Of a stretch of DNA of 58,846 bases, positions 1 to 58,846 are shown piece after piece. The number at the start of each line of letters is the position of its first letter. Within the stretch, counting starts at the first letter, position 1. Both the position numbers and the translations under genes were made by a program. Origin of the DNA: Armatimonadota bacterium (lineage in GTDB: Bacteria; Armatimonadota; UBA5829; JAUSEB01); contig JAUSGG010000166.1 in assembly GCA_030649165.1 (NCBI GenBank), forward strand, positions 1-58,846, read 5' to 3'. The notes below the pieces were generated by a model. The model saw nothing but the letters and a program-made list of their open reading frames with translations. It was not told where the DNA came from and searched no databases.

Positions 1-451
1 TCGCGGGAATGTCATTCCGACCGAAGTGGAGGAATCTGCTTTTTCCGGTTGCGTCACGCTCAAAAGCAGATTTCTCGACTCCGCCGGCGCTCCGCTCCTA
101 AGGAAGCGCCCCGTTTCGGGATTTCCGGGTTGGGACCCGAAGTAGTCCGCTATAGCATACGTATGCCGCCCAACCCTCAAATCCCGAAACAACGGGGTGA
201 TTCCTTTCCGAAATAACCCCGATGCATCGGGGTCGGTTGCTCGAAATGACGATGCCCGGAAGACTGAACTGTTACAAGAGTTCACGAATGTAGAGAGCTT
301 TCACCCTCACCCCATTCGCTGCGCTCAGGGCAGGCTCTAACCCTCTCCCTCAAGGGAGAGGGGATTACGCTCGTCTCAGCCCAAAGGGCAGACGAGAATG
401 CGGAAGCTGGTATGGTCTTGAGACAACCCGCAAGTCTCCCGAAACACCACG
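1..451. repeat. Intergenic mosaic of three dispersed repeat families
   Basis: No gene is seen here. Bases 1-100 carry a CATTCCGA...GGAATCTGCTTTTTCC element that recurs near 44781-44885. Bases 111-196 form a long palindrome with arms GTTTCGGGAT / ATCCCGAAAC, and a perfect 12-bp palindrome lies at about 155-166. Bases 300-368 contain the CCCTCTCCCT / AGGGAGAGGG hairpin with the recurring flank GGATTACGCTCG. All three families occur elsewhere in the window. Confidence 0.8.
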
Positions 452-1573
452 TCAAGCCGCGTACTCGAGAAAGTTCTTGATAAGCTGCGTGAGCGTCTCG
501 GACTCCAGCAGGAAAGCGTCGTGGCCGTAGTGCGTCTGTATCTCAGTGTACGCCACGTCGATGTAATTGCGCCGGAGCGCGCTCACCAGTTCCTTTGACT
601 GATATGATGGGAACAACCAGTCGGATGAGAACGATATCACTAGGAACTTCGCCTTTGCGTGGCTGAGCTCCTTTCTGAGCGAGCCGCTCGGCTGAGACAG
701 GTCGAAGTAGTCCATAGCCTTCGTGATGTAGAGATACGAGTTAGCGTCGAACCTCTGCACGAAGCTGTCCCCCTGATACCGAAGGTAGCTCTCGACCTGA
801 AAATCCGTAAGGAAGTCATATCCGTATTCGGGCTTAACCAGGTCCCGTCCGAACTTCTGGCGCATGGACTCGTCTGACAGGTAGGTTATGTGACCGATCA
901 TCCTGGCGACGGCCAGCCCCCGGGCCGGGAAAGTCTTGTCGTAATACTCGCCGCGCATCCACTCCGGGTCCGCCATGACGGCCTGCCTGCCGACTTCATC
1001 GAAAGCAATCGCCTGGGCTGAGAGGCGGCAGGTTGTAGCGATCGGGATGGCAAGGCGGACTCTATCGGGATAGCTGACGGTCCACTGCAGCGCCTGCATT
1101 CCACCCATGGAGCCACCTGTGACGCACAGCAGCCTCTCTACTCCGAGGTGGTCGATCAAATGCCGCTGAGCGTTCACCATGTCCTTGACGGTTACGACGG
1201 GAAACGACAGGCTGTATTCTCTGCCGGTTGCGGGATTCACCGAGCAGGGCCCGGTCGATCCTTTGCAACCGCCGATAACGTTGGAGCAGATGACGAAGTA
1301 CTTGCGGGTATCGAAGGCCTTGCCGGGACCGACCATCATATCCCACCAGCCGGGTTTGCGGTCCTCCGGGCTGTTCTTGCCGGCGACGTGCGCGTCACCG
1401 GAAAGCGCGTGCAGTATGAGGACCGCATTGCTTTTCTCCGCGTTGAGTTTGCCGTAGGTCTCGTACGCGAGCTTGACCGGAGACAGGGTCCTCCCCGACT
1501 CCAGCTCGAATTGAGCCGGCGGCTCCGCGACAGTGAAGTACTGCGTCTCGACTATTCCGATGGATTTGTCCAT
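452..1573 (-). CDS. metX: Homoserine O-acyltransferase MetX
   Basis: Transfers an acyl group (acetyl, or possibly succinyl) to the hydroxyl of homoserine, activating it for sulfur incorporation in methionine synthesis. The 373-residue alpha/beta-hydrolase has the usual family length. The nucleophile elbow [12 protein letters not shown] places Ser155, and Asp318 (SSDWLFP) and His351 (YGHDAFL) complete the triad. It lies 175 bases downstream of metY on the same strand, so the two probably form one transcript with a repeat-bearing spacer. No clear Shine-Dalgarno precedes the ATG. Acyl donor preference cannot be read from the sequence; the neighbouring O-acetylhomoserine-type sulfhydrylase favours acetyl-CoA. 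Confidence 0.95.
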
Positions 1574-1581
1574 AGTTTAGA

Positions 1582-1748
1582 GTGGAGAGTGGAGAGACCG
1601 GAAAGGCGTTATGCTCTTGCTCATCCTGCACGAGGAGAGTGGGACGGCTGATATCAGTTCAACCCTCACCCCTGCCCTCTCCCTCCCAGGGAGAGGGGGT
1701 TTGCTCGGCTTCGACTCCCTCGACTCTTGCGACTCCTTCGACTCCACT
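1582..1748. repeat. metY-metX spacer with palindromic repeat
   Basis: The spacer holds a CCCTCTCCCT / AGGGAGAGGG hairpin at about 1675-1697. A run of CGACTC-type triplets at about 1708-1748 belongs to the same family as the GAGTCGG repeats found elsewhere, read on the other strand. Confidence 0.7.
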
Positions 1749-3409
<1,661 letters not shown>

Positions 3410-3724
3410 TCATCCTCGCTCATAAAGGACGATGCCCTCCTCCACCGCGCGTTTCACAAATGATCTGGTCTTCATCCGTTCGAACTCATCCGGGGCGTAC
3501 ACCAGGACCTCAACGGGCGCTTGGAGTCGATCGCTGAGCGGGTCCATGTGCCTGGCCAGTCGATCGAGAAACCGGGCGTCCGTATCCTCGACGAAGATAA
3601 TATCGACATCCGAGCGGCGGGTGGCAGTCCCTTTTGCATAAGAGCCGAACAGGATGGCCAGCGTCGCGCCGTTCTCCTCCGCGACCGACCGACCGACTTC
3701 CTTTATCTTGTCTATTGGGACCAT
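3410..3724 (-). CDS. MNT-type nucleotidyltransferase domain protein
   Basis: A small single-domain polymerase-beta-like nucleotidyltransferase of about 104 residues. The motif GSYAKGTATRRSDVDIIF contains the G-S loop and the paired aspartates that bind metal. Such MNT proteins usually pair with a HEPN partner, but none is adjacent here. I chose the ATG at 3724 because GAGGT lies seven bases upstream; an in-frame ATG ten codons earlier has no such site. Related in type, though not closely in sequence, to the gene at 6624. Substrate unknown; AMPylation of a HEPN toxin is the family precedent. Confidence 0.8.
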   Translation of the reverse strand: MVPIDKIKEVGRSVAEENGATLAILFGSYAKGTATRRSDVDIIFVEDTDARFLDRLARHMDPLSDRLQAPVEVLVYAPDEFERMKTRSFVKRAVEEGIVLYERG

Positions 3725-3754
3725 ATCCGATACCTCGTAACCATATTGTGGCAT

Positions 3755-4301
3755 ATTTGGTTGTTGGTTGTTAGTTGTTGGTTGACGGGTAACAGTTCAG
3801 GAATGGTCGGTACGACTCTTCTCGCTGGTCACCCCCGGGGAGAACGCGAGCGTAATCCCCTCTCCCTTGAGGGAGAGGGTTAGGGTGAGGGTGAGAGTTC
3901 TCTCCATTTCTGAACTCTTACGTTGACGGTTGGTGGTTGGCGGCTGAACCTCCCCCTAGCCCCCTCCTGAGAGGAGGGGGAACACGCTCGACTCCTCCGA
4001 CTCAGCCAACTCATTCGGCTCCGCTGACTCCCTCGATCCCTTCCACTCCCTCCACTCGCCCTACTGCTTCCACTCTTAAATGATTGTGACAGTTTCCTGG
4101 GACGGTCGGATTTCGATTGACAGGCTTTCTGTCAGTTCGCTACAATGTCTTGGTTTGGAGCAAGACGTTGAGGGTTGAGGGTTGAAAGACCGGAATTAAC
4201 CTCCCACTAACCCCCTCCCACGGGGAGGGGGGATTACGCTCGGCTCCGTAGACCGTGCCGCACGGGCAAATCCCGAACACATATCAGGAGGTCAGAACAC
4301 G
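3755..4301. repeat. Repeat cluster upstream of gap
   Basis: Contains, in order, a GGTTGTTGGTTGTTAG run (3758-3785), an AACAGTTCAGGAATGG block, an inverted copy of the CCCTCTCCCT hairpin (about 3857-3890), a CCCCCTAGCCCCCTCCT / AGGAGGGGG hairpin (about 3950-3985), CGACTC-type triplets to 4075 and another CCCCCTCCC hairpin (about 4205-4235). The gap promoter sits between the last two elements. No gene is seen. Confidence 0.75.
4117..4146 (+). promoter_or_regulatory. Sigma70-type promoter for gap-pgk
   Basis: TTGACA at 4117-4122, an 18-base spacer and TACAAT at 4141-4146. Transcription from here would give a 5' leader of about 150 bases containing one hairpin repeat before the gap start. Confidence 0.65.
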
Positions 4302-5339
4302 ATGGCAGTTAAGGTGGGGATCAATGGATTCGGCAGGATCGGAAGGCTTAGTCTGCGCGCAATCCTGGAGAAGTATCCCAACGAGATCGAAGTCGTCGCG
4401 CTAAACGACCTGTTCGATTCGCGGACGAACGCGCACCTCTTCAAGTACGACACGAACTACGGTACGTACAAAGGCGAAGTAAAGGCCGAGGACAAGGACA
4501 TCGTCATCGACGGCAGGAAGATATTCGTCTACGCCGAGAAGGACCCGAACAACATCCCGTGGTCGGACCACGGCGCGCAGATCGTGGTTGAAGGCACGGG
4601 CGTGTTCACCGACGCGAAGGGCGATCCGGAGAAGGGCAAGCCGGGCGCGTCGGCGCACGTGAAGGGGAGCGTTAAGAAGGTCATCATCACCGCCCCCGCG
4701 AAGAACGAGGACGCGACGATAGTGCTGGGCGTCAACGACGCGACCTACGACCCCAAGGCGCACAACGTGATCTCCAACGCCTCGTGCACGACCAACTGCC
4801 TCGCGCCGGTGGCGAAGGTCCTTCAGGATACCTTCGGCATCGAGCAGGGCTTCATGACGACAATACACGCTTACACCAACGACCAGAAGGTCGCCGACCA
4901 AGCGCACAAGGACCTCCGCCGGGCTCGCGCGGCGGCGATGAATATGATTCCCACGACCACCGGGGCGGCCAAGGCGATCTCCCTCGTAATTCCCGAGCTG
5001 AAGGGCAAAATGCACGGGTTCGCGATGAGAGTGCCGACAGCGACGGTTTCCGTTGTGGACCTCACTCTCAACCTAAGGGACGCCGCGACGGTCGAGTCGA
5101 TCAACGCGGCGATGAAGGCCGCGGCCGAGGGACCGATGAAGGGCATCCTGGGTTACACAGAGGACCCCGTGGTCTCCTCGGACTTCAAGGGCGATTCCCG
5201 CTCATCCATCTTCGACGCGCCTTCCACGATAATGATCGGCGACAAGTTCGCGAAGGTCCTGTCGTGGTACGACAACGAGTGGGCGTATTCGGAGCGCGTG
5301 GCCGACCTGATCGATCTTATGGTCAAGAAGGGCTTGTAG
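4302..5339 (+). CDS. gap: Glyceraldehyde-3-phosphate dehydrogenase
   Basis: Oxidises glyceraldehyde-3-phosphate to 1,3-bisphosphoglycerate in glycolysis. The 345 residues begin with the Rossmann motif [10 protein letters not shown] (6-15); Asp36 in LNDLFD favours NAD over NADP. The catalytic Cys162 lies in [12 protein letters not shown], and the C-terminal signature WYDNEWAYS is intact. AGGAGGT at 4286-4292, nine bases before the ATG, fixes the start. It is followed after one base by pgk, the classical glycolytic pair, and a consensus-like promoter lies about 150 bases upstream. Confidence 0.98.
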
Positions 5340-5340
5340 G

Positions 5341-6552
5341 ATGGACAAGAAGACCGTCAAAGATATCGACGTAGCAGGAAAGCGGGTTCTCGTCCGCGTG
5401 GATTTCAACGTTCCCCAGGACGATGACCGCAATATAACCGACGACCGAAGAATCAAGGCGGCGCTTCCGACTATAAACCACCTGATCGATCAGGGCGCGA
5501 AGCTCATCCTGGTCTCTCACCTGGGCCGGCCAAAGGGCACGGTGAATCCGAAGTACGCTATGGACCCGGTCGCGAAGCGGCTCTCGGAGCTGCTGGGCAA
5601 GCCTGTGACCAAACTGAACGACTGTATCGGCCCCGAGGTGAAAGCCGCCGTTGACGCGATGAAGCCGGGCGACGTGATATTGCTCGAAAACGTGCGGTTC
5701 TACCCCGAAGAGGAGAAGAACGACCCCGAGTTCGCGCGAAAGCTGGCCGAGCCGGTGGAGGTTTACGTGAACGACGCGTTCGGGACCGCGCACAGGGCAC
5801 ACGCTTCGACTGAGGGAGTTGCGCACTATCTGCCGCCGGTCGCCGGGTTCCTTATGCAAAAGGAGCTGGATTATCTCGGCAAGGCGCTGGAGGACCCGGA
5901 GAAGCCGTTCGTGGCGGTGTTGGGCGGCGTCAAGGTCTCGGACAAGATCCAGGTGATCGACAACCTGCTCGAAAAGGTGGACACCCTGATCATCGGCGGC
6001 GCGATGGCTTTCACGTTCCTGAAAGCCCAGGGTTACAGCGTCGGCAACTGCATGGTGGACGAACCGGGCGTCGAGCTGGCGAAGGACGCGCTGGCCAAAG
6101 CGAACGTGAAGGGCGTGAAGCTGCTGCTGCCTTCTGATGAGAAGTGCGTTCAGCTCGACTCTGAAGTGGAGGTCCCGAAGGGGATACCGGACGATATCGA
6201 GGTGAGCATCTGCGCCTCGGCGGCGATCCCGGACGGCGCGCGTTGTTTCGACATCGGGCCGGCGTCGGTGAAGGAGTTCTCGGAGATTCTGAAATCGGCC
6301 AAGACGGTTGTGTGGAACGGGCCGATGGGGGTGTTCGAGAAGAAGGCGTTCGCGGAAGGGACGCTGGGTATCGCGAAGGCGATGGCGGAATCGGGGGCAA
6401 CGACGATCGTCGGCGGCGGGGATTCGGCCGCGGCGGTAGAGAAGCTGGGTTTCGCGGACAAGGTCAGCCACGTATCGACAGGCGGCGGCGCGTCGCTGGA
6501 GTTCCTGGAAGGGATAGAGCTTCCGGGCGTGGCGGCGTTGATGGATAAGTAA
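5341..6552 (+). CDS. pgk: Phosphoglycerate kinase
   Basis: Makes ATP and 3-phosphoglycerate from 1,3-bisphosphoglycerate. The 403-residue protein has the family length. VRVDFNVP (18-25) and SHLGRPKG (59-66) bind phosphoglycerate, and GGGDSAAAV near residue 358 binds nucleotide. The ATG follows the gap stop codon by one base, so the genes are cotranscribed and probably translationally coupled. Its last 25 codons have a diverged second copy 0.8 kb downstream (7360-7437), which marks a past rearrangement around the following nucleotidyltransferase/HEPN genes. No tpi gene follows. Confidence 0.98.
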
Positions 6553-6623
6553 TGACGCCGTCAGTACGACTACCAATCGATCGCGCAAGCGACCATGTAT
6601 GCAGGCGGAGAGAGCAATAGGCC

Positions 6624-6941
6624 GTGTTGATAAGCGATGATCAACTGAGAGACTTGGTGCGCCGTATCGTGGATGCGGCGCACCCTGAAAAAGTGATACT
6701 GTTCGGCTCCACTGCGCGCGGCGAGGCAGGGCGCTACAGCGACATAGATGTAGCCGTAGTGGTTCCTGACGGCACGCATCGCCGGCTCACGGAGCGGCAT
6801 ATCTATCGGGCAATGATCGGCTTCAAGCTTCCGGTGGACGTCGTCGTGGTGACGAACTCCGACCTGGACAAATACGGCGACAGCCCTGGGCTGGTATACC
6901 GGGAAATCCTAAGAGAAGGGGCGTTGCTGTATGCGGCGTGA
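6624..6941 (+). CDS. MNT nucleotidyltransferase (antitoxin of HEPN/MNT pair)
   Basis: A 105-residue minimal nucleotidyltransferase. GSTARGEAGRYSDIDVAVVV is the active-site G-S loop followed by the two metal-binding aspartates. It starts with GTG; the upstream GGCGGAGAG is a weak ribosome site at rather long distance. The gene overlaps the next one by 11 bases, the usual arrangement of a HEPN/MNT toxin-antitoxin pair, in which MNT modifies or neutralises the HEPN RNase. Position between pgk and a pgk 3' fragment suggests it came with a rearrangement. Biological target unknown. Confidence 0.85.
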   Translation: MLISDDQLRDLVRRIVDAAHPEKVILFGSTARGEAGRYSDIDVAVVVPDGTHRRLTERHIYRAMIGFKLPVDVVVVTNSDLDKYGDSPGLVYREILREGALLYAA

Positions 6942-7335
6942 AGACTCCGGCCCCGGATCTCCACTCGCCTGGCTGCGGTACGCCCGCGCCGATCTCGCTT
7001 ACGCGCGAGTACCTCCGCCGGAGGAAGCCTCCTTCGATCTGGCTTGCTTCCACGTGCAGCAGGCGGCGGAGAAGGCCATAAAGGCCGTGCTTCTCTCCTT
7101 GGGCATCGACTTCCCCTACACACACAGCATCCAGACATTGACCGACCTCCTGCCGGAAGATGTTCGGGCATCCGCCGAACTCGACCCGGCTGTCGAACTG
7201 AACGCTTACGCGGTTCTCACCCGGTATCCACGAGATCGGGAAGAGGTCGATGAGCAGGAATATAGGGAGGCTTTGAAGATTGGGGAGGCTGTAGTATTGT
7301 GGGCATCGACGTTCGTCATTGAGAACCGAGGGTAG
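6931..7335 (+). CDS. HEPN-domain protein (toxin of HEPN/MNT pair)
   Basis: A 134-residue all-helical HEPN protein of the PF05168 type. FHVQQAAEKAIKAVLLSLG followed by THSIQTLTDLLP is the family core, and RYPRDREEVDEQEY sits where the C-terminal RYP segment is usually found. A clear R-x4-6-H RNase motif is not evident, so catalytic activity is uncertain and a nucleotide-binding role is possible. It overlaps the MNT gene by 11 bases and is certainly cotranscribed with it. Pairing with MNT supports a toxin-antitoxin or stress-response role by family precedent. Confidence 0.85.
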   Translation: MRREDSGPGSPLAWLRYARADLAYARVPPPEEASFDLACFHVQQAAEKAIKAVLLSLGIDFPYTHSIQTLTDLLPEDVRASAELDPAVELNAYAVLTRYPRDREEVDEQEYREALKIGEAVVLWASTFVIENRG

Positions 7336-7359
7336 ATATTCGTCGAGTCACAAACTTCC

Positions 7360-7437
7360 TCCACCGGCGGAGGGGCTTCGCCGGAGTTCCTGGAGGGGAA
7401 GGTACTGCCGGGAGTAGCGGCGTTGATGGATAAGTAG
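7360..7437 (+). pseudogene. Detached 3' fragment of a phosphoglycerate kinase gene
   Basis: Reading the frame that ends at the TAG (7435-7437) gives STGGGASPEFLEG, then [12 protein letters not shown] and stop. The intact pgk ends [13 protein letters not shown], then [12 protein letters not shown] and stop. The match stops abruptly just upstream, with no start codon or body. KVLPG is closer to the general Pgk consensus than the intact gene's IELPG, so this may be the tail of an older or foreign pgk copy rather than a recent duplicate. It directly follows the HEPN/MNT pair. Confidence 0.85.
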
Positions 7438-7442
7438 ATGAT

Positions 7443-7475
7443 ATGCTTCGGGGCGAACTACAAGCCCCGAAGCAT
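7443..7475. repeat. Perfect 11-bp inverted repeat
   Basis: ATGCTTCGGGG at 7443-7453 pairs with CCCCGAAGCAT at 7465-7475 across an 11-base loop. It resembles the GTTTCGGGA palindromes of this genome. It lies inside the open frame upstream of the next gene and argues against using the earliest start there. Confidence 0.75.
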
Positions 7476-7524
7476 CCATACACCCACTACAGACAGGCAT
7501 TCATTCGCTTTTGCGTGGTGTATT

Positions 7525-8349
7525 ATGTCACGAGGTGGTAAATTGCTGGGAACGTGCAAGCTCTGTCGTTCATACGGTGAATTGCGAGAGAGCCATTTCA
7601 TACCTAAGGCCGCATACAAGGCCATTCAGCAATCAAGTGGATCGCCACCTGTTATTATAAAGCCCGAAGTACTGATTCAGAAGAATGAGCAGATGGTAGC
7701 CAATATCCTCTGTCCAGATTGCGAACAACGATTCGCAGAGAATGGCGAAGACTGGGTAATGAAATATTGCGGCAGAAAGGGAAAAGGCTTTAAGCTCAAA
7801 GATCTAATTGATGTATCCAAGCCCGTCGTGAGTGCTGAGAGTGGCGGGCTGAAAGTTTATTCTGCGTCAGGCATTCCGCAGATAGATGTAGGGAAGTTAA
7901 CGTATTTCATATCAAGCATTATGTGGCGGGGATCCGTCCACACTTGGAAGTCGGGAAAGGACGTGAGCGTAACCCCGGTTCTCGGAAAGAAGTATGAAGA
8001 GGAGTTGCGAAAATTTCTCCTGGGCAAGGCAGAGTTTCCTAAGAACGCTGCTGTTTGGGTTGACATAATTCCCCCAAATTCTGACGTATGGGGCTTTGTT
8101 ACGACTCCTTACGGTGGGAAGCAAGAGCAGTTCTGGCGGTACCAGTTTCTATTCCTTGGGATATCGTTCACGTTCTTTATGGGCAATCGTATAGATCCCG
8201 ACGTTCGAAGATTCTGCACCTTCCGCTCCCCGGAAAAGTTCCTATTCGTCGGTGATGACGCTACCGAGATGCTTGCAAGAGACATCAGCAGATCAATAAA
8301 GGAATCGAAGCGGGTCTGTGTTCCTAGCTTGCGTAGACAGGGAGAGTAG
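7525..8349 (+). CDS. Hypothetical protein with HNH-like zinc-binding knuckles
   Basis: A 274-residue protein from the ATG at 7525. CKLC (11-14), RESHFIPKA (His24) and CPDC (63-66) form a two-knuckle metal site like those of treble-clef HNH-type proteins, but a full HNH signature is not certain. The remaining 200 residues are not recognised. Its base composition is visibly more AT-rich than the neighbours, suggesting acquisition. The frame stays open upstream to 7438, but that extension crosses a palindromic repeat and has no homology-like content. The neighbourhood of toxin-antitoxin pairs supports an accessory or defence role, without proof. Confidence 0.6.
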   Translation: MSRGGKLLGTCKLCRSYGELRESHFIPKAAYKAIQQSSGSPPVIIKPEVLIQKNEQMVANILCPDCEQRFAENGEDWVMKYCGRKGKGFKLKDLIDVSKPVVSAESGGLKVYSASGIPQIDVGKLTYFISSIMWRGSVHTWKSGKDVSVTPVLGKKYEEELRKFLLGKAEFPKNAAVWVDIIPPNSDVWGFVTTPYGGKQEQFWRYQFLFLGISFTFFMGNRIDPDVRRFCTFRSPEKFLFVGDDATEMLARDISRSIKESKRVCVPSLRRQGE

Positions 8350-8631
8350 GTGTCCCTATCCCTCGGCACACGCCTTTCGTCCCGAAGCACGCCACCACCC
8401 AACTCCCCGCCCCACCCCCCTTTCGCGTCTTTCGCGCTCCTTCGCGCCCTTCGTGATTCAAACGTTGTGCCGCCCCTCGATACGCTTCGCTACTCGGGGA
8501 TACGGGAGGTGGGTTTGTTTCGGGACTGAAGTCCCGAAACACCGGGGGTTGGCTTCGGCTTCACAGAACAAGCCGAAGCATCCTCTCCATCTGTGTCCAT
8601 CTGTGGTTTCAGACTTCCCGGCTGACGGCTT
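8350..8631. repeat. Intergenic palindromes and dispersed repeats
   Basis: GTTTCGGGACT (8517-8527) and AGTCCCGAAAC (8530-8540) form a perfect 11-bp inverted repeat with a two-base loop. TTTCGCGCTCC / TTCGCGCCCTTCG runs lie near 8420-8450, and a CATCTGTGTCCATCTGTGG repeat lies near 8582-8605. No gene seen. Confidence 0.75.
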
Positions 8632-8907
8632 CTACTCCGGGAACTTCTTCCGAGAAAGATCCCGATACACTTCATCGTCGTTTCGCTTCCCGACTACCAG
8701 TATTTCCAGCGTGTCTCCCTGGAGCCGGTAGGCTATTCGGAATTCCCCGAAGTCAACCCGGTGCAGGTTCCCGGAGAGTCCGTGAACCGCTTTGCTGTCA
8801 GGAGGGTTCGGGGTCTGGCACAGGTCGAGGATTCTGAACAAGACCTGCCTTGCCTGCTTGGGCTGCATTTTCCTGATAAAGTCCAGAGCATCTTTGCTAG
8901 GTATCAT
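8632..8907 (-). CDS. RelE/ParE-family toxin
   Basis: A 91-residue toxin of the RelE/ParE fold. The C-terminal half FGEFRIAYRLQGDTLEILVV and the tail GKRNDDEVYRDL are typical of ribosome-dependent RelE-like mRNA interferases. The start is the ATG at 8907, which overlaps the antitoxin stop codon as ATGA. It is coexpressed with and translated after the Phd antitoxin from an autoregulated promoter near 9229-9257. Whether it cleaves mRNA or acts as a ParE-like gyrase poison cannot be told. Confidence 0.85.
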   Translation of the reverse strand: MIPSKDALDFIRKMQPKQARQVLFRILDLCQTPNPPDSKAVHGLSGNLHRVDFGEFRIAYRLQGDTLEILVVGKRNDDEVYRDLSRKKFPE

Positions 8908-9161
8908 TCGGGGCAGGCGCCTATGATGTCCTCGAACAGCTTCTTGGTCTCTTCCTTGCTCGCAAATCCACGCTCCAGAGCTTTCTCCGCGCGCTCTGCC
9001 CACAGCCTGTCCTGCGCGGCCTCAAGACGCTCGTAGTCCTGGACTGACAAGACAACAGCTATCGGGCGTCCATGCCGTTCAATCACGACGGGCTCGTGCT
9101 GGGCTACATCTATTAACTCTCCGAAGCGGCTCTGAGCCTGCTTAGAGGAAAGCTTGGCCAT
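8904..9161 (-). CDS. Phd/YefM-family antitoxin
   Basis: An 85-residue antitoxin beginning MAKLSSKQAQSRFGELIDVA, a DNA-binding Phd/YefM N-terminus, with EPVVIERHGRPIAVVLSV as the conserved core; the charged C-terminal tail would wrap the toxin. The start at 9161 is set by AAGGAGG eight bases upstream. It binds its own operator by family precedent; a perfect palindrome AGTAGCTACT at 9213-9222 and a related site at 9187-9195 lie between promoter and gene. Confidence 0.88.
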   Translation of the reverse strand: MAKLSSKQAQSRFGELIDVAQHEPVVIERHGRPIAVVLSVQDYERLEAAQDRLWAERAEKALERGFASKEETKKLFEDIIGACPE

Positions 9162-9186
9162 TCTCGGCGCCTCCTTTGCCGGATAA

Positions 9187-9257
9187 TAGCTACTATACAT
9201 CTTTGATCGGAAAGTAGCTACTAGATATATTATACCCTGACGCGCTTGGGATATCAA
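9187..9257 (-). promoter_or_regulatory. Promoter and operators of the Phd/RelE pair
   Basis: On the minus strand TTGATA (9252-9257), 17 bases, TATAAT (9229-9234) form a near-consensus promoter. A perfect palindrome AGTAGCTACT lies at 9213-9222, about where transcription would begin, and a second TAGCTACTA lies at 9187-9195. This matches the two-site operators of Phd-type antitoxins. Confidence 0.75.
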
Positions 9258-9290
9258 TGGCAATTCCTCTCAAGTGGCTGGCGCTTGTGG

Positions 9291-9320
9291 TATAATAAGT
9301 AAGAATCTCTTACTGGAGGA
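9291..9320 (+). promoter_or_regulatory. Minus-10 box and operator of the AbrB/PIN pair
   Basis: TATAAT at 9291-9296 is followed at once by a perfect inverted repeat, AGTAAGA (9298-9304) and TCTTACT (9308-9314), with a three-base centre. GGAGGA at 9315-9320 is the ribosome site of the AbrB gene. The palindrome over the transcription start suggests autorepression by the AbrB-type antitoxin. No good -35 is seen. Confidence 0.65.
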
Positions 9321-9325
9321 TCCAC

Positions 9326-9586
9326 ATGCCAAACTCGCGAATGATAAGAGTCTCGTCAAAGGGCCAGATAGTGCTGCCCAAGTCCCTGCGTGAAAAGGCG
9401 GGAATATCCGACGGCGATTTCATCTACATCGAGGAGGTCGACGGTATACTCCTCATAGAAAAACCCGCGCCGAGTAAGCTGGCCGCGCTTACGCAACGGC
9501 TTCGCAAAGAAGCGTCCGAACGGCGTTTCACCAGGAGAGACCTCGAAGCAGCCATATCCGAAACCAAGACTCAAAGCAGCAGATGA
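9326..9586 (+). CDS. AbrB/MazE-type antitoxin
   Basis: An 86-residue protein starting with a swapped-hairpin DNA-binding domain: VSSKGQIVLPKSLREKAGIS, then DGDFIYIEE, is the classical AbrB/SpoVT signature (residues 9-40). The charged C-terminal half is the expected toxin-binding tail. GGAGGA six bases before the ATG supports the start. It overlaps the PIN toxin by four bases (ATGA). It is divergent from the Phd/RelE pair, and the intervening 164 bases hold operators for both. Confidence 0.9.
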   Translation: MPNSRMIRVSSKGQIVLPKSLREKAGISDGDFIYIEEVDGILLIEKPAPSKLAALTQRLRKEASERRFTRRDLEAAISETKTQSSR

Positions 9587-10008
9587 GCAAGCCCAGGGTT
9601 CTGGTTGACACGAACGTTCTTTTGTCAGGGCTCATCTGGAACGGCAACGAGGCGCAGTTGCTCGAAATGGCGATCTCAGGCGATATTGGCGTCCTGATGC
9701 CGGAGATCGTTCTGGAGGAAGCCCGGCGAGTATTGGCGGGCAAGTTTCCCGGGCACACGGACGCCCTGGATCGCGTTGTAGATGTGATCGATTGCGAAAT
9801 CGTTCCCCGGCCTCCCTCGGCGAGTCTAGAGCGGGCCAAGCAGGCGCTCAGGGACATCAACGACGCTGAGATTCTGGCTTCCATAATCGAATCCAAACCG
9901 GGCTATGCTGTTACGGGCGACAAGGACTTGCTGACCGCGGAAGCGCTGGCGGTGTTCCCTACGAGCAGGCGCAAAGACTTCCTGAGGAAGATCGCAGGCG
10001 AAGGCTAG
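9583..10008 (+). CDS. PIN-domain RNase toxin
   Basis: A 141-residue PIN protein of the COG1569 type, a toxin component usually paired with an AbrB-like antitoxin. VLVDTNVLLSGLIWNGN gives the first acidic residue (Asp9), MPEIVLEEARRVL carries the second, and INDAEILASII with AVTGDKDLL supply the last two aspartates of the four-acid metal site. Translation begins inside the antitoxin stop codon, which couples the pair. Confidence 0.9.
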   Translation: MSKPRVLVDTNVLLSGLIWNGNEAQLLEMAISGDIGVLMPEIVLEEARRVLAGKFPGHTDALDRVVDVIDCEIVPRPPSASLERAKQALRDINDAEILASIIESKPGYAVTGDKDLLTAEALAVFPTSRRKDFLRKIAGEG

Positions 10009-10344
10009 CGTCTGTTCAGGTCTGTGCATCAAGCTCTACGTTTCAAGACGACAGGATTGTGGGATAAGAGAGTAGCTAACACAGAAGTTACGTGGTCGGA
10101 AAAGAGTTGGGCTGGGGTTTCCGGACTCCGGCCCGTTTTCATTGGAGGGTGTGAGTTCAGGGAAGAACGCAGATGAACGCAGATAACCGCCGATTGATGT
10201 GGATGGGAGGGGACTGCGCGAACTGACTTTGTGGCAATACCAGACGTTGGATCATGGAGATCGTTCCCAGGATAGACAGATGGGCCACGTCACGAACACA
10301 CGCGTGGCCCAGTCGGTTACGGGTTCGGCTCAGGCTTCATCTGG
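10009..10344. repeat. Intergenic region with dispersed repeat and hairpin
   Basis: A GAACGCAGATGAACGCAGAT block (about 10163-10185) is the same family as at 3239 and 48565. TGGGCCACG (10281-10289) and CGTGGCCCA (10303-10311) form a perfect 9-bp stem with a 13-base loop just past the end of the next minus-strand gene. It may be a terminator but has no T-run. No gene seen. Confidence 0.6.
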
Positions 10345-12186
10345 TCAGGATCCCGCCTTCTCTTGCGGCAAGCCAAAACTGAAAGCCGCTGTCCCCGCTT
10401 TTCTCTTGATCACCACAACGCCAACCCCAGACACGTACTTCAGCTTTTCCGGGAAAGATATGCCTCCCAAAGCCCACCGTATAGCTGTGGCGTCGAGGAA
10501 ATCTCTCGAGTCAAGATTACCAAACCCATCCTGCGCGAGCAAACTCTGCAATTCTGGCATCTCACATTGAAAAACGAGAGGGTCTGTCGGATCACTGTAG
10601 GCGGTCAGAAGAATGTCTGGTTCCCTATCTGCTGGTCGGCTGTCAGTATTGGGCTTAGTGCAGTAATCCTTGGACACACCCCACACAAGAATCGAGGTCT
10701 CAGGGAGCCCAGGGGATCCCAGGCGCAACGTGCTCCCCGGGGTCATCCCGCCGGAATCTTGTGGCGCTTCGCATTCAACCTTCACACGCAGTCCCGTCGT
10801 GGTGGTACTGGTAACACTATGCTGCGTGGTCAAAGCCAGGCTTGCGAGAAAGCCAGCATCCGTAGCAGTAGACGGAGTTCGCCGAAACTCAATAACTGGA
10901 AGTATGTACTGCTGCATCTCGCCGTACACGCGGCACTTGGTGGCCCGCACGATGCTCTCGCTGAGCGGTACTATGGCGATCATGTCCGTGCCCACGAAGT
11001 CCAGAGACTCGCCCGCTTCTCGTCGCGGCGATCCTTTTGAACTCTCTTCGGCCAAGGACACTAGCCTCTTGGCAACCGCAGATTTCAGCTGCTCAGCATG
11101 CTTTCCAGCCTGGTACCAGTACGCGAACTGCGCGTAAGCGGCCAAGGAATCCTTATCGCAAGCTCTACTCCACTCCTGATCCTCGATCTCTTCTATCCTC
11201 AGATGTGCATCGTTGGCGAACTTGCCGTCAGGAAATGCGTTGAGGTAGCCGTAGCACGCACCAACTCCTCCAACCGACTCCACTTGTTTCCACAGAATTC
11301 CCTCCACCCGCTCTAGCGTTGCCTTCGCGCTGATAGCGAGATCACTGTCCGGATGCTTGGCCAAGAAGAGCTGGCAAGCCTTCCCAATGACCCTTGCGTT
11401 GGTTACCGGCAAATCTCCCTTCGGCGCCGCAAGGCTGAACTCCGACTGCCCGACATTGGACCTACTGGGATCTCCGAATACGAGACGCAACCACGGAGCT
11501 GGATCCCCGGCGTATGGTAGCTTCAACCCGTCGTCGCCCCCTCCGGAACCGAGAGACTCCATTCCTTTCATGGCTTGGCTAATCGCCTGCCACCTGAACT
11601 TAGGCCGCAGCAGGGTGATCTCTTCACGGTACTTCCCTACTCGTTGTGTGCGCCCCAAGGCAAGGTCAGCGTACTTGGACTTGCGAACTGAAGTGACGGC
11701 GCCGTCGGGTGTCCGCACCTCCTCGGTACCGCTTCGCAGAGGGCCGACTTCAGCGTACGCCTCGACGCACTTGCTGAGCAGATCAATGCTCTGAGGATGA
11801 TCCCCTGTGCTAAGCGCCGCCCACACGCGATCCATTGCCTGGTCAGCCATGCCACAGCACTCAGCAGCCAGCTTCCTGTTCTTATCCCACAGGGTCGCGC
11901 TCGCTCCCCTCAAGCGCTCCAAGAACTCCAAGTACGCTTCCGTAGTGTGGACGGCTTGGGTCTTCTGCCAAACCGCCTCAACTGCTGTCCGAGCGGATTC
12001 CCCCTTGGGGTGCTCTGTAACCTCTCCCCAGAGCGCCACCGCATCTTCCTCACGGGTGGCGCTGGGCGCAATGGTAGACGGTCCGTCGTCCGCCATTGCG
12101 GCTCTCGTTGGTAGCCACGGAGCGACCACGCCAGACACAGCCATCCACAGGGCCGCTATCCATACTGCTCGCCTCGCCTTACTCAC
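10345..12186 (-). CDS. Large secreted hypothetical protein
   Basis: A 613-residue protein with a typical signal peptide (AVWIAALWMAVSGVVAPWL, then TRAAMADD). The GTG at 12186 is chosen because AGAGGAGG lies ten bases upstream and the signal peptide then begins MSKARRAVW. The body is mostly helical; segments such as YLNAFPDGKFANDAHLRIEE and FLAKHPDSDLAISAKATLE look like degenerate TPR/Sel1-like helical repeats of envelope lipoproteins (for example BamD-like). The C-terminal 200 residues look beta-rich. I do not recognise a family. It stands alone on its strand, 206 bases beyond the ferredoxin operon end. Confidence 0.75.
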   Translation of the reverse strand: MSKARRAVWIAALWMAVSGVVAPWLPTRAAMADDGPSTIAPSATREEDAVALWGEVTEHPKGESARTAVEAVWQKTQAVHTTEAYLEFLERLRGASATLWDKNRKLAAECCGMADQAMDRVWAALSTGDHPQSIDLLSKCVEAYAEVGPLRSGTEEVRTPDGAVTSVRKSKYADLALGRTQRVGKYREEITLLRPKFRWQAISQAMKGMESLGSGGGDDGLKLPYAGDPAPWLRLVFGDPSRSNVGQSEFSLAAPKGDLPVTNARVIGKACQLFLAKHPDSDLAISAKATLERVEGILWKQVESVGGVGACYGYLNAFPDGKFANDAHLRIEEIEDQEWSRACDKDSLAAYAQFAYWYQAGKHAEQLKSAVAKRLVSLAEESSKGSPRREAGESLDFVGTDMIAIVPLSESIVRATKCRVYGEMQQYILPVIEFRRTPSTATDAGFLASLALTTQHSVTSTTTTGLRVKVECEAPQDSGGMTPGSTLRLGSPGLPETSILVWGVSKDYCTKPNTDSRPADREPDILLTAYSDPTDPLVFQCEMPELQSLLAQDGFGNLDSRDFLDATAIRWALGGISFPEKLKYVSGVGVVVIKRKAGTAAFSFGLPQEKAGS

Positions 12187-12392
12187 TATGCACACGCCTC
12201 CTCTTGTTACGCCAATGCCACGAATTGATTCCGCAACCAAGCTTGGCGCCTACTACCATATTCACCGGGGAGCGCTGATTTGTCCTCTCTAGCTACCCGG
12301 GAGATTCGCGGCATCGGTGTGTATGGGGGGACACGCTTTTCGTGTCGAAGCCCCGGCTGGCCAACTGACGGCTGGATGCTGAGAGCTGGGAG

Positions 12393-14009
12393 CTACGTCC
12401 CCGCCTGTTTCGGCCGCTCTTCGCCGAGTTCGACGGCCTGGTCGCGGAAGCGTTTTTGTGTTTCTCGGGTCCAGTGGCGGCGGTCGCCGAAGGAGAAGGC
12501 GCGGATGGCGGATTGGGGCTGGATCGGGCAGTGTTGTTCGCAGATGCCGCAGCCGGTGCATTTGTGGTCGTTTACGAAAGGCCGGCTGACGCCGTCGACC
12601 TTCTTCCAGTAGACGGCGTTGTAGGCGCAGACCTCGTCGCAGACCAGGCACGGTTTGTCGGAATTCCACACCCAGCAACTGCTGCGGTCGATGATGGCCA
12701 TGCCGATAAAGAGGTAGTCCTTTTCCTTGACCGTGAACGGTTGGATCGCCTGAGTGGGACACACGGCCTGGCATAGGTTGCACTTCTGCGTGCACTCGCC
12801 GATTTGCGGGATGAGGATTGGGGTCCAAATGCCTTCCAGTCCAGCTTCGAGCAATGCCGGCTGGAGTCCGTTCGTGGGGCAGACTTTCATACACTGGCTG
12901 CAGCGGGTGCAGGTGGCGAGGAACTCCTCTTCCTCCATCGCGCCCGGCGGCCTGATAAGCTGCGGACTGCTGGTTTTGATCTCGCTGTCGCGGCTTCGTT
13001 TGGCGCTGACGTGGGTCTTGGCGGCGGCGACCCAGACCAGGCCGAGCGCGGCGGACTGCAGCACGCGGCGGCGATTCAGGTCGTAGTCGGCCGTGTAGCC
13101 CTCTGAGGAGAAGCCGGGGCGGATGACGGTCACCAATGGCTGGCACGACCTGGTGCAGTTGTAGCAATAAATGCACTCAGGCGCGTCGTATTCCATCGGG
13201 TTCTCCAGGATGGCCGCCATTTTGCACTCCCGTGCGCAGAGCGCGCAGTCGGCGCAGCCCCCGCTCACGATCCGGCGCATCATCGAAAACTTCGACAGCA
13301 ATCCCAGCAGCGCGCCGAGCGGGCACAGGTTACGGCACCAGAACCGGCGGCTGAAGGCATTGGCCGCGACTATGCCGGCGAGGATGAGGAACGCGACGAG
13401 GTTCATGCGGAAGAAGAGTTGGCTCTCCGGCATGAACCGATTAGCCGATAGGAATTGCAGCCGGTCTCCTACCACGGGGAGTCCGCCGAGCGCGGCAAGG
13501 GCCATTTGCGCGGGGCCGATGAACGCGAAAGTGAACGCGCGAGTGAGCAGGCTTATCGGGTCGAAGAGGTAGGCGATCTGCGCGGAGAAGAGGGCCGTGA
13601 CGGCGACGGCGATGAGGACGTAGTATTTCAGCTTCTTATATCGCATGTCGGGCAGGACCTTGCGGCGCTTTCGCCAGAAGGCGTGGTCGGCGGCGTCCAA
13701 AATCGCGCCGAGCGGGCAAATCCAACCGCAGAAGAACCTGCCGAACACGATGGTGAGGACGACGATTGGGAGCGCGTAGAGGAGCGAGATGGTTATGATC
13801 TTACGCGCGGCGAGCATGGCGGTCGCGCCGATGAGGGGGTCGATGCGCAGGAAGAAGTCCACGGGAGCCCGGGACATCGGCGTCATGTTTCCCTGCGGAT
13901 CGCTGCGACCTATCGTGGACAGGAACAAGAAGACGAACCAGAGCAGAAAGACGGATTGGATGATCCGGCGGAGAGTTTGCATGTTCAGGAGGCTCTTCAT
14001 ATTCATCAC
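12393..14009 (-). CDS. Membrane polyferredoxin, NapH-NapG-like fusion
   Basis: Predicted inner-membrane electron carrier of 538 residues. Residues 15-240 form a NapH/NosR-like membrane domain with about four or five helices and two CxxxCP motifs (FFCGWICPLGA at 92-102, WCRNLCPLGAL at 224-234). Two 4Fe-4S clusters follow (Cys252/255/258/262 and 279/282/285/289). Then LNRRRVLQSAALGLVWVAAA (311-330) resembles an internal Tat or anchor segment, and residues 360-510 carry several more CxxCxxCxxxC sets, NapG-like. It appears to fuse two proteins that are separate in nap operons. It is the last gene of the DUF362 operon. Quinol oxidation to a periplasmic partner is the family analogy. Confidence 0.85.
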   Translation of the reverse strand: MMNMKSLLNMQTLRRIIQSVFLLWFVFLFLSTIGRSDPQGNMTPMSRAPVDFFLRIDPLIGATAMLAARKIITISLLYALPIVVLTIVFGRFFCGWICPLGAILDAADHAFWRKRRKVLPDMRYKKLKYYVLIAVAVTALFSAQIAYLFDPISLLTRAFTFAFIGPAQMALAALGGLPVVGDRLQFLSANRFMPESQLFFRMNLVAFLILAGIVAANAFSRRFWCRNLCPLGALLGLLSKFSMMRRIVSGGCADCALCARECKMAAILENPMEYDAPECIYCYNCTRSCQPLVTVIRPGFSSEGYTADYDLNRRRVLQSAALGLVWVAAAKTHVSAKRSRDSEIKTSSPQLIRPPGAMEEEEFLATCTRCSQCMKVCPTNGLQPALLEAGLEGIWTPILIPQIGECTQKCNLCQAVCPTQAIQPFTVKEKDYLFIGMAIIDRSSCWVWNSDKPCLVCDEVCAYNAVYWKKVDGVSRPFVNDHKCTGCGICEQHCPIQPQSAIRAFSFGDRRHWTRETQKRFRDQAVELGEERPKQAGT

Positions 14010-14086
14010 GAGTGGTTAGTGGTTCGTGGTTAGTGGTTAGTGGTTAGTGCAGACCGATGCGTCCGGTCACTAATCACGAACCACTC
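14010..14086. repeat. Tandem GGTTAGTGGTTAGTGG spacer
   Basis: A short spacer between the ferredoxin and DUF362 genes made mostly of GGTTAGT tandem repeats (about 14022-14048), followed by a partial inverted copy (CACTAATCACGAACCAC, about 14067-14085). Confidence 0.7.
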
Positions 14087-15019
14087 CTAAACTCTCATCA
14101 TCTTGACCTTGTTCAGGTCGATTTCCCCCAGGCCATACTCGTGCGCCAGGCGGATGTGCTCGACGTTTTTGGGTTTCAGGCCGAAAAGGGTCGCGCCGTA
14201 GGCGTCGACCGCGACCGGGTCGGCGCCGGCGATCACCTGGCCGACGTCTTTTGTCTCGCCCGGCCCCTGCGGGCCGTTGGTCAGGAGTATTCGGTTGGCG
14301 TCGAGTATGGTCAGCGTCGGACGGACGGCGCGGCAGAATTCGGCGATGCACTGATGTACGCTTTGGCTTGAGTGCCACGGCTGACGGCTCCAGATGACGC
14401 CCATCAGGTTCTTCATACCGAGGCTGACCTTCGTGTCGCTGTGGCATTTGCCGATCGGGACGTTTATGAGCACATCGGCGTCGAGCACGTCGCTTATGAC
14501 CTGCTCGTCGCTGAGTATCTGAGCGCCGGGGACGGTCAGTTTCCGGTACATATTCTCGTTGCCGGCTGAGACGACTCTGGCCCCCTCGCGCTCGCAGGCC
14601 GGGCGGATGCCGGTAATCTGGAGGACCATTTCGGCGGGCCGGTTGATAACGTGATCGACCACGATGATCTCCGACGCTCCCGCTTTCCCGCACAATTCGA
14701 CTATTGCGGCGAGGACCTTCGGGTTAGTGGTGGCGGCGTCCTCGGGCCTTCTGGCCCAGGCGGCGTTGGGTTTGATGACCACACGGTCGTCCTTCTTGAC
14801 AAATGCGGACATCCCGCCGAGCGCGCCGACTGCCGCCGCGACGAGGGCCGCGGGGTCTTTGCCGCTCGCGACGGCGAGCTTGCCCGCTACCGAAGCCGGC
14901 GACTTGCCGACCCTCGCCTTGCCTCCGCTCTGTTTGCCGTCGCCGCAGCCGGTCAGGGCAAACATCGCGCCCGTGGCGCCCGCGGTGATCAGGAACTCGC
15001 GCCTTGTCAGTCCGCTCAT
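14087..15019 (-). CDS. DUF362 protein, Tat-exported lipoprotein
   Basis: A 310-residue DUF362 protein, a family of unknown function often found with ferredoxins. It starts LTRREFLITAGATGAMF, a twin-arginine signal, followed by the lipobox LTGC (Cys25), so it should be exported folded and lipidated. The body carries KPNAAW, INVPIGKCHSDTKVSLGMKN and AGADPVAVDAYGATLFGL, conserved DUF362 landmarks. It overlaps the previous gene by four bases (ATGA). A folded export route implies a cofactor loaded in the cytoplasm, but no Fe-S motif is obvious, so the cofactor is unknown. Confidence 0.88.
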   Translation of the reverse strand: MSGLTRREFLITAGATGAMFALTGCGDGKQSGGKARVGKSPASVAGKLAVASGKDPAALVAAAVGALGGMSAFVKKDDRVVIKPNAAWARRPEDAATTNPKVLAAIVELCGKAGASEIIVVDHVINRPAEMVLQITGIRPACEREGARVVSAGNENMYRKLTVPGAQILSDEQVISDVLDADVLINVPIGKCHSDTKVSLGMKNLMGVIWSRQPWHSSQSVHQCIAEFCRAVRPTLTILDANRILLTNGPQGPGETKDVGQVIAGADPVAVDAYGATLFGLKPKNVEHIRLAHEYGLGEIDLNKVKMMRV

Positions 15020-15576
15020 TTTGGCTTCGCCGCCTTCTTGAGGATTGTTTCCAGGAAACCTCCGATCTCGTTGCGAGCCTTGGCTCCGCCGTACATCGAA
15101 GTGACGGTGATGTAGTACTTGCCCGCATAGGCGTATCCGAGGGACTGCTCTTGGGAGTAGGCTATTGCCATCTCGTGCTTCGGCTGCGCGGCTGCGCCTC
15201 GCATCCCAGGCAACGAGAACCGAATGCGATTTGCTTTGTTCGCTTTGATCTCGGTGTCGAAGAACGTCTCGGCGGTTTTCTTCGACTTCATGGTGTGGAC
15301 GGTGACTTCGACGATATCCGGGCCGCGTTGGTAGAGGTTGCGGGCGGCGTCCAAGACCCCGGCTTCGAGATAGCGTTCGTAGCCGCCGTCGTAGATATCA
15401 GTGAGGTCCTTTCCTTTGGCGTACTGTTGCGCGTCGGGGACCGCTTTCCAGCCTTTGAGGCCGGCGTCCTTCGCGATTGGAAGGATCTTGACGGCGGCGG
15501 GCTGGACCTGGCCCGCAAAGGCGGGCCACATCGCGAGCGCAAGAAGGAAGATGGAGAAGGACCTGGCGAACTTCAT
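15016..15576 (-). CDS. Periplasmic DUF6599-like protein
   Basis: A 186-residue secreted protein with a cleavable signal (residues 1-21, ending MWPAFA). The segment DIYDGGYERYLEAGV and the following beta-rich stretch resemble DUF6599 proteins, in which a tyrosine-rich GGAELYLEYG-like motif is common; this assignment is from memory of the pattern and is moderate. It is sandwiched between two DUF362 genes, overlapping one by four bases and separated from the other by three, so all three are one translational unit. Confidence 0.7.
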   Translation of the reverse strand: MKFARSFSIFLLALAMWPAFAGQVQPAAVKILPIAKDAGLKGWKAVPDAQQYAKGKDLTDIYDGGYERYLEAGVLDAARNLYQRGPDIVEVTVHTMKSKKTAETFFDTEIKANKANRIRFSLPGMRGAAAQPKHEMAIAYSQEQSLGYAYAGKYYITVTSMYGGAKARNEIGGFLETILKKAAKPK

Positions 15577-15579
15577 GGC

Positions 15580-16569
15580 TTAGATACTTACCATCTCGAT
15601 CTTCGCCGGGTCGGAATTACCGAGGCCGCGAGAGGTGGCGCTTGCCAGCCACCGGGCCGGCTGAGAGATCGGCTTGAGGCCGACTTGCCTGCGTCTCTCC
15701 TCGACAATCTGCCAGCCGGCGTAGTCCACGGCAACGGGGTCGGCGCTTACGAGTATGCTGTGGCAGTCCCAGAGGGCGTCGGGCTTGTTCAGACCGGGAC
15801 CTCCATCAGCAAGTGGTCGGATCGCGTCCACGACCACCAGTCGGGTCTTATCTTTGATCGCCGGAGCGGCGTTGATGTCCGCAAGATAGGGATCGCACCC
15901 GCCTTCGTGATACTGGCTGGGATTGTTGAACGAGCCGTAGTGGTTCTTCAACGCGCAGGTGATTCCGGCGATGCTGTGGGTCTTGAGAATCGGCACGTTG
16001 ACTAGCGCGGTGATATCGTGAGTGAGGATTTTGGTCAGCCGGCCCGTGAAGCTGCCGACTGTGATCTCGTCGCCCCACTCGTGGTCGTTGGCGTAACACT
16101 TCGGCCCGCCGTTCTTGTCGATCTTGTAGCCGCACTTGGCCAGATCGCCCGTGCCGCGGTCCCAGATGATGATGTTGCCCGGCTTGACGCCCGCGCTGAT
16201 AAGACCCGCGACGACGGCGTCAACGACCTCGGGGTGGGTGGACGCGTTCTTGCCGAAGAGGCAGTTGATCTTGATCCCCACTACGTCGTTCTTGTGGAAA
16301 TACTTTTTCCACGCGGCGGCAGAGGATTTGGCTCCGGCGAGCCTGGACATCCCCTGTCCCACCATTTTGTCGATGACGGTCCTGGAATAGCTGCCGTCGG
16401 TCAGCGACGCCGTGTTGGTGACCTTTACTACCCGCGACTTGCCGGAAGCGGACGGCCCGGCGGCCAGCGCTTTGCCGACCGCGGGAACGGCTGATACTCC
16501 ACTAATGGCGGCGCCTGTGATGACGGCCTGCCTCAGAAATTCGCGTCTTGAAAACTTGTCCCCCATCAT
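15580..16569 (-). CDS. DUF362 protein, Tat-exported
   Basis: A 329-residue DUF362 paralogue. The signal FSRREFLRQAVITGAAISGV is a twin-arginine signal without a lipobox cysteine, so the protein should be released or anchored. Conserved landmarks include KINCLFGKNASTHPEVVDAV, NVPILKTHSIAGITCALKNH and SADPVAVDYAGWQIVEE. It is the first gene of the operon that continues through the DUF6599-like protein, the lipoprotein DUF362 and the polyferredoxin. Sequence differs strongly from the neighbour at 14087, so the two are not a recent duplication. Confidence 0.88.
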   Translation of the reverse strand: MMGDKFSRREFLRQAVITGAAISGVSAVPAVGKALAAGPSASGKSRVVKVTNTASLTDGSYSRTVIDKMVGQGMSRLAGAKSSAAAWKKYFHKNDVVGIKINCLFGKNASTHPEVVDAVVAGLISAGVKPGNIIIWDRGTGDLAKCGYKIDKNGGPKCYANDHEWGDEITVGSFTGRLTKILTHDITALVNVPILKTHSIAGITCALKNHYGSFNNPSQYHEGGCDPYLADINAAPAIKDKTRLVVVDAIRPLADGGPGLNKPDALWDCHSILVSADPVAVDYAGWQIVEERRRQVGLKPISQPARWLASATSRGLGNSDPAKIEMVSI

Positions 16570-16675
16570 TACTCCTTGTTTGGTTGTTGGTTGTTGATTA
16601 ACCTCCCCCTAGCCCCCTCCTAAAAGGAGGGGGGATTACTAGCCCCGTCCTAAAGGGAGGGGGATTACGGGGGTA
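16570..16675. repeat. Palindromic GC-rich repeat, two tandem copies
   Basis: A GGTTGTTGGTTGTTG run precedes CCCCTAGCCCCCTCCT / AGGAGGGGGGATTAC, followed directly by a second partial copy with AGCCCCGTCCTAAAGGG. The same hairpin recurs at about 3950, 4205 and 17503. Confidence 0.7.
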
Positions 16676-17365
16676 CTAATCCCAGTCGAAGCTGGTCAGT
16701 GACTGGACGCCGGTCAATGCTTCGTTAAGGAGATCGAGGCTAACGCCGGTCGGAACGCGCAGCCGAATTTTCAGCATACGCAGGTTCGGCTCGCCCGTGT
16801 CCTCCATTCTGACGCCCTGAATCTCCACTCCGTGCCTGGTTATGGCTTCGTAGATGGCGGCCGGAGCCTGCTCCACTTCTTTCATTATAACCGTTAATTC
16901 TCGATAGCGCCTATGGGAAATCAGAGAATGCTCCACCCGGGTTATCACGCCGAGCACGACGAAGACGACAACGGCGGAGACAACGGCGAACGTTGCGAGT
17001 TCCCAGTTGACGCCGACGGCCATGCCGATGGCGGCAATGGTCCAAAGGCTGGCGGCGGTAGTCAGTCCTCGAACCGCGCTGCCCTGCCTGATGATCGTGC
17101 CGGCGCCGAGGAAACCGATGCCGCTGACTATCTGAGACGCGATTCTGGCCGGGTCCTGACTCTGGCCGGTGAAAGATACCGAGACGATCGTGAATACCGT
17201 CGAGCCCATGCAGACGAGCATGTGTGTTCGGAGTCCAGCCGGGCGGCCGTGAGTTTCACGCTCGTAGCCGACAAGCGCTCCGAGGACGCCGGCGAGGACA
17301 AGCCGGGCGACCATATCGAGCAGACCGATATCCAGGCCGGGTTGTGAAACCGCGGCGAATGGCAT
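16676..17365 (-). CDS. MgtC/SapB-family membrane protein
   Basis: About 229 residues: an N-terminal membrane domain of five or so helices with the family signature GALVGYERE, then GLRTHMLVCMGSTVFTIVS and GIGFLGAGTII, and a soluble C-terminal ACT-like domain (ELTVIMKEVEQAPAAIYEAI). MgtC proteins affect magnesium limitation survival and ATP synthase in other bacteria; the role here is unknown. The ATG at 17365 has GGAGG five bases upstream, so I reject the 40-codon upstream extension. It follows the GNAT gene on the same strand with a palindromic repeat between. Confidence 0.88.
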   Translation of the reverse strand: MPFAAVSQPGLDIGLLDMVARLVLAGVLGALVGYERETHGRPAGLRTHMLVCMGSTVFTIVSVSFTGQSQDPARIASQIVSGIGFLGAGTIIRQGSAVRGLTTAASLWTIAAIGMAVGVNWELATFAVVSAVVVFVVLGVITRVEHSLISHRRYRELTVIMKEVEQAPAAIYEAITRHGVEIQGVRMEDTGEPNLRMLKIRLRVPTGVSLDLLNEALTGVQSLTSFDWD

Positions 17366-17499
17366 TGTATCCTCCGTGCGCTCGCCGTAAACGACGAGCC
17401 TGGCAAAACTAAAAGCAACCTGAAGCAAGCTACCGGATTTGTGCGTTCCGGCAGTGTCGATTTCGGGAATAGGTTCCAGAACCACCGAAAGCCTGAGCG

Positions 17500-17537
17500 T
17501 TAACCTCCCCCTAACCCCCTCCTAGAAGGAGGGGGGA
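17500..17537. repeat. CCCCCTCCT palindrome
   Basis: CCCCCTAACCCCCTCCTAG pairs with AGGAGGGGGGATTACG in the short gap between the GNAT gene and mgtC; same family as at 3950 and 16600. Confidence 0.65.
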
Positions 17538-18014
17538 TTACGTCTTGCTCTGCTGGCCTGCGAGTGACAAGACCAGGGCTTCTTCGCCGCAGTCGGGGAA
17601 CTTTGGGCATCGGACGCATTCGGTCCAAATCTTCTGCGGCAGGTCGGCCTTGTCCACAAGCTGGAAGCCGTTCTTCTCGAAAAATCCCCGTTTGTAGGTA
17701 AGGGCGAAGACCTTTGGAACTCCGAGCTGCCGGGCTTCGTCCAGACAAGCCTCCAGGAGACTGGCTCCGAGACGCTGCCCCTGGGCCTTTTCGCTGACGA
17801 CGAGCGACTTGATCTCCGCGAGGTCCTCCCAGTTGATGTGGAGCGCGCAGCACGCGATGATCTCACCGTCCTTCTCCACGACGTAGTAATCCCGCAGGTT
17901 CTCGTACAGCTCGTTGAGCGACCTGTGCAGGAGCTCGCCCCTTTCGGCAAAGCCATTCACCAGCCGGTGGATGAAAGGAACGTCGCTGAGTTTAGCTTTT
18001 CTGATCGCTTTCAA
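17538..18014 (-). CDS. GNAT acetyltransferase, ArgA-like
   Basis: A 158-residue GNAT-fold acetyltransferase. SLVVSEKAQGQRLGASLLEA is the acetyl-CoA loop (Q/RxxGxG/A type). The C-terminal stretch KIWTECVRCPKFPDCGEEAL with its cysteines is typical of the short N-acetylglutamate-synthase-like proteins (PRK07757 type) that supply the first arginine step in organisms lacking full ArgA. Function is therefore probably glutamate N-acetylation, at moderate confidence. It overlaps the end of ispG by 23 bases and is translated with it; no arginine gene is nearby. Confidence 0.75.
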   Translation of the reverse strand: MKAIRKAKLSDVPFIHRLVNGFAERGELLHRSLNELYENLRDYYVVEKDGEIIACCALHINWEDLAEIKSLVVSEKAQGQRLGASLLEACLDEARQLGVPKVFALTYKRGFFEKNGFQLVDKADLPQKIWTECVRCPKFPDCGEEALVLSLAGQQSKT

Positions 18015-19056
18015 TTCTCTCGATTTCCTTCATCAGCTCATCTACGAGACGGTCTTCGCTGACCTTGCGAGCGGGCTCCCCTTTGACGAACACCATACCC
18101 ACGCCCGCGCCGCCCGTGATGCCCACGTCGGCCATCCGCGCTTCGCCGGGGCCGTTGACCGCGCAGCCCATCACGGCAACCTTTAGAGGTCGGGCAGGCG
18201 GCCTGTCCGAGAGTCGTTCCCTGACATCTTCAGCCAGGGCGGTTATGTCGATGCCGCATCGCCCGCAGACCGGACAGGAGATGATCGCAAATCGCGGCTC
18301 CCGCAGGTTCAGGGAGTACAGTATCTCCATTCCCACCTGGACCTCTTCGACGGGATCGGCCGTCAGTGATACTCGAAGGGTGTCACCTATGCCTTCGGCA
18401 AGAAGCGCGCCGATTCCTACCGCCGAGCGTATCGTTCCCTCACGGGCGAGCCCGGATTCCGTGACCCCGAGGTGGAGGGGATAGTCCACAAGCTCGGACA
18501 TGCGGCGGTAGGCGGCGACGGTCATCGGAACGTCGAAAGCCTTCAGCGAGATCACGATGTCATGGAAGTCCAGGTCTTCGAGGACCCTGACCTGGTCGAG
18601 CGCGCTTCGGGCAAGAGCTTCGGCGGATGGCTCGCCGTAGGCGGCGGTATCGACGGAGCCGGCGTTGACGCCGATGCGGATAGGAACTCCCCGCTGCGCG
18701 GCTGCCCTGGCGACGGCCTCGACCTTGTCGCGGGCGCCGATGTTGCCGGGATTGATGCGGAGCTTATCGACGCCGGCGTCGATCGCTTTGAGGGCGAGCC
18801 GGTGGTCGAAGTGGATGTCGGCGACGAGGGGTATTCTTATTTGCCTCTTTATGTCAGCGAGGGCGTTCGCTGCCTCGGCGTCGGGCACGGCGACGCGCGC
18901 GATGTCGCAGCCGGCTTCCTCCAGACGGCGGATTTGCGCAACCGTGGCATCGACATCGCGGGTGTCGGTGTTCGTCATCGATTGGACGGTGACGGGGGCG
19001 CCGCCGCCGATGGCGACCGGGCCAACTTTGAGTTGTCTCGTTTGTTTTCCGTGCAT
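17992..19056 (-). CDS. ispG: 4-hydroxy-3-methylbut-2-enyl diphosphate synthase IspG
   Basis: Penultimate enzyme of the MEP isoprenoid pathway, reducing ME-cPP to HMBPP with a 4Fe-4S cluster. From the ATG at 19056 it is 354 residues. The cluster ligands are Cys261 and Cys264 (SCPVCGRCG), Cys298 (MGCAVNGPGE) and Glu305. The TIM-barrel half starts VGPVAIGGGAPVTVQSMTNT. A perfect 11-bp inverted repeat upstream sequesters the GGAGG ribosome site. The first 11 codons have an exact 41-bp copy at 21488-21528 upstream of dxr. In this locus dxr, rseP and ispG are in the common order. Confidence 0.96.
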   Translation of the reverse strand: MHGKQTRQLKVGPVAIGGGAPVTVQSMTNTDTRDVDATVAQIRRLEEAGCDIARVAVPDAEAANALADIKRQIRIPLVADIHFDHRLALKAIDAGVDKLRINPGNIGARDKVEAVARAAAQRGVPIRIGVNAGSVDTAAYGEPSAEALARSALDQVRVLEDLDFHDIVISLKAFDVPMTVAAYRRMSELVDYPLHLGVTESGLAREGTIRSAVGIGALLAEGIGDTLRVSLTADPVEEVQVGMEILYSLNLREPRFAIISCPVCGRCGIDITALAEDVRERLSDRPPARPLKVAVMGCAVNGPGEARMADVGITGGAGVGMVFVKGEPARKVSEDRLVDELMKEIERIESDQKS

Positions 19057-19064
19057 GATACGGT
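19024..19064. repeat. 41-bp exact repeat, ispG copy
   Basis: Covers the ispG start codon, eight bases upstream and the first eleven codons. The identical 41 bases occur at 21488-21528, upstream of dxr and in the same orientation. Confidence 0.9.
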
Positions 19065-19067
19065 GGG

Positions 19068-19092
19068 CCCTCCAGGTAGGATACCTGGAGGG
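19068..19092 (-). promoter_or_regulatory. Hairpin over the ispG ribosome-binding site
   Basis: CCCTCCAGGTA (19068-19078) and TACCTGGAGGG (19082-19092) form a perfect 11-bp stem with a three-base loop. In the minus-strand mRNA the stem includes the only GGAGG near the ispG ATG, twelve bases upstream of it. It could control translation or be a repeat element. Confidence 0.6.
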
Positions 19093-19219
19093 ATAGAACG
19101 TTGGTTCTATTCCCTGAACTCCCACCCTCACCCTAACCCTCTCCCTCATAGGGAGAGGGGATTACGCTCGCCTCTTGCGGGAACTGTGTCGCGAGCCCCG
19201 CGGACCCATCACCCATCAC
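19093..19219. repeat. rseP-ispG spacer with CCCTCTCCCT hairpin
   Basis: CCCTCTCCCT (19138-19147) pairs with AGGGAGAGGG (19150-19159), flanked by CCCTCACCCTAA and GGATTACGCTCG as in the copy at 300-368. Confidence 0.75.
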
Positions 19220-20290
19220 CTATCCTAAGGGTGTGCCGGTGACCCATCTTGTTATGTCCACGTAGAAAAGGAGCGCGACGAGCGCTAGCAAGGTAGCCAG
19301 GCCGAACGCCTGGAACATCTGCATTTGGCGCACGGTGAGCTTCCTGCCGCCGCGGATGAACTCAATGAGCAGGAGCAGGATGTGGCCGCCGTCGAGGATC
19401 GGCCACGGCAACGCGTTTATCAGGGCGAGCGTGAGACTGAGCATGGCTCCCTGCAGAACCAGGGCAAACAGGCGATCGCGCACGCGGTCAATGTCGACGG
19501 CGTCGGCCGTAATCCGCGCGATGGCGACTACTCCTCCGACGTTCCCCAGCTTCTCCCGGGAAGTGAAAGTGTCGAAGGTCTCCTGAACCAGAAAAGCGGT
19601 CATCTGCGAGCCCCGGACTATGGACCCCACAACGCCGTATTTCTTACGCTCGCTCGCCGTAAGCTGCACGCCAAGCAAGCCAACTTTCTGCTTGCCCAGG
19701 GTCTGCAGACGGGGCGTGGCGCTAATAGTCAGCGTGCGCGTTCCCCTCCGCACCTTAAGGACAAGCTCTTTGTCTGCGTTTCGGTGAACGATCCCCTGGA
19801 GATCCAGCCCATGTCTGATTCTCTCGCCGTCGATCGCGACGATCCTGTCACCTGGCCTGAGCCCGGCCCTGGCCGCGGGAGAGTTTCGGCTGACCTTCTC
19901 GATCGCGTTCTGCACGTCCGACGGCAGCCCTAAGGTCGCTCCCATTGCGCAGAAGACCACATAGGCCAGCAGGAAGCTCATGAAAGGACCGGCGAAGACT
20001 ATCAGGAATCTTTTCCAGATGGGCTGGGCGTTGTACCCCTGAGGATCGTCCTCGCCCTCACCGGGCTCCATACCGGCCAGTTTGTTGAAGCCGCCGAGAG
20101 GGACAGCGTGGATGGTGTATTCCGTGTCTCCGCGCTTGGCCAGCGTTGCCAGCCTCGGGCCGAAGCCAAAGGCGAACTCCTCCACTCTAACGCCGAGCAG
20201 CTTCGAAACGATGAAATGGCCCCACTCGTGAGCGACCACCAATACGCCAATGGTTATGACGAGCGCTATCGTAGTCTCAAGAACCAGCAA
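19220..20290 (-). CDS. rseP: RIP metalloprotease RseP/RasP
   Basis: Site-2 intramembrane zinc protease of 356 residues that cleaves anti-sigma factors and signal-peptide remnants. HEWGH at 21-25 in the first membrane segment supplies the zinc histidines and catalytic Glu22; PILDGGH near residue 300 supplies the third ligand. The central third is a PDZ domain (SPAARAGLRPGDRIVAIDG). The TTG start at 20290 lies inside the dxr C-terminus, a 14-base overlap that couples translation. One PDZ domain rather than the two of E. coli RseP. Confidence 0.95.
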   Translation of the reverse strand: MLVLETTIALVITIGVLVVAHEWGHFIVSKLLGVRVEEFAFGFGPRLATLAKRGDTEYTIHAVPLGGFNKLAGMEPGEGEDDPQGYNAQPIWKRFLIVFAGPFMSFLLAYVVFCAMGATLGLPSDVQNAIEKVSRNSPAARAGLRPGDRIVAIDGERIRHGLDLQGIVHRNADKELVLKVRRGTRTLTISATPRLQTLGKQKVGLLGVQLTASERKKYGVVGSIVRGSQMTAFLVQETFDTFTSREKLGNVGGVVAIARITADAVDIDRVRDRLFALVLQGAMLSLTLALINALPWPILDGGHILLLLIEFIRGGRKLTVRQMQMFQAFGLATLLALVALLFYVDITRWVTGTPLG

Positions 20291-21449
20291 TCTTTGCTCC
20301 TTCGATTGACGCCGCCGTCGCTCTTCTCGCCCAGGCGTCGGCCGCCAGAATATCCTCTAGATCCGGCGTCTGCATGGGTTCGTGCCGCGACATCGCGCGT
20401 TCGATCAATACTATTATATCAGTAAACCCGATTTTCCCGTCCAGAAAGAGTCCGACCGCCACTTCGTCGGCTGCGTTGAAGACGGCGGGCATGGTCCCTC
20501 CGGTCGAGGCCGCGATCTGCGCGAGCCGCAGGGACGGGAACTTGCGAAGGTCGGGGGCCTCGAAGGTGAGGGCGCCGACTTCCAGCAAATCCAGCCGCGG
20601 CAGACCTGTATCGATCCGTTCCGGGTACAGCAGCGCGTATTGGATCGGCAGGCGCATATCCGGAAGCCCCAGTTGCGCGATCACGGAGCCGTCGGCGAAA
20701 CGAACCAGAGAATGGACGATGCTCTGCGGGTGGATGACCACCTCGACTTTCTCCGCTTCGACGCCAAAGAGCCAATGCGCTTCGATTATCTCCAGTCCCT
20801 TGTTGATCAGTGTCGCGGAATCAACGGTTATCTTCTTACCCATTTTCCACGTCGGGTGGGCGAGTGCCTGCTCCGGCGTTACTCTCTCGATCTCCTCGGC
20901 CGGCAGATGGCGGAACGGGCCGCCGCTGGCAGTCAGGAGTATCTTGTCTATGGCCGCCGGGTCCTCGCCGTTAAGGCACTGGAAGATGGCTGAATGCTCG
21001 CTGTCGATGGGAACGATGCTCACGCCTTTTTCGCGCGCCCGGCGCATGACGATCTCGCCCGCGGCGACGAGGACTTCTTTGCTTGCGAGCGCGATCTGCT
21101 TTCCTTCGTCGATTGCGGCCAAAGTGGGAAGAAGCCCCGGAGCGCCGGCGACAGAGACTACAACCTGGTCGGCCTGGGCGAGCGTGGCGGCGCGGAGCCA
21201 GCCTTCGTTGCCCGAGGCCACTTCTATGTCAGGCAAATCCCGCAGGCGCTCGCGGAGTTGGCCGGCAAGCGATTCTTTGCCGATGGAGACGAGCGCCGGG
21301 TGGAACCGCCTGGCCTGGTCGACGAGCAAATCCACGTTGCTGTGCGCGGCCAGCGCGACGATCTGTATTCTGTCGTGGAGCCGCGCGGCCACGTCAAGGA
21401 CCTGGCTGCCTATGGAACCGGTTGAACCGAGAATTGAGACACGCTTCAT
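20277..21449 (-). CDS. dxr: 1-deoxy-D-xylulose 5-phosphate reductoisomerase
   Basis: Committed step of the MEP pathway, converting DXP to MEP with NADPH. The 390 residues begin with the NADPH loop ILGSTGSIGSQVLDV (6-20). Metal ligands are Asp149 and Glu151 (PIDSEHSAIFQCL), with a further glutamate in NKGLEIIEAHWLF; TASGGPF is the substrate loop. Upstream lie a 41-bp exact copy of the ispG start and a TTGAGGGTTGAGAGTTGAG tandem, then uppS 225 bases away. It overlaps rseP by 14 bases. Confidence 0.97.
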   Translation of the reverse strand: MKRVSILGSTGSIGSQVLDVAARLHDRIQIVALAAHSNVDLLVDQARRFHPALVSIGKESLAGQLRERLRDLPDIEVASGNEGWLRAATLAQADQVVVSVAGAPGLLPTLAAIDEGKQIALASKEVLVAAGEIVMRRAREKGVSIVPIDSEHSAIFQCLNGEDPAAIDKILLTASGGPFRHLPAEEIERVTPEQALAHPTWKMGKKITVDSATLINKGLEIIEAHWLFGVEAEKVEVVIHPQSIVHSLVRFADGSVIAQLGLPDMRLPIQYALLYPERIDTGLPRLDLLEVGALTFEAPDLRKFPSLRLAQIAASTGGTMPAVFNAADEVAVGLFLDGKIGFTDIIVLIERAMSRHEPMQTPDLEDILAADAWARRATAASIEGAKIAGS

Positions 21450-21674
21450 GTTAGTCTAGAGTTGAGGGTTGAGAGTTGAGAGACCGGAACTTTGAGTTGT
21501 CTCGTTTGTTTTCCGTGCATGATACGGTACTTCCGGGACTCCCATTTCTGCTCTTCCGTTTCGGGCGCGATCAGTTGAGGGGAGGTCATTCAGACCTCAC
21601 GCCCCAAACCTCCAAACTCCTCATCCGCGTTTATCCGCGACCATCTGCGTTTATCTGCGTTCTAAATGAAAGGA
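21450..21674. repeat. uppS-dxr spacer: gene fragment and repeats
   Basis: Holds TTGAGGGTTGAGAGTTGAG (about 21463-21481), the 41-bp ispG start copy (21488-21528) and a CATCCGCGTTTATCCGCG / CATCTGCGTTTATCTGCG run (about 21619-21662) of the dispersed family also seen at 3239 and 48070. Confidence 0.8.
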
Positions 21675-22436
21675 TCAGACAACTTGATCCGCGGTCTTGC
21701 CGAACTTGCGGACGCGCTTTTGGTAGTCGGATATCGCCATTATCAGATCATTTTCCGAGAAGTCCGGCCACAACACGTCGGTTACCCAAATCTCCGTGTA
21801 AGCTATCTGCCAGAGCAGGAAATTGCTGATGCGAAGCTCGCCGGCGGTCCTTATGAGCAAATCCGGGTCGGGCAAATGCGGGGAATACAGGTGCGCGCTG
21901 ATAAGCTCGTCGTCCACTTCCTCCGGCTTCAGCTCTCCATTCGCCGCCTTGGCCGCAATGGCGCGCACGGCATCGACAATCTCGGTACGGCCACCGTAGT
22001 TAATGGCGAGGTTGAGGATGAGACGATTGTTGTCTTTCGTGACGTTCATCTCGTGCCGCAGCTCGGCCCGGACGTCTTCCGGCAGATCGTCAAACCGCCC
22101 GCTCACAATTACGCGAACGCCGTTTTCGTGCAGTTCGTCCAGTTCGTTCCGGGCCGCGTGAGCGATAAGTCGCATTATGCCGTCAACCTCGTTCTTCGGC
22201 CTGCTCCAGTTCTCGGACGAGAACGTGTAAAGCGTCAGCGCCTGCACGCGAAGATCTATGGCGGACTCGACCATCGCCCTGACGGTAGCGTAGCCCTGGA
22301 CGTGACCGGCCAGCCTGGGCAGGCCTCGCTGCCGCGCCCATCTGCCGTTGCCGTCCATTATGATCGCGATATGTTTAGGTATTCGGGTCGGATCGAGTCC
22401 CGCGTCCCTTGCCGCGTTTTTGGCCGGCGTTCTCAA
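21675..22436 (-). CDS. uppS: Undecaprenyl diphosphate synthase (cis-prenyltransferase)
   Basis: Makes the C55 lipid carrier for peptidoglycan from FPP and IPP. In 253 residues, HIAIIMDGNGRWA carries catalytic Asp28 and the diphosphate-binding residues, and TLYTFSSENWSRP and LLIRTAGELRISNFLLWQ are the other conserved regions. It lies in the standard frr-uppS-dxr order; the usual cdsA between uppS and dxr is missing here, and that gap is where the ispG fragment sits. The TTG start has GAAGGGG about ten bases upstream; a slightly later start is possible. Confidence 0.96.
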   Translation of the reverse strand: MRTPAKNAARDAGLDPTRIPKHIAIIMDGNGRWARQRGLPRLAGHVQGYATVRAMVESAIDLRVQALTLYTFSSENWSRPKNEVDGIMRLIAHAARNELDELHENGVRVIVSGRFDDLPEDVRAELRHEMNVTKDNNRLILNLAINYGGRTEIVDAVRAIAAKAANGELKPEEVDDELISAHLYSPHLPDPDLLIRTAGELRISNFLLWQIAYTEIWVTDVLWPDFSENDLIMAISDYQKRVRKFGKTADQVV

Positions 22437-22479
22437 TTCGCGCGCGTCCCCTTCGGAAAGTGGTTAGTGATTGGAGGGG

Positions 22480-23037
22480 CTAGACCTCCATGAGTTCGGC
22501 TTCTTTGGCTACCTGGAGCTTGTCCATCTGTTCGATGTACTTGTCGGTCAGCTTCTGGACCTGCTCCTGGGCCCGTTTGTTATCGTCCTCACTGATTTCG
22601 TGGTTCTTCTCCATGCTCTTGAGCTTCTCGTTCACGTCTCTGCGAATGTTGCGAACGGTGATCTTGTGTTCCTCGGTCTTCCTATGGAGAAGCTTGATGA
22701 GATCGCGCCGGCGCTCCTCGGTAAGGTAAGGAATCTGCAGCCGGATAACATTGCCGTCGCTGGTGGGGGTGAGGCCAAGATCGGAGTTCATGATCGCTTT
22801 CTCGATGCTCGGTATCGCATTCTTGTCCCAAGGCGACACCATCAGGAGCCGGGGTTCCGGCGCCGTAATAGCGGCGAGCTGACTGACCGACATGGCTGAG
22901 CCGTAGTAATCCACGCTCACTTTTTCCAGAATGCCGGGATTTGCCCGGCCTGTCCTTATAGTGGCGAAGTCGTGCTGTGCGGCCTCGACCGCCTTCACCA
23001 TCCTTGCTTCAGCGTCTTTGATCTGGTCAGATGTCAC
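22480..23037 (-). CDS. frr: Ribosome recycling factor
   Basis: Splits post-termination ribosomes with EF-G. The 185 residues have the standard length: [20 protein letters not shown] is the three-helix-bundle signature, and [36 protein letters not shown] and the C-terminal charged helices match the family. It uses GTG as start, overlapping the pyrH stop by 11 bases. Confidence 0.97.
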
Positions 23038-23758
23038 GTTTTGTCCCCCCGACTACCGTCCCGATCGGCTCGCCGAAGACAGCTCTTCTGATATTGCCGG
23101 GGACGGTTATGTTAAACACGACGATCGGCAGCACGTTTTCCATGCAGAGCGTAAAAGCAGTGAGGTCCATTATGCCGAGGCTTCTGTTTATCGCCTCCAT
23201 GTAATCAAGCTGGGTGAACTTGACGGCTTCTTCGTGGCGCCTGGGGTCCTTGTCGTAAACGCCGTCGACGTTGGTGGCTTTGAGCACGACCCCAGCGTGC
23301 AGTTCGAGCGCGCGGAGGGCGGCGGCGGTGTCGGTGGTGAAGTATGGATTTCCGGTGCCGGCGGCGAGGATAACGACCCTCTGTTTCTCCAGGTGGCGTA
23401 AGGCGCGGCGTCTGATAAACGGCTCCGCGACCTCCGACATCTGGATAGCCGACTGCACTCGCGTGTCGATTCCCAGCTTTTCGAGGGTGTCCTGCAGGGC
23501 AAGCGCGTTAATGACCGTGGCGAGCATACCCATATAGTCGGCGCTGGCCCGATCGAGTCCCCCGACGGAAGCCTGCTCGCCGCGTATTATGTTGCCGCCG
23601 CCGACGACGATGGCCACGTCTACGCCGGCCTTGCGCACTTCGCCGACGTCAGTCGCTATAGTTTTGACAGCATCGGGGCAAATGCCGAACGAAAGGCTTC
23701 CGGCAAATGCCTGCCCGCTAAGTTTTAGTAGAACCCTGTTCCAGCGTGGTTCGGCCAT
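23027..23758 (-). CDS. pyrH: Uridylate kinase (UMP kinase)
   Basis: Phosphorylates UMP to UDP. The 243-residue amino-acid-kinase-fold protein shows [10 protein letters not shown] at the N-terminus, [11 protein letters not shown] (GTP/UMP site), [17 protein letters not shown] and [17 protein letters not shown], all bacterial PyrH landmarks. It overlaps frr by 11 bases. A spacer of 167 bases with repeats separates it from tsf. Confidence 0.97.
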
Positions 23759-23925
23759 CTAACCTCATGTGAGATTTCAGATTTTGGATTGCAGATTTCA
23801 GATTGCAGGATCAGGACAGGCTCTGAGCGTAGCGAAGGATCTACACGCGTAAGGTGGTTAGATTCTTCGCTGTGCTCAGAATGATGATCTTCGCGGCGTT
23901 GCTGATGAGTGATCCGCGTTAGACC
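23759..23925. repeat. tsf-pyrH spacer with dispersed repeats
   Basis: Contains AGATTTTGGATTGCAGATTTCAGATTG tandem-like units (about 23773-23802; pattern GATTTCAGATTG) and two TCTGAGCGTAGCGAAGGATC / GATTCTTCGCTGTGCTCAGA elements forming an inverted pair (about 23821-23880), the same family as at 33205-33335. Confidence 0.65.
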
Positions 23926-24528
23926 TCAGCCGAGTTCCTCTCCTACTCTGTATCGCGCAAATCTGCGCAGGACTATCTTCTCGCCAAGTTTGCCCATAAT
24001 GTCGTTGATGACATCATGGACGGTCTTCTCACCATCTCGAATGAAAGCCTGGTCCAGCAGACAGACTTCGGCGTAGAACTTCTCCATGCGGCCGACGACT
24101 ATCTTGCCGAGGGCCTGCTCGGGTTTGCCCTCGTTGATCGCCCACTGTCTGTGGATTTCCTGCTCCTGCTTGATAGCATCCTCCGTGATCTCGGAGCGGC
24201 TTATGTAACGAGGCTCGCCCCAGGCGATCTGCATCGCGATATCGCGGGCAAGCGCCTGAAACTCGTCGGTCTTGGCAACGAAAGAAGTCTCGCAGTTCAT
24301 CTCGACCATTACGCCTATCTGACCGCCGGTATGAATGTAAGCGCCGATGACGCCTTCGGTGGCGGCCCTGGACTCCCGCTTGGCGGCGACGGCGATGCCT
24401 TTTTCCCTGAGGAGATTGACCGCCTTTTCGAAGTCTCCAGCGGTTTCCTGCAAGGCGTTCTTGCAGTCCATCATGCCGGCGCCGGTGCGCTGTCTGAGTT
24501 CTTTTACATCACTGGCTGAGATAGCCAT
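23926..24528 (-). CDS. tsf: Elongation factor Ts (short form)
   Basis: Nucleotide exchange factor for EF-Tu. ELRQRTGAGMMDCKNALQET is the UBA-like N-terminal domain and NCETSFVAKTDEFQALARDI the EF-Tu contact region. At 200 residues it is the short class seen in Thermus, cyanobacteria and some other phyla, lacking most of the second core domain and coiled coil of E. coli EF-Ts (about 283). AAGGAGG lies just upstream of the ATG. It follows rpsB on the same strand with a 289-base repeat-filled spacer. Confidence 0.96.
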   Translation of the reverse strand: MAISASDVKELRQRTGAGMMDCKNALQETAGDFEKAVNLLREKGIAVAAKRESRAATEGVIGAYIHTGGQIGVMVEMNCETSFVAKTDEFQALARDIAMQIAWGEPRYISRSEITEDAIKQEQEIHRQWAINEGKPEQALGKIVVGRMEKFYAEVCLLDQAFIRDGEKTVHDVINDIMGKLGEKIVLRRFARYRVGEELG

Positions 24529-24817
24529 TTGTCCTCCTTACAGTTTCTGTTTCGGCGTTGGAACGCCGAAACAGCGAAAGGGTGTGTCGTGCGATTGGTT
24601 CAAGCCTCACCGATTGGTTCAACCCTCACCGACTAGTTCAACCCTCACCCCGGCCCCTCTCCCTTCCAGGGAGAGGGAGTTTGCAAGTCCGCGCGACGCG
24701 ACTCACGCGCGAAATAGCCCCACCGCAGCCCTCCCCCAAATGGGGAGGGGGTTACGCTCGGCTCATTCGAGTTGTAGGTCGAATCCGGCTGACGCGCGAA
24801 ACGGCCTAAGCGGGCCG
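24529..24817. repeat. rpsB-tsf spacer: perfect palindrome and hairpin repeats
   Basis: CTGTTTCGGCGTT (24547-24559) and AACGCCGAAACAG (24562-24574) form a perfect 13-bp inverted repeat. Three short direct repeats of TTCAACCCTCACC type follow (24598-24645), then CCCTTCCAGGGAGAGG and a CCCTCCCC / GGGGAGGGGG hairpin (about 24725-24752) with GTTACGCTCGG. No gene seen. Confidence 0.75.
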
Positions 24818-25678
24818 TCACTCTTGCGCGACGCTCAGTTGTTCCTCAGCGTCAGGAGCCTCTTCGAGGAACGACCCCGCTGGCCGGGGTTCGCCGTTCG
24901 GGGAGACTTCCTGGCCAACCGATGCCTCGGAGACCTCGCCTTCCCCAACTTCGGGTTTCTCCTCCGCGGCCGCGGCCTTTGCTTCAGGCTCAGGCTCCGG
25001 CGGACGGACCTCGATAATAGCGTCGGCCAGCTTATTGGATATCAGCTTGATGGCCCTGATCGCGTCGTCGTTGCCCGGAATAACATAATCGACTTCATCC
25101 GGATCACAGTTGGTGTCAACAATGGCGACAACCGGGATTTCGAGCTTGCGGGCTTCCGCCAGTGCGATCCGCTCTTTTTTCAAATCGACGATGAACACGG
25201 CGCCGGGCAGCTTGGGCATATCTTTGATGCCTCCAAGCACTCTTTCGAGCTTGTCGGCTTCGTCTCTAAGCTTGGTGGCTTCTTTCTTGGTGAGCTTCTC
25301 GAAGATGCCGTCAGCTTCCATCTTGGCTAGTTCGCGCAGGCGGCCGATCCGCTGCTGGATTGTGCGGAAGTTGGTAAGCATTCCGCCCAGCCAGCGCTGG
25401 CTGACGTAGAACATCCGGCAGCGCTTGGCGGCCTCTTCGACGGCCTCCTGGGCCTGCTTCTTGGTGCCCACAAACAGGACGATCTCGCCGCCGCCGGCAA
25501 CTTCCTGTATGAATGTGCGGGCGTCCTCGAACAGTTTCAGTGTCTGGTGCAGGTCGATGATGTAGATGCCGTTCCGGCCACCATAGATGTAGCGCTTCAT
25601 CTTGGGATTCCAGCGCCTGGTCTGGTGTCCGAAATGCACACCCGCCTCCAGCAGTTCCTTCATTGTGATTGACGGCAC
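24818..25678 (-). CDS. rpsB: 30S ribosomal protein S2 with acidic tail
   Basis: 286 residues. The S2 core reads [20 protein letters not shown] at the start, [17 protein letters not shown], then VALVDTNCDP-like [20 protein letters not shown]. The last 60 residues or so (after residue 226) are an Ala/Glu/Pro-rich acidic extension absent from typical S2. It starts with GTG, with AGGAGG ten bases upstream. It is the first gene of the translation/isoprenoid gene string. Confidence 0.97.
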
Positions 25679-26056
25679 TCTGTACGTTCCTCCTATTGGC
25701 TTTGTTCCTCCCGCTCCTTCGCTCCGAAGTCCGTCCCAAATGGGAGCCCGGATTCCGGTCCGGAACGGTGCGTAATACGCAGACCCTTTAGTGTATCACA
25801 GGCTGGTTGGGGAAGGCAAGAAAAAAAGGAGCCGTTGTAGTTGCAGAGCGAGTTTTGAACCGCTGAGACGCTGAGGGCGGAGTGAGGCGCTGAAGGGGTG
25901 TGTGGCGTCGGGGTTGAAACGCGAAAGGTGGACGGCGAGGGCCATGTTGCGGGAACGGTATGATTGAATGAACCTCTCGGATTTCGCCAGAGTCCCGCGG
26001 GACAGTGGCGCTGAATGATGGTATAATGTAATGTAATCATCTCCTGGGAGGTTTGT
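25679..26056. repeat. Divergent intergenic region upstream of rpsB and vapBC
   Basis: No RNA leader for rpsB is recognised. A GAACCGCTGAGACGCTGAGG...GAGGCGCTGAA repeat lies at about 25857-25895 (family also at 28651 and 31694). CTCGGATTTCGCCAGAGTCC near 25976 matches the family at 28784 and 31999. The vapBC -10 box TATAAT is at 26022-26027 with GGGACA 17 bases upstream. Confidence 0.6.
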
Positions 26057-26296
26057 ATGGTCCGAACTCAGCTTCAGATAGATGACGACGTGTACGAGGC
26101 GTTGCGCGTGAGGGCGCACCGGGAGCGCAAGTCGATGTCAGCCGTGGCGCGCGAACTGTTGCGCGAGGGGCTAAGTGGCCCTAAGTCACATCCGCCAAGA
26201 GGTCAACGCAAATTCGCGTTCGTGGCATCCGGGACGTCTGGAAGAGCAGATATATCGGTCCGACACGATGATGCCCTTGCTGAGGACTTCGCATGA
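26057..26296 (+). CDS. VapB-type ribbon-helix-helix antitoxin
   Basis: A 79-residue protein with an N-terminal ribbon-helix-helix domain (VRTQLQIDDDVYEALRVRAH followed by KSMSAVARELLREGL), which binds the operator, and a disordered C-terminal toxin-binding tail. GGGAGG lies upstream of the ATG, and TATAAT at 26022-26027 is a likely -10 with a TAATGTAATGTAAT tandem just after it. It overlaps the PIN toxin by four bases. Autoregulation is expected from the family. Confidence 0.88.
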   Translation: MVRTQLQIDDDVYEALRVRAHRERKSMSAVARELLREGLSGPKSHPPRGQRKFAFVASGTSGRADISVRHDDALAEDFA

Positions 26297-26694
26297 TCTT
26301 CCTCGACACGTCGGGCATATTCGCTTTGGCGGCCCGTGACGATCAGAACCACAAAGTCACCAGACGAGCTTTTGATGCCGCCCTGAAAGCTGATGAGGAG
26401 TTTCTCGTACACAGCTATGTCCTGGTCGAGGCGGCTGCGCTGCTCCAAAAGCGGCTCGGAATCGACTCGGCTCTCACCTTTCTACAAGAAGCCCGCGACT
26501 TTCAAGTCACGTGGGTCACGCCCGAACTCCATCAGGACGCGGTGGCCTATCTGGAGAAGCGGCGGCGTTCCAAGATCAGCCTTGTGGACGCGGTCAGCTT
26601 CCTGGTGATGCGCGCGGAGAAGGTGGAGCGATATTTGGGATTCGACCGGCATTTCGCGGAGGAGGGGTTTCGGGCGGTGGAGGGTGCAGAGTAG
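26293..26694 (+). CDS. VapC-type PIN ribonuclease toxin
   Basis: A 133-residue PIN-domain toxin. The acidic site is complete: Asp5 (IFLDTSGIFAL), Glu46 (VLVEAAALLQKR), Asp99 (SLVDAVSFLVM) and Asp118 (LGFDRHF). By family precedent it cleaves tRNA or rRNA. It is translated from an ATGA overlap with the VapB antitoxin. Third PIN/RelE-type toxin locus in the window. Confidence 0.92.
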   Translation: MIFLDTSGIFALAARDDQNHKVTRRAFDAALKADEEFLVHSYVLVEAAALLQKRLGIDSALTFLQEARDFQVTWVTPELHQDAVAYLEKRRRSKISLVDAVSFLVMRAEKVERYLGFDRHFAEEGFRAVEGAE

Positions 26695-26791
26695 CAAGTT
26701 CTGAGGGCTGAGTTCTGAGCCTGACTCCGCCCGGGCGGTATGCCTGGACGGAGTTTCGTATACGCGGTAAGTGAAGGGGAACCCGACCATT

Positions 26792-26989
26792 ATGGCGGTA
26801 CCTAACAGAAGCGAAATCCAGCCCGGTCAGCGGGTGAGTGTAGTGGAAAAACAGAACCAATCGACCGGTCAACAGACCGAAGGCATTGTCACGCGGATTC
26901 TCACCAAGAGCTCGTCCCATCCTCACGGGATCAAGGTGATGCTGGAAGACGGACGAGTCGGGCGAGTGCAGGGGATATTAGGGAGTTAG
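26792..26989 (+). CDS. YwbE-family protein (DUF2196)
   Basis: A 65-residue protein matching the YwbE pattern: IQPGQRVSVVEKQNQSTGQQ, TEGIVTRILTKSS and HPHGIKVMLEDGRVGRVQGI. The family is a small KOW/SH3-like beta-barrel of unknown function, found widely in Bacteria and Archaea. The ATG at 26792 is preferred over a GTG seven codons earlier because the family begins near here and GAAGGGGA lies upstream. No operon partner is apparent. Confidence 0.85.
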   Translation: MAVPNRSEIQPGQRVSVVEKQNQSTGQQTEGIVTRILTKSSSHPHGIKVMLEDGRVGRVQGILGS

Positions 26990-27500
26990 GGAAACACCAG
27001 TGCTGAGTGCTGAGTTGGCTGTAACGCGGTCAGTCGGCCAGGGCATCGAATACTCGCTGTGCGCGGGTCTCCTGACCCCGCACCAAGCCCGACCGCAGGT
27101 CTCCACACCTACCATTCTCCAGCAAGCCGCCCATAGTATCGCTGTCTCGTTTTCGCTGGGGGCGGCGGTTCTACAAACGCGCCGCCCGGCGAAACAGACG
27201 CGATGGGTTGTTGTTGCCAAGCGCCAACCCCCTATACAGTTGAACAGCTTGGCAACAACACCCGCCTTTGGCTGCTTCTGCCAGCGCGTAGCGTCCCCGC
27301 CCTGGCTTGATGACAGCTCCGCTCGCTGTGCGCGGGTCTCCTGACCCCGCACATCGCCCGACCGAAAGCGCCGTTGTTTCGGGATTTGAGGAGCGCGCCC
27401 CACCTATCGCCACACATCACCCGCTATCAGTCGCTCCGGAAATCCCGAAACCCACCGCCACCTAAAGGAAAACACCGACGGATCGCCGAAGACCAACAAC
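26990..27500. repeat. Gene-poor region with internal duplication and palindrome
   Basis: Two copies of CTGTGCGCGGGTCTCCTGAC followed by CCCGCAC and GCCCGACCG occur at about 27055-27095 and 27325-27365. Between them an inverted GTTGTTGCCAAGC / GCTTGGCAACAAC pair flanks a short loop (about 27208-27260). GTTTCGGGATTT (27376-27387) and AAATCCCGAAAC (27440-27451) form the left palindrome beside the transposase remnant. Open frames here look spurious. Confidence 0.65.
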
Positions 27501-27680
27501 ATGAAGTGGAGAAACATCGATGTCGGCCAGGGCTACTACGATATCACCGGCACAATCACCGAATGGCTCCCTGTCAGAAGAGGATTGGTGTCGCAGCCGG
27601 CCGACTGGCCCTACTCAAGCTATCGGTTCTATGAGATAGGAGAGGAATGCGGCCTGTGCATTACTCCCGTCGAGCCGTAG
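27501..27680 (+). pseudogene. Internally deleted REP-associated tyrosine transposase
   Basis: A 59-codon frame. The first part reads MKWRNIDVGQGYYDITGTIT, like the start of Y1 (TnpA-REP) transposases (yyHVTG-type). It then joins directly to VRRGLVSQPADWPYSSYRFY, the C-terminal signature of the same family (NPVRRGLV...DWPWSSYR). The catalytic middle with the HUH pair and tyrosine is gone. It is flanked at 27376-27451 and 27695-27772 by long GTTTCGGGATTT palindromes, the expected layout of a REPtron. Confidence 0.8.
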
Positions 27681-27694
27681 ATAGCGCCCGGGGG

Positions 27695-27772
27695 GTTTCG
27701 GGATTTCCGGGTTGGGATGAAACTGGGGTGACGACCGACAACATGTGACTCCCAACCCTCAAATCCCGAAAC
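27695..27772. repeat. REP-like palindrome, right of transposase remnant
   Basis: GTTTCGGGATTT (27695-27706) with AAATCCCGAAAC (27761-27772), plus inner arms CCGGGTTGGGA / CCCAACCCTC. It matches the element at 111-196 in both outer and inner arms. Confidence 0.8.
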
Positions 27773-27887
27773 AACAAGTCAGTTCCCGCGGCGCCTGGTG
27801 GCCATTACCACGTCCCGCGGGAACTGGGTGGGGTGTAGGCGTAGGTTGTATGCGCGGAGGCCGTTCCCGCATCAGGATGGCAAACCG
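27773..27887. repeat. CCCGCGGGAACTGGGTGGGG repeat, copy 1
   Basis: GTTCCCGCGG...TGGCCATTACCACGTC...GCGGGAACTGGGTGGGGTG followed by GGAGGCCGTTCCCGCA (about 27780-27870). A diverged copy is at 31900-31995. No gene. Confidence 0.65.
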
Positions 27888-28514
27888 CTACCATGTGGGT
27901 GGCTTACTGAAGCTGCCGTGCGCATCGGTCAGCGTTGCGGGGAACTGGCATGCTGCGAGCGTCGCGGGCTTTATCGTTTTGAACTCATCCGCTATCTGGC
28001 GCAACTGCCGGCTCGGCTTATCTTTGTGGGGATTGATCACGATTATCCGTTTGCCCAGTTCCAGTTTGGCAATGCGGATAGGCTCCAGAAGATCGGAGTC
28101 ATTTGAGACAACCGCCGCTACGTCATAGACATCCTTGATCCCGTCCCATAGCAGGTGCGTGGCAAGGTTCACGTCTGAACCTTTTTCCTCGGTCCTTAAA
28201 ACCCGGGCGGTTGCGGGGCCGCCGGGTTGGCATGTAGCAAGCAACGCAGTCACTTCGTGCGTAAGGAAATGGCCGTACACGATTGATAGGTTTGGAATTG
28301 TCGATAACGCTCTGAGGTACGTTTGTTGCCTGACAGGCTGGTTGGGATCGTGCGGCTGTGCGCTGACCCTGGCGGTGTAATACTTGATGTTGAGGACAGA
28401 GTGGCCGGGCAGCATGAACTTGCAGAACTTCCCGACGTCCAGCCAACGGTAAGGTGTGCCTTTTGTCGCTCCGTAGTATAGGTTGAAGCCATCGATATAT
28501 GCGCAGGTTCTCAT
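27888..28514 (-). CDS. NYN-domain (LabA/DUF88-like) nuclease
   Basis: A 208-residue NYN/PIN-like protein. CAYIDGFNLYYG at residues 3-14 supplies the first aspartate; EKGSDVNLATHLLWDG the second; VSNDSDLLEPI and LGKRIIVINPHK complete the fold. NYN proteins are predicted metal-dependent RNases acting on structured RNA. The ATG at 28514 is taken because the fold starts at once; an earlier start would run through a terminator hairpin. It has no Shine-Dalgarno and lies 16 bases after the T-run of a promoter-hairpin-terminator element, so expression may depend on read-through. Confidence 0.88.
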   Translation of the reverse strand: MRTCAYIDGFNLYYGATKGTPYRWLDVGKFCKFMLPGHSVLNIKYYTARVSAQPHDPNQPVRQQTYLRALSTIPNLSIVYGHFLTHEVTALLATCQPGGPATARVLRTEEKGSDVNLATHLLWDGIKDVYDVAAVVSNDSDLLEPIRIAKLELGKRIIVINPHKDKPSRQLRQIADEFKTIKPATLAACQFPATLTDAHGSFSKPPTW

Positions 28515-28529
28515 AGTAGGCGTGTCAAT

Positions 28530-28601
28530 AAAAAAGCAAAGCCGCCCGCAAGCGGCTTTGCACCCTGCCACCTAAGCGACAGGGGGGATGACTGTTCTTA
28601 C
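28530..28601 (-). ncRNA. Candidate structured leader/small RNA, copy 1
   Basis: Transcribed from the promoter at 28608-28635 (minus). The RNA would have a first stem CCCTGTC / GGCAGGG (28563-28569 with 28578-28584) and a second stem AAAGCCGC / GCGGCTTT (28538-28545 with 28552-28559) followed by six U residues, a textbook intrinsic terminator. Length about 72 bases. A second copy at 31788-31858 keeps both stems while loop bases differ. Not matched to a riboswitch class I know. Confidence 0.65.
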
Positions 28602-28607
28602 GGTAAT

Positions 28608-28635
28608 ATCATACCACGTCCGCCAAAGATGTCAA
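28608..28635 (-). promoter_or_regulatory. Promoter of structured RNA copy 1
   Basis: On the minus strand TTGACA (28630-28635), 16-base spacer, TATGAT (28608-28613). The same boxes and spacing occur in copy 2 at 31865-31892. Confidence 0.7.
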
Positions 28636-29001
28636 CCCATTTCGGGGTGGCTGAACCGCTGAGACGCTGAGGTCGGAATGAGGCGCTGAAACGCGAATTG
28701 CGCGAAGGGGAAATAGGAGCGGGAAGAGACTTCAGCGGGTTCAGTATGCTTCAGCGTCTCAGCGGTTCAGACTCACATCCCTCGGATTTCGCCGGAGTCA
28801 GTTCCCGCAGGATAGTACCCTGGTAAAAATACCGGTTTTTGTGGCCTCCACGCTCAGCCGCGAAAAGATTCTCTTGACAAGTGCGGGAGAGGGTAGACAA
28901 TGTCCATAGTATATTGGTGACGCCGAGCGAGCGTATTGCGGGACGGAAGCAGGCAATAGTCGCCGCGAGCGTCACAATCCTACGCAACCGAGGGGAAAAG
29001 G
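28636..29001. repeat. Upstream region of first SUMF1-like gene
   Basis: GAACCGCTGAGACGCTGAGG at about 28652-28671 and its inverted form CTTCAGCGTCTCAGCGGTTC at about 28749-28768 flank 80 bases, an inverted pair. CTCGGATTTCGCCGGAGTCA (about 28784) through the promoter resembles 31999-32147, the upstream region of the third paralogue. Confidence 0.65.
28874..28901 (+). promoter_or_regulatory. Promoter of first SUMF1-like gene
   Basis: TTGACA (28874-28879), 16 bases, GACAAT (28896-28901). It is positioned like TTGACA-N16-TATCAT at 32120-32147 before the third paralogue and lies in the same duplicated upstream segment. Confidence 0.55.
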
Positions 29002-30297
29002 ATGAAGAAAGTGTTTGCAGTAACGGCAGCCGCAGCGCTGCTCTGCCTGGGCGGAATCGCTGAGGCAGTAGTCATGGAGACGGTCACTGTGGGCGACCCC
29101 GGGAACGTCGCGGATACGCGTAACGGGACTCCCGGTTATGGCTCAGTCGGCTACACGTACAACATCGGCAAATACGAAGTTACAGCCGCGCAATATACGG
29201 ATTTCCTGAACAAAGTGGCAAAGACCGACATATACGGACTGTACAATATTTATATGGATACGGTCAACGACCATTACGGTTGCAACATCAAGCGCAGCGG
29301 CGTCTCCGGTAAATACAGCTACAGCGTAGCCCCTGATCGGGCAAACAGGCCAGTGAATTTGATCAGTTTCTGGGACGCCTGCCGGTTTGCCAACTGGCTC
29401 AATAACGGACAGCCGACCGGGTTTCAGGATGCCTCCACCACCGAGCGTGGCGCATACACTCTAGATGGTTACAACGGCGATGACGGCCACTATATCCAGC
29501 GAAATACCGTAGCGAAGTGGGCAGTGACAAGCGAGGATGAGTGGCACAAGGCGGCTTACTACAAGGGTGGCGGAACCAATACCGGTTATTGGGACTACCC
29601 GACCCAAAGTGATACGGCTCCGAGCAACGTGGGCGCCGACGGCTACACCGACCCGGGCAACCATGCCAACTATTACAAGAATGATAGCTTCACTATCGGT
29701 TATCCTTACTATCGGACGAATGTCGGCGAGTTCGAGAACTCGGCAAGCCCTTGTGGCACGTTCGATCAGGACGGCAATGTCGAAGAGTGGAACGAGGCAT
29801 TAGTATCTGAGGGTTCCACTACCGATTACGCTTTTCGTGGTCTGCGTGGTGGTTCATACAACGGCCTCGACTACTACGCCAAAGCTTCGGTTCGCTACCA
29901 TTCCTACCCTTCGGGCTGGGGCGAGGGCTTCGGGTTTCGTATTGTCGCCCTATCACCGCCTGTCATACCTATCATCATTGACATAAGGCCGGGAAGCGAC
30001 CAGAACAACATAAACCTCCGTTCGCGTGGGGTAGTGCCCGTAGCCGTCCTGACCACCGACGAATTCGACGCGAGCAGCATCGATCCGGCTTCCTGCCGGT
30101 TCGCCGGCGCCGCGCCATTGCGCTGGGCGATGCAGGATGTGAACCGGGACGGTCATCAGGACCTCATACTGCACTTCGACACACAGCATCTCAATCTCTC
30201 CGCGGATGCGGTTACCGCCACCCTTACTGGAGAGACGCGGGATGGTCAAGCGGTTGAGGGGACGGACAACGTGCGAATAGTCCCGCCTGCCAGGTAA
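29002..30297 (+). CDS. Secreted SUMF1/FGE-fold protein with IDIRPGS C-terminal module
   Basis: 431 residues. A signal peptide (1-22, AAAALLCLGGIAEA) leads a formylglycine-enzyme-like (SUMF1) domain with IGKYEVTAAQYTDFLN, NLISFWDACRFANWLNN, AVTSEDEWHKAAYYKGG and GFGFRIV. The catalytic cysteines of true FGE are absent, so a binding or structural role is likelier than sulfatase activation. From about residue 325 a second module, IDIRPGSDQNNINLRSRGVV to the end, is a beta-rich unit common at the C-termini of surface proteins. First of three tandem paralogues; just after its stop lies a remnant of the second paralogue's 3' end. Confidence 0.88.
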   Translation: MKKVFAVTAAAALLCLGGIAEAVVMETVTVGDPGNVADTRNGTPGYGSVGYTYNIGKYEVTAAQYTDFLNKVAKTDIYGLYNIYMDTVNDHYGCNIKRSGVSGKYSYSVAPDRANRPVNLISFWDACRFANWLNNGQPTGFQDASTTERGAYTLDGYNGDDGHYIQRNTVAKWAVTSEDEWHKAAYYKGGGTNTGYWDYPTQSDTAPSNVGADGYTDPGNHANYYKNDSFTIGYPYYRTNVGEFENSASPCGTFDQDGNVEEWNEALVSEGSTTDYAFRGLRGGSYNGLDYYAKASVRYHSYPSGWGEGFGFRIVALSPPVIPIIIDIRPGSDQNNINLRSRGVVPVAVLTTDEFDASSIDPASCRFAGAAPLRWAMQDVNRDGHQDLILHFDTQHLNLSADAVTATLTGETRDGQAVEGTDNVRIVPPAR

Positions 30298-30300
30298 GGC

Positions 30301-30336
30301 ATGCTCTGCGTCCAACGTCGTGAAGCTGCAGTAGGG
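30301..30336 (+). pseudogene. Remnant of a SUMF1-paralogue 3' end
   Basis: The bases just beyond the first paralogue's stop match the last 12 codons and stop of the second paralogue (31654-31690), including GTCGTGAAGCTGCAGTAGGG exactly and the flanking ATGCTC...GCGTCC. The reading frame is closed here by the upstream stop. Confidence 0.75.
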
Positions 30337-30485
30337 GTTTCTTTCTAAATACAAGATTTCACCAAAGGGGACTGGACACCGCCCCAGAGATAAGCTCTGT
30401 ACATTGAAATTTGGATTCTTGTCACCGATCCGACTTTGGCGGAAATCCAAATCGGTAAGCAGGATTCTCAAAGGGGGAGAAAAAG

Positions 30486-31688
30486 ATGAAAGCGCTGGTA
30501 TTCGTAGTAATGGCAGTCCTTGCGTTGCTGTGCCTGGGCGGCATCGCTCAGGCAGATGTGTTCAACATGCCGCCGGGCCTGACGAACCTGGAAACGGTCG
30601 GCGTTGGCAACGCGGGAAATGCGGCCGACGCCACCGGCTACGGCTCGGTGAGCTACAACTACAACATCGGTAAGTATGAAGTCACCGCCACGCAATACAC
30701 CGAGTTCCTCAACGCCAAGGCAGCCACCGACCCCTACGGGTTGTACAACACCTCTATGTGGAGCGATTCATACTACGGCTGCAAGATTCAGCGCAGCGGC
30801 AGTTCGGGCGGCTACACCTACAGTGTGGCGTCGGATTACGCGAACAGACCGGTGAACTACGTCAGCTACTGGGACTCGCTTCGTTTCGCCAACTGGCTTG
30901 GTAACGGGCAGGGAAATGGGGACACGGAGAACGGCGCATACACCCTGACACCCACGGGCATCGCGAACAACACTATTACGCGCAACGCCGGCTGGAAGTG
31001 GGCAGTGACCAGCGAGGATGAGTGGTATAAGGCCGCTTACTACAAGGGAGGCAGCGCCAACGCCGGGTACTGGCTGTATCCCACCAAAAGCAACACATCG
31101 CCGGCCAACCAGGTGTTGCCCACGGACCCCGGCAACAGCGCCAACTATTACGTCGGCGGCTATAGTATAGGCAGTCCGTATTACCGGACCAACGTTGGTG
31201 AGTTCGAGAACTCAGCGAGCGCGTATGGCACGTTTGACCAGGGTGGCAATGTCTGGGAGTGGAACGAGGCCATGACAGGCGCTTATCGCTGCCTGCGCGG
31301 TGGTTCGTTCTACACCGACGGCGGCTACTACCTCCAAGCTTCGTCCCGCTACAACGACTACCCGACGGACGAGGACACCGGCGTCATCGGATTCCGTGTT
31401 TCCGAAGTTGTTCATGCCTATGGTATCAACAACAGGGCTGCATCTGATCCGATTATGTCCACCGCCTCCGCCAGATTCAATTTTAGAGTATGGGGCAAGG
31501 TGACGATTCTGGTTAGCGGTAACTCGTTCACCGTTGATGACGGCTCCGGTATGCCTGTAAAGGTGGTAGCTCCCGGATTCAGCGGCATCCAGGACGAGGA
31601 TTATGCCTGCGCTTTGGGTGCGTTCTCCGGCGAAGGCTCGAACCGGGTGTTGAATGCTCAAGCGTCCGACGTCGTGAAGCTGCAGTAG
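30486..31688 (+). CDS. Secreted SUMF1/FGE-fold protein with OB-like C-terminus
   Basis: 400 residues; signal peptide 1-22 (AVLALLCLGGIAQA). The SUMF1 domain is closely similar to its neighbours (IGKYEVTATQYTEFLN, NYVSYWDSLRFANWLGNG, GNVWEWNEAMTG, LRGGSF, GFRVSEV), without the FGE cysteine pair. After about residue 310 it carries a different module: FRVWGKVTILVSGNSFTVDD, then GSGMPVKVVAPG, ending LNAQASDVVKL, resembling an OB-fold. GGGGGAG precedes the ATG. It may be cotranscribed with the first paralogue (188-base gap). Secreted, presumably envelope-associated. Confidence 0.88.
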   Translation: MKALVFVVMAVLALLCLGGIAQADVFNMPPGLTNLETVGVGNAGNAADATGYGSVSYNYNIGKYEVTATQYTEFLNAKAATDPYGLYNTSMWSDSYYGCKIQRSGSSGGYTYSVASDYANRPVNYVSYWDSLRFANWLGNGQGNGDTENGAYTLTPTGIANNTITRNAGWKWAVTSEDEWYKAAYYKGGSANAGYWLYPTKSNTSPANQVLPTDPGNSANYYVGGYSIGSPYYRTNVGEFENSASAYGTFDQGGNVWEWNEAMTGAYRCLRGGSFYTDGGYYLQASSRYNDYPTDEDTGVIGFRVSEVVHAYGINNRAASDPIMSTASARFNFRVWGKVTILVSGNSFTVDDGSGMPVKVVAPGFSGIQDEDYACALGAFSGEGSNRVLNAQASDVVKLQ

Positions 31689-31787
31689 GGGGTGAACCGC
31701 TGAGACGCTGAGGTCGGAGTGAGGCGCTGAAACGCGAATTGCGCGAATTGCGCGAAGGGCGCGAAGGGTGGATTGCGGGGGGTCAGT

Positions 31788-31858
31788 AATTAACAAAGCC
31801 GCCCGCGAGCGGCTTTGCGCCCTGTCACCGAAGCGACAGGGGGGATGACTCTTCTTAC
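31788..31858 (-). ncRNA. Candidate structured leader/small RNA, copy 2
   Basis: Near-identical to 28530-28601. Stem one is CCCTGTC / GACAGGG (31820-31826 with 31835-31841), fully Watson-Crick here where copy 1 has a G-U wobble on the minus strand. Stem two is AAAGCCGC / GCGGCTTT (31795-31802 with 31809-31816). The U-run is poor in this copy (GTTAATTA) and no minus-strand gene follows, so any product would be a free RNA. Confidence 0.6.
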
Positions 31859-31864
31859 GATAGT

Positions 31865-31892
31865 ATCATACCACGTCCGCCAAAGATGTCAA
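31865..31892 (-). promoter_or_regulatory. Promoter of structured RNA copy 2
   Basis: Minus strand TTGACA (31887-31892), 16-base spacer, TATGAT (31865-31870), as in copy 1. Confidence 0.68.
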
Positions 31893-32119
31893 CCAAGAGT
31901 TCCCGTAGCGGCTGGCTATCTCCACGTCCTGCGGGAACTGGGTGGGGTGTGGGCGTAGGGTTTGTGGGCAGAGGCCGTTCCCGCAGGATAGAACCAGCCC
32001 CTCGGATTTCACCGGGGTCAGCTCCCGCGGCGGCTGGTGACCATTACGGACCTCACCTGCCGTCCCAGTAGAAATACCAGTTTTTCGGGGAACACACGCT
32101 CAGTTCACTGTATGACACC

Positions 32120-32147
32120 TTGACAAAACCTGTGAGGTATATATCAT
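32120..32147 (+). promoter_or_regulatory. Promoter of third SUMF1-like gene
   Basis: TTGACA (32120-32125), 16 bases, TATCAT (32142-32147), about 70 bases before the start codon. Confidence 0.65.
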
Positions 32148-32214
32148 GCCGGTGATAGCAACCGTCCACAAGAGGCGGTGTGGTGCTTCGCCCCAAGAGG
32201 GCAGGAGGAAAAGG

Positions 32215-33186
32215 ATGAAAAGGGTCTTTGTGGTAACGGCAGCGTTCGCGCTGTTGTGCTTGGGGGGGATTGTTCAGGCTGTTACCATCGACACAGTTGC
32301 CGTGGGTAACGCCGGCAATGCGGCAGACACCACCGGCTACGGTTCGGTGGGCTACAACTACAACATCGGCAAGTACGAAGTCACCGCCGGACAGTACACC
32401 GCGTTCCTCAACGCCAAGGCAGCCACTGACACGTACGGGCTGTACAGCACGAACATGGCGGGCACGTACGGCTGCCAAATCCAGCGCAGCGGCGGTTCGG
32501 GCAGCTATACCTACAGCGTGGCGTCGGATTACGCGAACAGACCGGTGAACTACGTGAGCTATTGGGACTCGCTGCGTTTTGCCAACTGGCTCAATAACGG
32601 CCAGGGCAACGGTGACACGGAGACCGGCGCATACACTCTGGGCGGCTACAACGGCATTGATGGCCGCGCCATCCAGCGCAACGCCGGAGCCAAGTGGTTC
32701 CTCACCAGCGAGGACGAGTGGTATAAGGCGGCTTACTACAAGGGCGGCGGAAACAACGCCGGTTACTGGGATTATCCCACGAGCAGCAACACTGTCCCGG
32801 GTCGTGACATGACCGACGCCTCTGGCAACAACGCCAACTATTATACTGATGGCCCCCTGATCACCCCGTACTACCGGACCGAGGTCGGCGAGTTCCAGAA
32901 CTCCGACAGCCCTTACGGCACGTTTGATCAGGGCGGCAACGTCTGGGAGTGGAACGAGGCCATTATAGACCCGGGTTCGTTTTACGCCGATCGCGGCGTG
33001 CGCGGCGGTTCGTGGAATAGCGGCGGCACTGACGGCCTCCTGGCATCGTACCGCCCCAGCATAACCCCGACGTACGAGCACGATGGTTTCGGGTTCCGCG
33101 TTTCCGAAGTTCCTGAGCCGTCTTCGATTATCGCATTGGCTTGTGGGGTAGTAGGACTCTTGGGCATAAGACGGCGCAGGGCGTAG
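32215..33186 (+). CDS. Secreted SUMF1/FGE-fold protein with PEP-CTERM tail
   Basis: 323 residues from the ATG at 32215, which has AGGAGGA a few bases upstream; signal peptide 1-21. The SUMF1 core matches its two neighbours (IGKYEVTAGQYTAFLN, NYVSYWDSLRFANWLNNG, GNVWEWNEAII, VRGGSW, GFGFRVSEV). The C-terminus VPEPSSIIALACGVVGLLGI followed by RRRRA is a full PEP-CTERM sorting signal (PEP, one membrane helix, basic end), implying exosortase-dependent sorting to the cell surface. No exosortase gene is in the window. FGE cysteines are missing. Confidence 0.92.
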   Translation: MKRVFVVTAAFALLCLGGIVQAVTIDTVAVGNAGNAADTTGYGSVGYNYNIGKYEVTAGQYTAFLNAKAATDTYGLYSTNMAGTYGCQIQRSGGSGSYTYSVASDYANRPVNYVSYWDSLRFANWLNNGQGNGDTETGAYTLGGYNGIDGRAIQRNAGAKWFLTSEDEWYKAAYYKGGGNNAGYWDYPTSSNTVPGRDMTDASGNNANYYTDGPLITPYYRTEVGEFQNSDSPYGTFDQGGNVWEWNEAIIDPGSFYADRGVRGGSWNSGGTDGLLASYRPSITPTYEHDGFGFRVSEVPEPSSIIALACGVVGLLGIRRRRA

Positions 33187-33339
33187 CAAATGACGGCGAA
33201 CACCGCATAGCGTCATTCTGAGCAAAGCGAAGAATCTGGGTGTAGTTCGAGCCAGGGTTTGGCTATTACGATACAGCCGTGGACAATGGCGGGAGTAGAT
33301 TCTTCCCCCGATGCTTCGGGGTCAGAATGACGGTCGTCC
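33187..33339. repeat. GTCATTCTGAGC / GTCAGAATGACG inverted pair
   Basis: GTCATTCTGAGCAAAGCGAAG at about 33212 (read GCGTCATTCTGAGCAAAGCG) and TAGATTCTTCCCCCGATGC...GTCAGAATGACGG at about 33297-33333 face each other. A partial second element of the same kind is at 23821-23880. Confidence 0.65.
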
Positions 33340-35001
33340 CTACACCCCCACCGCCCTCTTGACCTTCTTCACGCCCTTTGCCCCGCCGTTGTTCGACCCC
33401 ATTCTCTGGTACTCCAACGCCGCGCTCACCAATCCCGCGAAGAGGGGGTGGGGGCGGTTGGGGCGGGATTTGAACTCCGGGTGGAACTGGGTGGCGATGA
33501 AGAAGGGGTGGTCTTTCAACTCGACGATCTCGACCAGGCGATAGTCCGGCGAGACGCCGCTGAAGACCATTCCGCCGCGGCCGAGCTTGGGGCGATAGTC
33601 GTTGTTGACCTCGAAGCGGTGGCGGTGGCGTTCGGAGATTAGGTCCTCGTTGTAGAGGCGGCCGGCCAGGGTGCCGTCGCTGACGCGGCAGGGGTAGGCG
33701 CCGAGGCGCATGGTGGCGCCTTTGTCGGTCACGTTCTCCTGGTCGGGGAGCAAATGGATGACGGGGTGGGGGGTATTCGGGTCGATCTCCTCGGAGTTGG
33801 CGTCTTTCAGATGACAGACGTTGCGCGCGACTTCGACCACGGCCATTTGCAGACCGAGGCAAAGGCCGAGGAACGGGATCTTGTTCTCGCGAGCGTGGCG
33901 AATCGCGGCGATCTTGCCTTCGATGCCGCGTCCGCCGAAGCCGCCGGCGACGACGATCCCGTGCGCGGGCTTCAGCTTCTCAGCAACATTCTCCTCGGTC
34001 AGCGATTCGGAGTCCATCCAGGTGATTTTGGCGCAGCAGTCGTTGCCGATGCCGCCGTGCCGCACGGCCTCGCCGATGCTTATGTAGGCGTCGCCGTTTG
34101 CCACGTATTTGCCGACAATGTAAATCTCGACCGAATGCTTGGGCTTCTTGAGGATGGATACCATACGCTTCCACTCGTCGAGGTTTGCGTGGCCGTCCGT
34201 CAAACCGAGCTTCTTGACGACCAGCTCGGCAAGCCCCTCGTCCTCGAACTTGATCGGAATCTCGTAGATCGTCTCGCTGTCAATGGCCTCGATAACGCCC
34301 TCGCTCTCAACATCGCAGAAGAGGGAAATCTTCTCGCGCATGTCTTTGCTCATCGCGCGCTTGGTGCGGCAGACCAGCACGTCCGGCTGGATTCCGATCT
34401 CGCGCAGCTTCATAACGCTGTGCTGGGTGGGCTTGGTCTTCATCTCGGCCCATGGGCCGACGGAGGGGACAAGGGTGACGTGGACATACATCACGTTCGC
34501 CGCGCCGACTTCTTTCTTCATTTGGCGAATCGCTTCGAGGAACGGCAGGCCTTCGATGTCGCCGACCGTGCCGCCGATTTCGACAATAGCGACCTCCGCC
34601 TCGGCTTCTTCCGCCGCGCCTTTGATGCGCTGCTTGATCTCATCGGTGATGTGAGGGATGACCTGGACCGTGCTGCCGAGATACTCGCCGCGCCGCTCCT
34701 TGCCGATGACCGCGCCGTAGACCTGGCCCGTGGTGACGTTGGCGCGCTTGGTGAGGCTGATGTCCACAAAGCGCTCGTAATGGCCGAGGTCGAGGTCGGT
34801 TTCCGCGCCATCGTCGGTGACGAAAACCTCACCGTGTTGGAACGGGTTCATCGTGCCAGCGTCCACGTTGATATAGGGGTCGAGCTTCTGCACCGTGACG
34901 CTGAAGCCGCGGTTTTTCAGAAGTCTTCCCAGGCACGAAGTGGTGATCCCCTTGCCTATGGAAGATACGACGCCGCCGGTAACGAAGATGTATTTAGTCA
35001 T
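33340..35001 (-). CDS. pyrG: CTP synthase
   Basis: Converts UTP to CTP using glutamine. The 553-residue protein has an N-terminal amidoligase domain ([20 protein letters not shown] at 4-23, the nucleotide loop) and a C-terminal class I glutamine amidotransferase with nucleophile Cys381 in [14 protein letters not shown]. The ATG at 35001 begins [10 protein letters not shown] as in the family; an 11-codon upstream extension is unlikely. With pyrH in the window, two steps of pyrimidine nucleotide synthesis are present, though in separate loci. Confidence 0.98.
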
Positions 35002-35170
35002 TTGCTTTCCGTCCCCTTTTCTCCCATTTTGCACGGCTTCTCTTGTTCAAATTAATGTTTCTCAATGCAATGCCTGTGGTCCTTCAGCGAGTTGGAAGTA
35101 GAGAAGTCGGAACCCCTCCCCAACCCTCCCCCAAAGGGAGAGGGAGCAGGTTCGGCTCTCCAGCCAACTC
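35002..35170. repeat. thiD-pyrG spacer with CCCTCCCCC hairpin
   Basis: CCCAACCCTCCCCCAAAGGG and AGAGGGAGCAGG form a weak hairpin of the recurring family at about 35118-35150. Confidence 0.55.
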
Positions 35171-35944
35171 TCAACTTCCTCCATAAAACCTCACGCCGCC
35201 CTTGCCCAGCTTCACCGATTTTGCTATTGCGGTTGCTACGAATTGCTTGGCGAACGTCACTGCCTCAGCGATGTCATGGCCTTGCGCCAGCAGCGCGGTG
35301 ATCGCCGCAGTCAGGACGCAGCCTGTTCCGCGCATCGGCTCGCCCTCGACCCGCTCGCCGCGGAACTCCCGCGATGTCTCGCCGTCGAACAGCACGTCGA
35401 CCGGTTCGCCGTCAAGGTGTCCGCCCTTGATCAGAACGTATTTCGGGCCCAACTTCCATATCTCTTTGGCTGCCGCCGCCGCGGCGGCCGCATCGCGAAT
35501 CTCAAGACCTGAGAGGATTTGCGCCTCGCCGACGTTCGGCGCGACGAGCAATACGCACGGCAGGAGGGACCGTTTCATCCTCTCGACGCCCTTGGCCGAG
35601 AGCAGCCTTGTGCCGTCCTTGGCGAAAATGATCGGGTCGAGCGTCACGTTGGCTATTTCCCGCCGATGTATCCGCTCGGCCACGATGTCCACCAATTGCG
35701 GCGAGTACAACATCCCGATCTTGCAGGCGTCAACGCCGATATCCCTGGTCACGGAATCCATCTGCGCCGCGACGATTCGGGGCGCGACCTTGGAAACCTT
35801 CTGCACTCCCCTGCTGTTCTGCGCGGTCACGGCGGTCACGGCGCAGGTCCCATAAACGCCCAACTGGGCGAAAACCCTCAGGTCCGCCTGGATTCCGGCG
35901 CCGCCGCTCGAATCCGAACCGGCTATCGTGAGAACGCGCTTCAC
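35171..35944 (-). CDS. thiD: Hydroxymethylpyrimidine (phospho)kinase ThiD
   Basis: Phosphorylates HMP and HMP-P for thiamine synthesis. The 257-residue ribokinase-fold protein starts [20 protein letters not shown], the ThiD signature, and has [18 protein letters not shown] and [19 protein letters not shown], where GTGC is the anion hole. It overlaps the upstream HAD phosphatase by four bases (ATGA), so the two are cotranscribed. A HAD partner could dephosphorylate thiamine intermediates or be unrelated. Confidence 0.94.
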
Positions 35945-36735
35945 AGCCGCAGGTCCTTCAATGACCGAATAATGCGCTCCGGCTTCATCTCATCCGGCGC
36001 GTCATGCGCTTCCTCTTCGGTCGCGACGCCGGTGAGGACCAGGATAGTGTGCGCTCCGGCCTTTCTTCCGACCAGAATGTCCGTATCCAGCCGGTCGCCG
36101 ATGATGACGGTCTGCGCGGGCTCGGCGCCGGCGAGGGTCATCACCATTTCGAGGCTGTAAGTCTCGGGTTTGCCGATAAGCCGGGGCTCGACGCCGGTCG
36201 CGGTCTCTATGGCCGCGACTATCGCGCCTCCGCCCGGACACAACAGCCCCTCTTCGAGCGGAAACGTCGGGTCTCGGTTCGTCGCGACGAACTCCGCGCC
36301 CCTGTAAATCGCCTGCTGGGCGTTGAAGAGCTTCTCATAGTTGAACTGACGGTCGAGGCCGGCCACCACGAAATCTATGGGCAGGCCATCCGGCTCCTCC
36401 ACTACCTCGGCGCCGGTCTGCTCCAACTCCTCTTTGAGCCCCGACTCGCCGACCACGTACACGCGCCGGCCGTCCGGCTTGACCTGCCGAAGGTACAGAG
36501 CGGCGGCGTAAGCGGAGGTCATGATCTCGTCGGGTCGAGCGGGAATGCCTAGCTTGGTGAGTTTATCGGCGTACTGACTTCTGGACTGGGTGGAGTTATT
36601 GGTGAGGAAGTAGACCCTCTCCCCTCGGGAGCGGAGGGCATTCACTGTCTCGGCGGCCCCGGGCTGAAGTTCATCTCCGCGGTAGATCACGCCGTCGAGG
36701 TCAAAAATATAGGCTTTGAGCGCCTCGCAGGGCAA
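35941..36735 (-). CDS. HAD-IIA family phosphatase (NagD-like)
   Basis: A 264-residue HAD hydrolase of the NagD/4-nitrophenylphosphatase class. Motif I is [10 protein letters not shown], motif [19 protein letters not shown], and motif [22 protein letters not shown]; the long C2 cap between them defines subclass IIA. Members dephosphorylate nucleotides or sugar phosphates. It starts with TTG, preceded closely by AGAGGAAGG. The overlap with thiD suggests pathway linkage, possibly phosphate removal from a thiamine precursor, but the substrate is unknown. Confidence 0.92.
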
Positions 36736-36930
36736 AGACCTTCCTCTTTAGGTAGCGTTCCATGTAACGGTCAAGTTTACCACACGATGGGACGGGAGTC
36801 AATGTAAACGCCGAAAATGAGGCAAGACTAATATTTTCTTATGGTCTATCAAATTTCTATTGACAGCCATACCTTAGATTTGTTACCCTTGCTGTGCTTG
36901 AGCTAAGAAGGAACAGAAGGAGGATACTCA
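36736..36930 (+). promoter_or_regulatory. Divergent region with candidate TTGACA box
   Basis: TTGACA near 36859-36864 is followed only by a poor -10, so the promoter of the beta-barrel gene is uncertain. GAAGGAGG lies near 36917, a good ribosome site for the gene at 36931. Confidence 0.4.
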
Positions 36931-37635
36931 ATGTCTTTGAAAGCAGCCGCATTGGCGGCGACCACCGCACTGGGAATGACCATCTTTACACTTGGCGCAG
37001 CTTGCGCCGACCGCCGTCTGTATCTCGTCACGTACGGCTACTACACGCCTGTTAAAGGCGAAATAGAAATCGAGCAATGGACCGACGGCTTCGTAGAGAG
37101 AGGCGGTGGGACAGCGTACCGGTCGCGGACTGAGATCGAATACGGCGTCACGGATCGGCTTGCGGCAGCCTTATATCTGGTCAACAAGCGGCCCGTGGGA
37201 GGACCGTGGAATTACGATGAGACCAAACTTCAACTGCGCTACAGGCTTACAGAAATCGGCAAACGGTTTTGGGACACAGCGGGCTACCTTGAGATTGTCC
37301 GCCCAAACGATTCCGCGAAACCCTACGAGATGGAAGCCAAGGCCATCTTCTCCCACGAGTTCCCAAAGTTCAACCTCTCGCTTAACTTGATCGCTGAGAA
37401 AGAGCTTGTTTCAGGCGCGGAGACCGAAAAAGGATACGCAATAGGGGTGGCTCCGTACGCGAAAGGGCGGGTGCGCTGTTCGCTGGAATTGTTCGGAGGC
37501 GAGCACAAGCATTATGTCATGCCGGCTCTATGGTGGTCCAAGGGCGCGCGCAACATGGGTATCGGTCTTGCCGCCGGGTTGACGCCCGACAGTGACCGGC
37601 TGCAGGTCCGCACGCTGTACGCGGTGGAGTTCTGA
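36931..37635 (+). CDS. Predicted outer-membrane beta-barrel protein
   Basis: A 234-residue exported protein: signal peptide 1-26 (MTIFTLGAACA), then alternating hydrophobic/polar strands with aromatic girdle residues (KLQLRYRLTEIGKRF, FNLSLNLIAEKEL, LGIGLAAGL-like MGIGLAAGLTPDS) and a terminal aromatic, VRTLYAVEF, as recognised by the BAM complex. It resembles small MetA/SphA-like porin-type proteins, but no family is certain. Strong AGGAGG upstream. Evidence that the organism has an outer membrane. Confidence 0.75.
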   Translation: MSLKAAALAATTALGMTIFTLGAACADRRLYLVTYGYYTPVKGEIEIEQWTDGFVERGGGTAYRSRTEIEYGVTDRLAAALYLVNKRPVGGPWNYDETKLQLRYRLTEIGKRFWDTAGYLEIVRPNDSAKPYEMEAKAIFSHEFPKFNLSLNLIAEKELVSGAETEKGYAIGVAPYAKGRVRCSLELFGGEHKHYVMPALWWSKGARNMGIGLAAGLTPDSDRLQVRTLYAVEF

Positions 37636-37728
37636 TCTCGCGGCCCGGGCGAATAGTCGGAGGAGTCGGAGGGGGTCAACCGGACCTTGGAACCCTATAA
37701 CCCTATGAACCTAAGAACCCTAAGAAGG
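37636..37728. repeat. Tandem AACCCTATAACCCTATGAACC tail repeat
   Basis: AGTCGGAGGAGTCGGAGG at about 37655, then AACCCTATAACCCTATG and AACCTAAGAACCCTAAGAA (37690-37726). The CCTAAGAAC units also occupy the nuoH-nuoI gap. Confidence 0.65.
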
Positions 37729-37804
37729 TGGCGCCCTCGAAAGGATTCGAACCTTCGACCTATTGCTCCGGAGGCAATCGCTCTATCCCCTGAGCTACGA
37801 GGGC
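37729..37804 (-). tRNA. tRNA-Arg (CCG)
   Basis: On the minus strand the acceptor arms GCCCTCG and CGAGGGC pair perfectly, followed by G73 and an encoded CCA. The D-arm has GCTC...GAGC; the anticodon loop is CTCCGGA, giving anticodon CCG for arginine; GGTTCGAATCC is the T-arm. Length 76 bases including CCA. Confidence 0.97.
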
Positions 37805-38268
37805 GTAGTTGAATTATACCAGAAGGCATCCGGCTGTCAAGCGACGGCGCGATGGCGGCCGGCGGGATCGGACGGATCCGACCGATCAGTCCGATCCGTC
37901 CGACTCCGCTCTCTGCTCACCGGTCACCGCTCACTCCACTCCCCCAGCAAACCTTGAGTAGGATGCACCCGCGAAGGAAACCTCCAACCTCCCGCGGAGG
38001 AAGGGACGGAAGATGGCGGCGCGCCCAAAAAAGCATCAAGCAACGGTCCCGAAATAACCTGGTAATATTGCTGGCAAACATGTTGCAACGGCATATGAAG
38101 TGTGGTATAACCTTCTCGGTCGGCATCGCAACTGACTGAGAGTCCAATTGGGCGGAGCGCGCTTCCTTATTCGGGTAGATTCGACCGCGTAGATTGGCCC
38201 TGTGGCCAGCGATGCCGTTTGTATACAGGACGCGGGAAGACGGAATCTTCCCAGAAAGAAGGAACGCC
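37805..38268. repeat. Region between tRNA and RNA-binding protein gene
   Basis: GATCGGACGGATCCGACC and CAGTCCGATCCGTCCGAC (about 37867-37907) make a self-complementary block that also appears at the end of nuoI. The remainder holds the promoter at 38083-38111 and a 150-base leader with a hairpin GGAAGA / TCTTCC (about 38235-38251) just before the ribosome site. No gene. Confidence 0.65.
38083..38111 (+). promoter_or_regulatory. Promoter of RNA-binding protein gene
   Basis: TTGCAA (38083-38088), 17 bases, TATAAC (38106-38111). The resulting leader would be about 150 bases, typical of cold-inducible RNA-binding protein genes. Confidence 0.65.
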
Positions 38269-38619
38269 TTGAGCGCAAAATCTTTGTATGTAGGTAATCT
38301 GTCATATTCTATGACAGAGGATGAGTTGCGTGACTTGTTTGAGCCCTATGGGCCGGTCACGGAAGTCAGACTAGTTGAGAACCGCGGATTCGGCTTCGTG
38401 GACGTCCCCGAAGAGAAGGCCGCGGAGGCTATCGACGCCATCAACGGCAAGGAAGTCGGAGGACGGACGCTGACAGTCAATGAGGCGAGACCTCGCAGCG
38501 AGACCCGAGGCGGCGGTGGACGCGGCTTCGGTGGCGGCGGTGGCGGTGGCCGTGGCGGCTTCGGCGGTGGTGGTGGTGGCCGTGGCGGCGGCGGTGGCGG
38601 CGGACGGCGCGGCTGGTAG
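38269..38619 (+). CDS. Glycine-rich RRM RNA-binding protein
   Basis: A 116-residue protein with one RRM (residues 4-75): RNP2 is LYVGNL (6-11) and RNP1 is RGFGFVDV (39-46). The last 35 residues are almost all Gly, Arg and Phe (RGG/FGG type), as in cyanobacterial Rbp and eukaryotic GRPs, and may promote condensation or RNA annealing. The TTG at 38269 is chosen because AAGAAGGA lies five bases upstream and the RRM begins at once. A perfect terminator follows. Cold-shock RNA chaperone is the family expectation. Confidence 0.92.
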   Translation: MSAKSLYVGNLSYSMTEDELRDLFEPYGPVTEVRLVENRGFGFVDVPEEKAAEAIDAINGKEVGGRTLTVNEARPRSETRGGGGRGFGGGGGGGRGGFGGGGGGRGGGGGGGRRGW

Positions 38620-38650
38620 ATCACCGGCTGTTCTGAAGAACGGACATACC

Positions 38651-38679
38651 AGGGGAGGCGGCAACGCCTCCCCTTTTTT
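38651..38679 (+). terminator. Intrinsic terminator
   Basis: AGGGGAGGCG (38651-38660), GCAA loop, CGCCTCCCCT (38665-38674), then a run of T. Perfect 10-bp stem after the RNA-binding protein gene. Confidence 0.93.
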
Positions 38680-38760
38680 CAACGTAGCTGACAACCCTCC
38701 CGGTCCAACCTCACAGACCTCATGAACCTCATGAACTTCATAAACCTATACCTCCGGACC

Positions 38761-38769
38761 TGCTATAAT
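38761..38769 (+). promoter_or_regulatory. Extended -10 promoter of the GH172 gene
   Basis: TGCTATAAT is a perfect extended -10; no good -35 is present. Just upstream, 38700-38750 is a CATGAACCTCATGAACTTCA tandem. Confidence 0.6.
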
Positions 38770-38802
38770 ACTGATGCAATTGACCCAGGAGGAATGCCGC
38801 AA

Positions 38803-40059
38803 ATGCCGGAAACACGTTTGATCGATCGCGTACTCCTCGCGCTGCTGGTGGCTACAGCCGTATGCGGGTTGTTCGCGGTTGGAGAAGTGCACGCAAGTAA
38901 GAAAGGAGATCGCAATAAGGTGAAAGAGTCGCAGTGGTTCCAAATGCCGGACGAGAAGGTAGAAACACGATGGTATACTTGGGAGAATCCCCAGGGGGCC
39001 AAGGGCGAGGGTGGTAAAGCGAGGTCCGGGCGAAAAGGCGCGCCGTGTACAGGCATCGCTAAGAACGGCGGGACTCTCGTCCTGGCAGACATCCAGGGCA
39101 GCGGCACGATCCGCCGAATCTGGATGACGCCCGGCCCGCGCGACGCCGACATGCTCCGCGGCTGCAAGATCGAGATATACTGGGACGGGGCCAAGACCCC
39201 GGCGGTTCAAGCCCCGCTCGGCGATTTCTTCTGCCACAGCCTCGGTCACATGGTGGCGTTCGAAAACGCCTGCTTCTCCTCTCCGGAAGCCCGCTCGATG
39301 AACTGCTTCATCCCGATGCCGTTTCGGAAGAGCGCGAAGATTCAGATAACCAACGAATCGCCGAAGCCCATTTCCATCTACTACGATGTCGCCGTCACCC
39401 TGGGGGATAAGCACAACGACGAGACGCTCTACTTCCACAGCTATTGGCGGCGCGAGAACTACACCACCGTCCGCCGGGACATGACGATCCTGCCGCAAGT
39501 GAAGGGACGCGGGCGGTTCCTGGGATGCAACCTGGGAGTGCGACTGCATCCTTCGATGACCAACTTCTGGTGGGGCGAGGGCGAGGTGAAGGCCTACCTC
39601 GACGGCGACAAGGAGTTCCCAACTCTCTGCGGCACGGGGACCGAGGACTATATCGGCACAGCCTACGGGCAGGGGCATTTCGCCCACAGGTTCCAGGGCA
39701 ACCAGTATATCAACGACCCCAAGGACGGGCCTGCAAACGCGTACGGGTTCTACCGGTTCCACATCCCCGATCCGGTCTATTTCCGCAAAGACGCGCGGGT
39801 TACAATTCAGGTAATGGGCGGTCCCAGCTATGCGCAGATGCTGGACGCGATGGCCAAAGACACGTCGCTCAAGTTCATGAAAGCCGGCGAGCCGGGCCAG
39901 TATTACACAAAAGAAGAGCTGGAAAAAGAGCCCAACCGCGCCGACGTGATGGAACGGATAGACGACCACTGCGCCACGGCGTACTGGTACATGGACAAGC
40001 CGGAGAACGGACTGCCGGCGATTGCGGGGTTTGCGGAGAGGATAAAGGATTTGCCGTAG
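38803..40059 (+). CDS. DUF2961 / GH172-family glycoside hydrolase, secreted
   Basis: 418 residues starting at the ATG at 38803, ten bases after AGGAGG. A signal peptide (LLALLVATAVCGLFAVGEVH) leads a beta-jelly-roll protein. GSGTIRRIWMTPGP, GDFFCHSLGHMVAFENACFS, CFIPMPFRKSAKIQITNES and LCGTGTEDYIGTAYG are the conserved DUF2961 blocks; the last contains the acidic residue region of the active site. DUF2961 is now glycoside hydrolase family 172, with difructose-anhydride and D-arabinofuranosidase activities known, so a secreted furanosidase is likely. Stands alone with its own promoter. Confidence 0.88.
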   Translation: MPETRLIDRVLLALLVATAVCGLFAVGEVHASKKGDRNKVKESQWFQMPDEKVETRWYTWENPQGAKGEGGKARSGRKGAPCTGIAKNGGTLVLADIQGSGTIRRIWMTPGPRDADMLRGCKIEIYWDGAKTPAVQAPLGDFFCHSLGHMVAFENACFSSPEARSMNCFIPMPFRKSAKIQITNESPKPISIYYDVAVTLGDKHNDETLYFHSYWRRENYTTVRRDMTILPQVKGRGRFLGCNLGVRLHPSMTNFWWGEGEVKAYLDGDKEFPTLCGTGTEDYIGTAYGQGHFAHRFQGNQYINDPKDGPANAYGFYRFHIPDPVYFRKDARVTIQVMGGPSYAQMLDAMAKDTSLKFMKAGEPGQYYTKEELEKEPNRADVMERIDDHCATAYWYMDKPENGLPAIAGFAERIKDLP

Positions 40060-40154
40060 GGGGAGGTTGAGGGTTGAGGGATTCAAGACCGCTGGTGTGG
40101 GATCCTGCAAATGGGAAGGCAGCGTGAGACTTCCGGCGAGAGGAGTCGTCTGAA

Positions 40155-40640
40155 ATGAAATCCGGGCTTGACCCAATAGCATCTCCAGCATCGCGCGTAC
40201 TAATCCTGGGCACAATGCCCGGTGAGAAGTCACTTGCTTGCCAACAGTATTATGCAAACCCGAATAATCAGTTGTGGAAGCTTCTTTCAGCTATTCTGGC
40301 CGAGCCTACCCCGATTAGCTATGAAGATCGAGTGAGGTTCCTGCTGCGACAGGACATAGCAGTTTGGGACGTGCTCGCTTCGTGTGATCGTGTTGGATCC
40401 AGTGATTCAGCAATTGCAGAGGAATTACCGAATGACTTTGAGCAATTCTTCCGCAGGCACACAGCAATAGATGTGCTCTTCTTCAACGGTAAGAAAGCGG
40501 AGGCGTTATTCAGGAAACACGTGACATGTAAACAGGGGCTTGCTTTCGCGACACTTCCATCGAGTAGTCCTGCGTGCGCAATGAGATTCGAGCATAAGGC
40601 AAAGGCCTGGGTGGCCATTGCTGATGCATTGAAGCGTTGA
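40155..40640 (+). CDS. Uracil/hypoxanthine-DNA glycosylase family protein
   Basis: A 161-residue protein of the UDG superfamily. GTMPGEKSLACQQYYANP (19-36) is the N-terminal motif and TLPSSSPACAM the second motif of the deoxyinosine (HDG, family 6 type) branch, which removes hypoxanthine from deaminated adenine. The family's usual W after ANP(x)NxF is LW here. Base composition is more AT-rich than the flanking genes, so it may be acquired. No repair partner adjoins it. Confidence 0.85.
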   Translation: MKSGLDPIASPASRVLILGTMPGEKSLACQQYYANPNNQLWKLLSAILAEPTPISYEDRVRFLLRQDIAVWDVLASCDRVGSSDSAIAEELPNDFEQFFRRHTAIDVLFFNGKKAEALFRKHVTCKQGLAFATLPSSSPACAMRFEHKAKAWVAIADALKR

Positions 40641-40679
40641 CGGAGCGGAGGTTGGCGAGTGGTTTTCTCCAAAAGGACT

Positions 40680-40883
40680 TCATACACTCTTGTCGATCTC
40701 GCTCAACACGTCTTCAAGCCGAATGAACGACTGAGGCTGCGCCCGCATTCTCTCCAATTCGCGCAGATCCTCCGCATCTTCCAGGCGCTCCAGCAGTTCC
40801 CGATATTCCTCTATGTCCACGATGACCGCGGCAGGTTTGCCGTGCCGAAGCACTATCTGTGGGGTTTTCCGTTTCGTTCTCAT
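40680..40883 (-). CDS. Orphan Phd/YefM-type antitoxin
   Basis: A 67-residue protein: IVLRHGKPAAVIVDIEEYRE is the Phd/YefM core, and the helical charged C-terminus is the toxin-binding part. The usual N-terminal DNA-binding residues are short. No toxin gene follows on the minus strand, where the DNA glycosylase gene is convergent, so it is an orphan or a solitary regulator. An extended -10 lies at 40911-40919. Confidence 0.75.
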   Translation of the reverse strand: MRTKRKTPQIVLRHGKPAAVIVDIEEYRELLERLEDAEDLRELERMRAQPQSFIRLEDVLSEIDKSV

Positions 40884-40910
40884 AATTCCATCCGCTTGTT
40901 AGAGTACCCA

Positions 40911-40919
40911 ATTATAGCA
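40911..40919 (-). promoter_or_regulatory. Extended -10 promoter for the orphan antitoxin
   Basis: Minus-strand TGCTATAAT, 28 bases before the ATG at 40883; identical in form to the box at 38761-38769. Confidence 0.55.
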
Positions 40920-40959
40920 GGATTTGCAGTTCCCGGCCCAGCAGGATGCACACCACCTC

Positions 40960-42210
40960 ATGCCTAACACAATACTGAGAACACAAGAACCGGAGACCAC
41001 TTTGCCCCAACCTAAGGTTTCAATCGCCAAAATCGACCGCCCCATAGACCCAGCCGCCATACGCCGCGCGGTCCAAGACGCAGTCGAGTTAGCCGGCGGG
41101 CTGCAAGTGCGCGGTAAGCGTGTTGTTATTAAGCCGAACGTCTTTTGCCCCAGACCCTCGCCGACTACGACCGACCCGAGGGTGGTCGCGGCGCTTGTGA
41201 CGCTGGCGAAGGAGGCCGGCGCGGCGCGCGTCACTGTCGCCGAAGGCCGGAGCATCTCCACTGCCAAGTTCCGCAAGCAGCACAACAGCACGCGAGCGTG
41301 CTTCGAGGCTGTCGGGATGACCGCCGCTGTAATGGAAGCCGGGGCGGACGAGATTGTCTATCTGGAAGAAGACGAGTTCGTGCAAACTGATGTGCCGAAC
41401 GCAGCCGTTCTGAAGCGGGCGACGGTTCCGCGCACGATTCTGGAAGCAGAATACCTGATCAACGCGCCTGTTTTGAAGAACCACTCGCTGACCCTGGTGA
41501 CGCTCGGGATCAAGAACCTGCACGGGATCATTTCGGACTCGGACAAGCTGTTCGGCCACAATTACCGCCAACTGCCGCAAAAGCTGGCGGACATTCTCCA
41601 CGTCCGCAGGCCGGATATCACCGTGATAGACGGCGTAACCGGCCAGGAGGGCGACCACGCCGACGAAGGCAGGCCGGTCGACTTGGGAATCATCATCGCC
41701 GGATTCGATACGGTGGCTGTGGACGCCGTCACGTCGGCGGTGATGGGACTCGATCCGATGGAGGTCGATACTACGCGGGCCGCCGTTCAGTCGGGGCTTG
41801 GAGTCGGCGATCTCTCGAAGATAGATGTCGTTGGCGCGTCCATCGAATCGGTCGGGCGCGTTTTCAAGCGTCCCGACATCGAGATATCAGAGGAGCGATT
41901 TCCCGGCATTCGCGTCATCGCGGGCGATTACTGCCGTTCGTGCGAGTATTACATCCGCCGCGGCATCGACAAGCTGGTCGAGCAGGAACTGCTGAATCCG
42001 GACGATCCGATCACTCTGGTATACGGCAAGGACCCGCCTGCGCCTGAGAACGTCGAGGGCAGGACGATCATCCTGGGAGATTGCGCGATGTCGTCGGAGT
42101 CGATCAAACGGCTCAGGGACAACCTGTTCCTGGACGGACGCCTGCGGGTCGTCTTCACCTGCCCGCCGATGGAGTTCCGGATGATCGCGCCGCGGCTCGT
42201 GCTCGATTGA
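40960..42210 (+). CDS. Cytosolic DUF362 protein with CxxC
   Basis: About 416 residues. DUF362 landmarks: KRVVIKPNVFCPRPSPTTTD, NAPVLKNHSLTLVTLGIKNL (HG) and AGFDTVAVDAVTSAVMGLDP. Unlike the two exported paralogues it has no signal peptide and carries a C-terminal extension with CRSCEYYI. The start is uncertain: ATG 40960 has no ribosome site, while TTG at 41002 has GGAG six bases upstream and would begin just before the conserved domain. Function of the family is unknown; the cysteine pair could bind metal or a cluster. Confidence 0.85.
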   Translation: MPNTILRTQEPETTLPQPKVSIAKIDRPIDPAAIRRAVQDAVELAGGLQVRGKRVVIKPNVFCPRPSPTTTDPRVVAALVTLAKEAGAARVTVAEGRSISTAKFRKQHNSTRACFEAVGMTAAVMEAGADEIVYLEEDEFVQTDVPNAAVLKRATVPRTILEAEYLINAPVLKNHSLTLVTLGIKNLHGIISDSDKLFGHNYRQLPQKLADILHVRRPDITVIDGVTGQEGDHADEGRPVDLGIIIAGFDTVAVDAVTSAVMGLDPMEVDTTRAAVQSGLGVGDLSKIDVVGASIESVGRVFKRPDIEISEERFPGIRVIAGDYCRSCEYYIRRGIDKLVEQELLNPDDPITLVYGKDPPAPENVEGRTIILGDCAMSSESIKRLRDNLFLDGRLRVVFTCPPMEFRMIAPRLVLD

Positions 42211-42327
42211 ACTCGGTTCAGGGAAGAACGCAGATGGGAAGGCGGATTGGATAACCGCGCGGAAGCTTTGGGAAAACGGCAATATGTGGAGGCGTTGAGT
42301 CTCCGGAACGACGAGGTGGAAGAGTTC
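42211..42327. repeat. GAACGCAGATGGGAAGGCGG repeat before glycosidase
   Basis: A copy of the CAGATGGGAAGG dispersed element at about 42225-42245. The frame of the next gene is open through it. Confidence 0.55.
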
Positions 42328-44568
42328 ATGCCTCGTCGTTTTGTCATCGGCTCCCGCCTGTTCATCAGGCACAAGGGGAGCAACGCAGATTTCGACCGCC
42401 AGGGGGAGGAGATCACGCCGACAACCCACGAATGGGGCCTCGGGTCGGTGTCGTATCGCAACGGCTCGGTTCAGCGCGGGCAGGATACCCGTCCGGCGGA
42501 GATCACCGTCAGGGATGGCGGGGGGACTTATCGCAGACCGGAGGGAAAACCGATACGCGAGTCGTGGTCGCCGGCGGGCTACAGGTCAGAGTGGCGGCTG
42601 GACGGCGGCCTGACGCTTCGCGAGGAGATCAGCCTGCGCCGAGACGTTTTGGTCGATGTGATCTCGTTCTCGAACCCGACCGGCCGAAAGCAATCGGTAA
42701 GCGTGGCGGTGACCGGCCTTGCGCCGTTGGGTAAGGGCCTCAGTCGAGCGGATCTCAAGTGGCAAGTAAGCTGGGACGGAAAGACTCGCCGGCTTCACAT
42801 CGACGAGGAAAAGGTTTACGCAAAATACCACGATGCGGCGCGGCTGAGCGCGCAGCTTCTCGCGATTCGCGGCGGATTCGCCGTTGGCGTTCCGGCGTTT
42901 GCTTCCTCGACCGATCTGCTCAACGCCGGACAGGGACGCTCCGAGTTCAGCGAGGAGACTGTGGACGATCAAGCCGTCTGGGCTTATCGCATTCCCATCT
43001 CAGGCAAACTGGCGCCGGACGAGACGAAGAAGCTGGTCGTCGCTTACACCGCCTATCCCACCGCGCAAATGGCCTCACGGGCGATGCCAAGCGCATTGAG
43101 ATACGCCGAGAGGTCGTATTCCCTCGCGGAGAAAGAGTGGAATCGCTATTTCGCCGCAAATGCCCCGAGGTTCAAGTCAGACGACGCCGCTTACGTCAAA
43201 CTCTACTACTGGAACCTTTACGCCGACAGAGCAAACCGGATCGAGTACATCGGCCATGCGACGATCAAGCTGCCCATCGTGCTGGACGATAAGATAAGGT
43301 ATACGAACTTCCAATGCACCGGCTGCTACGGGCGGAGACTGCAAATGGAGCGGTGGCTGCGCGACGACACCTGCCGGAACGGACTGGAGGTCCTTTTGGG
43401 CAGCCAACGGACGGATGGGAATTGCGGGATCGTCGTCGATGATCCCGGCGCTGAAGGCGGGATGCTCACCGAAATGCCGATACTCGCCGCGGCGGTCTGG
43501 GCCGATTTCGAGGTGACGTGGGACAGTGAGTTCCTCCGGCGAGCGCTGCCCGCGCTTATCAGATACGACGACTTCTTCCGCAAACACCGAGACAGTGATA
43601 ATGACGGCCTGATCGAGGTCCTCGGCATGGGAGAGATCGGCACATACGACGACTCTCCTCGCTGCTACGAGATGGGCGCAAGCCACTGGTTCGATTGGGG
43701 TTTCGCGAATCAGCCCGCGGAGCCGGTGGACGTAAACAGCGTGATCTATCTGCAGAGGAAACTGATCGCGCGGATGGCGCGGCTGCTCGGAGAGGATAGA
43801 ATCGCGAATGAATTCGAGAAGCGAGCGGCCCGTCTCAAACGGCAGATGGACAAGGTTATGTGGGACGACGAGCGCAGGTTGTACTCCGATGTCTATGGCC
43901 CAAACCACGTACGCGTTCGCGCAAAAACGCCGGCGATATTCGTTCCGCTCAGGACCGGACTGCCGGACGCCGGGAGAGCGAAGGAGCTGATCGACGGGCA
44001 TCTTCTGAATCCCAAAGAATTCTGGGGCGAGAATCCGCTCCCCACCCTGTCCTACGACGACCCGCAATACGACCCGTCCGTTCGCCTGGCGTGCGCGGCG
44101 CGCGGCGAGACGTCGCTCGACCTTGTCTGGGACGTCATTGAAGGATTGGCCGGATATGGCGAAGACAAGCCGGCGGCGCAGCTTACCGACAGGGCGGTGC
44201 GGTTGATGGTGAGAAGCGGAATCCCGACCTCCGGCGAGCGTTACGCGCCGAACGGCAGGCCGATCGGGGGGTACATCTACGGGTGGTCGAACCTCATCAA
44301 CGACGCGATCATCACGAGGGTTCTAGGCGTGCGCGCCGACCCGGAGTCTGAGACAATCACCTTTGCTCCGGACCCACCTTCGGGTATGAGCAGGTTCTCG
44401 CTGACCGGCGTCAAGATCGGCGGCGGAGAGTTCTCGTTCTCGTGCCAACGGCGGGCAGGCGGAGAATTCCTGACGGTGTCCTGCCGGCGCGGACCGTCGC
44501 GTAAGCTGAGGCTGAACGGCCGGGAGCTTCTACTCTCTGCAGGCGACAAAGCCTCGGTTCGACGATAG
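42328..44568 (+). CDS. Trehalase/GH63-like (alpha/alpha)6-barrel glycosidase
   Basis: 746 residues from ATG 42328 (a TTG 27 codons earlier is possible but lies in a dispersed repeat). The N-terminal 270 residues are beta-sandwich-like. Residues 300-690 form an (alpha/alpha)6 barrel of the GH63/GH37/GH15 superfamily: MLTEMPILAAAVWADFEVTW, DSDNDGLIEVLGMGEIGTYD, MWDDERRLYSDVYGPN and ETSLDLVWDVIEGLAGYGED. The exact family and substrate are not certain. No signal peptide. Its neighbours DUF362 and GH172 do not define a pathway. Confidence 0.75.
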   Translation: MPRRFVIGSRLFIRHKGSNADFDRQGEEITPTTHEWGLGSVSYRNGSVQRGQDTRPAEITVRDGGGTYRRPEGKPIRESWSPAGYRSEWRLDGGLTLREEISLRRDVLVDVISFSNPTGRKQSVSVAVTGLAPLGKGLSRADLKWQVSWDGKTRRLHIDEEKVYAKYHDAARLSAQLLAIRGGFAVGVPAFASSTDLLNAGQGRSEFSEETVDDQAVWAYRIPISGKLAPDETKKLVVAYTAYPTAQMASRAMPSALRYAERSYSLAEKEWNRYFAANAPRFKSDDAAYVKLYYWNLYADRANRIEYIGHATIKLPIVLDDKIRYTNFQCTGCYGRRLQMERWLRDDTCRNGLEVLLGSQRTDGNCGIVVDDPGAEGGMLTEMPILAAAVWADFEVTWDSEFLRRALPALIRYDDFFRKHRDSDNDGLIEVLGMGEIGTYDDSPRCYEMGASHWFDWGFANQPAEPVDVNSVIYLQRKLIARMARLLGEDRIANEFEKRAARLKRQMDKVMWDDERRLYSDVYGPNHVRVRAKTPAIFVPLRTGLPDAGRAKELIDGHLLNPKEFWGENPLPTLSYDDPQYDPSVRLACAARGETSLDLVWDVIEGLAGYGEDKPAAQLTDRAVRLMVRSGIPTSGERYAPNGRPIGGYIYGWSNLINDAIITRVLGVRADPESETITFAPDPPSGMSRFSLTGVKIGGGEFSFSCQRRAGGEFLTVSCRRGPSRKLRLNGRELLLSAGDKASVRR

Positions 44569-44910
44569 CGACGGAACTGAACGCCCGCCTCGGGCGTCCT
44601 ATAACTAACGACGGAGTTGACAGTTGGCGGTTGACGGTTAAGAGTCGAGGGTTCTCGAAGGTGAGCAGCCTCTGTTTGTTTCCCACTTCATTTCGTGTTT
44701 TCGTAGTTTCGTAGTTTCGTGATTAAGGAGCTACGCGAAGGCTTGTAACAGTTCAGGAATAGGAAGTAAGCGCCGCTTAATGTCATTTCGGAGCGGAGCG
44801 CCGGCGGAGTCGAGAAATCTGCTTCTGTAAAGTGGCCGGAAAAAGCAGATTCCTCGTTCCTCGGAATGACGTTGCCCGGCAGGTACTCACCATTCCTGAA
44901 CTGTTACGGA
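44569..44910. repeat. Intergenic repeat pair matching the left window edge
   Basis: AACAGTTCAGGAATAGGAAG (about 44751) and CATTCCTGAACTGTTACGG (about 44892) are inverted copies flanking GTCATTTCGGAGCGGAGCG / CTCGGAATGACG arms with TCTGCTTCT and AGCAGATTCCTCG inside. The inner part matches 1-100. GTAGTTTCGTAGTTTCGTG tandem lies near 44704-44724. No gene. Confidence 0.75.
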
Positions 44911-44917
44911 GGCTTCG

Positions 44918-44945
44918 TTGACTCCGAGGTCATGCGTGGTATAAT
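44918..44945 (+). promoter_or_regulatory. Promoter of the tandem S41 protease genes
   Basis: TTGACT (44918-44923), 16 bases, TATAAT (44940-44945). Transcripts would begin about 60 bases before the first protease gene. Confidence 0.75.
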
Positions 44946-45010
44946 GTAAAGGAAGTTTTCGGGCTTCGCCCGGCCTGCGCCGGCGCAAATAAGCTCCTGG
45001 GAGCGTTTAG

Positions 45011-46549
45011 TTGGGCTCTTTTACCAGATATTCCGACCAGCCTCCGAAGCCGAAGGGCTCCGCGGGCTGGGTATGTTTTGTGATTGCCATTATTATTCTG
45101 GCAGCGTGCAGTTTCACGTTCGGTTTTGCCGCGCGCGAGCGCGCGATCATTAACGGCCACGCCCTCGAAACACGCAGCCAATTGTCCGCCTTCAGCCCGG
45201 CAGGCAACCGGGTCGACGTCGGCAGCCGGTCCGATCAGGACATTCGCCCGATGCAGACCATGATCGATGCTCTGCGGCAGGTGCGGCATTATTTCGTGGA
45301 GCGCATCGAGGACTCCCAGGAAAAGGACCTCACGTATTCCAGCCTGGCCAAGATGATGGAATCGCTAGGCGATCCCCAGAGCCGGTTCCTTTCCCCCGAG
45401 CAGCGTGAATTGGCTGACGACGCGCTCCGCGGCAAGTTCCACGGAATAGGCGCCGTGCTCGGCATGAAGACCGAGAAGAACCCGGTTCCCCACGCCGTCC
45501 TGCCAACTCCTGACAATCCGCTGACCTCGCCTGGGACCCTTCCTCTCACTGCGCCCCAGCCTGTCCATACTATGGAAGGCAAGCTGATCGTGATTGCTGC
45601 TCTGCCGGGAAGTCCCGCGGAGAAGGCGGGTCTTCAGCCAGGAGACTCCATCATAGAAAAAGACGGCAAGTGGGTCATTTCCTATAATCCGATCGACTCC
45701 GCCATGTCCATGTACAAAGGTGTGAAAAACCGTCAGATCGACCCGGCGGAGCTGCAGAAGGCCCTGGAAGCCGCCAAGAAGAAACTGGAGAACGGCATCA
45801 CCATCCAGAAGGCGGCGGATGAGCTTACCAAGACCGATACAGGCACGTTCAACCTGGTGGTTGTGCGGAAGGGCGAGCCAAAGAACATAAAGGTGACTCT
45901 TACGCCGGGTGTGACGGAAGTCGCCTCGGTGGAGCATAAAATGCTCGTCGCCGGCACGGGCTACATCCACGTGAACTACTTCGGACGTGGCACGGGCGAC
46001 GCTTTCGGCGAGGCGTTGGCGGACCTGGCGGCTAACAAGGCCACAAGGCTCGTTCTGGACCTTCGCAACTCCCCCGGGGGTTCGACGGACGCCGCCCTGC
46101 GCGTGGCGGGATGGCTGGAGCCGCGAAAACCCTATGGGCTGTTGGCGAAAGCTCACGACGCGCGCGAAGCCTTGACGACTCCCGATTCGAAAAAGGCCGC
46201 CGCGGACAAGATCGAAGGCGCCTCGGCTGATGCTCTCAGAAAACCGATTGTTGTTCTGGTCAACGGCGGCACATCCAGCGCCGGCGAAATGCTGGCCGCG
46301 TCGCTCCGCGACAACGGGATCGGCGTCCTGGTGGGATCGAAGACTTATGGAGACCTGCTGCAGCATACGATGTTCGTCCTGCGCGACGGATCGGCGGTGA
46401 CCTTCACGACAGGCAAGTACCTCACTCCCAAGGGTCTGGATTACAACGGAAAAGGCCTCAAGGTAGACGTGGCCGTGGCGGCGTCCCGCGATGGCGACGC
46501 GCAGTTGGAAAAGGCCCTGGCCGTGCTCAAGGCGAAAAGCGGATCATAG
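45011..46549 (+). CDS. S41 (C-terminal processing peptidase)-like protein, Lys replaced
   Basis: 512 residues with an N-terminal membrane anchor (VCFVIAIIILAACSFTFGFA), then the S41 order: helical N-domain, PDZ (SPAEKAGLQPGDSIIEKDG, interrupted by a 40-residue charged insertion near 235-275) and protease fold. LRNSPGGSTDAA and LVNGGTSSAGEMLAAS keep the nucleophile (Ser423). The lysine of the Ser-Lys dyad, K in FGKG of Prc, reads YGDLLQ here with Asp448, so it may be inactive. It starts with TTG, GGGAG seven bases upstream, and is followed after one base by a second S41 gene. Confidence 0.88.
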   Translation: MGSFTRYSDQPPKPKGSAGWVCFVIAIIILAACSFTFGFAARERAIINGHALETRSQLSAFSPAGNRVDVGSRSDQDIRPMQTMIDALRQVRHYFVERIEDSQEKDLTYSSLAKMMESLGDPQSRFLSPEQRELADDALRGKFHGIGAVLGMKTEKNPVPHAVLPTPDNPLTSPGTLPLTAPQPVHTMEGKLIVIAALPGSPAEKAGLQPGDSIIEKDGKWVISYNPIDSAMSMYKGVKNRQIDPAELQKALEAAKKKLENGITIQKAADELTKTDTGTFNLVVVRKGEPKNIKVTLTPGVTEVASVEHKMLVAGTGYIHVNYFGRGTGDAFGEALADLAANKATRLVLDLRNSPGGSTDAALRVAGWLEPRKPYGLLAKAHDAREALTTPDSKKAAADKIEGASADALRKPIVVLVNGGTSSAGEMLAASLRDNGIGVLVGSKTYGDLLQHTMFVLRDGSAVTFTTGKYLTPKGLDYNGKGLKVDVAVAASRDGDAQLEKALAVLKAKSGS

Positions 46550-46550
46550 T

Positions 46551-47900
46551 ATGAAAGTAGCGAAACTGTTCAGCATATCCATAATGACTTGCGCGCTTCT
46601 GATCGGAGCGTTCTTCCTCGGTTTCGTCGTTCCGGACGCGGTCGATGCCGTGAACGCGAGGAACCCGCACAAATTCCTTGCCTCCCTGCAACTGCTTCCC
46701 GACAGGTTCGAGCAGCTCACCAATCCGTCGGGGCAGGACGATCAGTCGCAATTGCCTCTCGTGGACACCTATTGGACGGTCCTGAATGAGGTCAGCGACA
46801 AGTACTACGGGAAAAAAGTCGATCAGCGGGAACTCACCTACTCCGCCATCCGCGGTATGCTAGAAGCCTTGAACGACCCATACACCAGGTTCCTCGATCC
46901 GAAGGAAGCCAAGGATATGCGCGAGCAGAACGAGGGGAATTTCGTCGGAATCGGCGCCGAGCTCGACACGGACAAGAAGACGCACCAGGTGTACATCAAA
47001 GAGCCGGTGGAAAAGAGTCCCGCCGAGAAGAAGGGACTGAAGCCCGGAGACGTGATCCTGAAAGTTGACGGCAAGCCGATAGCAGGACTCGACATCGAAG
47101 AGGTGGTCAAACGGATTCGAGGGCTACAGGGCACGGTAGTCAGGCTCACCATTCACCGGCCCAAGGTGAAGCAGCTTTTGGAATTCCGGATCGTTCGAGA
47201 TGTCGTTCCGTATCGGATGGTCAAGCAACAGATGCTGGACGAAACGCAGAAGATCGGCTACATCAAGCTGCGCGGGTTCAACGAAAAGAGCGATTCCCAG
47301 TTCAACGAAGCTCTGACACATCTGGAGCAGCAGAACATGCGCGCCCTGATCCTGGATCTGCGAGATAACCCGGGCGGCCTGCTGACGACGGCCGTCGATA
47401 TCGGCAGCAGGTTCGTGGAGAGCGGCCCGATAGTCATCATCCAGGAACGCGGAAACAGGAGAAGCACTCTGGACGTGGAGCCTGGGAAGCACAATCACAG
47501 AAAATATCCGTTGGTCGTGCTCGTGAACAAGCACAGCGCGAGCGCGTCCGAGATAGTCGCCGGAGCAATCAAAGACAATCATGCGGGAACTCTCGTCGGG
47601 GCGACGACTTTCGGCAAAGGCAAGGTGCAGACGATAGTGCCGCTAATGGACGGCTCCGCGGTGTCGATCACTACGGCCAAGTATTTGACACCTGCGGGCA
47701 CCGACATCAACAAAGTCGGTATCACGCCCGATGTCCTGGTTGAGGTTCCCGACTCCGCGGCGCTCGAAATCGATCCTGACGATCCGAAAACGGACAAGCA
47801 GTTGATGCAGGCGCAGGAAATCGCGAGGCAGAAGTTGCTGAGCGCCGGCGGATCAGCCAGAGCTCAGCCCCCGCGCCGAGCGGCTGCACGGAAGTTCTGA
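46551..47900 (+). CDS. ctpA: S41 C-terminal processing peptidase CtpA/CtpB-like
   Basis: 449 residues; membrane anchor at 8-28 (SISIMTCALLIGAFFLGFVV). PDZ domain around 130-210 (SPAEKKGLKPGDVILKVDGK), protease core with LRDNPGGLLTTA, nucleophile Ser331 (HSASASEIVAGAI) and general-base Lys356 (TFGKGKVQ), 25 residues apart as in E. coli Prc. It degrades or trims periplasmic proteins from the C-terminus. It follows its degenerate paralogue by one base, so they are coexpressed. The C-terminus is Ala/Arg-rich. Confidence 0.95.
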   Translation: MKVAKLFSISIMTCALLIGAFFLGFVVPDAVDAVNARNPHKFLASLQLLPDRFEQLTNPSGQDDQSQLPLVDTYWTVLNEVSDKYYGKKVDQRELTYSAIRGMLEALNDPYTRFLDPKEAKDMREQNEGNFVGIGAELDTDKKTHQVYIKEPVEKSPAEKKGLKPGDVILKVDGKPIAGLDIEEVVKRIRGLQGTVVRLTIHRPKVKQLLEFRIVRDVVPYRMVKQQMLDETQKIGYIKLRGFNEKSDSQFNEALTHLEQQNMRALILDLRDNPGGLLTTAVDIGSRFVESGPIVIIQERGNRRSTLDVEPGKHNHRKYPLVVLVNKHSASASEIVAGAIKDNHAGTLVGATTFGKGKVQTIVPLMDGSAVSITTAKYLTPAGTDINKVGITPDVLVEVPDSAALEIDPDDPKTDKQLMQAQEIARQKLLSAGGSARAQPPRRAAARKF

Positions 47901-48221
47901 GTCCTGAGTTCTGAGTTCTGAGTTCTGAGTATGCCCATCATCCTAGCCCCAACACAGTTCACTTAACGTGGCGCATCCGCCAAGTCCCCCTCTCCCCCTG
48001 GGCGGGAGAGGGTTGGGGTGAGGGGGGATCCGCTTAAGTGAACCGTATTGATCCTAGCCCTTAACTCCTTCGACTCCATCCGCGTCTATCCGTGTGCATC
48101 TGTGTTCATCGGCGTTCTTTCCTGAACCCCACCTCTCGACTCCGTACATAGCTGAGGCGCTCGCGTCAGGTGGGGTATGTCCGCAAGCGCCTCTTATTCC
48201 GGCTGCAAATCCGCCGGAAAA
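47901..48221. repeat. Intergenic repeats downstream of proteases
   Basis: GAGTTCTGAGTTCTGAGTTC tandem (47900-47928), a CCCCCTCTCCCC / GGGAGAGGGTTGGGGTGAGG hairpin (about 47985-48022) and CATCCGCGTCTATCCGTG...CATCTGTGTTCATCGGCG (about 48076-48115). No gene. Confidence 0.7.
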
Positions 48222-48449
48222 CTAAACAGCCGCGTGTCCCGCCCGATGTGGTGGGCGGACAGCGCCGCGGTCGACTTTGCCGGAATCGGGATGGGAAGGC
48301 TTGGCGAAACTGAACTCATCGTCAGGACCGCATCTATTGATGATCGCGTCCGTGCGGGCGGAGATCACAAGAGCCGCATAGACTACTCCGAGAGTCGCCA
48401 CAAGGCCCGCGGCTAGAATGAAACCGATCGGCGTCCAAAGTATGTCCAT
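48222..48449 (-). CDS. Small single-pass membrane protein (hypothetical)
   Basis: A 75-residue candidate starting MDILWTPIGFILAAGLVATL, one clear membrane helix, then a polar tail with RCGPDDEFSFAKP. GAGG six bases before the ATG supports it. The last third is Arg/Pro/His-rich and may be read-through of repeat DNA. No family recognised. It faces the YHS gene with 400 bases between. Confidence 0.4.
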   Translation of the reverse strand: MDILWTPIGFILAAGLVATLGVVYAALVISARTDAIINRCGPDDEFSFAKPSHPDSGKVDRGAVRPPHRAGHAAV

Positions 48450-48864
48450 CATCTTCCTCAACCTCTAATCCGGTCTTTCGCTTTGCGCTGCCCGGCAGCC
48501 GGGCGCAACTCACTGAGCTTGTTCCCACAATCGGCAGAGGCAAAACCTTGTTGGGTTGGGGTTCAGAGAAAACCACAGATAAACACAGATGGACACGGAT
48601 GGGAAGGAGTCGAGGGAGACGAGGTAACTCCCTCTCCCTGGCAGGGAGAGGGCGGTGAGGGTTGAACGTAGCGGACTTCCGACCACTGCTGGGAATACAA
48701 GGACGTGACCCCCTCCCTCTTTAGGGGAGACCTGAGCTGGGGTTGCCGGCCTGCAGCCACGGTTTTCGTGCGGAAAAGCCAGCCGCGGGCCTACAGAACG
48801 TTTATCCGCATACGCGGCAAGGTATATCCATCGTGGATCGTCTAGACTAGTGGAGGGACACGCC
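48450..48864. repeat. Intergenic repeats upstream of YHS gene
   Basis: AACCACAGATAAACACAGAT and GACACGGATGGGAAGG (about 48574-48606), then CTCCCTCTCCCTGGCAGGG and AGAGGGCGGTGAGGGTTG (about 48626-48664). The same CTCCCTCTCCCTGGCAGGG sequence recurs at about 53277. GGAGGG at 48852-48857 is the ribosome site of the next gene. Confidence 0.75.
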
Positions 48865-49029
48865 ATGCCACGAGATCCTGTTTGCGGAATGCGAGTGGAC
48901 GAAGATACGCCCTACAATCTCGAGTATGACGACGAGACATACTACTTCTGCAGCGCCTCTTGCGCGCAGGAGTTCCAGGAAAATTCGGAGGATTACGTCA
49001 GCCCGTTGCAGGAATCGCTGGGCGAGTAA
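48865..49029 (+). CDS. YHS-domain metal-binding small protein
   Basis: A 54-codon gene: ATG with GGAGGG seven bases upstream, ending TAA. MPRDPVCGMRVDEDTP gives the YHS start (DPVCGM), and YYFCSASCAQEF supplies the CxxxC. Cys7, Cys29 and Cys33 form the metal site of the TRASH/YHS fold, found in copper P-type ATPases and mercury or copper chaperones. A stand-alone YHS protein is likely a copper or heavy-metal carrier. It has an acidic C-terminus. No transporter is adjacent. Confidence 0.88.
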   Translation: MPRDPVCGMRVDEDTPYNLEYDDETYYFCSASCAQEFQENSEDYVSPLQESLGE

Positions 49030-49595
49030 TCCCGTCCGAACACTATGACTTCCCGAACGGCGGTCAGCCTTAAGTTGAGAGGACCGCCGTTCTCACGTAA
49101 GGTTTATCAGGTTTGTGAGGTTTGTAAGGGCGGAGGCGCTCGTTGCCAATAAACCTCATATTATCGAGAATAGAACCTATCCCGCGGGAACGGCCTTGTG
49201 CAACCGCGTGATCGAACGTCACCGAAGTTAGTTCCCGCGGGAGGCCGCAACCAGTTTTCATTCCCTTGGCTAGCGCCGAGCGCCATGACTGACTCATACC
49301 TCATAAACCCCATAAACCTTACAAGCCTCCCCCTGTAACTATTACCTGTTTTTTCCCGTCCTGAAGGAAAACGCACAACCGCGCCGAATAAGAGGGTGTG
49401 TTCGCAGGTCCGCCGGTATAAGCGCCGGGTTTCCGCCCGATTCCGGCGGCGCATTATGTCCGGGCGCGCAAATCTGTGGCATAAACTCATTGGCGCTCGA
49501 CAAGGGATTCCCGGAATGCGCAAAGCCGGCGAAACGTGTCGCGGAACCGAACCCTTACCCAATGGGTATGTACTGAAGGGCAGCTCAACAAAACC
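49030..49595. repeat. Intergenic region with GGTTTGTGAGG repeats
   Basis: AAGGTTTATCAGGTTTGTGA and GGTTTGTAAGGG (about 49099-49127) and the inverted CCTCATAAACCCCATAAACC (about 49300-49320) enclose a CCGCGGGAACGGCC / TAGTTCCCGCGGGAGGCC pair (about 49181-49245). The final 200 bases contain no recognisable gene although a frame stays open upstream of 49596. Confidence 0.65.
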
Positions 49596-50378
49596 ATGAC
49601 GCAGGAAATGGACAGGAAGAAAACGCTAAGCGATGCCGCGCATCTGCGCCGGGCGGCGGATTGCGAGAGCCGGGGGCAGTATGACGCGGCCGTCAGGAGT
49701 ATGCTGAAGGCCATTCGCGCGCGACCCGATAAGGCCGACTCGTGGACCCGGCTGGGTGGTCTGTACCGCCAGTTGTCGAGACTAGACCTGGCGATCGAGA
49801 TGTACAAGAAGTCGTTGGATATCGACCCCGACGACTCACTAACTCAGGAAGCGCTGCTCCAGTCCTACCTGGAGTGCAACCGATACTCTGAGGCCATCGA
49901 CCACAGCAAACTGCTTCTGAAACGGTGGCCCCGGAACATATACGCCAGGGACGTTCTCGGGGTGGCGTATATGCAGATGGGCTTGGTCGACAAGGCCATA
50001 CGGATCACTGACGAGCTAATCCGCCTCGACCCCACGGACCCGTCGAACCATTTCAAGAAGGGCGTTCTTTACCAGCAGAAAGGTGAGATCGGCATGGCCA
50101 TAAAGGAGTTCGCCCGCGTTGTGGATATGGACCCGGAGAGTTCGATCTCGGAACAGGCCAGGGAAGCCGTAGCGTCGCTCGACACCTATCAGCTTCGACA
50201 GATCGTCTCCCTCGCCTCGGAGGATAACGTGTTCCGCACCAAACTCGCGCGTGACGCCGAATCCGCCGCCCTGGAGAAGGGATTCGTCCTCAGCTATACA
50301 GGGCTGACGGCCCTGAGGCAGATGTCCTTTGAGAACCCTCCGGACGGAGACAGCCCGAAATACTATCACTATCATTGA
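49596..50378 (+). CDS. TPR-repeat protein
   Basis: A 260-residue soluble protein of four or five tetratricopeptide repeats: ADSWTRLGGLYRQLSRLDLA, then IEMYKKSLDIDPDD, NIYARDVLGVAYMQMGLVDK and NHFKKGVLYQQKGEIGMAIK. A non-TPR C-terminus (VFRTKLARDAESAALEKGFV) ends SPKYYHYH. ATG 49596 is preferred over an upstream GTG because the preceding 20 codons look non-coding; ATG 49608 is also possible. TPR proteins scaffold complexes; its partner is unknown. It precedes the nuo operon on the same strand. Confidence 0.82.
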   Translation: MTQEMDRKKTLSDAAHLRRAADCESRGQYDAAVRSMLKAIRARPDKADSWTRLGGLYRQLSRLDLAIEMYKKSLDIDPDDSLTQEALLQSYLECNRYSEAIDHSKLLLKRWPRNIYARDVLGVAYMQMGLVDKAIRITDELIRLDPTDPSNHFKKGVLYQQKGEIGMAIKEFARVVDMDPESSISEQAREAVASLDTYQLRQIVSLASEDNVFRTKLARDAESAALEKGFVLSYTGLTALRQMSFENPPDGDSPKYYHYH

Positions 50379-50691
50379 TGGTTGTTAGTTGCTGGTTGTT
50401 GATTGTCGTGTTGGCTCGCGAAACCCATTTCCCGAAACACTCCTCGCCCCGTCTTTCCCATCCGTGTTTATCTGTGTTCCGTGGTTTTCCCTGAACCCAT
50501 GCCGCTACTTCGTGCCAAATCGCACGAAAGTTCCTGTTGACACCCCCCTACCCGGCATTTATAATAGGTTTCGGTGGCGCAAAGGGGCGCCGAGTTGATA
50601 AATCTGAAAGCCCACAAGGAAGCGCGGCCGCCATCCGACGAGGTGAATTGGAGTGGCCAGCGCTTTTGTCTTGTCCGGGTAGACCTGGTTA
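50379..50691. repeat. Repeats and leader before nuoH
   Basis: GGTTGTTAGTTGCTGGTTGTTG (about 50380-50402; shown in pieces GGTTGTTAGTTG, CTGGTTGTTG), CCATCCGTGTTTATCTGTG (about 50458) and CGTGGTTTTCCCTGAACCC, then the nuo promoter and a leader of about 120 bases. No gene. Confidence 0.6.
50537..50565 (+). promoter_or_regulatory. Full-consensus promoter of the nuo operon
   Basis: TTGACA (50537-50542), exactly 17 bases, TATAAT (50560-50565): every position matches the sigma70 consensus. It lies about 120 bases before nuoH. Confidence 0.85.
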
Positions 50692-51774
50692 ATGGATAGC
50701 GGTTTTATAATCACAGTCGCAAAAATGGTCGGCGTTGCCGCCGTTATACTGACTTTTATACTCATAGTTGTCATGTATCCCATGATCTACGGTCTCCGGC
50801 GGGTCATGGCGTTCATGCAATCGAGGATCGGACCCAACAGAGTAGGTCCGCAGGGATTGCTGCAAACCCCGGCAGACGCTCTCAAGCTTCTCCACAAGGA
50901 AGACATCATACCGCGCGGCGCCGACAGATGGATATTCACCATCGCGCCGATTCTGGTTTTCGTTCCCGCGTATCTGGTTTACGTAGTCATCCCGTTCGGC
51001 AAGGACCTGGTCGCGAGCGATCTGAACATAGGCATCGTCTACGTCAGCGCCGTGACCAGTATCGCGATAATCGGCATAGTTATGGCCGGGTGGGCGTCGA
51101 ACAACAAATGGTCGCTCCTCGGCGCGTTCAGGGCGGCGGCGCAGTTGGTCTCCTACGAAGTGCCGCTCGTTCTGGCGTTCTGCGTGCCGATCGTGCTGGC
51201 CGGGACGCTGAGCCTGCAGAGTATTGTAATCGAACAGGCCGGCGACGTGCGCAATTGGTTCGTGTTCAGGGCGTGGGGGCTCGGCGCGCTGGCCTTCGGA
51301 ATCTACCTGGCGGCTGGGTTGGCTGAAGCCAACCTCACGCCCTTCGATATAATGGAAGCGGAATCCGAATTGGTCGCCGGCTTCAACGTGGAGTACAGCG
51401 GGATGAAGTTCGCGCTGTTCTTCCTGGCGGAGTTCGCGGCCGCGTTCACGCTGTCGGCCCTGGCGGTCACGCTGTTCTTCGGCGGCTGGCAGGCGCCGTT
51501 CAGCTTTCTGGCTTATCCGGTGTTCGGGATCAAGGTCCCGGAGACGTTGACTTTGCTTGGCAGGACCGTGCCGTTCGCGGCGTGGACCGAACACGCCGTA
51601 CAGTTCGCATGGTTCTTCGGCAAATCGCTCGCAATGGTATTCGCGCTGATCTGGGTCCGAGCGACCCTGCCGCGCGTTCGTGTAGACCAGCTTATGAATC
51701 TGGCGTGGAAGGTCTTGATTCCTATCGGCCTGGTCAATCTCGTGCTGGCCGGTTTCTACGTAGCGCTGAAGTAA
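50692..51774 (+). CDS. nuoH: NADH-quinone oxidoreductase subunit H
   Basis: Membrane subunit at the quinone site of complex I, 360 residues, eight predicted helices. RVMAFMQSRIGPNRVGPQGL and LQTPADALKLLHKEDIIP are the quinone-channel loops; ASNNKWSLLGAFRAAAQLVS, YEVPL and EANLTPFDIMEAESELVAGF (acidic loop) are all conserved. It is the first gene after a consensus promoter; nuoI follows after a repeat spacer. Confidence 0.97.
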   Translation: MDSGFIITVAKMVGVAAVILTFILIVVMYPMIYGLRRVMAFMQSRIGPNRVGPQGLLQTPADALKLLHKEDIIPRGADRWIFTIAPILVFVPAYLVYVVIPFGKDLVASDLNIGIVYVSAVTSIAIIGIVMAGWASNNKWSLLGAFRAAAQLVSYEVPLVLAFCVPIVLAGTLSLQSIVIEQAGDVRNWFVFRAWGLGALAFGIYLAAGLAEANLTPFDIMEAESELVAGFNVEYSGMKFALFFLAEFAAAFTLSALAVTLFFGGWQAPFSFLAYPVFGIKVPETLTLLGRTVPFAAWTEHAVQFAWFFGKSLAMVFALIWVRATLPRVRVDQLMNLAWKVLIPIGLVNLVLAGFYVALK

Positions 51775-51831
51775 ACAAGACCTAAGACCCTAAGAACTTA
51801 AGAACTTAAGAACCTAAGAACCCAATATCAT
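51775..51831. repeat. Tandem AAGAACTTAAGAACTTAAG spacer
   Basis: CCTAAGAACTTAAGAACTTA and AGAACCTAAGAACCC fill the nuoH-nuoI gap, with no Shine-Dalgarno for nuoI evident; same family as 37690-37726. Confidence 0.7.
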
Positions 51832-52404
51832 ATGTTATCGCTGCTAAAAGAAGTCTTATACGCGCCATACAGCGTGGTGAAGGGACTCATCATCACCATC
51901 ATCCACCTGTTCCGGCCCAAGGTGACGCTGCAGTATCCGGACGAGCGGTGGGACCTGCCCGAGAACTACAGGGGCATTCCTTCCCTGCCGATCGACCCGA
52001 AGACCGGCACGGACAAGTGCATCGCGTGCGGCGCGTGCGCCCGCATTTGCCCGGAACAGATAATCACGGTCGAAAGCGAGACCGGCGAGGACAAGAAGCG
52101 CAAACTGACCGAGTTTAAGATAGACGCGAGCAGGTGCATGTGGTGCGGCCTGTGCGTCGAAGTCTGCCCGCCCGGCGCGCTTGTGATGAGCAAGGAATAC
52201 GAGCTGGCGACGGACTCGCGCGAGGGTATGGTCTACGACAGAGAGGACATGCACCGGCACGGCGGAACGTTTGCGGAAGAGTCGGAAGAGTCGGAAGAGT
52301 CGGAAGAGTCGGAAGAGTCGGAAGAGTCGAAGGAGTCGAAGGAGTCGGATCCGACAGATCGGACGGATAACAACCTGACGGAAGGAGCGAAAGCAGAGTC
52401 GTGA
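51832..52404 (+). CDS. nuoI: NADH-quinone oxidoreductase subunit I with repeat-derived tail
   Basis: The 8Fe ferredoxin arm of complex I, 190 residues. Two 4Fe-4S sites: Cys63/66/69/73 (CIACGACARICP) and Cys102/105/108/112 (CMWCGLCVEVCP). The canonical protein ends about residue 147. It is followed by six EES units and two KES units (nine-base repeats at 52276-52347), then DPTDRTDNNLTEG. These tail bases match intergenic repeat families of this genome. Stop overlaps the nuoJ GTG. Confidence 0.95.
   Translation: MLSLLKEVLYAPYSVVKGLIITIIHLFRPKVTLQYPDERWDLPENYRGIPSLPIDPKTGTDKCIACGACARICPEQIITVESETGEDKKRKLTEFKIDASRCMWCGLCVEVCPPGALVMSKEYELATDSREGMVYDREDMHRHGGTFAEESEESEESEESEESEESKESKESDPTDRTDNNLTEGAKAES
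52276..52347 (+). repeat. Nine-base tandem repeat inside nuoI
   Basis: GAAGAGTCG six times without a mismatch (52276-52329), then AAGGAGTCG twice. The intergenic block GAAGAGTCGGAGGAGTCGG at about 53215 has the same unit. Confidence 0.95.
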
Positions 52405-52916
52405 CTGGTCAAGGCGTGGCATTTGCGGTCCTGGCGGCCATAACAATCATATCGGCCCTTCTCGTGGTAACGATCAAGAACATCGTTCGGTCGGCGCTCT
52501 TCCTGGCCCTCAGCTTTGTTGGAGTCGCCGGCCTGTATATCTTGTTGAACGCCGAGTTCCTGGCGGCTGTGCAGGTGTTGATCTACGTCGGCGCGATCAC
52601 GGTGCTGATGCTCTTCGCGATCATGCTCACGCAGCAGATAATGAGCGCGAAGATCAGCCAGACGACCGAATGGTTCTGGCTGGCCCTGCCGATGGCGCTG
52701 GCCATGCTGGCCACACTGATCTTCTTCTTCGCCATGCGAACCTACCCGGTCAACCCCGCCCCGGACGCGCTTGCGGTCGGCACGACCATGCCGCTCGCGG
52801 AAGCCCTGCTGAAGCCCTACCTTCTGCCGTTCGAGCTTGCTTCATTCATTCTGCTCGCCGCGCTCGTCGGCGCAATAGTGATAGCCAGAGAGGAGAAGCC
52901 CGGTGCAACCGATTAA
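52401..52916 (+). CDS. nuoJ: NADH-quinone oxidoreductase subunit J
   Basis: A 171-residue five-helix membrane subunit of complex I; AALFLALSFVGVAGLYILLN-like SALFLALSFVGVAGLYILLN is the conserved region that forms the pi-bulge helix, and AAVQVLIYVGAITVLMLFAI follows. GTG start overlaps the nuoI stop; nuoK starts 14 bases before its end. Confidence 0.96.
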   Translation: MTGQGVAFAVLAAITIISALLVVTIKNIVRSALFLALSFVGVAGLYILLNAEFLAAVQVLIYVGAITVLMLFAIMLTQQIMSAKISQTTEWFWLALPMALAMLATLIFFFAMRTYPVNPAPDALAVGTTMPLAEALLKPYLLPFELASFILLAALVGAIVIAREEKPGATD

Positions 52917-53211
52917 CTGTTATCTCGGCGTTTCCGCGATACTCTTCTGCATCGGCCTGTTCGGCGTTATGACCAGGCGCAACGCAGTCGGCATCCTGAT
53001 GTCTATCGAGCTGATGCTGAACGCGGCCAACCTCAACCTCGTGGCTTTCTCCGCCTACGGGCCGAAGCACGGACTGACGGGGCAGGTATTCGCCGTTTTC
53101 GTCATAACCATCGCCGCCGCGGAAGCCGCGGTCGGCCTTGCCATAGTAGTCAACCTTTACATGAACGCAAAGCACGTAAACGTGGACCAGGTCAATTTGA
53201 TGAAGTGGTGA
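52903..53211 (+). CDS. nuoK: NADH-quinone oxidoreductase subunit K
   Basis: A 102-residue, three-helix proton-path subunit. LMSIELMLNAANLNLVAFSA carries the key membrane glutamate, and VITIAAAEAAVGLAIVVNLY the second. GTG start, overlapping nuoJ by 14 bases. A 160-base spacer of four repeat families separates it from nuoL. Confidence 0.97.
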   Translation: MQPINCYLGVSAILFCIGLFGVMTRRNAVGILMSIELMLNAANLNLVAFSAYGPKHGLTGQVFAVFVITIAAAEAAVGLAIVVNLYMNAKHVNVDQVNLMKW

Positions 53212-53371
53212 GGGGAAGAGTCGGAGGAGTCGGCGGTTTCGGGAAAAGGGTTTCCCGAAACAACGCAGTCGGCGCAACTCCCTCTCCCTGGCAGGGAGAG
53301 GGTTGGGGTGAGGGTCGAGCTTTACGAACAACCGATAACCGACAACTAGCAACCGACAACCAACAACCAAT
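53212..53371. repeat. nuoK-nuoL spacer made of four repeat families
   Basis: In order: GAAGAGTCGGAGGAGTCGG (53215), palindrome GTTTCGGGAAA / TTTCCCGAAAC (53236-53246 with 53251-53261), CTCCCTCTCCCTGGCAGGG hairpin (about 53277-53310), and an AACCGATAACCGACAACTAG, CAACCGACAACCAACAACC run to the nuoL start. Confidence 0.85.
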
Positions 53372-55354
53372 ATGTCCGAATACGCTTGGCTGATACCTTT
53401 AATACCGTTCCTTGCTTTCGTCGCCATCATCTTCGCGGGGCGGCGGCTGCCGGGCCACGGCGCGTACGTGGCGATAGCCGGAATGTCGGCGTCACTGCTG
53501 ATCTCGCTCGTCATCGCGGCGGGCGCGATCACGCACGGCGGTCATTTCGAGCCGGTGGTGAGAACCGCCGCGTGGATTCCTTACGGTTATTCGACACTCA
53601 ATGTCGGCTTCACCGTGGACGCGCTGGCAATAGTGATGCTCATAGTCGTCACCGTTGTCGCGCTGATGGTGCAGGTCTACTCGATCGGCTACATGCACGG
53701 CGACGCGCGGTACCCCAGGTTCTTCGCGTTCCTGTCGATGTTCTCGGCGGCGATGCTGGGCCTGGTCCTGGCGAACAACCTGCTCGTCATCTACATTTGT
53801 TGGGAACTGGTCGGGCTCTGTTCGTATCTGCTGATCGGATTCTGGTTCGAGCGTCCCACGGCGATGCGGGCGGCGAAGAAGGCGTTCCTGGTGACCCGCG
53901 TCGGCGACGTCGGGCTTTTCCTCGGAATGCTCACGATATACATGGGGATCGGAAGCCTCGACCTGCAGACCGTCCTGTCACACGAATCCGTCTCGACGAT
54001 GGCGAAGACTATCGTCAGCGTCGGACCGTGGGCGCTGCCGCTTGCGGCTTTGGCGAGCCTCGGTATCTTTTGGGGCGCGGTGGGCAAATCGGCCCAGTTC
54101 CCGCTGCACGTGTGGCTCCCGGACGCGATGGAAGGCCCCACCCCCGTCAGCGCGTTGATCCACGCGGCGACGATGGTGGCTGCGGGAGTATACCTGGTCG
54201 CGCGGACCTACCCGCTTTTCGCCTATTCCGATCATTCTATTTCCCTCAACGTTGTCGCCTACACGGGAGCGATCACCGCGCTTATGGCCGCCACCATCGG
54301 CTTCACCCAATACGACATCAAGCGCGTGCTCGCCTACTCGACCATCAGCCAACTCGGCTTCATGATGATGGGCCTTGGCGTCGGCGGATACGTGGCGGGG
54401 ATGTTCCATCTGATGACCCACGCGTTCTTCAAGGCCAACCTGTTTCTTGGCTCCGGCAGCGTAATACACGGCACGGGAACGCAGGACATTCGCGAAATGG
54501 GCGGCCTCAAGAAGCACATGCCGCGCACGTTTTGGACATTCATCATTGCAACTGCCGCCCTGGCGGGAATCTTTCCGTTGGCCGGGTTCTGGAGCAAGGA
54601 CGAAATCCTGCTGACCGCCTTCCACGCCGATAAGACGATCTTCTACGCCGGCGTCATCGGGGCGTTCATGACGGCGTTCTACATGTCCCGTCTCTGCATT
54701 CTGACGTTCCTGGGCGAGCCGAGGGATGAGCACATTCACGCGCACGAAAGCCCGCGGGTTATGACGGTCCCGCTGATCGTCCTGGCTTTCCTTGCGGTCG
54801 TCGCGGGTTGGGTCGGGCTGCCCGGCAAGAACCTGTTCGCCGAGTTCCTGCATACCGATTTGCTGCACCTGGAGCATCACGCATTTTCGTTGGGGATTGC
54901 CGCGGTCGGGACCGCCGTCGCCCTGTTCGGCGTCCTGCTCGCTTACATTGTCTATATGACGCCCGCGAGCCGGACCGTTGCGGCTCTCGGCCAAATCTCG
55001 GTCTTTCGTTTCATCCATTCGCTGGTCTACAACAAGTATTGGCTGGATGAGATCTACGGCGTCATCATCATCCGCCCGCTGTTCGCGGTCACGCGCTGGA
55101 TGTTCGCGATAGACAGATGGATAATCGACGGCACAGTCAACGCGGTCGGATGGTTGACCGTGGCGATCTCGCGCGTGCAGGGCTGGGTGGACAAGTGGAT
55201 TGTGGACGGCCTCGTGAACCTGATCGGAATCGTCACGAGAGGGGCCGGCCTCATACTCAGACGAACCCAGACCGGTGTCGCCCAGCAATACGCAATGGTA
55301 ATGCTCCTGGGGCTTCTGGCCTTGGTTTACTTTTATCTGATTCGCGCCGGTTAG
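53372..55354 (+). CDS. nuoL: NADH-quinone oxidoreductase subunit L
   Basis: The 660-residue antiporter-like distal proton pump. MVQVYSIGYMHGDARYPRFF, YICWELVGLCSYLLIGFWFE (key Glu), GKSAQFPLHVWLPDAMEGPT and PVSALIHAATMVAAGVYLVA are conserved; the C-terminal amphipathic helix region with LVYNKYWLDEIYGVIIIRPL is also present. It stands between two repeat spacers. Confidence 0.97.
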   Translation: MSEYAWLIPLIPFLAFVAIIFAGRRLPGHGAYVAIAGMSASLLISLVIAAGAITHGGHFEPVVRTAAWIPYGYSTLNVGFTVDALAIVMLIVVTVVALMVQVYSIGYMHGDARYPRFFAFLSMFSAAMLGLVLANNLLVIYICWELVGLCSYLLIGFWFERPTAMRAAKKAFLVTRVGDVGLFLGMLTIYMGIGSLDLQTVLSHESVSTMAKTIVSVGPWALPLAALASLGIFWGAVGKSAQFPLHVWLPDAMEGPTPVSALIHAATMVAAGVYLVARTYPLFAYSDHSISLNVVAYTGAITALMAATIGFTQYDIKRVLAYSTISQLGFMMMGLGVGGYVAGMFHLMTHAFFKANLFLGSGSVIHGTGTQDIREMGGLKKHMPRTFWTFIIATAALAGIFPLAGFWSKDEILLTAFHADKTIFYAGVIGAFMTAFYMSRLCILTFLGEPRDEHIHAHESPRVMTVPLIVLAFLAVVAGWVGLPGKNLFAEFLHTDLLHLEHHAFSLGIAAVGTAVALFGVLLAYIVYMTPASRTVAALGQISVFRFIHSLVYNKYWLDEIYGVIIIRPLFAVTRWMFAIDRWIIDGTVNAVGWLTVAISRVQGWVDKWIVDGLVNLIGIVTRGAGLILRRTQTGVAQQYAMVMLLGLLALVYFYLIRAG

Positions 55355-55359
55355 ACGTC

Positions 55360-55434
55360 TGGGCGAACACGATGCCTGGGCGAACACGATGCCTGGGCGA
55401 ACACGATGCCTGGGCGAACACAAGGTTCGCCCCT
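55360..55434 (+). repeat. 17-bp tandem array after nuoL
   Basis: TGGGCGAACACGATGCC occurs three times in perfect tandem (55360-55410, start at a T) and a fourth time in part (TGGGCGAACACAAG), closing with GGTTCGCCCC, an inverted arm. No spacers, so not CRISPR. Confidence 0.9.
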
Positions 55435-55482
55435 ACCGTGAATAAGGCGATCTGACGACTAGACTCAAGAGGTCTTGCTGGT

Positions 55483-55512
55483 GTTTCGGGACTTGAGCGG
55501 AAGTCCCGAAAC
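55483..55512. repeat. Perfect 12-bp GTTTCGGGACTT palindrome
   Basis: GTTTCGGGACTT (55483-55494) with AAGTCCCGAAAC (55501-55512), six-base loop. Same family as 8517-8540 and 53236-53261. Confidence 0.88.
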
Positions 55513-55546
55513 AGACGTTTTACTGATTCAGGAGGTCTTTTCGACC

Positions 55547-57073
55547 ATGGACTCGTGGATACTAACGACGATAACTTTCACCCCACTGCTGGGGACAATT
55601 GTCCTCATGCTGATACCGCGGGAGAAGGTGTCGGCGATCAAATGGACTGCGCTGCTGTTCAGCCTGCCGCCGCTGGCGCTGTCGATCATACTCTGGTTCG
55701 CCTACGATTGGCACAAGGGCGGGATGCAGTTCACGGTGAACGCGCCGTGGATCAGAGACATCGGCGTGTACTACCGCATGGGCGTTGACGGCCTGAGCGT
55801 GCCGATGATCTTCCTGACGGCGCTGCTGACGACGCTTTCCATCATCTACTCCTGGATCATCAACGAGCGGCCCAAGGAGTACTTCTGGCTGTTTCTGCTC
55901 CTGGCGACCGGCATGTTCGGAGTGTTCACATCCCTGGATTACTTCCTGTTCTACGTGTTCTGGGAAGTCGGCCTGATTCCGATGTATTTCTTGATAGGCA
56001 TCTGGGGGGGCGCGCGGCGCGAATACGCCGCGATCAAGTTCGTCCTGTATACCCTCGTCGGCAGCGTAGCGATGCTGCTTGCGATCCTGGCGATGTATTT
56101 CAACGTGACCGACCCGGCGACCGGCAGGCACACGTTCGATATGATGGTGATCGCGGCCCAAAAGCCTTTCGCCCACGCGCACAATATCCAGTCGCTGATC
56201 TTCTGGGCGCTGTTCATCGGGTTTGCGATCAAAGTGCCGGTCTGGCCGTTCCACACCTGGCTTCCGGACGCGCACGTCGAAGCCCCGACCGCGGGGAGCG
56301 TGATCCTGGCCGGCGTACTCCTGAAAATGGGGGCTTACGGCTTCCTGCGGGTCCTCCTGCCAACGCTGCCGTGGGCGTCAACGCACTACTGGACGGCAAT
56401 CGCGATACTCGCGCTGATCAGCATTATTTACGGCGCGCTGGTCGCAATGGCTCAGACCGACCTGAAGAAGCTGATCGCGTATTCGAGCGTGAACCACATG
56501 GGATACGTGATGCTCGGAATCGCTGCGGCGGTCTCGCCGATAGCGGCGGTGAATCTCGACAACAGGGCGGTCGCGCTCAACGGCGCCATGCTCCAGATGT
56601 TCAGCCACGGGATCATTACGGGCGCCTTGTTCCTTCTGGTCGGCGTGATCTACGAGCGCGCGCATACCCGGAATCTCAATGAGTTTGGCGGTCTTTGGGC
56701 GAGATTGCCGCTGTTCGGAAGTATCTTCATCACGGCATGTCTGGCCTCGCTCGGTCTGCCGGGCATGAGCGGGTTCATCGCGGAACTGATGGTCTTCCTG
56801 GGCACGTTCAAGGCCAGTGTTCTGTTCGCCGGACTCGGGACCATCGGAATCGTGGTGACGGCGGCGTATCTGCTGTGGACGATTCAGCGAATACTGCTCG
56901 GACCCGCGAATCCGAAATACGAAAAGCTGTTGGACATGGACGGCCGCGAGATACTTGTGCTGACGCCGCTGGTGGCCCTGATGCTGCTGTTCGGACTCTG
57001 GCCCGCGCCGATATTGCAGATTATCAACAGCTCGTCCGTTCAAATAGCAAGACTGTTCACCATCGGCGGCTAG
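55547..57073 (+). CDS. nuoM: NADH-quinone oxidoreductase subunit M
   Basis: The 508-residue antiporter-like subunit. YYRMGVDGLSVPMIFLTALL, YVFWEVGLIPMYFLIGIWGG (key Glu), KVPVWPFHTWLPDAHVEAPT and AYSSVNHMGYVMLGIAA are typical. The ATG at 55547 has AGGAGGT nine bases upstream. The 192 bases between nuoL and nuoM are mostly repeats. Confidence 0.97.
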   Translation: MDSWILTTITFTPLLGTIVLMLIPREKVSAIKWTALLFSLPPLALSIILWFAYDWHKGGMQFTVNAPWIRDIGVYYRMGVDGLSVPMIFLTALLTTLSIIYSWIINERPKEYFWLFLLLATGMFGVFTSLDYFLFYVFWEVGLIPMYFLIGIWGGARREYAAIKFVLYTLVGSVAMLLAILAMYFNVTDPATGRHTFDMMVIAAQKPFAHAHNIQSLIFWALFIGFAIKVPVWPFHTWLPDAHVEAPTAGSVILAGVLLKMGAYGFLRVLLPTLPWASTHYWTAIAILALISIIYGALVAMAQTDLKKLIAYSSVNHMGYVMLGIAAAVSPIAAVNLDNRAVALNGAMLQMFSHGIITGALFLLVGVIYERAHTRNLNEFGGLWARLPLFGSIFITACLASLGLPGMSGFIAELMVFLGTFKASVLFAGLGTIGIVVTAAYLLWTIQRILLGPANPKYEKLLDMDGREILVLTPLVALMLLFGLWPAPILQIINSSSVQIARLFTIGG

Positions 57074-57134
57074 CGCAGCATAATGTAGGGGCGAACCTCG
57101 TGTTCGCCCGAACCGGATTCAGGTTAAAAACCTT
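57074..57134. repeat. nuoM-nuoN spacer with GGGCGAAC palindrome
   Basis: GGGCGAAC (57089-57096) and GTTCGCCC (57102-57109) pair across five bases; related to the 17-bp array after nuoL. Confidence 0.75.
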
Positions 57135-58688
57135 ATGAACGACTTCAAAAACTTCATACCTGACTACCGTTACGCGGTCCTCGCGCCGCAAATCCTGCTG
57201 GCGGTCCTGGCGCTCGCCGTGCTCGTCGTCGGACTGTTTACGGATCGTAACCGGAAGAGCAAGCTGGAGCACTACCTGCCGCCGGACTATCTGGCCGTCT
57301 GCGGTCTGGTCGCGGTCCTCGCCTGGCAGTCCAGTATGCTCTGGCGGTCCCTGAAGGCGGGGGAAGTTGTCCAGGCTGTCAAGCTGTTCCCCACCAGCCC
57401 CGGCGATCCCCTTTCCCCGTCCCTGATGGTGATGGACCGGTTCGCGATGTTCTTCTCGCTCATCGCGATCGGCGGGAGCGTGCTGGTCGGGCTGCTGTCG
57501 ATCGACTACTTCCGCAAGCGCGATTTCAACAGGGGAGAGTACTATTCGCTGTTGATCTTCGCGACGCTCGCGATAACCCTTGTCGCCGCGTCAACCGATC
57601 TGATAACGATCTACCTCTCGTTGGAGTTCCTCAGCCTTTGCTCTTACGTGCTGGCGGCCTACCTGAAGGGCGACCGCAAATCGAGCGAAGCAGGATTGAA
57701 GTACTTCCTGTTCGGCGCGGTGGCATCGGCGGTGATGCTGTACGGCATGTCGATGCTTTACGGCGTGACCGGATCGACGGCGCTTTCCGCCATCTTCGAG
57801 GGACTCAGGACGGCCCCTGGAGATCTCGCGGCGACCGCGTGGTTGGCCGTCGTTCTCGTGCTGGCGGGGCTGGGCTTCAAACTGGCGCTGGTCCCGTTCC
57901 ACCTGTGGGCGCCGGACACTTACGAAGGCGCGCCCACTCCGATCACCGCGTTTCTATCGGTCTGCTCCAAGGCCGCCGGATTCGCCGTTATTGTCCGCGT
58001 GCTTGACATCGGTGTTCCGCTTCCGCAAAACGGCCTGGGCGGAGTAGACTGGTTCTCAGTCGTGGCCGCGCTTGCCGCGATCACAATGACGTTGGGGAAT
58101 CTGGTCGCGATCTCGCAGCGCAACATCAAGCGCATGCTGGCCTATTCGAGCATCGCGCAGGTGGGATATATACTGATCGGCCTGCTGGCCGCCACCAAAT
58201 CGAGCATGGGAATGCCGGGGTTGATGATCTACGTCTTCGGCTATCTGTTCATGAACCTGGGAGCGTTCACGGTGGTGATTGGGCTGTCGGACAAGACAGG
58301 ATCGGACGAAATCGAATCCTACGCGGGCCTGATGTCCCGTTCCCCGCTCTACGCCGTGACCCTGACGCTGTTCCTTCTCTCGCTTGCGGGGATACCGCCG
58401 ACGGTCGGCTTCCTCGGCAAGTTCTACGTCTTCGGCTCGGCAATCGAATACGGCCAAAAGCTCTGGCCCCTGGTCGCCCTGGCCCTGGCCAACAGCGTCA
58501 TCTCAGTCTACTACTACTTCAACGTCGTACGGCAGATGTTCTTCATGCCCGCCGCGAGCAAAGACCGGATATCGCCTTCAAGTGCCATCGCCGTAGCGCT
58601 CCTGGTCTCGCTGGCAGGAATCCTCGTTTTCGGAATCTACCCGCAGCCGCTGATTGATTTGGCCCGCTGGTGCTCGGTGGTGTTCTGA
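57135..58688 (+). CDS. nuoN: NADH-quinone oxidoreductase subunit N
   Basis: 517 residues; the third antiporter-like subunit. IYLSLEFLSLCSYVLAAYLK (key Glu), VPFHLWAPDTYEGAPTPITA, MTLGNLVAISQRNIKRMLAY and SSIAQVGYILIGLLA define NuoN. It is the last nuo gene; the reading ends in a conserved-length C-terminus and is followed by an insertion-sequence-like end. Confidence 0.97.
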   Translation: MNDFKNFIPDYRYAVLAPQILLAVLALAVLVVGLFTDRNRKSKLEHYLPPDYLAVCGLVAVLAWQSSMLWRSLKAGEVVQAVKLFPTSPGDPLSPSLMVMDRFAMFFSLIAIGGSVLVGLLSIDYFRKRDFNRGEYYSLLIFATLAITLVAASTDLITIYLSLEFLSLCSYVLAAYLKGDRKSSEAGLKYFLFGAVASAVMLYGMSMLYGVTGSTALSAIFEGLRTAPGDLAATAWLAVVLVLAGLGFKLALVPFHLWAPDTYEGAPTPITAFLSVCSKAAGFAVIVRVLDIGVPLPQNGLGGVDWFSVVAALAAITMTLGNLVAISQRNIKRMLAYSSIAQVGYILIGLLAATKSSMGMPGLMIYVFGYLFMNLGAFTVVIGLSDKTGSDEIESYAGLMSRSPLYAVTLTLFLLSLAGIPPTVGFLGKFYVFGSAIEYGQKLWPLVALALANSVISVYYYFNVVRQMFFMPAASKDRISPSSAIAVALLVSLAGILVFGIYPQPLIDLARWCSVVF

Positions 58689-58710
58689 TCTTTGGAGTGC
58701 GGAAACTTGC

Positions 58711-58846
58711 AGGCTGTTGCAAAACTTTTCTGTTCACTATTAGTAAACAGGCATGAATATTGGAGATGGGTGTCGAATACCTTATATGGAGGATGACGAT
58801 GCCCAACTTCAAGCGGATGCCGATGGAACCATCTCAATTGGTGATG
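58711..58846 (+). mobile_element. Left end of a probable insertion sequence
   Basis: GGCTGTTGCAAAACTTTTCTG near 58711 (first 20 bases GGCTGTTGCAAAACTTTTCT) resembles the terminal repeats of IS1182/IS5-like elements. About 88 bases later a well-positioned start codon opens a transposase-like frame. The element runs off the window. Confidence 0.55.
58799..58846 (+). CDS. Transposase N-terminus, truncated by window end
   Basis: GGAGG at 58788-58792 is six bases before the ATG. The 16 visible codons read MPNFKRMPMEPSQLVM, like the start of IS1182-type transposases (a QLxxxPPS motif is expected next). Only the beginning is present, so the family call rests mainly on position and the terminal sequence upstream. 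Confidence 0.5.
   Translation, partial: MPNFKRMPMEPSQLVM

Follow-up and report, generated by a model that had tools for sequence, protein, structure and literature searches.

Two RNA units and an NYN gene in an Armatimonadota contig

The window analysed here, a 58,846-nucleotide stretch of DNA from an Armatimonadota bacterium, holds two promoter/two-hairpin units at positions 28524-28640 and 31782-31894, both on the minus strand and 90% identical to each other across ~117 nt; a genome-wide search of the 5.48-Mb genome found no further copies. The first of these (copy 1) is followed, after 16 nt, by the start of an NYN-domain gene on the same strand, which had been overlooked in the original prediction. 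The features, with the basis for each in parentheses, are as follows.

27888..28514, minus strand: gene for a predicted NYN-domain ribonuclease of 208 aa, HEC-09 / phrog_7929 family, proposed toxin/effector (homology, model)
28608..28635, minus strand: copy 1 promoter, TTGACA-N16-TATGAT (sequence; promoter enrichment across the family)
28531..28594, minus strand: copy 1 RNA, with single-stranded 5′ AUCCC, stem 1 and stem 2 (covariance-model match)
28563..28584, minus strand: copy 1 stem 1, CCCUGUCGC-UUAG-GUGGCAGGG (fold, covariation, sequence)
28530..28561, minus strand: copy 1 stem 2, GCAAAGCCGC/GCGGCUUUGC plus U-run, terminator-like (fold, covariation, sequence)
31865..31892, minus strand: copy 2 promoter, TTGACA-N16-TATGAT (sequence)
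31788..31851, minus strand: copy 2 RNA, orphan (covariance-model match)
31820..31841, minus strand: copy 2 stem 1, CCCUGUCGC-UUCG-GUGACAGGG (fold, covariation, sequence)
31793..31818, minus strand: copy 2 stem 2, without a clear U-run after it (fold, sequence)

The two units, each with its promoter-like pair and two stems, lie where the original prediction had placed them. At the DNA level stem 1 reads CCCTGTCGC-TTAG-GTGGCAGGG in copy 1 and CCCTGTCGC-TTCG-GTGACAGGG in copy 2, and from these sequences the reported difference between a U-G pair in copy 1 and a U-A pair in copy 2 is genuine; stem 2 is GCAAAGCCGC/GCGGCTTTGC. The minus-strand folds are far stronger than those of shuffled sequences, with z scores of -3.7 (copy 1) and -4.4 (copy 2) and none of 200 shuffles as good. 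The second stem had been described as a terminator, which fits copy 1 with its TTTTTT run, but in copy 2 this run is replaced by TTAATT and the terminator is consequently weak. Both RNAs match the covariance model R2 strongly (67.9 bits, E 3.4e-15 for copy 1; 68.7 bits, E 2e-15 for copy 2), and in both the distance from the end of the -10 box to alignment column 5 is 17, longer than the usual family spacing. A tblastn search revealed neither an NYN gene nor an NYN remnant downstream of or near copy 2, which is directed towards the 3′ end of a SUMF1-like gene. Copy 1 together with its NYN gene makes up a complete module, and copy 2 is an orphan RNA.

A structured RNA family linked to NYN genes

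BlastN comparison of the element with 150 relatives gave no match because the RNA sequence diverges too fast, and the family was found through a scan for the stem-1 pattern combined with covariance models. A degenerate stem-1 pattern applied to one genome per species yielded four matches, of which one, in a Dehalococcoidia MAG, has a promoter, stem 1 and stem 2 followed by an NYN gene, two (L035 and L036) are orphan RNAs, and the last (L034, Streptomyces) was rejected as a chance palindrome. A covariance model built from five sequences then detected the RNA in 56 of the 301 genomes searched in the Dehalococcoidia MAG's phylum (E ≤ 0.01); 47 have it at E < 1e-4, and the RNA also occurs in the window's own phylum, in other phyla, in prophages and on plasmids. 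Some candidates were set aside: the matches L083-L091 in the window's phylum, at about 28 bits or less, seem to be due to chance, and the Thermus locus L101 has hairpins with no convincing RNA match.

The consensus RNA consists of a 5′ AYCCCC, a first hairpin (CCC...UUCG...GGG), NGCGA, a second hairpin (GCC...GGC), UCUGC and a U-rich end. In an alignment of 38 sequences, which had been fitted to the covariance model, 97.5% of cells are paired and 15 of the 18 pairs show double-sided change; none of 500 shuffles did as well and six slid versions came nowhere near. A MAFFT alignment made independently from 40 sequences, prophage copies included, gives double-sided change in 16 of 17 pairs. The orientation had originally been argued from covariation at one pair, which is thin evidence, but the 38 family members now provide it amply. 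The element had also been called unrecognised, and in agreement with this an Rfam scan matched no family at either gathering or relaxed thresholds; Rfam 15 is without a match, an earlier description in Weinberg 2017 may exist, and the family is apparently both large and undescribed.

Sigma-70-like promoter pairs scoring at least 9/12 directly precede 58% of 78 copies, as against 8.6% of simple shuffles of the same bases. The usual spacing from the end of the -10 box to alignment column 5 is 5-9 nt in these copies, which sets the start of transcription at AYCCCC or immediately upstream of it. The strong covariation and the consensus promoter, with the 5′ end at or near AYCCCC, thus bear out a small RNA in the orientation first proposed, and the covariance search of related genomes that had been suggested has produced a covarying family. 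A U-run of at least 5 follows the RNA in about 40% of copies; copy 1 and the proteobacterial plasmids have a clear terminator.

We also searched the 301 genomes with an NYN protein and joined the resulting list to the RNA matches. The RNA is present in 47 genomes, NYN in 48 and both in 38 (Fisher p 2.5e-30, a value which ignores phylogeny). Adjacency, a count independent of phylogeny, shows the same association, with 54 of the 80 strong RNA matches adjoining a single NYN family; 52 of these are sense-upstream of NYN with gaps of 3-180 nt (median about 21-23) and two are convergent behind it, with the remaining 26 of the 80 being orphans. For 20 NYN genes seemingly lacking the RNA, an unfiltered search located it beside 10 strongly and beside four weakly. 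All 12 further good RNA matches in the window's phylum lie next to NYN, which in some cases is visibly broken, and both further matches in the phylum of L035 lie next to NYN. RNA and NYN sequence distances are correlated (Mantel r 0.41, p < 2e-4, 0 of 5000 permutations), as expected if the module is inherited together. No protein antitoxin gene was seen to be conserved beside NYN, only the RNA.

The arrangement of the two components varies. Several prophages, plasmids and chromosomes depart from the usual sense-upstream order. A Mycobacterium prophage and a Paenarthrobacter plasmid have the RNA after NYN and convergent with it, L184, L185, L187, G304 and G354 share this layout, and in L183 the RNA is divergent from NYN; most convergent and divergent copies have a TTGACA box of their own. 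Whole RNA units occur in tandem at L042, L043, L053, L067 and L137, each with a separate promoter-like pair, and many loci, this window included, have a single unit before NYN. Two orphans precede NYN genes from which the middle has been deleted, leaving the first 12-16 and last 34-63 residues. The variety of orientations, the separate promoters and the orphans together indicate that the RNA is an independent gene.

The NYN protein and its mobile settings

The window's NYN protein matches Pfam NYN (E 4.7e-11) and is a full-length member both of PADLOC HEC-09 (PDLC04163, E 2e-43) and of phrog_7929 (E 2e-67), the latter without an assigned function. An AF2 model (pLDDT 93.2, pTM 0.86) has the NYN ribonuclease domains of MARF1 as its best annotated fold matches, the top match being an uncharacterised Vibrio protein; a sequence search of the PDB found no relative, although the fold search did find some. 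Asp8, Asp114, Asp139 and Asp141 are invariant across 58 NYN sequences, and from the homology, the modelled fold and these acidic residues we predict that the partner gene encodes an endoribonuclease. HEC denotes Hma-embedded candidate; the class was identified through guilt-by-embedding, and some of its members have activity against phages (PMC12988326).

NYN relatives are present on 444 plasmids, among them plasmids of 3.4-4.6 kb from E. coli, Salmonella, Serratia and Klebsiella, and at 59 prophage or viral-contig loci; of the best 28 of these 59, about 25 have the RNA beside NYN. BlastN of plasmids and phages with the RNA alone gave weak partial matches only, and the one inspected, in Pannonibacter, has no NYN gene; viral scans for the exact stem pattern found nothing, although prophages do carry the module. 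In Salmonella pUA1144 (L095) the NYN gene is preceded by an array of 33-nt hairpin repeats and a perfect intrinsic terminator, and the array-terminator-gene layout is the one used for defining type III loci (PMC8860590). At more distant plasmid loci NYN is preceded by different hairpins and terminators, with GATTAAGTT common to several of them, and these look like further candidate RNA subtypes.

A possible RNA-inhibited nuclease module

We think that the RNA and the NYN ribonuclease probably constitute a type III-like toxin-antitoxin or abortive-infection module, with the RNA as the putative antitoxin. In favour of this are the linkage to NYN, the convergent, divergent and tandem copies, the orphans that outlive NYN, the addiction-like plasmid and prophage settings, the array on pUA1144, the HEC-09 match with its NYN fold and invariant aspartates, and the lack of antisense complementarity to NYN mRNA; binding, inhibition and purpose are inferred from this anatomy and distribution. 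The RNA's own promoter would supply an excess of a short primary transcript of about 65-75 nt, comprising the 5′ AYCCCC, a UUCG-capped hairpin and a second hairpin that would often act as a weak terminator, so that occasional read-through would lead to production of the NYN ribonuclease; at convergent loci the ribonuclease would be made from a separate promoter. The folded RNA would bind the NYN protein directly and keep it inactive, possibly after being trimmed by it, and when the RNA supply drops, through phage transcription shut-off or plasmid loss, the long-lived nuclease would be freed to cut RNA. Toxicity of the protein and an anti-phage or plasmid-maintenance role may follow from such a scheme, in which a PIN-like NYN nuclease would stand in ToxN's place. 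Some observations run against it: most loci have one RNA unit or separately promoted units and not one repeat array, and in one survey HEC-09 was correlated with phage susceptibility and not resistance (PMC12447246). Because many copies lack a strong U-run, control by read-through is unproven.

About two thirds of the RNAs (52 of the 80) are sense-upstream of NYN and near its start codon, often by 8-25 nt, which also speaks against the module and is what would be seen if the RNA were a cis-acting leader, serving either as an attenuator in the 5′ UTR or as a feedback site at which NYN binds or cuts its own mRNA; the terminator-like stem 2, with U-rich sequence after it in many copies, agrees with this. 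An attenuator was indeed one of the roles originally suggested, and it suits the sense-upstream copies only. The convergent, divergent, tandem and orphan copies keep their own promoters and the same structure, copy 2 of the window has no downstream gene, and such copies, together with the internal deletions of NYN, make a purely cis-acting leader insufficient; we regard it as unlikely, and autoregulation may exist alongside a role in trans. That the RNA instead serves an NYN ribonucleoprotein as cofactor or guide in attacking foreign RNA, and is not an inhibitor, would accord with the correlated distances of RNA and NYN, and an NYN nuclease reportedly processes CRISPR RNA elsewhere (PMC11346440). 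The RNA has no variable guide segment, however, with the 5′ AYCCCC and both hairpins conserved throughout, and orphan RNAs persist in the absence of NYN, so that such a role appears quite improbable.

A type I-like antisense RNA, pairing with the NYN mRNA to prevent its translation, could be imagined from a small promoter-proximal RNA beside a likely toxin gene, convergent with it at some loci. Most copies are nonetheless on the sense strand, and predicted pairing is no better with the RNA's own NYN start region than with those of others (means of -29.8 and -31.1 kcal/mol, permutation p 0.96), making this explanation very doubtful. The original prediction had the element mobilised along with a duplication of SUMF1 genes; a further reading makes it a functionless sequence duplicated with them. 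The distances given in that prediction are accurate, the two copies lying 367 and 314 bases upstream of SUMF1-like genes. The family-wide partner is nevertheless NYN and not SUMF1, promoter and structure are conserved across several phyla, and the sequence separating RNA from SUMF1 is not conserved, being 54% alike as against 50% in shuffles; the SUMF1 neighbours are bystanders whose link to the RNA is incidental, and we give the idea of a functionless duplicated sequence, which the comparative data contradict, almost no credence.

The proposed RNA-NYN module resembles ToxIN, CptIN, TenpIN and AbiQ in its order of promoter, non-coding RNA, terminator (clear at some loci) and ribonuclease gene, in its plasmid and phage settings, and in the true tandem repeat array of pUA1144. 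It differs in that the RNA is usually one two-hairpin unit or several separately promoted units, in that convergent and divergent layouts occur, and in that the nuclease is NYN (PIN-like) and does not have the ToxN fold, which is common to the ToxIN, AbiQ, CptIN and TenpIN families. Since NYN domains give the best annotated fold matches, the protein is not a member of the ToxIN superfamily, and the type III status of the module depends on the putative inhibition of protein by RNA. VapBC and other PIN-domain toxins have a PIN-like nuclease fold related to NYN, but their antitoxin is a protein whereas the putative one here is an RNA. By analogy, the nearest proven parallel is AbiF-RCd22, in which an RNA upstream of a toxic protein acts in cis and in trans through direct RNA-protein binding (PMC12373285). 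Both have a structured RNA and terminator just upstream of a defence-linked protein, but AbiF is an Abi_2 protein tied to Cas13 ancestry and not NYN, and the RNAs are unrelated in sequence and structure; the RNA described here does not match RF03085, the AbiF-RCd22 family, nor does its partner protein match Abi_2. HEC-09 (PDLC04163) and phrog_7929 are listed as single-protein models, and an RNA partner is absent from the sources examined; none of the papers searched links NYN with type III toxin-antitoxin systems.

It seems to us somewhat likely that there is a new class of RNA-inhibited NYN (PIN-like) toxins, carried by chromosomes, prophages and minimal plasmids in six or more bacterial phyla, with HEC-09 as an RNA-protein pair and AYCCCC-UUCG RNAs, 33-nt hairpin arrays and GATTAAGTT as its subtypes. 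The module itself ranges from uncultured phyla to E. coli plasmids of 3.4 kb. To our knowledge protein-binding RNA antitoxins are known for very few protein folds, and a second nuclease fold, unrelated to the first and paired with an RNA of its own, would widen the RNA-antitoxin class. HEC-09, a defence candidate treated as one gene, would then be explained as an RNA-protein pair, and if cloned without its RNA it would appear lethal or inactive.

Repeats and duplicated genes around the two RNA copies

The two copies of the hairpin RNA unit lie among other repeated sequences. The intergenic repeat GAACCGCTGAGACGCTGAGG occurs three times in direct orientation in the window, with one further arm inverted, and it adjoins both RNA copy 1 and RNA copy 2, flanking them on opposite sides. 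A 73-nt repeat with two copies (86% identity) is situated shortly beyond the 3′ end of the NYN gene and shortly upstream of RNA copy 2, and is possibly a trace of the origin of copy 2.

Repeats and neighboring genes in the window
25853-25910, GAACCGCTGAGACGCTGAGG, direct copy
28649-28706, GAACCGCTGAGACGCTGAGG, direct copy
31690-31747, GAACCGCTGAGACGCTGAGG, direct copy
28751-28770, GAACCGCTGAGACGCTGAGG, inverted arm
27799-27871, +, 73-nt repeat
31913-31985, +, 73-nt repeat
26293-26694, +, PIN-domain (VapC-like) gene
29002-30297, +, SUMF1/FGE-like gene 1 of tandem trio
30486-31688, +, SUMF1/FGE-like gene 2
32206-33186, +, SUMF1/FGE-like gene 3, PEP-CTERM motif at its end

SUMF1/FGE-like genes 2 and 3 match at 85-89% in long blocks, whereas their similarity to gene 1 is 63%, making them by far the closer pair.

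Toxin-antitoxin-like neighbors

The PIN-domain gene lies ∼1.2 kb from the NYN gene. Two orphan RNAs (lacking an adjoining NYN gene) in other genomes have neighboring genes that appear to be of the protein toxin-antitoxin kind, as judged by eye from translations: RHH and PIN genes at locus L035 (RNA at 1892-1955) and a PemK/MazF-like gene at locus L046 (RNA at 1501-1563).

Plasmid loci with distant NYN genes

Distant NYN relatives on Pseudomonas and Xanthomonas plasmids (H67, H68) are annotated as NicB / 6-hydroxy-3-succinoylpyridine 3-monooxygenase, an unexpected annotation for proteins that resemble NYN. Five loci on Enterobacterial and Xanthomonas plasmids (L230, L232, L233, L235 and L236) have in common a GATTAAGTT-like motif, which lies within DNA rich in hairpins ahead of a perfect terminator and a distant NYN gene; these GATTAAGTT-type loci probably represent further RNA subtypes.
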